This document shows, piece after piece, positions 1 to 24,602 of a stretch of DNA of 24,602 bases. Source of the DNA: a virus. The notes beneath the pieces are model-generated. The model was given only the letters and a program-made list of their open reading frames with translations. It did no database searches and was not told the DNA's origin. Made by a program: the position numbers and the translations under genes. Each line of letters begins with the position of its first letter. Positions within the stretch are counted from its first letter, which is position 1. The stretch spans positions 1 through 24,602 of the IMG/VR virus record IMGVR_UViG_3300024518_000270. One strand, written 5' to 3'.

Positions 1-477
1 TGATTCTTGTCCATTATTTAATTGGTCATCTCTGCCTGTGTAAGTAATAATGCTAAATCCTGCTGTAGTATTAGCTTGATGAGTACAAGCATTTACACAC
101 CCACTTCCTGTACCTGATTCTGAAACTGAGGTTGTCGTACCACCATTGGCTTTCCATTGCCAAGCTACATAGGTTCTTCCACTTCCATTTCCGTCTGTAT
201 CTCCATTTAATGAGAAACCATCTGAATCAAAAGATTCAAACATATTTGCATCTGTTCCCTCATCTCCAGCATCACTTGGTTTTAAATAAGGTCCGTCTCC
301 TCTTGAGCTATCATAAGTAATATGACTTGAAGCGTGGCTTCTGCTTTTATACCAAACCCAGTCTGGCTGCATAGCACTATTACCATCATTAACTATGGCT
401 CTGTCGGAACCACCATTACCTGTATAAATAGCAGTCTGAAAATATGCACTTGGGTCATCTATACTTGTATAAGCCAT
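1..477 (-). CDS. Tail fibre / receptor-binding type protein, N-terminal part (runs off left edge)
   Basis: This frame is open from an ATG at 477 to the left edge, giving 159 residues of a longer protein. The N-terminus has SAYFQTAIYTGNG, then PDWVWYKSRS at about residues 41-50 and SFDSDGFSL further on. This is the pattern of a beta-rich fibre domain common in marine phages (the WVWIKNR-type family, DUF7483 as I recall). Its ATG overlaps the stop of the upstream gene (TAATG), so translation is probably coupled. In related phages, as I recall, this domain often continues directly from an upstream SPRY-like domain ending in ALCTxNL. Here that sequence ends the neighbouring gene, so the two may be halves of one ancestral fibre. 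Role inferred: host-surface binding at the virion tail. Confidence 0.75.
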   Translation of the reverse strand, partial: MAYTSIDDPSAYFQTAIYTGNGGSDRAIVNDGNSAMQPDWVWYKSRSHASSHITYDSSRGDGPYLKPSDAGDEGTDANMFESFDSDGFSLNGDTDGNGSGRTYVAWQWKANGGTTTSVSESGTGSGCVNACTHQANTTAGFSIITYTGRDDQLNNGQES

Positions 478-1883
478 TATCCGTACTCCGCTAAATTTTT
501 TGTGCAAAGGGCAAAAAAAGAGGTTGGTGGTGCATATTCAAAAGTTCCGTAACCATCGGCATCACTTGCTGCACTTGAGATTGCAAAAGATGAATAACCG
601 CCAGTATTTGTTTCTCCACTAGTGCTGCCGTTATAAGTAGAACAAGCAAAAAAGTATGGCTCATCATTTATGGTGCTTCCGTTACTACCAGCAGCAGGGT
701 CAGCACTGTTCATATAAGTTCCGTTTTTATGCCAATATGCTTTATTGTTATCTATATCTACAGCAACACCAATAATATCTCCTGTTGCTGAAGTTACTCC
801 ACCACTACTACTGCCTTGCCAATAAATTTGCCCGTTATTCATATAATATCCAGTACTTCCATCACTAGCTTGACCTGTATAATAATTTTGTGCAACACTT
901 GAAGTTGTCCTTGCCACAGGAGTAAGACCAAAAAATGTATTATCACCTGTGCTGTAATTCTTAAATTCCATGTACCACTTTCCATTTGTCATAGCTATGT
1001 TGGTATAAGCGGTTGTCCATGATGTTGAACTTCCTTTGCTAAATTTTGTACCACCTTCAGAAAAGGTTATATTATTTGTACCTGAATTAAATATACTTCC
1101 ATCAGAAAGAAAGGTTTGAAAATTATTAGTAGGCGTGTCCGTAGCTTGGTCGGCTGCTGCAATATTATTCATAGTGTCAGCATCTAAACCTGATGTTGCA
1201 GTACCTAAATCAGAACCATCTTGAAATTCTAAAAATTGGCTTGGTGAAGATATTGTTCCGCTATATGCTTTTGGCTTCCAAATACCACTATCTTCATCAA
1301 CCTCACCTACATCTGAAGGAACAAGTTGTACTTCACTTACAAATAGATAATCAGCTATATAACCATTGAACCCTGAAGCACCACCACCCCACTCACCTAG
1401 AACTAAATGTTGTTCGTAAATATTTTGTGCTTCATCATTTTGACTAGGATATGTTGCAGTAACAAAACTTGTTTCTTCTACACCATTCACATAAAGCCTC
1501 ATTCTATTTGCTTCTGTAGCCTGTGTTGAATCAACAGCGATAATTATATTGTACCAAGCCGATGTATCTCTAAATACCCTGTTAGTGTTTAATTGTTTCT
1601 GTACTCCACTATAAGTTTGATACCATTTTATTTCATCATCAGCTTCAAAAGATAAATAACCATTACTAGCTGTACTCCATATAATTTGTTGTGAACCAAG
1701 TTCTGTTCTTTTGCACCAAAGACTCATACTGAATTTTTTCTTTCTTGCACTAGAAGCATAGGTAGAAAAGTTTGTCCAACGCAAATATTCTCTGTTATCA
1801 GATTCAACTTTCAAAGAGTTATCAATATCATACCCACCAGTAGATATACTTCCACGATTAGCTGTGCGTTGTAATACTTCCAT
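477..1883 (-). CDS. Phage fibre protein with LamG-like and SPRY-like domains
   Basis: This 468-residue protein carries two carbohydrate- or protein-binding beta-sandwich modules. The first, about residues 40-190, looks like a LamG/concanavalin-type lectin (FSMSLWCKR, WYNIIIAVD, MRLYVNG, GYIADYLFV). The second, about residues 300-415, resembles a SPRY domain (GKWYMEFK, FFGLTPV, GDIIGVAVDIDNNKAYWHKNG). The C-terminus ends in FFALCTKNLAEYG, usually an internal junction in marine phage fibres. No Shine-Dalgarno precedes the ATG, which lies six bases after the stop of the preceding fibre gene, so reinitiation is likely. Probable role: virion appendage for adsorption. Domain assignments are by eye. 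Confidence 0.8.
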   Translation of the reverse strand: MEVLQRTANRGSISTGGYDIDNSLKVESDNREYLRWTNFSTYASSARKKKFSMSLWCKRTELGSQQIIWSTASNGYLSFEADDEIKWYQTYSGVQKQLNTNRVFRDTSAWYNIIIAVDSTQATEANRMRLYVNGVEETSFVTATYPSQNDEAQNIYEQHLVLGEWGGGASGFNGYIADYLFVSEVQLVPSDVGEVDEDSGIWKPKAYSGTISSPSQFLEFQDGSDLGTATSGLDADTMNNIAAADQATDTPTNNFQTFLSDGSIFNSGTNNITFSEGGTKFSKGSSTSWTTAYTNIAMTNGKWYMEFKNYSTGDNTFFGLTPVARTTSSVAQNYYTGQASDGSTGYYMNNGQIYWQGSSSGGVTSATGDIIGVAVDIDNNKAYWHKNGTYMNSADPAAGSNGSTINDEPYFFACSTYNGSTSGETNTGGYSSFAISSAASDADGYGTFEYAPPTSFFALCTKNLAEYG

Positions 1884-1889
1884 AGATTA

Positions 1890-3155
1890 TTAAGTTTGTG
1901 CCATGTTCTGTACTCTGCCAATTTCTTGCCAGACAGAACCATTGTATCTAAAACTAAAGATGTCAGTCTTACTTGCGGTAGCTGTAACAGTTGGTGCTGT
2001 ACTAGCTGCAAATTCAAAGACTGTGTTCCAAGCTATTGTACGAGCTGTACCACCTTGTGCAAGTTCTACAGAGATGATTGCACCTTCTACAGCATTACTT
2101 GGTGCTGAGAAAGTCGTGTTCTCGGTTGTAACATGGTACGCATTAGCGGCTGCTGCTGCATCCCAAGCTACTGCGTTAGAGCTTGAGGTAATTGCTACTT
2201 GAGTTATTTTGGCTGAAGTGGCGGCTGTTGCTATACCTGTTACTAAAAGAGTAGAAGCCATATCAACAGCTCCATCTATATCTACAACATCTAAGTTAGT
2301 CGTACCATCAACATCTACATCGCCAGAGATATCTAAATTAGTAAAGACTGAAGTTCCTGCTGCGGTAACAATTCCTGTGGTCGTAAGATTTTCATTACCA
2401 AAACTAATAGCACCAGAACTATCGGTAACACTGCCTGAACCCACTGTAAGTGTTCCTGCTGTTAAAGTGTCGAACCAACCTTTTAACCATCTAACGCCTG
2501 TAGAACCTAAACTGTCTGTGCTGTCTGTGTCTGAAAGAATATCTGAACCACTGGTGATTCCACCTGTTGCTACCTGTGTAGCGGTAGTGGTTAAAACGCC
2601 TGTGACCAAGGCAGTAGTTGCCATGTTTACAGCACCATCAATATCTACTATGTCTAGGTTGGCTGTTCCATTAACATCTATAGAACCTTCTAGGTCTATA
2701 TCTCCAGCAACAATTAAATCTACGACTGAAAGACTGGCAAAAGCATCTATAAAAGCTGCTCCTGCACCTGCTCCGTCTGAATAAACAACTTTAGTATCTC
2801 CAGGCAAAATGGTGATGTTTGCACCAGAGCCACAAGAAAGAATAATATTTTGAGAGCCAGTTGTTCCGTTTTCTATAAACCAAAGTTTAGAAACAGTATT
2901 AGGGCTGATGGTAATTGTACAGGCTGAATCTAGTGTGCCTGTATATTTTAGGTACATAGACCGACCTGGATCGGTTGCTCCGTCTGCTATAACTGTTGCA
3001 TGAGTATCAGCGTTAGTGGTAATGGCTTCTGTGCCATAACTAAAGGCTTCTGCTATTAATTCTAAATTTGTATTGGTTGTAGTTCCCCATGTGCCACTGG
3101 CATCACCAGTAGCCATCTCGTTAAGGCGTAAATCATTTACATATGTGCTTGCCAT
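1890..3155 (-). CDS. Phage tail fibre-like protein with duplicated beta repeats
   Basis: This 421-residue protein starts with YVNDLRLNEM and GTWGTTTNTNLELI, an N-terminal signature typical of phage fibre proteins (GxWGxxxNxNLxLI). A beta-rich middle follows. An internal duplication of 29 residues occurs at about 158-186 and 279-307, both containing NLDxVDIDGAV and LVTG. Between them, SLGSTGVRWLKGWFDTL at about 215-231 resembles the LGSxxxRWxxxWxD motif of phage fibre shafts. The start follows GGAG at 10 bases. A candidate promoter (3180-3208) lies just upstream. Likely a trimeric fibre or appendage; the exact position in the virion cannot be told. Confidence 0.75.
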   Translation of the reverse strand: MASTYVNDLRLNEMATGDASGTWGTTTNTNLELIAEAFSYGTEAITTNADTHATVIADGATDPGRSMYLKYTGTLDSACTITISPNTVSKLWFIENGTTGSQNIILSCGSGANITILPGDTKVVYSDGAGAGAAFIDAFASLSVVDLIVAGDIDLEGSIDVNGTANLDIVDIDGAVNMATTALVTGVLTTTATQVATGGITSGSDILSDTDSTDSLGSTGVRWLKGWFDTLTAGTLTVGSGSVTDSSGAISFGNENLTTTGIVTAAGTSVFTNLDISGDVDVDGTTNLDVVDIDGAVDMASTLLVTGIATAATSAKITQVAITSSSNAVAWDAAAAANAYHVTTENTTFSAPSNAVEGAIISVELAQGGTARTIAWNTVFEFAASTAPTVTATASKTDIFSFRYNGSVWQEIGRVQNMAQT

Positions 3156-3179
3156 CTTTTATATCTCCGTGCTTTATTG

Positions 3180-3208
3180 ATTGTATATCTTTTTTGTTAA
3201 AATGTTAA
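3180..3208 (-). promoter_or_regulatory. Candidate sigma70-like promoter for fibre genes
   Basis: On the minus strand TTAACA (3208-3203) is followed after 17 bases by TACAAT (3185-3180), each 5 of 6 to the -35 and -10 consensus. Transcription would start near 3173, just ahead of the 421-residue fibre gene. The -35 overlaps the stop codon of the repeat protein. The word around the -10, TATACAATCAA, recurs at 7968-7978 ahead of another structural gene. Position and match are seen; activity is inferred. Confidence 0.4.
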
Positions 3209-3870
3209 GCAACTTCTTGCCAGTTAGGTGATTGAGAATCAGAAATAACCGACCAGTCGGTAGTTACTCCTGGAACTATCTCCCCCCAAATAAGAACAAA
3301 ATTTATTTCGCCTGTTCCTGCAACTGTTGTTGGGTAAGCGATAGCGTCTGCTTTTGTTTGTAAAGAACCTATTGCAGACGTTGCACTAAGTCCTGTAATG
3401 CCGATTATGTTATTACCAATAGTTGATACACTGCCTAATGCAGAAGTACCCGCTAAACCAGTAGGAGTTACATTCGCAATACCTGTGACAGTTTCACTTC
3501 CTATAGCACCAGTTCCTGCAACACCTGAACTAATAACTACTTCTGCAGTACCTGTAGCGGTTTCAGTACCTAACGCAGAAGTACCTGCTAAACCAGTAAC
3601 TCCTGTAAGAGCAACTCCTGTGGCAGTTGCTGTTCCTACTGCTCCTGTAGCAGCAACTCCTGTTTCTGCAACTATTGCAGAACCTTCACCTGTAACAGAA
3701 CCTAAAGCAGAAGTACCTGCTAAACCTGTTTCGGTAATATTTGCATCACCTGTAACTGTTTCTGAACCTAAAGCTGAAGTTCCTGCTACTCCTGTTAAAG
3801 TAACAGGTATAGGTTCACCAAAGGTTAATTGACCCCAAGTGCCTCTACCCCAACCGTTAAGATTAGCCAT
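3205..3870 (-). CDS. Structural protein with seven 22-residue tandem repeats
   Basis: The protein has 221 residues. It opens with NGWGRGTWGQLTFGE, a short motif seen at the start of marine phage structural proteins. From residue 26 to about 180 come seven repeats of 22-23 residues beginning TG(V/L)AGTSALGS (at about 26, 48, 70, 92, 115, 137, 159). The C-terminus is unique (FVLIWGEI, DWSVISD, SPNWQEVA). Repeats of this kind suggest a beta-solenoid or an extended fibre or decoration protein. No clear Shine-Dalgarno precedes the ATG. The long opposite-strand reading frames here come from the repeats. Position in the tail-gene cluster supports a virion role; exact function unknown. Confidence 0.65.
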   Translation of the reverse strand: MANLNGWGRGTWGQLTFGEPIPVTLTGVAGTSALGSETVTGDANITETGLAGTSALGSVTGEGSAIVAETGVAATGAVGTATATGVALTGVTGLAGTSALGTETATGTAEVVISSGVAGTGAIGSETVTGIANVTPTGLAGTSALGSVSTIGNNIIGITGLSATSAIGSLQTKADAIAYPTTVAGTGEINFVLIWGEIVPGVTTDWSVISDSQSPNWQEVA

Positions 3871-3881
3871 ACTAGGCTAAA

Positions 3882-4313
3882 CTACGCTATTCTTATAATA
3901 GCGTTAGATGCATCAGCAGTAGGGAAGGTTATTGTAAAACTCCCTGCTGTAGATGTTTTATCCCCGCCAAAATCAAAGACGGCAACTGCTGGATCACCTG
4001 CTGCAGTATCGTTATAGATCATGCAACCTCTAGCGGTAATAGTTGCAGTACCAAAGGTTAAATCAGCAAAGTCAGTAAACGCCGTCGTTCCTGAAGATGT
4101 GGGATTAATATTTGTTAAAGCTGATCCCCCTGCAGTGTAATTAGTTCCTGTTGCTTGATTGGTAGTAGTATACGCAGTTGTTGCTGCTCCCATCGTAGCT
4201 GAACTTGTGTACAACGCCAGTTTAAAACTATTTCCTCCAGAAGCTAAAAAATTATGTTTTGCTTCCATTAGTTCTTTTTTAAAACTCGTTGCCATTGCTT
4301 GTGTTATCGCCAT
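3882..4313 (-). CDS. Marine phage structural protein, hypothetical
   Basis: This 143-residue protein starts MAITQAMATSFKKELMEA and continues with LALYTSSATMG, GTNYTAGG, DFADLTFGTATITARG and AVAVFDFGGDK. I recognise this as a family found next to tail and fibre genes in marine and other environmental phages, annotated as structural or hypothetical. It has no signal peptide or membrane segment and is rich in Thr, Ala and Gly, consistent with a beta-rich virion protein. The ATG overlaps the stop of the upstream gene (TAATG at 4315-4311) and has AAGGAG in the end of that gene. Function in the particle is not known. Confidence 0.6.
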   Translation of the reverse strand: MAITQAMATSFKKELMEAKHNFLASGGNSFKLALYTSSATMGAATTAYTTTNQATGTNYTAGGSALTNINPTSSGTTAFTDFADLTFGTATITARGCMIYNDTAAGDPAVAVFDFGGDKTSTAGSFTITFPTADASNAIIRIA

Positions 4314-4603
4314 TATATTCTCCTTATTATATTTGCTAGGTCTTTATGACCTTGTTTTTCTAATTCGTTACACACTGTACAAATATGGTTTTTTACACCT
4401 TCTTGTATATAGTATGCAACTACCATTTTGGTTCGGTCTTTAAAAGCATGAGCCTGTGCTTTAATCATCGGGTCAGCTTTATCACTAATAGAAACTATTT
4501 TATTTGTTGCCATTTCTGCAATTTCATCGACGCTATGTCCTTTATGGTCTGTAGTGGTAACGCCTAAACTACCTATTGTAACATCTGTTTTTAATGAAAA
4601 CAT
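4313..4603 (-). CDS. Hypothetical small phage protein (96 aa)
   Basis: A 96-residue, largely helical protein with N-terminal MFSLKTDVTIGSLGVTTTDHKGHS and a central DEIAEMATNKIVSISD. Two cysteines sit in HICTVCNELEKQGH, a CxxC that could bind metal with nearby histidines, but only one CxxC is present. It has a good ribosome binding site (AAAGGAG before TATTGATATG). It is translationally coupled to the structural gene downstream. I do not know its function. Placement in the tail module suggests a virion or assembly role. Confidence 0.5.
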   Translation of the reverse strand: MFSLKTDVTIGSLGVTTTDHKGHSVDEIAEMATNKIVSISDKADPMIKAQAHAFKDRTKMVVAYYIQEGVKNHICTVCNELEKQGHKDLANIIRRI

Positions 4604-4604
4604 A

Positions 4605-5330
4605 TCAATACTCCTTTGGTTCTACAGGAGTTAAGTTTAAATCATTTCTATTGATTATGCCTACTGGTTTAATTGGAGCATCCATTTCAATTTCAGAAAG
4701 TTTACAAACGCTCATGGTTGGACCATTTTGATAAGATATTTTAGGGTCTGCTAAACGATGATACCCATATAGTTTTTCTTGTAAGGGTATATCCATATCA
4801 AGCAACGATGATCTAGGGGCTACTTCGATTTTTATTCCTGCATCAATACATTTAGATAACCAAAACTCAGTACAAGAACGTCCTGCTTCTGCAAAATGCA
4901 TATTACTTTTATAGGTAAAATCAATTCCGAACAAAGAAAGTTGACCAACCTTGCTCCATAAAGCAAAAGCTATGGCATAAGGGATTGTATTATTAAAATA
5001 AGAACAACCTAAATCATGAATAACTAATTCTATGGGGTACTCTATTGCGGCAGGAACTCTTTCGTCTAACTCACAGGTGTATATAGGAAAATTACATTTA
5101 GGTAATTTCTTTCTCATCATTGGGGTCATGGTGCCCGCATCTTCTGTATCTAAGAATCGGCTCATGGGGTCTAAGATAAAAGCTCTATCAATGTTAGGTA
5201 AAACACCGATCATGGCATTTACTGCCCATATTTCATCAAACTCTACGCTGTGTGTTTGAGATAAATGAAAATCTATTTGGCTTTGACCCATCGCAACGAT
5301 GGCTATGTTTTTACCTTCTAGTTCTTTCAT
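4605..5330 (-). CDS. Rossmann-like enzyme, DUF115 / MptE or glycosyltransferase-like
   Basis: The 241-residue protein begins with KNIAIVAMGQSQIDF (residues 7-21), a glycine-serine turn after a hydrophobic strand as in nucleotide-binding Rossmann folds. Then come EIWAVNAM (33-40), AFILDP (50-55), YFNNTIPYAIAFAL (111-124), LSLFGIDFTY (131-140) and IKIEVAPRSSLLD (166-178). This order (GxS near the N-terminus, WxxN, DP, then LFGxDF) resembles DUF115/MptE-like proteins and GT42-type glycosyltransferases. It is cytoplasmic by sequence. The ATG lies in the last codons of the adaptor gene (ATGA overlap) with no separate Shine-Dalgarno. An enzyme within the tail cluster may modify a virion or host surface component; substrate unknown. 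Confidence 0.45.
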   Translation of the reverse strand: MKELEGKNIAIVAMGQSQIDFHLSQTHSVEFDEIWAVNAMIGVLPNIDRAFILDPMSRFLDTEDAGTMTPMMRKKLPKCNFPIYTCELDERVPAAIEYPIELVIHDLGCSYFNNTIPYAIAFALWSKVGQLSLFGIDFTYKSNMHFAEAGRSCTEFWLSKCIDAGIKIEVAPRSSLLDMDIPLQEKLYGYHRLADPKISYQNGPTMSVCKLSEIEMDAPIKPVGIINRNDLNLTPVEPKEY

Positions 5331-5986
5331 TGGGGCATTTGTATTTTAATTTGATCGTGTCTTGCTTCATCTCTAACGTCTTTATATTCTCCTAAAACTT
5401 TTAACATCGCAAGAGCTTCTTGGAATTTTTGTTCGTACAACATAATAGTATCGGGGGCTTCTTTCATAAATACAGCACCTTCAACTAAAGAACCATAAAG
5501 CATTGCATTCGGAGCATTTTCAGAAAGCCAACTTTTGCCATCGGCACTTAATTGAGTTAAAGACTCAGGTCTGTAATAATAATGTAATTCAAAAGTAAAA
5601 TTAGTTGATGGGGTAGGAGCTAGAATAAAGGTGTTTTCATCGAACTGACTGTAATATAAAGGGTCTCCTTCTGTTGTTGGTGTTGGAGTGTAGTCTCGAA
5701 TCCAGGAAACGTGTTTTAACAATAAATAGCTATACGCTCCTGAACCATCAATAAGAGCTAAACTAAACGGAGATAAAAAATCAGAAGGCATCGCTAAATA
5801 AGTATTACTGCCTGTTGCTGTTCCTGTTGAGTTTTTACGAAACACAGGAAGTTGAACTGCTTTTAAAATTCTTTCTTCTGTCGTTTGAATAAAAGTATCT
5901 AAGGTACTAACAAACGTAGCTTCAGTATTATCTAAATAATTTTGAATTGCTGTTTCTAAACCACTGTATGTAAACCCATTTGCCAT
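5327..5986 (-). CDS. Phage adaptor / head-tail connector protein
   Basis: This 219-residue protein has the features of podovirus adaptor proteins: helical N-terminus (LETAIQNYLDN, FIQTTEERILKAVQLPVFRKN), then YLAMPSDFLSPFSLAL, a beta region ending FILAPTP, the FTFELHYYYRPESLT strand, and a helical C-terminus (GSLVEGAVFMKE, YEQKFQEALAMLK). The order LPxDFLxP, LxPxP, YYxxPxxL is characteristic of phage adaptor proteins (DUF6682-like) that ring the portal. It overlaps the downstream enzyme gene by four bases and touches the zinc-ribbon gene upstream. With the protein at 6360-7031 it likely forms the connector between portal and tail. Confidence 0.7.
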   Translation of the reverse strand: MANGFTYSGLETAIQNYLDNTEATFVSTLDTFIQTTEERILKAVQLPVFRKNSTGTATGSNTYLAMPSDFLSPFSLALIDGSGAYSYLLLKHVSWIRDYTPTPTTEGDPLYYSQFDENTFILAPTPSTNFTFELHYYYRPESLTQLSADGKSWLSENAPNAMLYGSLVEGAVFMKEAPDTIMLYEQKFQEALAMLKVLGEYKDVRDEARHDQIKIQMPQ

Positions 5987-6360
5987 TATGTTGTTACCTC
6001 TACATCACCCACTGAACCTGTCCCCACTTCTCCTTCAAACTTACTACCTATTGGATCATCTGTAAATGTCATTGTTCGAGTTCCGCTCGGGCTTGTTGTA
6101 CTGGCTATAACTGCTGTTGATGGGTCTATTGTCGTAACAACTCCTAAACCTGCTTGAGGTAAAGGAACATCGGGTCTAGGTCTCCAAAGAAGTTCTGCAT
6201 CTGCTCCTATACTTGGTGGGTCTAGTTGTGGATGTTTAGGTTCATAACACTCATGACAAACTCTATTGTTTTCCCAAGTTCCTCGTGCTTCTTTATATGG
6301 GTATCTAAATCCGCAAGTATCGCAGATAAAATAAGCATATTTTCCTGAAGCGTAAGCCAT
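5986..6360 (-). CDS. Small zinc-ribbon protein in the connector module
   Basis: A 124-residue protein with four cysteines in two CxxC pairs (CDTCGF at 13-16, CHECYEPKHP at 35-38), a classic zinc ribbon. It is followed by a proline-rich linker (LDPPSIG, RPRPDVPLPQ) and a Thr/Gly-rich C-terminal half with TRTMTFTDDPIGSKFEGEVG. Its genes on both sides encode connector proteins, and the three are coupled by TAATG overlaps at 6360 and 5986. This suggests co-assembly, with the zinc finger binding packaged DNA or a neighbour in the neck. The role is inferred from context only. Confidence 0.6.
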   Translation of the reverse strand: MAYASGKYAYFICDTCGFRYPYKEARGTWENNRVCHECYEPKHPQLDPPSIGADAELLWRPRPDVPLPQAGLGVVTTIDPSTAVIASTTSPSGTRTMTFTDDPIGSKFEGEVGTGSVGDVEVTT

Positions 6361-7031
6361 TAGATATACTCTTGTTTAGGGACTAGTCTGATATTAGAAC
6401 GATCTTCATCATAACGTAAAGCGTTAGCTAAATCTCTTTCATATAAATCTTGTATAACAGGAAGTTTCTGAACGTTTTTCTTTATACAAAGATAATAAGC
6501 TAACCCAGATACTAAACAAGGCATAAACCTTGTAGGTATGTCTACATCATTAAGAGAAGCCGCAGCATCTTCTATCGTACGCCAAACATAGTAAATGAGT
6601 TTGTCCGTTGAGTTCTCGGGCGTTGGATAAAGATGAATAACGGGAGACTTTTTACGTTCTAACCAAAATTCTGTAGAACGTGCTTTAGTTGCTTTATTTG
6701 GTATACCTACGTACTCATTTCGATCTATTCTGTCTAAAGGGTAATCAGTTACAATACCACTTACTGTTCTTTCTACGTAAGCGTCTAAAACATCAATATC
6801 GTAAGAGTTTAAAGTATATTCATTAGTACCTTCTGTAAGAGTTAACTCTACTTTGGTTACTTCCCACATTTGAATACCTCTGTTTGACCAATCGGCAAAC
6901 ATTATATTCATAGAACGACGTGCTGTAACAGCATCATAAGACGTACGAGCTTCTAATCCTGCAAGTTCGTACGCCTCTTCGATTGCGGTCGCTACATCTA
7001 AACTAAATGCACGAGTTCCCGAGGTTGCCAT
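6360..7031 (-). CDS. P22 gp4-like tail accessory / packaged-DNA stabilisation protein
   Basis: The 223-residue protein shows IEEAYELAGLEARTSYDAVTARRSMNIMFADWSNRGIQMW near the N-terminus, followed by a beta strand ending in EYTLNSYDIDVLDAYV. Then come FWLERKKSPVIHLYPTP and the strand LIYYVWRTIED, and a helical C-terminus (FMPCLVSGLAYYLCIKK). The pattern AxxxxGxxxTxxDxxxARRxLNxMxxxWxNRGxxLW is typical of head-to-tail adaptors such as P22 gp4 and its relatives. It likely binds the portal base and seals DNA after packaging. The start codon has no clear Shine-Dalgarno, and the stop overlaps the zinc-ribbon start. Confidence 0.75.
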   Translation of the reverse strand: MATSGTRAFSLDVATAIEEAYELAGLEARTSYDAVTARRSMNIMFADWSNRGIQMWEVTKVELTLTEGTNEYTLNSYDIDVLDAYVERTVSGIVTDYPLDRIDRNEYVGIPNKATKARSTEFWLERKKSPVIHLYPTPENSTDKLIYYVWRTIEDAAASLNDVDIPTRFMPCLVSGLAYYLCIKKNVQKLPVIQDLYERDLANALRYDEDRSNIRLVPKQEYI

Positions 7032-7032
7032 G

Positions 7033-7359
7033 TTAGTTGTAGTATGCTACAAAAAAGTCGCAGTTAGCCAACACAACATAAGCTCCTGTATCAAATTTTA
7101 CTCCGTCGTTAGGCAAATAATGGTCAAAAGACTCATTTGCTGCTGAACCGAACTTAAACTCAATAAGTAACTTAGTTGCACTTGCACTCGTTCCGTCATA
7201 GATTTTTATAGAACCATCTGCAGCACTTGCTTGTGCTTGAACAGACTGAATTCTTATTGGACCTAAATTAGTAGCAGTACCCGCACCAGAACCAATAAAT
7301 CCTTGTAATTGTCCTGTTGCAGCTAAAGCTACGGTCGCTTTTACATCTGATGAACTCAT
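7033..7359 (-). CDS. Hypothetical small structural protein (108 aa)
   Basis: The protein has 108 residues, starting MSSSDVKATVALAATGQLQG and ending DTGAYVVLANCDFFVAYYN. The composition (Gly, Ala, Ser, alternating hydrophobics; IRIQSVQAQAS, SIKIYDGTS, LLIEFKFG) predicts a beta sandwich. It has a good ribosome binding site (AGGAG before ATTAATATG) and sits between the 168-residue structural gene and the gp4-like adaptor. Proteins of this size and composition often decorate capsids or fill the tail hub. No specific family is recognised. Confidence 0.5.
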   Translation of the reverse strand: MSSSDVKATVALAATGQLQGFIGSGAGTATNLGPIRIQSVQAQASAADGSIKIYDGTSASATKLLIEFKFGSAANESFDHYLPNDGVKFDTGAYVVLANCDFFVAYYN

Positions 7360-7379
7360 ATTAATCTCCTATATTAAGA

Positions 7380-7886
7380 TTAAGCGTCAGCAAATGGTGT
7401 AACTAAAGTTCCTGACCCTAAAATAATTCCCTCTACTGCGTATTTAGCACTTGCCATAGCAGTAACTTTAACGATACTACCTGCAAGTCCACCTTTAGTA
7501 GAACCATTCATAGTGATAACATCGTTAGATGCACCAGAAATAAAAGTTTTACCTGTTGCATCAGTAACACCTGTATATAACCCACCAACGAACTTATCTG
7601 TTCCGTCAGTTAAAATATCCATATCTGTTGCTGCTGTGACTACTACAAAAGTAAATGTAGCACCTAAGTTATTTAATTGGTTAGGGTCGTCATTACTTCC
7701 TGGAGCAGTTGATACGATTGAAGGTAGTGTAAATTTACCATCAGCATCATTACATACAAGAACTTTACCTGCATGTGCTGCTACTGTAAGAGTAGTATCG
7801 GCAGTTAAGCTAACGACGTTAGCGTTACCTGCTGAAATAAATCCTGCCAATGATTGTACAGGACCCGAAAAGGTTGATTTTGCCAT
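7380..7886 (-). CDS. Putative virion structural protein (168 aa)
   Basis: A 168-residue beta-rich protein starting MAKSTFSGPVQSLAGFISAG, an opening that I associate with structural proteins next to marine phage capsid genes. It is followed by VVSLTADTTLTVAAHAGKVL and DADGKFTLPS. It has a strong ribosome binding site (GGAGG before AAATTATG). It is the first gene after the capsid terminator and has a 156-base spacer with its own inverted repeat (7907-7948), so it may open a new transcription unit. Possible head decoration or tail protein. No enzymatic motif is seen. Confidence 0.55.
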   Translation of the reverse strand: MAKSTFSGPVQSLAGFISAGNANVVSLTADTTLTVAAHAGKVLVCNDADGKFTLPSIVSTAPGSNDDPNQLNNLGATFTFVVVTAATDMDILTDGTDKFVGGLYTGVTDATGKTFISGASNDVITMNGSTKGGLAGSIVKVTAMASAKYAVEGIILGSGTLVTPFADA

Positions 7887-7906
7887 AATTTCCTCCGTGG
7901 AAATAA

Positions 7907-7948
7907 GTTCTACTGTCTCGGCTTGTCTGCTAGGTCAGTCTGTAGAAC
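7907..7948 (-). repeat. Inverted repeat in the leader of the 168-aa structural gene
   Basis: GTTCTAC (7907-7913 on the plus strand) and GTAGAAC (7942-7948) are perfectly complementary across 28 bases. The minus-strand transcript would form a 7-bp stem ending about 10 bases before the GGAGG of the structural gene. A weak -10 (TACAAT, 7978-7973) lies upstream. It may be an operator or an mRNA leader structure. Confidence 0.4.
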
Positions 7949-7991
7949 AGGTTAATATATCCTAGTCTTTTGATTGTATACGAATGCCTAC

Positions 7992-8021
7992 AAAAAGAAA
8001 AGGGGAACCGAAGTTCCCCTT
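7992..8021 (-). terminator. Rho-independent terminator after the major capsid gene
   Basis: On the minus strand a 9-bp stem (8021-8013 with 8008-8000, core GGGGAAC/GTTCCCC) closes a TTCG tetraloop with a C-G pair, the very stable UUCG form. It is followed by TTTTCTTTTT. It lies 22 bases past the capsid stop codon and separates the head genes from the connector and tail genes. Confidence 0.9.
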
Positions 8022-8042
8022 TAATGAATTCACGTTAATGAA

Positions 8043-8951
8043 TTAGGCTCCTGGTGAACCGAAGATACCTCTCCAGTCACTCCAACCAAAGCTGTAACGT
8101 TCTCTCGCCTTGTATCTTACGTTACCAGTTTCGAAGTCGCCTTCCATACTAGTAGATACAGGAGTTCTAACGAAGTGTTTTAACCCGTTAGGAACATCAG
8201 TTTTGATGAAGAAAGCGTCAGTATCTGTTAGATAATGATTTACAACGTAGCCTTCTGAGACCATTCCCATATTTCTAATTGCATTAATATCGTTATCTGA
8301 AGTACCAACTCTTCCTGGAGTTTCCATCAATCTATCCGCTACGAATTGCAAAGCAGGTGGAATAATTAATTTCCTTGCTTGTGCATTCACTTTAAGGTTT
8401 CTTTCATCCTTAAATCCAGCGATATCAATCAATGATTGCTCTAGAGAAGTTTCATTAAGGTCAGCAGCTGTAGACAGCTCATTACTTAAATCAACGTTCG
8501 CAACAGTCGGATGGTCGGTAGTCATAAGAGCTTTACCGTCTCCGCCTACATACGATGAACTAAAACCATTGTTTAAAACATTAGCTGCTTTAACTTGCTT
8601 GGTTTGTTGCATCGAACGTGCTAGTGCTCTTGTGTAACGTGAAGAAAGTGTATCGTAGAGATTATCTTCGATTGCTTCTTCTGTTAACGCAAACGCTAGT
8701 GCGATTGTTTCATGCGTGAAACGAGATGTCCAGGATTCTTGAGCTGTATCATAAATGACCGCTGCTCCTTCTCCTTTAGTCGGTGCCTCACCAAATCCAC
8801 TTAACATCACTTCTTCCTCAAAAGCCCTTTCGGAGTTCTCAGTATCGAAGATGTCTTCGTGTTCGTTATTATACCTTTCATACTCTAATCCAAAGAGAGC
8901 ATGGAGTCCAGGTACTAGTTCTTTGACTAGCTGTGCTCTGTTAATCGCCAT
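8043..8951 (-). CDS. Major capsid protein (Mu gpT-like, HK97 fold)
   Basis: This 302-residue protein forms the head shell. Its N-terminus (MAINRAQLVKELVPGLHALFG), the segment AVIYDTAQESWTSRFTHETIALAFALTEE, and the P-domain region (ALMTTDHPT, KLIIPPALQFVADRL) match Mu gpT-like major head subunits of environmental phages. The C-terminus (GLKHFVRTPVSTSMEGDFETG, RYKARERYSFGWSDWRGIFGS) is also typical. No protease is encoded beside it, and residue 1 appears mature. It has a good ribosome binding site (TAAGGAG) and a strong terminator directly after it, as expected for a highly expressed gene. It follows the scaffold and two small genes in transcription order. Confidence 0.92.
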   Translation of the reverse strand: MAINRAQLVKELVPGLHALFGLEYERYNNEHEDIFDTENSERAFEEEVMLSGFGEAPTKGEGAAVIYDTAQESWTSRFTHETIALAFALTEEAIEDNLYDTLSSRYTRALARSMQQTKQVKAANVLNNGFSSSYVGGDGKALMTTDHPTVANVDLSNELSTAADLNETSLEQSLIDIAGFKDERNLKVNAQARKLIIPPALQFVADRLMETPGRVGTSDNDINAIRNMGMVSEGYVVNHYLTDTDAFFIKTDVPNGLKHFVRTPVSTSMEGDFETGNVRYKARERYSFGWSDWRGIFGSPGA

Positions 8952-8966
8952 TATTTATCTCCTTAA

Positions 8967-9506
8967 TTAGACAGCAAATGTGTTAGTAGGGAATGTAAAG
9001 AGTCCTCTCGCATAAGCAGCTATTGAGTTGCTTGGTTGCGAGGCGAAGCCCACACATAACGCTACACCACTTGATGTTGTCGCGGTTACCCCTTCCTTCG
9101 ATCTGCCATTGGTTGCAGAACCAGCAGTTGTAGAAAGAGTATATTTAGAGCCGATGAAGCTTACTGCTGGTGTTCCAGCTGTAAATTGAGCTTCGTAAAC
9201 GATCGCGGGATCATTGTAAACGAGAGCTTCTGCATCGGCACTCCCTTGTGTCGCAGTTGACGCAGTCCAAACTTTAGAAAAAGTTGGAGTTCCGTCAGAT
9301 GCGGTATAGTATACCCCGTAAAACACACCTATAGGAGTGCTAGTCGCACCTGCTTGATTAACGTAACCGCTTGAAAGAGTAACGACATCACCACTATAAA
9401 TAGCAGTTCCGTAGCCACTAGCGATTCTCATTTTTGCAGGACGAATAACACCACCATACATATGATACGCAGGGGTAAAACCATCTGGTTTATCTGTATT
9501 AGCCAT
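8967..9506 (-). CDS. Putative head decoration / structural protein
   Basis: The 179-residue protein begins MANTDKPDGFTPAYHMYGGVIRPAKMRIASGYG, the pattern of small proteins encoded just upstream of the capsid gene in marine phages. The pattern then continues with beta-strand segments (AIYSGDVVTLSSGYV, PIGVFYGVYYTASDG, AIVYEAQF). No signal peptide or catalytic motif is visible. It has a strong ribosome binding site (AAAGGAG) and is 15 bases ahead of the capsid gene in the same unit. A capsid-stabilising or decoration role is likely but unproven. Confidence 0.6.
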   Translation of the reverse strand: MANTDKPDGFTPAYHMYGGVIRPAKMRIASGYGTAIYSGDVVTLSSGYVNQAGATSTPIGVFYGVYYTASDGTPTFSKVWTASTATQGSADAEALVYNDPAIVYEAQFTAGTPAVSFIGSKYTLSTTAGSATNGRSKEGVTATTSSGVALCVGFASQPSNSIAAYARGLFTFPTNTFAV

Positions 9507-9543
9507 TATTTTCTCCTTTGTCTATATACATTGTTATTATTAA

Positions 9544-10038
9544 TTACTTTGCATCGGTAGGCTTACTACCGAAGGCGACTTTAGAAGTCCTTTGGATATC
9601 ACTATCCTTAATAGGCATTCTAGCATCGCTTTCTCGCATAAAGTTTTGATCAACACCTTGCATCGCTGTATCTGCTTGATCTTTAAAATAAGCATTACGC
9701 TCTGCTGCAGTTTCAACTGGAACTTTAGCAAGAATTAATCCTCCGACTCCGATTACTCCAGTGTTGCTACCACTATCAATAGTTGGGGCTTCGAAATCAG
9801 GATAATCTTCTGCTCTCACAGGTTCATATCCTTCTCTAATACGTTTAGACATATTAGATTTATCATCGATTCCTCGAGTAGCTTCACGAATCCACCTAAA
9901 TTGATATCCAGGAGGAGCTTCGGGTGCGTCTAACATAGACGGGGGAGCCCAAGGGGTTCTGCGAGTTTGAGAGGCTCGTGTCTCTGCAGATCGTGAGTTA
10001 CGATCAGTGGTGACTTCTGTTTTATTTTCTTCTGTCAT
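9544..10038 (-). CDS. Hypothetical head-module protein (164 aa)
   Basis: The start is set at the ATG at 10038 (MTEENKTEVTTD), nine codons inside the longest frame, because GAAGGAGTATAAA lies directly before it and the longer frame would overlap the scaffold gene. The 164-residue protein is highly charged and probably partly disordered: SRSAETRASQTRRTPWAPPSMLDAPEAPPGYQFRWIRE, then MSKRIREGYEPVRAEDYPDF, then NTGVIGVGGLILAKVPVETAAERNAYF. The PPGYQFRWIR and GYEPVRAEDYP motifs recur in proteins beside scaffold and capsid genes of marine phages. Assembly or internal capsid protein is the best guess. Confidence 0.65.
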   Translation of the reverse strand: MTEENKTEVTTDRNSRSAETRASQTRRTPWAPPSMLDAPEAPPGYQFRWIREATRGIDDKSNMSKRIREGYEPVRAEDYPDFEAPTIDSGSNTGVIGVGGLILAKVPVETAAERNAYFKDQADTAMQGVDQNFMRESDARMPIKDSDIQRTSKVAFGSKPTDAK

Positions 10039-10039
10039 T

Positions 10040-10927
10040 TTATACTCCTTCAATATGCTTAGCATACTCTTCTAGCGGCACATTCAGTCTTTTAGCTATT
10101 GCTACTTGACTTGGTGATAACCTTATTTTGCGTGATGTTTTTTTACCACTAGCCCCTCGGCTAGAAGCAGCGACCTGTTGCACGGGGGCAGATTGCTCGT
10201 TAGAAAACTTGTGTGGGAAATTTTCAGCCATACGATTGTCAACTTGGACATAGTAATTATCTGAAGTTGGGTCTACCCCTTCTTCTACTAATTCTTTATG
10301 TATTCCAAATGCTGCAAATGTCATTGCTTGGTCATCTCCAAACCATGTATTCTTTTCAGCCCATTTTTCAGCTTTAGGATCTGGTCCTGCAGCTTGTTGT
10401 GGCTGTAAAGTCGGTTGATAGGGCTCAACAGGTACTTCCTGTGGCTGAGCTTTTGCCCGAACTTGTTGTTGAGCTTGTAACCTTCTAAGATTTTCTGCTT
10501 CAGCGGTAGCACGAGAAAGAACTGTAGTTGCTTCCACAACTGCTTCACTATCTCCTGCGTCTTGTGCATCTTTTAAAAGTCTCTTTGCTCCATCAATTTC
10601 AGATTGTACCCTGTTATCGTACTCTTTGAAAAGGGAAGAATCGGAATTCTTTAACTTTTCTTTTAAACTAGTCGCTGTTTGATTAACGCTTTGAGCATAA
10701 TTTACAGCTTCATCTCGCTGTCTTTCTGCTTCTCGCATCTTATAAGTTAACTTATCAATACGCTTTTGCACTGAATCAGAAATCGTATCTAATTCATCTT
10801 TTACTTCTTCTACAGGAGCTTCTTCGACTACTTCAGTTTTAATTGAATCGTCTACATCGGCTTCCCGTATATCAACTTCCCCTTCGGGTAGTTCTAATTC
10901 TATTTTTTCGGCTTCGTTATTTTGCAT
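10040..10927 (-). CDS. Capsid scaffolding protein
   Basis: The 295-residue protein has a strongly acidic N-terminal 60 residues, a long helical coiled-coil (about 50-160, with KLTYKMREAERQRDEAVNYAQ) and a Gln/Pro-rich linker (VPVEPYQPTLQPQQAAG). It ends in a basic C-terminus with KKTSRKIRLSPSQVAIAKRLNVPLEEYAKHI. The C-terminal (R/K)LSPxQxAIAKxLxVPxEEYAK motif is the capsid-binding helix-loop-helix of T7-like and marine podovirus scaffolds. It has a strong ribosome binding site (GAGGAGGACTCATG). It directs capsid assembly and is expelled; location just upstream of the capsid gene fits. Confidence 0.88.
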   Translation of the reverse strand: MQNNEAEKIELELPEGEVDIREADVDDSIKTEVVEEAPVEEVKDELDTISDSVQKRIDKLTYKMREAERQRDEAVNYAQSVNQTATSLKEKLKNSDSSLFKEYDNRVQSEIDGAKRLLKDAQDAGDSEAVVEATTVLSRATAEAENLRRLQAQQQVRAKAQPQEVPVEPYQPTLQPQQAAGPDPKAEKWAEKNTWFGDDQAMTFAAFGIHKELVEEGVDPTSDNYYVQVDNRMAENFPHKFSNEQSAPVQQVAASSRGASGKKTSRKIRLSPSQVAIAKRLNVPLEEYAKHIEGV

Positions 10928-10945
10928 GAGTCCTCCTCAAGTTTG

Positions 10946-11395
10946 TTATGATAAAATTGCTTCTGGGTCATCGATACAAGCTAAGATTTCGTCATCATTT
11001 AAAAGACGCATATCGCCACCTTCTATTTGAAAACGAGCTCCAGCATATCTACCGAAAATAACCCAATCACCTTCTTTACACCAAGCTCCTTCAGGAAACT
11101 TATGTGGGTCACTATAAGCATCAGGTCCTGTAGCTACTACATAACCAACAACAGTTGCTAACCTTTCCTTATCAACGGTTTGTTTTGCTAAATGAATTCC
11201 ACCTTTTGTTACTGAAGATTGTGTAAAAGGTAATATTAAAATTCGATACCCCGTAGGACGTGGTAACGAACTTGCATGAGAGGCAATATTTTCAGGAGTA
11301 ATTGTTGGTTCTATTGCTTCTTCTGCTTTAACCCCATTACTACCAAAATTATCGACTCTATCTGGAACAGTTGTTGTTTCGACATTATTAGTCAT
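10946..11395 (-). CDS. GroES-like co-chaperonin
   Basis: The start is set at the ATG at 11395, which has GGAGG six bases upstream in the end of the preceding gene, eight of whose bases it overlaps. The 149-residue protein has an N-terminal extension of about 40 residues, then the GroES beta-barrel: GYRILILPF, TKGGIHLAKQTVDKE (mobile-loop region, residues about 62-76), VGYVVATGPDAY, WCKEGDWVIFGRYAGARFQIEGGDMRLLNDDEILA. The motif VGDxVxFGRYAGxxFxxxGxxxRLLNDDEI is the GroES signature. It probably replaces the host GroES with GroEL to fold capsid protein, as T4 gp31 does; its place beside the scaffold and capsid genes supports this. Confidence 0.88.
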   Translation of the reverse strand: MTNNVETTTVPDRVDNFGSNGVKAEEAIEPTITPENIASHASSLPRPTGYRILILPFTQSSVTKGGIHLAKQTVDKERLATVVGYVVATGPDAYSDPHKFPEGAWCKEGDWVIFGRYAGARFQIEGGDMRLLNDDEILACIDDPEAILS

Positions 11396-11585
11396 TTGCA
11401 TCCTCCATATTAGAATGTAGGGTTTGAATTTCCTGTTCAGAAAAACTCAAACCTGCTATTTCACCGACTATCCTTTGGTATTGTTCAAAATTCTCAACAC
11501 TTCCAGAAGCCAATGTTTGCATGAGAGCTTCTTTTCTCTCACGGTATTTACGGAGCAAATGCTCCGTTGCTAAGATATAGTCCAT
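11388..11585 (-). CDS. Hypothetical coiled-coil miniprotein (65 aa)
   Basis: A 65-residue, mostly helical protein (MDYILATEHLLRKYRERKEA, VENFEQYQRIVGEIAGLSF) with acidic C-terminus NMEDAND. Its 3' end overlaps the GroES start and carries that gene's ribosome binding site, so the pair are translationally coupled. I have seen this MDYILATEHLLRKY type beside head genes in marine phages without known function. An assembly or virion-internal role is possible. Its own start has no clear Shine-Dalgarno. Confidence 0.55.
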   Translation of the reverse strand: MDYILATEHLLRKYRERKEALMQTLASGSVENFEQYQRIVGEIAGLSFSEQEIQTLHSNMEDAND

Positions 11586-11588
11586 TAA

Positions 11589-11792
11589 TTATTTAATAGA
11601 ACGATACCAAAGAAGTCCTTTTGTCTGTCCATAAGCCGCTTTTACTTTAGCTTCTTCAGGTTTGTCTAAGCATTCACCTGCTTGAACAGATTGTGTTTTT
11701 GTTGTATCCTCTACACTAGGAAAACTAGGAGACGCCTTTGTTTTCTTTGGTGATGGTGAAGGATATTTATCGTTATCGTAATAATCTCGCAT
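11589..11792 (-). CDS. Hypothetical small basic protein (67 aa)
   Basis: This 67-residue protein, MRDYYDNDKYPSPSPKKTK to TKGLLWYRSIK, is low in hydrophobic residues. It is rich in Lys, Pro and Ser in its first half and probably disordered. Its ATG overlaps the portal stop (TAATG) with CGGAG upstream, giving strong coupling to portal translation. No family recognised. It may be an accessory to portal assembly. Confidence 0.5.
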   Translation of the reverse strand: MRDYYDNDKYPSPSPKKTKASPSFPSVEDTTKTQSVQAGECLDKPEEAKVKAAYGQTKGLLWYRSIK

Positions 11793-14221
11793 TATTTTTC
11801 TCCGTTTTGTTTTCTACTTTCCCTAACTGTTTTTACTAGTTCGGTGTAGTTCTTATCAGCATCAGCTTTTGCTTTCAGCTCAAGTTCTTGTAAGTCTATA
11901 GCAGCTTTAGTATCTTGTACTCTTAAATCAGCTTCTATTTTCTCGCGTTTAATTTGTGCGTCTAGTTCAGCTTTCATTGCGGCTAGTTGTGAATCTCTTT
12001 GATCGTCGCCTTCTTTTTGCATCAACTGTTCTCTTTCAAGTTGTAGTTGTTGTTCGAACATCTGTCTTTGTGGATCTGGTGTTTGCATTGCTGCTGCCAT
12101 CGCTTGTGCTTGACCTGTAACTTGTTGCGTTGCAGCTTGTGCCATTAATGCAATCTCGTTCATCATTTCAGGAGGCATTTGTCCGTCTTGTATTTCTGGT
12201 AACGGTTGACCCATTGCTTGTTCTATTTGTAGTTTATACAACATCGCTTGATGTTCTTGAATATTTGCACCAATCGCTTGAGTAGCTACTGGATTTTGTT
12301 GTACCATCGGATTTTGTAAAAACGCACTATGTGCGGCTATATAGGCTTCATGGTTTTGAAACTCATACCCTTTAATCGGATTACCCGTTAATACCATTTG
12401 TTGTTCACTAATAGGATCACGCGGAGGTACTTCTTGTTCAGGTGGAAGTAGGGCATCAATATCTTTTATATTTAAAGCTAAATACATTTTACGATAAGAC
12501 TCACGTAAATCGTGTAATTGCGGTGCTGCTTGTGCCATTTGTAGTTGTGTTTGAGCTAAAGTAATTCTTTGCGTCATACTAAAGATATTTGGGTCAGAAA
12601 CGGGTATAACGTCTACAGAACTATCAAAATCTTCTTTAAAAACGTTTTCAGAAGCACCTTGTACTTGATAAGGGTATTCAGGCGGTAAAAACTCGCCAAA
12701 TACTCTTTTTAAGATTTTAAACTCACATCTTTGTGCGTAATGTAATCTTTTATGAATTGCGGACATAACTCTTTGTCCTTTTTCCATTAATGCTACGGTT
12801 GTGCCTACAGGAGCTTCAGAATTACCATCACCTGTCGGATCTTCTACCGTTGCTGCAAATCTTTTACCAGAATCTACTAAAGAACCCAATAAAGTAGCTA
12901 AAGTACCGCTTGGTTCTTTATAGGGTAAAGGTAAAAATGCATCTTGAAGTCTTCCTCCAGGAGCATCGACATCACGCCACTCTCCAGGTTGTAACGGGTC
13001 ATCATGACGTTGAATATTTAATCCTCTTGATTTAAAACCAGCAGGTAAGTTAGAAAGTGTCCCTGCATCAATCAACTGACGTAAAATAGAGGTAACTGAT
13101 TTAGTTAATCCGCCCATCATGTGAATTAAACCGAAACCATAGAAACCTAATCCTGGAAGAAACTTATAATGAGTAAAATATTCGGTCTTTTTACGCATTG
13201 GATCGTTTTCACTGTAGTTAGGTCTAATAGCTAAAATTTTATTGTTATCTTTACAAATAGTTACGATGTATGGCAGAGCTAATCCTGTTTCTTCACCGTT
13301 AGCGTCTACGTCTTCGAACCCTTCAAGGTCTAAATTGACATGCATTTCTAATAAAGTAAATTCTTCGTCGCTTATTGTTCTAGTTAACCCTTGAAGTTCG
13401 TCAATTTTATCATCTACTTCGGTTAAATCAGGATTACTGGTAGGCGACATCATATCGGTGTCTTTATAAAAGCCTGAAAGCTGTAATTTACGTAATTCGT
13501 TCTCGTTCATATGAATTACGTGGGTAATTCTTGGTGCTGTAAGTAAATCTACTGCGTAATACGGAACAACAAGGTGTTCTGACTTAACAAAACGTGCAAC
13601 AGCACGTCCTAATGCAGGATCGTAGTAAACTTTTTTGAAAGCGGAGCCTGAAAGCGGCAAATAAAAGAGTAATTGATCCATTTCTGGGTCATATTCTTCC
13701 ATTTTGTACGTAATTTGGTAATTCATGAAGTTTTTTACACGATTTGCCTTTTCCATCTTAGCATTATCGGTAATTCCTAAAACTTCTGTATCTACAGGTC
13801 CACCTGCGGGTAACATTTCTTTATAAGCTTGGGCTTGGAACTGTGTTACCGCTTCAGCAAGGATCGGATGGTGTACTCCTGAAGCTCCAGCGAAAGGTTG
13901 TGATCGAGAATCTGAGTTTATACCTAATAATTCTAAACCTTCGCTGTATGTTTGAAACCAATCATCTCTAGAATCTAAATCTTCTTCGTAAGATGAAGTT
14001 AATTCTGCGGCTATCGTGTTTAATTCACGGTCGTCTAAAACTTCTGCTAAGTTTTCGCCAAACTTAGAAGGTGTTTCTTCTTCCATATCGCTGCCACGTA
14101 CAATAGAACCGTCAGGCTGAACGAAAAGCTCAGTTTCTTCTTCGGGTTGCTGTACTAATTCTAGTTCGATTGGGTCTTCAGAACTAGAACGCATAGGAAT
14201 TGGTTGTTTTTCAATAGCCAT
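11792..14221 (-). CDS. Portal protein (P22 gp1-like, long form)
   Basis: At 809 residues this is one of the longer portal types, as in P22-like and marine podovirus portals. Recognisable parts are the acidic N-terminus, the clip/wing region (QPFAGASGVHHPILAEAVTQFQAQAYKEML, KNFMNYQITYKMEEYDPEMDQLLFYLPLSGSAFKKVYYDP) and the stem-proximal helices (KYKFLPGLGFYGFGLIHMMGGLTKSVTSILRQLIDAG). The EAPVGTTVALMEKGQRVMSAIHKRLH and DVIPVSDPNIFSMTQR segments are the strongest family marks. The C-terminal 200 residues are Gln-rich and coiled-coil, likely the barrel. It forms the DNA entry vertex and binds terminase. No canonical Shine-Dalgarno at the start; terL lies 26 bases upstream. Confidence 0.92.
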   Translation of the reverse strand: MAIEKQPIPMRSSSEDPIELELVQQPEEETELFVQPDGSIVRGSDMEEETPSKFGENLAEVLDDRELNTIAAELTSSYEEDLDSRDDWFQTYSEGLELLGINSDSRSQPFAGASGVHHPILAEAVTQFQAQAYKEMLPAGGPVDTEVLGITDNAKMEKANRVKNFMNYQITYKMEEYDPEMDQLLFYLPLSGSAFKKVYYDPALGRAVARFVKSEHLVVPYYAVDLLTAPRITHVIHMNENELRKLQLSGFYKDTDMMSPTSNPDLTEVDDKIDELQGLTRTISDEEFTLLEMHVNLDLEGFEDVDANGEETGLALPYIVTICKDNNKILAIRPNYSENDPMRKKTEYFTHYKFLPGLGFYGFGLIHMMGGLTKSVTSILRQLIDAGTLSNLPAGFKSRGLNIQRHDDPLQPGEWRDVDAPGGRLQDAFLPLPYKEPSGTLATLLGSLVDSGKRFAATVEDPTGDGNSEAPVGTTVALMEKGQRVMSAIHKRLHYAQRCEFKILKRVFGEFLPPEYPYQVQGASENVFKEDFDSSVDVIPVSDPNIFSMTQRITLAQTQLQMAQAAPQLHDLRESYRKMYLALNIKDIDALLPPEQEVPPRDPISEQQMVLTGNPIKGYEFQNHEAYIAAHSAFLQNPMVQQNPVATQAIGANIQEHQAMLYKLQIEQAMGQPLPEIQDGQMPPEMMNEIALMAQAATQQVTGQAQAMAAAMQTPDPQRQMFEQQLQLEREQLMQKEGDDQRDSQLAAMKAELDAQIKREKIEADLRVQDTKAAIDLQELELKAKADADKNYTELVKTVRESRKQNGEK

Positions 14222-14247
14222 GGTAATACATCATAGTATGATTTTCC

Positions 14248-15774
14248 TCAATAATAAACCCTTTCACCTTGATAGTGTTCTTCCTCTTCAAAATAATCAC
14301 TCGAAAGTGTTAAAAACCCACCTTCTCTGAACCTAGCTAACGCTAAAGTAGTCGCATCAACTAAGTCATCGTTTTCTCCGTTAGGGAAATCAGAAACTTC
14401 ATCCATGAGTTCTTCTCCCCAACGATTATCAGGAACCCAAACACGCCCGTCTTGGAAAATAGGTGAAACAGAATTTAGCCTAGCAATTTTATCTTGTCCT
14501 TTTCCAGGAGAAAAAGTATTTACAGGTATACCAACTCTACGTAATTCTTGTACTAAAGGTAATCCACTGGCTTTTGCTTCAATAATCATCGTATCAGGTT
14601 GCCAATATTCATACAAACGTAAAGCTTCGGCTTTTAGTTCAGGGAAATCAAAACGTTCTTTAACGCAATCTATTAATATTAGATGAGCTTCGTTGCCGTG
14701 GTAATGTTCTTCCCCTATTTTACCTTCAGGGTAAAACACACCCCAAGTAGTAATAGCAGTATAGTCAGCTCTTTCGCTTTTTAGAAACGCTGTATCAAAA
14801 CTTTGAATTAAGTAATCGCATTTAGGTGGCTTTTCTTCGTCCCAGATCATAAACCAGTCTTTAGGTATAATCGAAATACCCTCACCCGTAGGTCGTTGCA
14901 TATATTGAGCCGCCCATTTTCCTGGACTAACCGATGCTTTTATACTTTCGAGTTCTTCTAATTTCCAAAAATTATCCCATAACGGTTTACCGCTTGGTAA
15001 AATAGCAGGGAACTCAATTAGTTCCCATTGGTCTGCTCCAGGATCTTGTGCCATTTTCTTAATTAATCGTCCTGTAAGATCTTTTTTATTCCAACGGGTC
15101 ATTACAATAACGATTGCACCTCCAGGTTGTAACCTTTGTCGTGGACCTGCCATAAACCATTCGTAAGCTTCTTCCATGGCTTTATCAGACATAGCGTCTT
15201 GTTCCGAATGTGGATCGTCAATAATAAATAAATCCGCACCCCTTCCTGCTAACGCACCACCAATACCTGCTGCGTAATATTCACCGCCTTTATTCGTTAA
15301 CCATTTACCTGCAGAACGACTATCTGCTTTTAGTTCTGTTTCAGGGAATAATTCATGGTATTCTTCTCCGTCAATTAAATCCCTAACTTTACGTCCGAAG
15401 TTAACCGCAAGGTCAGCGGTATGGGTTGCTTCTATAATTTTTAATTTAGGATTTTTACCTAATAAGTATGCGGGGAACAAATGTGATGCAAACTCAGATT
15501 TAGTATGACGAGGGGGCATATTAATAATTAAACGTTTAAGTTTGCCTGTAGCGATATCATCGAAAGCCTTAGCCATCTTAACGTGATGGTCTCCGTTAAT
15601 AAATTCTTTCCAAATAGATTTAACAAACTCCATAAAAGTACTTGTTGATTTTTCTTGGAATTCACGTTTACTTAATTCTTCTAAAAGAATCGTAAACTCT
15701 TTAGCTTCTGCCTTACTTAAATGAGAAACGTCTATTTCTTTTAAGGCTGCTAACTTAACTGCGTTAGAAGTCAT
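14248..15774 (-). CDS. terL: Terminase large subunit
   Basis: The 508-residue packaging motor has an N-terminal ATPase with Walker A MPPRHTKS (86-93), Walker B FIIDDPHS (183-190) and motif III VMTRW (224-228). A C-terminal RNase H-like nuclease follows, with SFDTAF (D327), IIEAKASG (E399) and NDDLVDAT (469-475). The length and all key residues are intact. The ATG overlaps the stop of the upstream ADP-ribosyltransferase-like gene (ATGA at 15774-15771). The nearest Met is well placed and the frame includes the N-terminal helical region normal for the family. The small subunit is not adjacent but about 3.6 kb upstream at 19422-19952. Confidence 0.93.
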   Translation of the reverse strand: MTSNAVKLAALKEIDVSHLSKAEAKEFTILLEELSKREFQEKSTSTFMEFVKSIWKEFINGDHHVKMAKAFDDIATGKLKRLIINMPPRHTKSEFASHLFPAYLLGKNPKLKIIEATHTADLAVNFGRKVRDLIDGEEYHELFPETELKADSRSAGKWLTNKGGEYYAAGIGGALAGRGADLFIIDDPHSEQDAMSDKAMEEAYEWFMAGPRQRLQPGGAIVIVMTRWNKKDLTGRLIKKMAQDPGADQWELIEFPAILPSGKPLWDNFWKLEELESIKASVSPGKWAAQYMQRPTGEGISIIPKDWFMIWDEEKPPKCDYLIQSFDTAFLKSERADYTAITTWGVFYPEGKIGEEHYHGNEAHLILIDCVKERFDFPELKAEALRLYEYWQPDTMIIEAKASGLPLVQELRRVGIPVNTFSPGKGQDKIARLNSVSPIFQDGRVWVPDNRWGEELMDEVSDFPNGENDDLVDATTLALARFREGGFLTLSSDYFEEEEHYQGERVYY

Positions 15775-16760
15775 TTAGGGTTTATATACGCTCGTATAAA
15801 ATCATCAAGTTGATCAAAAGGTATTTCTTCAGCTATGTTTAAATTACTCGGGTTTAACGAAAGAATTGTTTCACCTTCTCCTTTAAAATTTCTAGGTGGG
15901 AAAACGATTGAATCATAATCCATTTTAGTTAATTGATTCGCTATATCTTCAGAAAATTGTGCAGGAGTTTTATTTACGCTTCCTAAGCCCCCCTCTAACA
16001 TCGTATCTAATTGATATTGCATTCTTCTAAGCGGCATATTGTTTTTGCCCGTGTCTCTACTTGGTCTAGATATATAATTTAACATATCATCTAATGAACC
16101 TCTAACGTCAGAAGGCATATTTTCTATATCTAGTGTTTTATTGAAATCGGGATTAATTCTATAAGCCGAACCTTTTTCAGAAAATGATTTAAGTCGGGGA
16201 TCGGCTATATTACCAACTGTGTATACACCCCCAGAAGAAGGAAAACGTTCTCCTGTTCTAAGTTTATTTAATTCTTTAGGAAGCATTAAAGTTTCAATAC
16301 CTGTTTTAGGACTCCCATGAAAAATATCTATTAAACTAAGTTCTGCAGCTTTTCGTTCTCCTGGATCTTTTATATTACCAATAGCTTTATCGCGTTTATT
16401 AGTTAACGTTTTAATTTTACGGTTTATTTTATTTGCAGCATCGATAGCAAACTGTCCGTCGCCACCGTCTGCATTACGCATTTCTCTACCGTAATTAAAT
16501 TTAAGTTTTCTAATTTCATCGTTGTATTTAGCAATAAGTGGAGGAATCGCAAGTTTTGCTCCTGCTCCTGCACCACCACCTAAATAGTTAAACGGGTCTT
16601 CTATTAAATCTTTCATAAAACCTGCCGCACCCGAAACTTTTTGAAAAACAGGATCGTTTTGTAATGAAGGATTTAATTGATTTAATAAATCCATTAAAGG
16701 ATTGTAATCACCGAAACGGTTTTCTATAGGTGCTGCAATAGATTCAGGTGTCGCCATCAT
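15771..16760 (-). CDS. ADP-ribosyltransferase-like phage protein upstream of terL
   Basis: The 329-residue protein has an N-terminal half (1-140) with a glycine-rich segment (YLGGGAGAGAKLA) and basic helices (NKINRKIKTLTNKRDK). The second half carries IDIFHGSPKTG (about 145-153), SSGGVYTVGN (175-184) with SEKGSAYRINPDFNKTLDI, and DYDSIVFPP (281-289). It then has GEGETILSLNPSNLNI (294-309). The order HGS, GxY(T), YDSI, E(T)I(L)xLNPSNI matches the fold of HYE-class ADP-ribosyltransferases found in many phage polyvalent proteins, with H148, Y180 and E297 as candidate catalytic residues. No database search supports this. It overlaps terL by four bases, so it belongs to the packaging operon. No Shine-Dalgarno is present (see the leaderless finding). 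Confidence 0.5.
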   Translation of the reverse strand: MMATPESIAAPIENRFGDYNPLMDLLNQLNPSLQNDPVFQKVSGAAGFMKDLIEDPFNYLGGGAGAGAKLAIPPLIAKYNDEIRKLKFNYGREMRNADGGDGQFAIDAANKINRKIKTLTNKRDKAIGNIKDPGERKAAELSLIDIFHGSPKTGIETLMLPKELNKLRTGERFPSSGGVYTVGNIADPRLKSFSEKGSAYRINPDFNKTLDIENMPSDVRGSLDDMLNYISRPSRDTGKNNMPLRRMQYQLDTMLEGGLGSVNKTPAQFSEDIANQLTKMDYDSIVFPPRNFKGEGETILSLNPSNLNIAEEIPFDQLDDFIRAYINPK

Positions 16761-16778
16761 CGAAGTATAAGCTAACTA

Positions 16779-16812
16779 ATAACTAAATGTAAAACGAATT
16801 AAAGTAAAGCAG
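16779..16812 (-). promoter_or_regulatory. Conserved promoter motif copy G (weak -10)
   Basis: CTGCTTTACTTT at 16812-16801 is identical for 11 bases to copies at 23957 and 19375. The -10 hexamer at the usual distance is poor (TTAGTT/TTTAGT). It precedes the ADP-ribosyltransferase-like gene and terL and begins at the stop codon of the preceding gene. It could drive the late head genes; a better TATACT lies at 16769-16764. Confidence 0.5.
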
Positions 16813-17130
16813 TTAAGCGGCGGGGTGGGATCCTTGGTTCGCGTTAGCTTTTTTCTTAGCTCGTCTTTCACGAGCACGTGCGTTAAGGCTATCTTTCGTA
16901 TTCCGTATTTCATCTTCCATGTCTTGCCAAAAGGCATCCCTGAACAACTGTTCGTGGTCCGCGGATAGTTTAGTATGAATAATTAGATCTTTATCTTTAG
17001 GAATCCAATCTTCCCAAAACTGTTTACGTTGATCTGACCATTGCCATTTGATCTCGCCTAGTTCAGGTCTAGCGTGAATGTAATACCCGAATATTAGCGG
17101 TTTGTTGAACTTTGGTACTGTTTTTGGCAT
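16813..17130 (-). CDS. Hypothetical basic protein (105 aa)
   Basis: The start is set at the ATG at 17130 because GGAAAGAAAG precedes it, and the longest frame (from 17181) would begin deep inside the overlapping 47-codon gene. The 105-residue protein contains PLIFGYYIHARPELGEIKWQWSDQRKQFWEDWIPKD, LSADHEQLFRDAFWQDMEDEIRN and a lysine/arginine-rich tail (RARERRAKKKANANQ). Many aromatics plus a basic tail suggest nucleic acid binding, but no family is recognised. It overlaps the small MSKGSKRRK gene by 62 bases. The tail ends in a GC-rich run and copy G of the promoter motif follows the stop directly. Confidence 0.5.
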   Translation of the reverse strand: MPKTVPKFNKPLIFGYYIHARPELGEIKWQWSDQRKQFWEDWIPKDKDLIIHTKLSADHEQLFRDAFWQDMEDEIRNTKDSLNARARERRAKKKANANQGSHPAA

Positions 17131-17212
17131 CTTTCTTTCCGAATATCTTTTCCCAGTTCTCTGCGTACTTTTTGGCGTCATCGCCTTTACGTCGTTTAGA
17201 ACCTTTACTCAT
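17069..17212 (-). CDS. Small basic phage protein MSKGSKRRK type (47 aa)
   Basis: This frame is only 48 codons long. It begins MSKGSKRRKGDDAKKYAENWEKIFGKK and ends in a variable tail (QQTANIRVLHSR). The first 27 residues fit a widespread phage miniprotein pattern (MSKGSxRRxxxxxxYxxNWDxIFGKK) of unknown function. The ATG has AGGGA five bases upstream, and it overlaps the end of the outer-spanin gene by eight bases. Because it overlaps the 105-residue gene in another frame it is easy to miss. I am fairly sure it is real from start context and pattern. Confidence 0.6.
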   Translation of the reverse strand: MSKGSKRRKGDDAKKYAENWEKIFGKKDAKNSTKVQQTANIRVLHSR

Positions 17213-17561
17213 CGTATTCCCTATAATACTCTACAATCGCTAAAACGTTCTTTGTGTAACGGGTGATCTCTGCCATATTCATCGAAAGGTTTTCGTATTG
17301 TTGTGTAGTCAACGCATAGTAAGCAACCGCAGGAGCTTTACCGTCTTTAACAAGTTGTAGGTATTCTTCCATGATCTCGGGAGTTAACACTTCAAATGTT
17401 ACCTCGGTCGCTTGGATTTCCATAGGTAACGGTGGGTGGTACATAGGAGCAGGTAACGCTATCGTATTTACGTCTACAGGTTTTACAGTAGGAAAGAGCG
17501 AACAACCACTGACCGCGAACAACGCAATAATACTAAATTTTTTCAATAAGTTCTTCATCAT
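17205..17561 (-). CDS. Putative o-spanin (Rz1-like lipoprotein)
   Basis: The 118-residue protein has a lipoprotein signal: MKNLLKKFSIIALFAVSGC with cysteine at residue 20 and lipobox AVSGC. The mature part contains proline-rich stretches (LPAPMYHPPLPMEIQ) followed by helices, reaching about 98 residues. It sits one frame after the inner-membrane spanin with an ATGA overlap (17561-17558), the common arrangement of two-component spanins that fuse the inner and outer membranes at lysis. It starts at either 17561 or 17558, since ATGATG leaves two options. The inner-membrane partner is directly upstream. Confidence 0.7.
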   Translation of the reverse strand: MMKNLLKKFSIIALFAVSGCSLFPTVKPVDVNTIALPAPMYHPPLPMEIQATEVTFEVLTPEIMEEYLQLVKDGKAPAVAYYALTTQQYENLSMNMAEITRYTKNVLAIVEYYREYDE

Positions 17562-17941
17562 CCACTTGGCTCCTCCTCACTGACCGTGGTCAACTCTACA
17601 AGATTATCTATTACTCGTTTAGTACCACGGTTAACCATCTTCTCAACAAGTTTAGGTTTGTTTAGTGCAAGGTTATCAAGATCGTGCTTAGCAAATGTGT
17701 TTCTGAGTTTAGTTACTTCACGGAGTGCGTTTTGTTTTTCGGCTTCTAACGTACCAAGACTCGCGGACAGTTGTTCTTGTTTAGCTAAGTATTGTTTAAT
17801 TGATTCGTTTTGCTCGGATATCTTACTTTCCAGGATTAGCTGATTGCCTTTGAGCGTGGATATTTGGTCTAATAAGAACCACGAACCCGCCAAAGATGCC
17901 GCCAATAGGAGTCCTAGAACAAAGCTAATTTTATAACCCAT
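17558..17941 (-). CDS. Putative i-spanin (Rz-like)
   Basis: The start is set at the ATG at 17941, giving 127 residues; the frame could begin at a TTG (18007), but that segment has no ribosome binding site. Residues 5-25 form one membrane helix (ISFVLGLLLAASLAGSWFLL), followed by a periplasmic coiled-coil (about 30-85). A C-terminal part has FAKHDLDNLALNKPKLVEKM and NRGTKRVIDNLVELT, a pattern shared by phage i-spanins (HDLxxLAxxKPxLxExxxNxGTxxV). It overlaps the o-spanin by four bases. A promoter-like TATACT sits so close that the message may begin at the ATG. Holin and endolysin genes are not visible here. Confidence 0.75.
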   Translation of the reverse strand: MGYKISFVLGLLLAASLAGSWFLLDQISTLKGNQLILESKISEQNESIKQYLAKQEQLSASLGTLEAEKQNALREVTKLRNTFAKHDLDNLALNKPKLVEKMVNRGTKRVIDNLVELTTVSEEEPSG

Positions 17942-17947
17942 CCCAAA

Positions 17948-17975
17948 AGTATAATCGTAAAAAATTTTTTCGCAA
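17948..17975 (-). promoter_or_regulatory. Candidate promoter for the spanin genes
   Basis: On the minus strand TTGCGA (17975-17970, 4 of 6 to consensus) and TATACT (17953-17948, 5 of 6) are separated by 16 bases. The predicted start, seven bases past the -10, is the A of the spanin ATG. Sequence match is seen; transcription is inferred. Confidence 0.45.
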
Positions 17976-18007
17976 AATATTTTTATTTGTAAAGTACTTG
18001 CAATCAA

Positions 18008-18194
18008 GGATGCAACACCAAGGGCGGGCGGGTGGGACCCGCGGCTAACTTTAAAAGGGGGGTATAGGGGTTGCTGTAGGGCGTTCTAAGGGCAGGTAAG
18101 GTAGGTCGTATACCTATGGGCTAGGGTTAAGGTTAGGCTAGGTGTGTGGTGGTGGTGTGTGTGTTGTGTGTGGGGTAGGCTTTATTGTAGGCAC
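18008..18194 (+). other. G/T-rich non-coding island (C/A-rich on the transcribed strand)
   Basis: This 187-base spacer between the spanin genes and the 133-residue gene holds no supportable gene. The plus strand has runs of G (GGGCGGGCGGGTGGG; then GGGGGG, GGGG, GGG, GGG at 18057-18092), TAGGGTTAAGGTTAGG-like words, and a TG-rich tract (18141-18179, such as GTGTGTGGTGGTGGTGTG). The leftward transcript would be C- and A-rich and poor in G, as in Rho utilisation sites. Base composition is unlike the AT-rich surroundings. Confidence 0.6.
18022..18036 (+). other. Perfect G-quadruplex motif
   Basis: GGGCGGGCGGGTGGG has four G3 runs with single-base loops, the most stable class of predicted parallel G-quadruplex. 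It sits on the template strand of leftward transcription. It overlaps a 6-bp hairpin (GCGGGT/ACCCGC, 18028-18042). Folding is a prediction. Confidence 0.7.
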
Positions 18195-18219
18195 AAAAAA
18201 GGGCGGTGAGTACCGCCCT
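18195..18219 (-). terminator. Rho-independent terminator after the 133-aa gene
   Basis: On the minus strand GGGCGGT (18218-18212) and ACCGCCC (18207-18201) form a 7-bp stem with an ACTC loop followed by six T. It lies 19 bases past the stop of the 133-residue gene. Confidence 0.9.
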
Positions 18220-18237
18220 AGGATAGGTAGTTAGTTG

Positions 18238-18639
18238 TTAGCTAACTAGTGGCTTGATGCCGTTAGACTTGTTCCATGCATCAAGACCTTTCATCTTCTT
18301 AATGTATGTACACATAATCTTTTGCGGTGTTTGTTCGTACAATTCACCGTTAGGTCTACACCATGTCATATCGCCTTTAGCCTTAACAGATACTTCATTA
18401 ATCTGCTGTACTGTAGCAGTACCGCCAAGGGTATGTATATAACCTAAGACTAGCTGTACTTGTCTAGGGGCTACTATAAAGTCAGCCATGGCGTTATCAG
18501 TTAATGATAATGTCATGGTTAAAGGAACACCACCTTGACCGCCTTTACCTGTAGGGGTAAAAGGGTTAGCACTTATCTCAGCTTTACGCTCAGCTATGTT
18601 AGCTTTAGCGGTAGCCATTTCTTTTTGTTGTTTATTCAT
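18238..18639 (-). CDS. Hypothetical protein, possibly HTH-like (133 aa)
   Basis: The protein has 133 residues: a lysine-rich N-terminus (MNKQQKEMATAKANIAERKA), a Gly-rich linker (PTGKGGQGG), then a compact domain. The domain contains RQVQLVLGYIHTLGGTATVQ, INEVSVKAKGDMTW and YEQTPQKIMCTYIKKMKG. The helix-turn pattern around GGTATVQQIN resembles a small winged-helix fold, but this is a guess. It has its own terminator. Its start has AGAGG nine bases upstream and no copy of the conserved promoter motif. The neighbouring 97-residue protein shows a similar helix pattern. Function unknown. Confidence 0.5.
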   Translation of the reverse strand: MNKQQKEMATAKANIAERKAEISANPFTPTGKGGQGGVPLTMTLSLTDNAMADFIVAPRQVQLVLGYIHTLGGTATVQQINEVSVKAKGDMTWCRPNGELYEQTPQKIMCTYIKKMKGLDAWNKSNGIKPLVS

Positions 18640-18807
18640 AATGAATAACCTCTTAGGCTTAGTTAGTTAGATATTAATTAGTAGCCTATTACCTAATCAA
18701 TAACCTATTATATAACTAAACTACTTTACTTGTATATAAATAAACCTATTTATTTATTTTATTTATTAATTAAGATTTTAGGGATTTTAGGGATTAAATA
18801 ACTATAA

Positions 18808-18852
18808 GAATCGCACGAATCTTTTTTTCTTCCTAAGCGATTCGCACGAATC
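18808..18852. repeat. Two copies of an imperfect palindrome
   Basis: GAATCGCACGAATC (18808-18821) and GATTCGCACGAATC (18839-18852) are 14-mers; the second is GATTCG and CGAATC around CA. A third copy, GATTCGCACGAGTC, lies at 19408-19421, flanking the 97-residue gene from the other side. They may be operators, terminase sites or recombination sites. Confidence 0.6.
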
Positions 18853-18865
18853 TATTTATTATGTA

Positions 18866-18951
18866 TAGAGTAGAGGGGAAGGGAATGGGATAGAGTGTGA
18901 GGGATAGAGTAGAGCGACGGATAGAGTGATAGAGTAGAGTGTAGAGTAGAG
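18866..18951. repeat. Iterated TAGAGTAGAG direct repeats
   Basis: Four exact copies of TAGAGTAGAG occur at 18866, 18905, 18930 and 18942, with shorter TAGAGTG copies at 18891 and 18922. They lie just past the terminator of the 97-residue gene in the direction of transcription. The spacing is irregular, and the complement is pyrimidine-only (CTCTACTCTA). Iteron-like. Confidence 0.7.
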
Positions 18952-18958
18952 CGGACAC

Positions 18959-18981
18959 AAAAAAGGGGACCGAAGTCCCCT
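18959..18981 (-). terminator. Rho-independent terminator after the 97-aa gene
   Basis: AGGGGAC (18981-18975 on the minus strand) pairs with GTCCCCT (18970-18964) around TTCG and is followed by six T. Stem and UUCG loop are close to those of the capsid terminator at 8000-8021. It is 17 bases past the gene stop. Confidence 0.9.
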
Positions 18982-18997
18982 CGTTCGTTAACCGTGG

Positions 18998-19291
18998 TTA
19001 GCTGACAGTAATCAGCTTCTCCTCGATCATTCTAGCTCTGTAATGAGCCCAGATATGATTCGGCTCTTGGACTGTTACCAATCCAGCTTTGACCAATGCA
19101 CTCTCGGTCGAACCATCCGTCCCGATCATCTCACCGACGGTCAAGGTGTTATCTTTCGCGGCAAGTAGTGCCTCGATGATTTTCCCTGCTTGTGGTGGGA
19201 ACTTTCCTTTCGGTGTAGCAATCAAAGTGATCACTGCATTGTAGTTAATTGACCCTTTCTGGGCTCCTGCTTTATAGTTCTTATCTATCAT
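18998..19291 (-). CDS. Hypothetical protein, possible winged-helix (97 aa)
   Basis: The protein has 97 residues with GSINYNAVITLIATPKGKFPPQAGKIIEALLAAKDNTLTVGEMI, SALVKAGLVTVQE and YRARMIEEKLITVS. A helix, a TVGEMI turn, a SALVKAGLV helix and a final IEEKLI hairpin would fit a small winged-helix DNA-binding domain. Function not recognised. It is a single-gene unit: promoter copy F with a 5' stem-loop lies upstream, a UUCG terminator downstream, and palindromic repeats flank the unit. Ribosome binding site AAAGGAG is clear. Confidence 0.5.
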   Translation of the reverse strand: MIDKNYKAGAQKGSINYNAVITLIATPKGKFPPQAGKIIEALLAAKDNTLTVGEMIGTDGSTESALVKAGLVTVQEPNHIWAHYRARMIEEKLITVS

Positions 19292-19314
19292 ATAATTCTC
19301 CTTTCTAGTTAATT

Positions 19315-19334
19315 CTTAAATAACCCTATTTAAG
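19315..19334 (-). other. 5'-terminal mRNA stem-loop (unit F)
   Basis: On the minus strand CTTAAATA and TATTTAAG form a perfect 8-bp stem around GGGT. It begins two to three bases after the predicted transcript start and ends 23 bases before the start codon. Likely mRNA protection by analogy with known 5' stem-loops. Confidence 0.6.
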
Positions 19335-19342
19335 ATACAACA

Positions 19343-19375
19343 ATTATATAACCGATTGTCGTGGAAGTAAAGCAG
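19343..19375 (-). promoter_or_regulatory. Conserved promoter motif copy F
   Basis: CTGCTTTACTTC (19375-19364) is followed 19 bases after CTGCTTTA by TATAAT (19348-19343). Identical for 11 bases with copies B and G. It precedes the 97-residue gene. Confidence 0.75.
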
Positions 19376-19407
19376 TATAAAGAGTCCAAGATTGTGCCAC
19401 CAGGAAC

Positions 19408-19421
19408 GATTCGCACGAGTC
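19408..19421. repeat. Third copy of the GATTCGCACGA repeat
   Basis: GATTCGCACGAGTC directly abuts the stop codon of the small terminase gene (19422). With the copy at 18839-18852 it frames 554 bases holding the 97-residue gene with its promoter and terminator. Confidence 0.55.
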
Positions 19422-19952
19422 TTAGTCCGTGGCTAGTTCTCCTTCAACAACCTTTGCATCCAAAGTTCTTTTCTTAATAAGGTTCTCGAGTCGATCGAGT
19501 ATATCGTCCTTAGACATCAGATCGATTTTCGCGGTTAGTATCTCGCGTCGATCGATGTAGAGTCCACCCGCCTTCCCTCGATGGACCTCGGCTGTGATGG
19601 CAGCGGATATTTGACCTTGGTCCTTCGCCTCCTCCCTGAGGTCATGTAGAGTAGAGAGGTGTGTCTCCAGGGAAACTGCATCTCTCTCCGAGGCTGCTAT
19701 TTCCAAGTCTATCAAGTAGTTTCGTACAACTGGGTTATGGTTTAGTAATACGCTCCCTTGTGTCTTCGCACCCTTCCTGTCCTTTGTATACCCTGCTTTT
19801 ACCGCGGCATCCGTGGCTGTTTGTCCTTTGAAGTACTCTTTACAAAACTTCTTTTGTTTAGAGTTGAGGTGCTGCCAAATCTTACCGTTATCGTCTACAA
19901 ATGAATTACCGTCTTCTGTTGGTGTTAACGATGTGTAACTAAGTTGTTTCAT
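19422..19952 (-). CDS. terS: Terminase small subunit
   Basis: The 176-residue protein carries the Terminase_2-type N-terminal helix-turn-helix: LNSKQKKFCKEYFKGQTATDAAVKAGYTKDRKGAKTQGS followed by LLNHNPVVRNYLIDLE (about 30-85). A central coiled region and a C-terminal helical tail (DILDRLENLIKKRTLDAKVVEGEL) complete the usual length. It recognises viral DNA to start packaging with the large subunit, which is about 3.6 kb downstream. It has a strong ribosome binding site (CGGAGGTAGAATG). The 278 bases upstream, with palindromic repeats, are a candidate packaging-start region, since pac sites often lie in or near terS. Confidence 0.88.
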   Translation of the reverse strand: MKQLSYTSLTPTEDGNSFVDDNGKIWQHLNSKQKKFCKEYFKGQTATDAAVKAGYTKDRKGAKTQGSVLLNHNPVVRNYLIDLEIAASERDAVSLETHLSTLHDLREEAKDQGQISAAITAEVHRGKAGGLYIDRREILTAKIDLMSKDDILDRLENLIKKRTLDAKVVEGELATD

Positions 19953-20230
19953 TCTACCTCCGAGTGTTGCATAAGGTTATTAGAATCATATTAGTTTTAT
20001 TATCAAATAAATAGTTTTCTCATGCCCTCTAGGTAATCTTACCATAGTTTCTAATAGACTAATAGAATTCTATTAGTTTTGAAGAATCAAAGAATAGAGT
20101 AACCAAGAGACTTGTAGATTGATTCTATTAGTATATTAGCGATATTAGTACTTTTGCGAATGTTTTTTCAAAAACTTTTTTAATTTACCAGATAACAATA
20201 CACATAGATTTAATAGAATATGACGGGCGT
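19953..20230. other. AT-rich intergenic region upstream of terS
   Basis: No gene is supported. The region has an 18-bp perfect palindrome (CTAATAGAATTCTATTAG at 20059-20076) and repeated CTAATAGA/TCTATTAG words at 20051, 20059, 20069 and 20124. Weak promoter candidates exist (TTGAAA 18 bases from TAATAT, about 20136-20165). Small frames of 6-19 codons were not convincing. Possible pac site, operator or origin. Confidence 0.45.
20058..20077. repeat. 20-bp perfect palindrome with CTAATAGA repeats
   Basis: ACTAATAGAATTCTATTAGT reads the same on both strands. The half-word CTAATAGA is also present directly before it (20051-20058) and as TCTATTAG at 20124-20131. Dimeric protein binding is the simplest reading. 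Confidence 0.6.
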
Positions 20231-20254
20231 AAAAAACCCCGAGTAAATCGGGGT
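20231..20254 (-). terminator. Rho-independent terminator after the 106-aa gene
   Basis: ACCCCGA (20254-20248 on the minus strand) pairs with TCGGGGT (20242-20236), five-base loop, followed by a run of T (20236-20231). Confidence 0.9.
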
Positions 20255-20278
20255 CTATTGGTTGTGGTGGGTGGTTGT

Positions 20279-20599
20279 TTAAGAAGCCGTGCCACTCACC
20301 ATGTGTTGTGCCTCGAACTCTTTGTTTTCCTTGGACATTTCATACACGGGGTGTATCGCTTTTAGTTCTTCTAAACTCATTCCTGTAACATCGTCCATCA
20401 TTACATGGTCTCGATCAGGACTATAAGTTTCCCTCCATGCGTAGCCTTTCCCACAATACAACTGTCCGTTGTATGTGTAAGTATGTTTGTTTCGTGCGTA
20501 CATACCTGCGTCTACAGTTTTAAGTGGAACTATTCCATGCTTCTTAAAGTTTTCTGTTGTAGGCTTATCGCCCCAATTATCACTTATTAATATACTCAT
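20279..20599 (-). CDS. Hypothetical protein (106 aa)
   Basis: A 106-residue soluble protein: MSILISDNWGDKPTTENFKKHGIVPLKTVDAGMYARNKHTY, NGQLYCGKGYAWRETYSPDRDH, then MSLEELKAIHPVYEMSKENKEFE. No family recognised; it has no zinc site or membrane segment. Single-gene unit with promoter copy E, a good ribosome binding site (GAGGAG) and its own terminator. Confidence 0.5.
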   Translation of the reverse strand: MSILISDNWGDKPTTENFKKHGIVPLKTVDAGMYARNKHTYTYNGQLYCGKGYAWRETYSPDRDHVMMDDVTGMSLEELKAIHPVYEMSKENKEFEAQHMVSGTAS

Positions 20600-20627
20600 T
20601 CTAATTCTCCTCTTTCTTTCGAAAGTA

Positions 20628-20641
20628 TAGTTTTTTAACTA
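20628..20641 (-). other. 5'-terminal mRNA stem-loop (unit E)
   Basis: TAGTT and AACTA (5 bp) around AAAA on the minus strand, beginning at the predicted transcript start. This is the weakest of the five stem-loops. Confidence 0.4.
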
Positions 20642-20646
20642 AGTAA

Positions 20647-20679
20647 ATTATAACCGCCAGTAAAGGCGAACTAAAGCAG
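20647..20679 (-). promoter_or_regulatory. Conserved promoter motif copy E
   Basis: CTGCTTTAGTTCG begins at 20679, with TATAAT at 20652-20647. The motif directly abuts a GC-rich RNA hairpin (20680-20708). Confidence 0.75.
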
Positions 20680-20708
20680 CCCCCGACCAACGCACCGTTG
20701 ACCGAGGG
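20680..20708 (-). terminator. GC-rich RNA hairpin, terminator-like with weak T-tract
   Basis: In the leftward RNA a 13-bp stem (20708-20696 with 20692-20680) forms around GUG, with three G-U pairs. The plus strand would have A-C mismatches at those points. The following bases, CTGCTTTAG, are only partly T and are the start of promoter copy E. It probably terminates the 120-residue gene or insulates the promoter. Confidence 0.55.
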
Positions 20709-20714
20709 CAAAGA

Positions 20715-21077
20715 TTAGACTATCTTATCTTCATATTCCCATTGGCTCTCTCTTTCTTTGTCATGTCTCGTAATCTGAGCTAAATGACCTTCATGATGTT
20801 CACATCCTCCGCTGACCGTAAATATATTATAAATATAATCGTTATCTTCTAACATCATTCCGTAAGCAACTGTAGTATATGCATCTTTCGGATTAATCGT
20901 AGACTGTTCATTCTCGTGTAAGAATAAACCGTTTTGTTGGTGTCCTCCTGGATAACTCACCTCGGTCATATCGTCAACTAAAGACGCTCCATCTTCCGAT
21001 AATGGTATAACTGAATGCCACTCATCAACTCGATGTTTATCAAGTTCTATTTGTATTTTCTCGTATAGTTCTTTCAT
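20715..21077 (-). CDS. Hypothetical protein (120 aa)
   Basis: The 120-residue acidic protein begins MKELYEKIQIELDKHRVDEWH and contains DGASLVDDMTEVSYPGGHQQ, NPKDAYTTVAYGMMLEDNDY and FTVSGGCEHHEGHLAQITRHDKE. The His-rich CEHHEGH could bind metal but no known motif fits. Single-gene unit: promoter copy D and a 5' stem-loop upstream, GC hairpin downstream; AAAGGAG ribosome binding site. Confidence 0.5.
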   Translation of the reverse strand: MKELYEKIQIELDKHRVDEWHSVIPLSEDGASLVDDMTEVSYPGGHQQNGLFLHENEQSTINPKDAYTTVAYGMMLEDNDYIYNIFTVSGGCEHHEGHLAQITRHDKERESQWEYEDKIV

Positions 21078-21106
21078 ATTCTTTCTCCTTTCTTTGTAGT
21101 TAAAAT

Positions 21107-21125
21107 CGCTAAAACCTTTTTAGCG
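21107..21125 (-). other. 5'-terminal mRNA stem-loop (unit D)
   Basis: CGCTAAAA and TTTTAGCG form a perfect 8-bp stem around AGG on the minus strand, starting about four bases from the predicted transcript start. Confidence 0.6.
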
Positions 21126-21134
21126 TATAGGTAT

Positions 21135-21169
21135 ATTATAACTTAGAAAAAGCACACGACTAAAAGCAG
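21135..21169 (-). promoter_or_regulatory. Conserved promoter motif copy D
   Basis: CTGCTTTTAGTCG begins at 21169; TATAAT lies at 21140-21135, three bases further than in copies A-C. Precedes the 120-residue gene. Confidence 0.6.
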
Positions 21170-21211
21170 TATTAGAGCCTTCGATTCGCCCGACTGTTAA
21201 CAACCGAACAT

Positions 21212-21235
21212 AAAAAACCCCCGCATAAGCGAGGG
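21212..21235 (-). terminator. Rho-independent terminator after the 92-aa gene
   Basis: CCCTCGC (21235-21229 on the minus strand) pairs with GCGGGGG (21224-21218), one G-U pair, TTAT loop, followed by TTTTTT. Confidence 0.9.
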
Positions 21236-21273
21236 CAAAGCTCGAGGGAGTCAAGCTTATTAGATAGAGTAGA

Positions 21274-21552
21274 TTATGCCCACGCTGATTCGTAATTAGG
21301 AAATCCATCGTATGACAGATCCTCTGTTTCATCAGTCGAATCTTCTAGTATCGTAGATTGATAATCTTCGTTCCTAGCTTCTAACTTCATCTCTGCAATG
21401 GCTAGTTTGTAACCATTGTAGTAATCGTTGACGAACTTTCCGAAGTAAGTCGCTCCCTCACGTTTTTGCGATGCGTCACAAGGTAGCCCTGCTTTCGCGT
21501 CCCTGATGCCTTGGTTCTGAGCGGCAATCTGCTCTTTAGTAAATATTTTCAT
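21274..21552 (-). CDS. Hypothetical protein (92 aa)
   Basis: The 92-residue protein has a helical N-terminal half (FTKEQIAAQNQGIRDAKAGL, FGKFVNDYYNGYKLAIAEMKLEARNEDY) and an acidic tail (DSTDETEDLSYDG). The pattern QGIxDAKxGLPxDxS, then NDYYxGYxxA, resembles small phage proteins I cannot name. It has a strong ribosome binding site (AAAGGAGAAAG) after a long structured leader and its own terminator. Confidence 0.5.
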   Translation of the reverse strand: MKIFTKEQIAAQNQGIRDAKAGLPCDASQKREGATYFGKFVNDYYNGYKLAIAEMKLEARNEDYQSTILEDSTDETEDLSYDGFPNYESAWA

Positions 21553-21575
21553 ATCTTTCTCCTTTCTTAGTTAGC

Positions 21576-21603
21576 GGGAGTCTTTTTCTGTAGGTAGACT
21601 CCC
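21576..21603 (-). other. Leader hairpin before the 92-aa gene
   Basis: GGGAGTCT and AGACTCCC form an 8-bp stem with a 12-base loop, about 10 bases before the AAGGAG. It lacks a T-tract, so it is not a terminator. Confidence 0.55.
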
Positions 21604-21645
21604 TGTTGTTAATTAACCTAGCAGTTCTGGTTTGCTATCCCGTTC

Positions 21646-21665
21646 GCTAAAAGTTATTTTTTAGC
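21646..21665 (-). other. 5'-terminal mRNA stem-loop (unit C)
   Basis: GCTAAAA and TTTTAGC pair around a six-base loop, starting at about the second base of the predicted transcript from copy C. The stem includes the stop codon of the 37-residue gene. Confidence 0.6.
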
Positions 21666-21774
21666 TATATATAGTATAGCTAGGAATTAGTAGAAATAAA
21701 GCAACGTACGACGCTATCAATAACGCCACCAAGCCGAACATAAAGAACAATAACATATTGTCTGGGTCTCTCAT
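21661..21774 (-). CDS. Small membrane protein (37 aa)
   Basis: The 37-residue protein starts MRDPDNMLLFFMFGLVALL and ends LFLLIPSYTIYS. Residues 8-30 are one hydrophobic helix flanked by polar ends, typical of a small inner-membrane phage protein. The ATG has AAGGAGG five bases upstream and overlaps the stop of the 90-residue gene (ATGA, 21774-21771), so it is translationally coupled. The gene contains promoter copy C. Role unknown; a holin, antiholin or superinfection protein are possibilities without evidence. It is easily missed for length. Confidence 0.7.
   Translation of the reverse strand: MRDPDNMLLFFMFGLVALLIASYVALFLLIPSYTIYS
21673..21704 (-). promoter_or_regulatory. Conserved promoter motif copy C
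   Basis: TTGCTTTATTTC begins at 21704, with TATACT at 21678-21673, 18 bases after TTGCTTTA. It lies inside the coding region of the 37-residue protein. Confidence 0.7.
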
Positions 21775-22043
21775 ACATACCTCCTTATTAGTTCTAAATG
21801 ATCTCCTTCGATAGAGTTAACCTTTCCAATGTATGCTGTCACCTCACCAACCCAATACTCCTCGGTGTGTTCTTTTCGATAAGCCACACGATCGGTCTCT
21901 TCTAATTCGGTTCCAAAGAACTCAGAAAGTAAGTCACGATCGGTTATACCCCCATCGTTGTAATCTTGTATATCTACATCAACATAATCCCATTCACTAT
22001 AGCGTTGTTCACCGTCTTGTATTTCTATCGTATAAATAAGCAT
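21771..22043 (-). CDS. Hypothetical acidic protein (90 aa)
   Basis: A 90-residue acidic protein with MLIYTIEIQDGEQRYSEWDYV, DGGITDRDLLSEFFGTELEETD and GEVTAYIGKVNSIEGDHLELI. Two short beta strands plus acidic loops suggest a small alpha/beta fold. No family recognised. It lies two bases past the 64-residue zinc-ribbon gene, and the stop overlaps the start of the 37-residue membrane protein. Confidence 0.5.
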   Translation of the reverse strand: MLIYTIEIQDGEQRYSEWDYVDVDIQDYNDGGITDRDLLSEFFGTELEETDRVAYRKEHTEEYWVGEVTAYIGKVNSIEGDHLELIRRYV

Positions 22044-22045
22044 AA

Positions 22046-22240
22046 CTACCTCCCAATAGTCTCTAAATCGTTTTCAGTTATATATTGATAAGCTCCTTTG
22101 TTATAAACTGGAGCAATCTGTTTTTTACGCTGTTCAGCTAACTCGTTGGCTGCGGCTTCACCACAACCTAAACAAGTCATATAGCCAAGGCTTCTACGTC
22201 CTTGGCTAATAGGCTCATTACATATAGTGCAATCAGTCAT
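22046..22240 (-). CDS. Zinc-ribbon miniprotein (64 aa)
   Basis: The 64-residue protein has CTIC at 4-7 and CLGC at 23-26, a two-pair zinc ribbon separated by SQGRRSLGYMT, then a short helix with EQRKKQ. It is coupled by ATGA overlap to the 68-residue zinc-ribbon gene. It may bind nucleic acid or a host protein. Known phage proteins with CxxCxxPI...TCxxC exist, mostly of unknown role. Confidence 0.55.
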   Translation of the reverse strand: MTDCTICNEPISQGRRSLGYMTCLGCGEAAANELAEQRKKQIAPVYNKGAYQYITENDLETIGR

Positions 22241-22443
22241 AATCCTAACTGTTTTAAATTACGGTCAACGATCGGTCTGTGATCTTCTGGAATAAAATCC
22301 CATAATTCATCAGTGATCATCATTAATAATTCTTGCAACTTATCTTTATCGGGACAAGCTGGACAATAAGGATATTCGATAGAGTGATTATCTCCGAATA
22401 CTGTACTTTTACAATTAGTACATAATAAAGTTGGTTCACTCAT
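22237..22443 (-). CDS. Zinc-ribbon miniprotein (68 aa)
   Basis: The 68-residue protein has CTNC (8-11) and CPAC (27-30) and a helical C-terminus (LQELLMMITDELWDFIPEDHR). ATGA overlaps on both sides couple it to the 77-residue gene upstream and the 64-residue one downstream. Function unknown; it may act with the latter. Confidence 0.55.
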   Translation of the reverse strand: MSEPTLLCTNCKSTVFGDNHSIEYPYCPACPDKDKLQELLMMITDELWDFIPEDHRPIVDRNLKQLGL

Positions 22444-22673
22444 GCTTCTTTCCTCCTGAACAATGGACCTGCTGCAACAAACTCGGTGTTCTCAATACCG
22501 TACTTCAATACGGTGCTGACAATCAAGTTCTGCTGGAATGCACACGCCATATGCATCAGTACAGCCTCTTCAGGTCTATACAAATCTATACGTGCAGTTA
22601 ACTGCTCTGAACTCTCTGGAGTCCAGAATAAATTCGATTCGTGAATCGAAAGGGTTTTAGTTTTATCACTCAT
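22440..22673 (-). CDS. Hypothetical protein (77 aa)
   Basis: A 77-residue protein: MSDKTKTLSIHESNLFWTPESSEQLTARIDLYRPEEAVLMHMACAF, then NLIVSTVLKYGIEN and FRRKEA. No family is recognised. It follows promoter copy A with AAGGAG and is the first gene of a coupled run of four. A palindrome (22633-22650) lies in its early codons. Confidence 0.5.
   Translation of the reverse strand: MSDKTKTLSIHESNLFWTPESSEQLTARIDLYRPEEAVLMHMACAFQQNLIVSTVLKYGIENTEFVAAGPLFRRKEA
22633..22650. repeat. 18-base palindromic element in the 77-aa gene
   Basis: TTCGATTC and GAATCGAA flank GT. The core resembles the GATTCGCACGAATC repeats near 18.8 and 19.4 kb. It lies within codons 8-14, about 55 bases past the predicted start from promoter copy A. 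An operator is possible. Confidence 0.45.
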
Positions 22674-22707
22674 AGTAAATCTCCTTAGTTATTTTTTACC
22701 TATATAT

Positions 22708-22739
22708 AGTATAAAGCCGAGCATAGCGAATAAAAGCAG
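22708..22739 (-). promoter_or_regulatory. Conserved promoter motif copy A
   Basis: CTGCTTTTATTCG begins at 22739; TATACT is at 22713-22708. It starts seven bases past the stop of the preceding gene. No hairpin follows in this copy. Confidence 0.75.
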
Positions 22740-22746
22740 CCTTGCA

Positions 22747-23175
22747 TTACCACCAGCACACCATTCTCGCACCACGTTCACTCGCACAGCGTAATAACAA
22801 TTCTAAGTCTTGAACTTCTTGGTAGGTATACTCGGCTTCCATTCGATCTGTTTTATAAACAATAGTTTCTGGTTCTAAGGTTTGTTCCAGATGTTTAGCG
22901 TCCGATTCGACCGCGTGTAATAGATCAGCTAGAGCTTGAGCTTGTTCTTTTAACTCACAAGCTTGAACATGAATACTTTCTTCTATGTGCCATATAAACT
23001 GTTCCTCCATCAAGTCATCCATTAAAGGCTCGTACCATTTACCTCGAAACGATCCGTCAGCACCGTTGCCGCTCATTATCCCACCACATAGATTCACGTC
23101 TTTTATACGTGGGTCATCTTCTGATGTAAAATCTGTCTCACAATTACCGTGAACAATATAACAATCTAATCCCAT
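22747..23175 (-). CDS. Hypothetical protein (142 aa)
   Basis: The 142-residue protein opens MGLDCYIVHGNC and has CGGIMSGNGADGSFRGKWYEPL (about 30-51), then acidic helices (AQALADLLHAVESDAKHLEQ) and a C-terminus rich in Arg and Trp. The MGLDxYI opening recurs in small phage proteins of unknown function. The start overlaps the stop of the DUF3846-like gene (TGATG). Confidence 0.5.
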   Translation of the reverse strand: MGLDCYIVHGNCETDFTSEDDPRIKDVNLCGGIMSGNGADGSFRGKWYEPLMDDLMEEQFIWHIEESIHVQACELKEQAQALADLLHAVESDAKHLEQTLEPETIVYKTDRMEAEYTYQEVQDLELLLRCASERGARMVCWW

Positions 23176-23546
23176 CAGTTCATCTCCTTCTCATCGGGAA
23201 TCGGTATAAATTGCATAAAGGGTTCTTCAATATGATCCTCGGGCATCCACTCGATCGTATCAGCATTATAACTACCACTAATAGTCTCACCCTCATCATC
23301 ATAACCAACAATAATGGCACGACCTGCTAATGGCTGATGGAACTCTGATAGTTTGAAATATCGATTATTGTTTTTTAATAAACCTTCATCGTCAACTATG
23401 ACCATCGTATCGTCACTTAATGTAACAACGTCGAGGGGTCCATCAAGTTGCATATGTTTTTTAGCGTCGGCAAAGGTAGAGTCTTCTGACAACTCTACCT
23501 CTGTAACAGTTTGCTCGAACGGGTCGATAAGTAGTCCGTGTATCAT
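23175..23546 (-). CDS. DUF3846-like protein
   Basis: This 123-residue protein fits the DUF3846 pattern: MIHGLLIDPFEQTVTEVELSED at the N-terminus, DDTMVIVDDEGLLKNNNRYF in the middle (about 45-64) and LAGRAIIVGYDDEGETISG near 73-91. Members are widespread in phages and mobile elements without a firm function. It is coupled by ATGA overlap to the coiled-coil gene upstream and by TGATG to the 142-residue gene. Confidence 0.6.
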   Translation of the reverse strand: MIHGLLIDPFEQTVTEVELSEDSTFADAKKHMQLDGPLDVVTLSDDTMVIVDDEGLLKNNNRYFKLSEFHQPLAGRAIIVGYDDEGETISGSYNADTIEWMPEDHIEEPFMQFIPIPDEKEMN

Positions 23547-23875
23547 TGTGCGTACACATCCACGTCAGCTCGGAAATCTGTATTTCTAATTTCCGTTGAG
23601 ACAATTTCTTCAACACGTTCTTCAGTCCACATAGCACCCTCTACTGCATCAATACGAGCAGTAAGTTCACTTAATGTATTAAGCACTTTTTGCTCGGCTT
23701 CTTTCGATAAATCAGCAGGATCGATTACTCGAGGCTGTAAATCATCTAAAACATCGGTAATACGATGTAATGAAGTCAGTAAGTCTGAATTAAATTCGCT
23801 GACTGTAGCATGTTCTAATAAACTGACATTGTTTTTAAGGTCAGCCACCTGTTGTTGGATTTTTTCAATATCCAT
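23543..23875 (-). CDS. Hypothetical coiled-coil protein (110 aa)
   Basis: A 110-residue protein with long heptad-type helices (MDIEKIQQQVADLKNNVSLLEHA, AEQKVLNTLSELTARIDAVE). No catalytic motif. It has the AAAGGAG leader that follows promoter copy B and a 5' stem-loop. It is the first gene of a coupled run of three. Confidence 0.5.
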   Translation of the reverse strand: MDIEKIQQQVADLKNNVSLLEHATVSEFNSDLLTSLHRITDVLDDLQPRVIDPADLSKEAEQKVLNTLSELTARIDAVEGAMWTEERVEEIVSTEIRNTDFRADVDVYAQ

Positions 23876-23897
23876 ATCTTTCTCCTTTCTAGTTAAT

Positions 23898-23918
23898 GTT
23901 ATTAAACCATTTAATAAC
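23898..23918 (-). other. 5'-terminal mRNA stem-loop (unit B)
   Basis: GTTATTAAA and TTTAATAAC pair perfectly (9 bp) around TGG on the minus strand, beginning about two bases from the predicted transcript start. Confidence 0.65.
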
Positions 23919-23925
23919 TAATACA

Positions 23926-23957
23926 AGTATGCCTAAGAGTACCGCGAAGTAAAGCAG
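23926..23957 (-). promoter_or_regulatory. Conserved promoter motif copy B
   Basis: CTGCTTTACTTCG begins at 23957, with CATACT at 23931-23926. It precedes the coiled-coil gene. Confidence 0.7.
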
Positions 23958-23972
23958 TAGTAGAAGGCAGGA

Positions 23973-24275
23973 TTAACCCTCGTCTTTTTTCCACAATCCG
24001 TCTTCTAATCGACCTGTACGACCAGATATCTCTTTGTAAGCCGCTTGCATGCACTCCTCGAGCGTTAAACCTTTTTGTTCAGCTAAAACGATCAAACAAA
24101 CCGCACAATCTCCTATCCCGTCTATTAACCCTGCTTGGTCACCGTAGGCGAGTGCTTTAGCTGTTTCACCGACTTCTTCTACAAGTTTTAACATCTGTTT
24201 TTCAGGTTGTATATCTTGTCCGTAAATTAATCCACGGACTTCCGCCCAATCAGCTATATCATCAATTACTTTCAT
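23973..24275 (-). CDS. mazG: MazG-like nucleotide pyrophosphohydrolase
   Basis: The 100-residue protein has the all-alpha NTP pyrophosphohydrolase signature: KLVEEVGETAKAL with EExxE at 33-37, and LIDGIGDCAVCLIVLA with acidic residues at 52 and 56, forming the metal site. The final LTLEECMQAAYKEISGRTGRL is also usual. It hydrolyses nucleoside triphosphates, or ppGpp-like alarmones, to monophosphates, possibly lifting host starvation responses or cleaning nucleotide pools. The start overlaps the preceding stop (ATGA at 24275-24272). Confidence 0.85.
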   Translation of the reverse strand: MKVIDDIADWAEVRGLIYGQDIQPEKQMLKLVEEVGETAKALAYGDQAGLIDGIGDCAVCLIVLAEQKGLTLEECMQAAYKEISGRTGRLEDGLWKKDEG

Positions 24276-24502
24276 ATTGAAGGCTCCTGCGGTGGTTGTG
24301 GAGGTAAAGTTAAATCAAAAGATATTTGTTTTTTATCGATCATCCTGCGTAAAGCTTCATGAACGTGAAACATTTCGATTCGACCGTTTTCGCCTTCAGG
24401 CATCTTAAATGCTATTTTAATGGTAGCAATCGGATAATCTTGTGATTCGTCCGTATGTGAGATTCTATAACCTACAGCACCCATCATATTAAAATCACTC
24501 AT
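24272..24502 (-). CDS. Hypothetical protein (76 aa)
   Basis: The start is set at the ATG at 24502, not the upstream GTG. The 76-residue protein runs MSDFNMMGAVGYRISH, YPIATIKIAFKMPEGENGRIEMFHVHEALRRMIDKKQISFDL and a proline-rich tail (PPQPPQEPSI). No family recognised. Its start overlaps the stop of the gene entering from the right edge, so it is coupled. Confidence 0.5.
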   Translation of the reverse strand: MSDFNMMGAVGYRISHTDESQDYPIATIKIAFKMPEGENGRIEMFHVHEALRRMIDKKQISFDLTLPPQPPQEPSI

Positions 24503-24602
24503 CTTTACCACTCAAATCTGTTGTAACAACTCGACCGCTTTTGTATTTAAGTTCACGGTAATGTGTTGTTTCACTTTTTTGAAAATAATATGAAATTAGT
24601 TT
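24495..24602 (-). CDS. C-terminal fragment of a gene entering from the right edge
   Basis: An uninterrupted frame of 36 codons runs from the window end to a TGA at 24497-24495. The last residues are FQKSETTHYRELKYKSGRVV then TTDLSGKDE. It overlaps the ATG at 24502 by eight bases. The start is outside the window, so the product is not identified. Confidence 0.5.
   Translation of the reverse strand, partial: KLISYYFQKSETTHYRELKYKSGRVVTTDLSGKDE

Follow-up and report, generated by a model that had tools for sequence, protein, structure and literature searches.

A conserved, once-per-genome element before the late operon of marine phages: a candidate late-operon control region

Phage late promoters with upstream activator sites that are read by the host sigma70 polymerase are well known from the textbook phages, and the element described here resembles them in that a single promoter stands before the lysis, packaging and capsid genes and is preceded by helically phased boxes. 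It differs from them in that the start codons of unrelated genes fall exactly on the predicted +1, that a C-rich, rut-like insulator is placed in front, and that a known activator family was not found. Intergenic elements doubling as promoters are also seen among the repeats of halovirus HF2 (PMC8707807), but they belong to an archaeal virus, are unrelated in sequence and occur as repeats, whereas the clade studied here has one copy per genome. Rho-dependent terminators (PMC6407284, PMC9160355) are likewise comparable, since they too comprise about 80-110 nt of C-rich, G-poor and unstructured RNA with many YC, but the present region additionally has sequence-conserved boxes and its Rho role is predicted. 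Finally, the HTVC023P-type pelagiphages (PMC9599517) resemble the clade studied here in genome size (~60 kb) and in TerL and capsid, which are 52-57% and 66-72% identical, and psg01-like members of this group share the core GGG(N)CCCACCC before TerL. The element is nevertheless undescribed in the main text of PMC9599517, in which the words "promoter", "intergenic" and "noncoding" are absent, and in the open-access literature searched, where the GGGCCCACCC core is nowhere combined with these phages.

The window, by which we mean the whole stretch of DNA analysed, is a linear virus DNA of 24.6 kb in which almost every gene lies on the minus strand, in the order small early-type genes, TerS, g18998, g18238, the island under study, Rz-like spanins, a hypervariable gene, TerL, portal and capsid (Table 1). 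At the protein level its relatives are psg01, DSL-LC04, the pelagiphages HTVC023P and HTVC027P and the roseophages CRP-901/902, and a blastn search of 16500-19500 against phage records returned zero matching DNA. Relatives were collected by TerL, by the Rz protein and by DNA patterns, the TerL and Rz sets being unbiased. Four near-complete contigs of the window's own clade span 60-66 kb, one of which (G026) has ends overlapping by 127 bp and thus ~61.8 kb of unique sequence; they encode primase, helicases and a PolA-type polymerase, and no RNA polymerase gene was seen in the 20 proteins scanned. The gene at 15771-16760, in the gap between spanins and TerL, is hypervariable, with 27-99% identity among phages whose TerL proteins are 90-96% identical.

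Table 1. Positions of the features discussed, in window coordinates
Feature	Position	Strand	Remarks
Rz-like spanins	17558-17941 and 17205-17561	-	start of the first corrected
ATG of Rz-like i-spanin, first late gene	17939..17941	-	predicted +1 of leaderless mRNA
Module D, putative late promoter: TTTTGCGAAAAAATTTTTTACGATTATACT	17948..17977	-	-35 TTGCGA 17970-17975; 16-nt spacer; -10 TATACT 17948-17953
Module C: TTGCAAGTACTTTACAAATAA	17983..18003	-	mean pairwise identity 0.83; candidate activator/UP-type box
Module B: CGCGGGTCCCACCCGCCCGCCCTTGG	18018..18043	-	complement carries quadruplex motif 18022-18036 and hairpin 18028-18042
Module A: ACCCCTATACCCCCC	18057..18071	-	mean pairwise identity 0.70 over aligned columns; right half best conserved
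Rut-like bubble, C-rich/G-poor, with CA/TG tract	18087..18195	-	C/G>=5, >=15 YC per 78 nt
Intrinsic terminator of g18238: AGGGCGGTACTCACCGCCCT + TTTTT	18200..18219	-	
g18238, small protein, weak g18998 paralogue	18238..18639	-	profile-profile E 1.7e-6, prob 89.9
Two operator-like palindromes: GAATCGCACGAATC / GATTCGCACGAATC	18808..18852		third at 19408
Second rut-like bubble, with CTCTA pentamer array	18834..18970	-	C/G>=5, >=15 YC per 78 nt
Intrinsic terminator of g18998	18963..18982	-	
g18998, small protein, predicted winged-helix-like (weak)	18998..19291	-	pLDDT 81
Terminase small subunit (TerS)	19422-19952	-	

The first-pass annotation had drawn attention to a G-rich island between the lysis and early regions, and most of its description agrees with our re-examination: the 15-base quadruplex motif GGGCGGGCGGGTGGG is present at 18022-18036, the looser set of G runs (GGGGGGTATAGGGG...) is found at 18057-18092, a TG tract lies within ~18141-18179, and the plus strand is indeed the template of leftward transcription, since every gene of the region sits on the minus strand. 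The proposed left boundary at 18008 must however be given up, as it depends on a TTG start that makes the Rz-like ORF too long, and the conserved ATG at 17941 in relatives places the intergenic region at about 17942-18237. On the leftward RNA strand the window's C-minus-G excess peaks at +62 in the 187 nt from 18022 to 18208, against a simulated maximum that averaged 34 and never exceeded 43 in 100 simulations, and the island is the most strand-asymmetric part of the window.

The notion that the template-strand quadruplex is itself functional, stalling polymerase or helicase, is favoured by its rarity, since it is the sole G3/loop 1-7 motif on either strand of the 24.6 kb, where 0.037 would be expected by chance in a Markov-1 (dinucleotide) simulation of the window and one-base-loop motifs arose in 0 of 300 runs. 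This reading is however made highly improbable by the relatives: four quadruplex-capable G-runs are present in just 22 of the 50 elements of the clade and in 19 of 70 psg01-clade copies, and the 18 elements without a type I core (type II or other; see below) all lack them. The ACACACA of the TG tract is in turn found upstream in 7 of the 50 elements, and with such counts neither can be regarded as a conserved feature. Both are in fact missing in close relatives whose flanking genes are the same (L007, L009), so that the suggestion of the two as functional units did not survive the conservation check which the first-pass annotation itself had set, and the quadruplex, the TG tract and the hairpin were all ruled out as the conserved feature by the type II elements and the psg01-like copies. 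As far as sequence can tell, the quadruplex and TG tract are local expressions of C-richness, and a striking quadruplex motif can accordingly be a by-product of strand-specific composition rather than a conserved feature.

What the sequence comparison does indicate is that the island belongs to a conserved single-copy element immediately upstream of the late operon on the leftward strand, which can be divided into four modules, A to D. Box B, with the consensus GGGTCCCACCC followed by C-runs, occurs as a type I form, CGCGGGTCCCACCCGCCC-N-CCC, in 32 of 50 elements and as a C-rich, CCTCACCCTCCGCC-type form without hairpin or G4 (type II) in 16, and the consensus of box C is TTGCAAGTACTTTACAAAT(AAGTCCC). 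Compared pairwise, 25 elements have a mean identity of 0.83 in C and 0.86 in D as opposed to 0.28 in the spacer between A and B, and in most pairs the four-fold-degenerate TerL sites of these contigs are ~0.46 identical. In distant pairs the whole element, its spacers included, reaches 0.54-0.64 against 0.38-0.55 at the TerL sites, and since this excess is modest the conservation claim is carried by modules C and D. Each core motif, TTTTGCRAAAAA of D included, is found once per genome in the four near-complete contigs, and the element directly precedes the late operon in relatives gathered via TerL and Rz. It should be mentioned that the 50 distinct elements counted here are phylogenetically non-independent and that D served as search key, which weighs somewhat against a late promoter, as does the unremarkable RNA folding of the element, neither strand of which beats shuffled sequences (z -0.14). 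A search of Rfam likewise gave a best match at chance level (16.8 bits, gathering 58).

Module D, TTGCGA-16-TATACT, agrees with a sigma70-type promoter at 9 of 12 hexamer positions and has a spacing within the usual 16-18 nt, and this promoter-like sequence is conserved in relatives. The gap between the -10 box and the ATG is exactly 6 nt in 42 of the 50 distinct elements and 34-35 nt in the other eight, even though the first gene after D varies (Rz, MAEE.., MDLL.., MAGI..). Six nucleotides is the textbook distance from -10 to +1, and a gap held constant before differing first genes argues that the late mRNA is probably leaderless, with +1 at the A of the ATG. Furthermore, one relative (L047) has an extra D, without A-C, before a second homologue of its first gene, which would make D a separable promoter.

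The distance from B to D is 74-76 nt in 25 elements and 62-65 nt in seven, with none intermediate, and that from C to D is 26-30 or 15-18 nt. As the two classes differ by ~11 bp, or one helical turn, they suggest that proteins bind the DNA from one side, and contact between proteins at B and C and polymerase at D would fit such a step. Both spacings occur inside one subgroup (L094-like, L126), suggesting that the change arose more than once. We would therefore envisage D as a promoter for the host RNA polymerase, giving a leaderless mRNA from the A of the first late ATG, with modules C and B, and perhaps A, on the same helix face binding one or more regulators of timing or strength. Candidates for such regulators would be the paired small genes g18998 and g18238 just upstream, which sit in the interval between TerS and the island, each with its own terminator. 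The model of g18998 gave VIA Z-scores of 6.5 to the RPC39 winged helix and 5.7 to 7ne9, both below trust level, and Foldseek E-values of at least 0.95, so that its likeness to a winged helix weakly hints at such a fold and is to be taken as a lead only; for g18238 Foldseek gave no convincing match (best E 1.7). The g18998 family is present in two copies in some relatives (L167, L168, L115, L045), and three near copies of the palindrome GATTCG-CA-CGAATC are found between TerS and g18238 (18808-18852, 19408-19421).

The first-pass annotation had also proposed a Rho utilisation site, and this idea is partly supported, in that the window's only two strong rut-like bubbles lie behind its two intrinsic terminators. 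A strict rule, with C/G>=5 and >=15 YC in 78 nt, is satisfied on the leftward strand at just these two sites of the 24.6 kb, the second being another C-rich, G-poor island like the first; a RhoTermPredict-like rule (C/G>1 and six spaced C) was dropped as too loose, since it returned 31 regions in the window. The composition behind the g18238 terminator thus stands as described, C-rich, G-poor and unstructured, and C exceeds G in 49 of 50 related elements, with a mean of 64 C against 27 G per 195 nt in the gap upstream of B, while the Rho function is a proposal. Under a related rule, similar bubbles are found near both positions in three of the clade genomes (G004, G007, G010); G026 has one at the upstream position alone. 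The stretch may act as a Rho-type back-up terminator and insulator, preventing transcripts that arrive from upstream from running into the late operon. We favour, at a probability of roughly 55%, a late-operon control region that combines a promoter for a leaderless mRNA with upstream boxes in helical phase and a rut-like insulator, and of which the island would be the upstream half.

The wider group is less easily reconciled with a late promoter. In psg01 the core of box B, GGG(N)CCCACCC, is found at 15431, 16244, 17000, 17784 and 17839, every copy falling within the TerS-TerL interval, and the rest of the 59.8 kb is free of it. Across 80 psg01-like loci 87 copies lie upstream of TerL, and there are none in the 506 kb downstream or on the opposite strand. 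Some psg01 copies lie in gaps flanked by minus-strand genes with their genome orientation unchanged, which an activator site tied to a promoter does not predict, and a consensus promoter follows within 140 nt in only 15 of 71 distinct psg01-clade copies, compared with 4.9% of random places. This fixed orientation is what a reading as promoter alone chiefly fails to explain, and together with the confinement to the TerS-TerL interval it keeps a packaging, replication or other directional DNA role alive. In the psg01-like phages (L242, L244-L323) a repeated GCTTGTGAACTNTGGGCCCACCC[AT]CCC likewise has one genome orientation and is confined to TerS-TerL (L242:14900-18000), and TTCTGCAAAAATTTTT stands immediately before the TerL ATG. 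A pattern search of the fetched TerS-TerL stretches of HTVC023P, HTVC027P and CRP-902 gave zero core copies; HTVC023P has CATACCGAAAATTTTT(TGCAAATCTTGA) three times just downstream of TerS (L239:4373-4600). The HTVC027P genes gp30, gp33 and gp34, which form temporal clusters of their own (PMC12753301), map between TerS and TerL, and this speaks for the late-operon reading.

The element could accordingly be a packaging start (pac/cos), in which A-C would be the recognition site of TerS, the A-tracts would bend the DNA for the TerL cut and transcription from D would be incidental or coupled to packaging. That each genome has it once, in the TerS-TerL interval, agrees with this, as does the one-sided distribution of the psg01-like core, and contig ends look, counted by eye, enriched at box B (L015, L033, L075, L102, L120, L125). 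These ends are however scattered over tens of bases and could have arisen where assemblies broke in shared sequence, and a precise cos site was dropped on this account. Moreover, the element is internal at differing positions in the 60-66 kb contigs, G026 closes elsewhere through its terminal overlap, and psg01-like copies spread over ~3 kb, which is odd for a single cut site; we consider a packaging start unlikely, if the foremost of the alternatives. About as unlikely is a combined role, in which GGG(N)CCCACCC would be an orientation-fixed TerS-TerL signal across the HTVC023P-like assemblage and a phage protein, either the small terminase or an unnamed regulator, would couple late transcription to the start of packaging.

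Promoter/stem-loop cassettes of T4 type have been proposed as recombination anchors, and the element might similarly be a conserved anchor flanked by exchangeable accessory genes. The hypervariability of the first late gene and the neighbouring gene region, the occurrence of type I and type II box B between the same flanks, and the psg01-like copies flanking small genes are in agreement with this notion, but it gives a poor account of the conservation unless the element already has another function, and the single copy in the window's clade is a further point against it, so that we hold it to be quite improbable. Still less credible is a replication origin or initiation zone, with the GC boxes and A/T-rich stretch as initiator-binding and melting region and a CTCTA array as iterons. 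The element is single-copy and a GC box adjoins an A/T tract, and the window has an array of CTCTA pentamers (CTCTACTCTA repeats, minus strand) at 18863-18955, behind the g18998 terminator, with similar arrays ~700-1050 nt upstream of the element in all four other genomes, in tandem in G007. GC skew however tracks the coding strand throughout and shows no flip at the element, for which reason an origin defined by skew was rejected, no initiator gene was recognised in the 20 scanned proteins, and the position of D is fixed to the base with respect to the ATG.

Overall, the island lies in a DNA switch region that occurs once per genome across a large group of marine phages and most likely turns on the lysis, packaging and capsid genes while keeping transcription from upstream out of them. 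Being easy to search for, the element tells where the late operon begins and can guide the annotation of fragments, and the coincidence of start codon and predicted transcription start offers a direct test of how late genes are timed without a phage RNA polymerase. If the coupled role were true, a single DNA element would serve a very abundant group of marine phages both as late switch and as packaging site.
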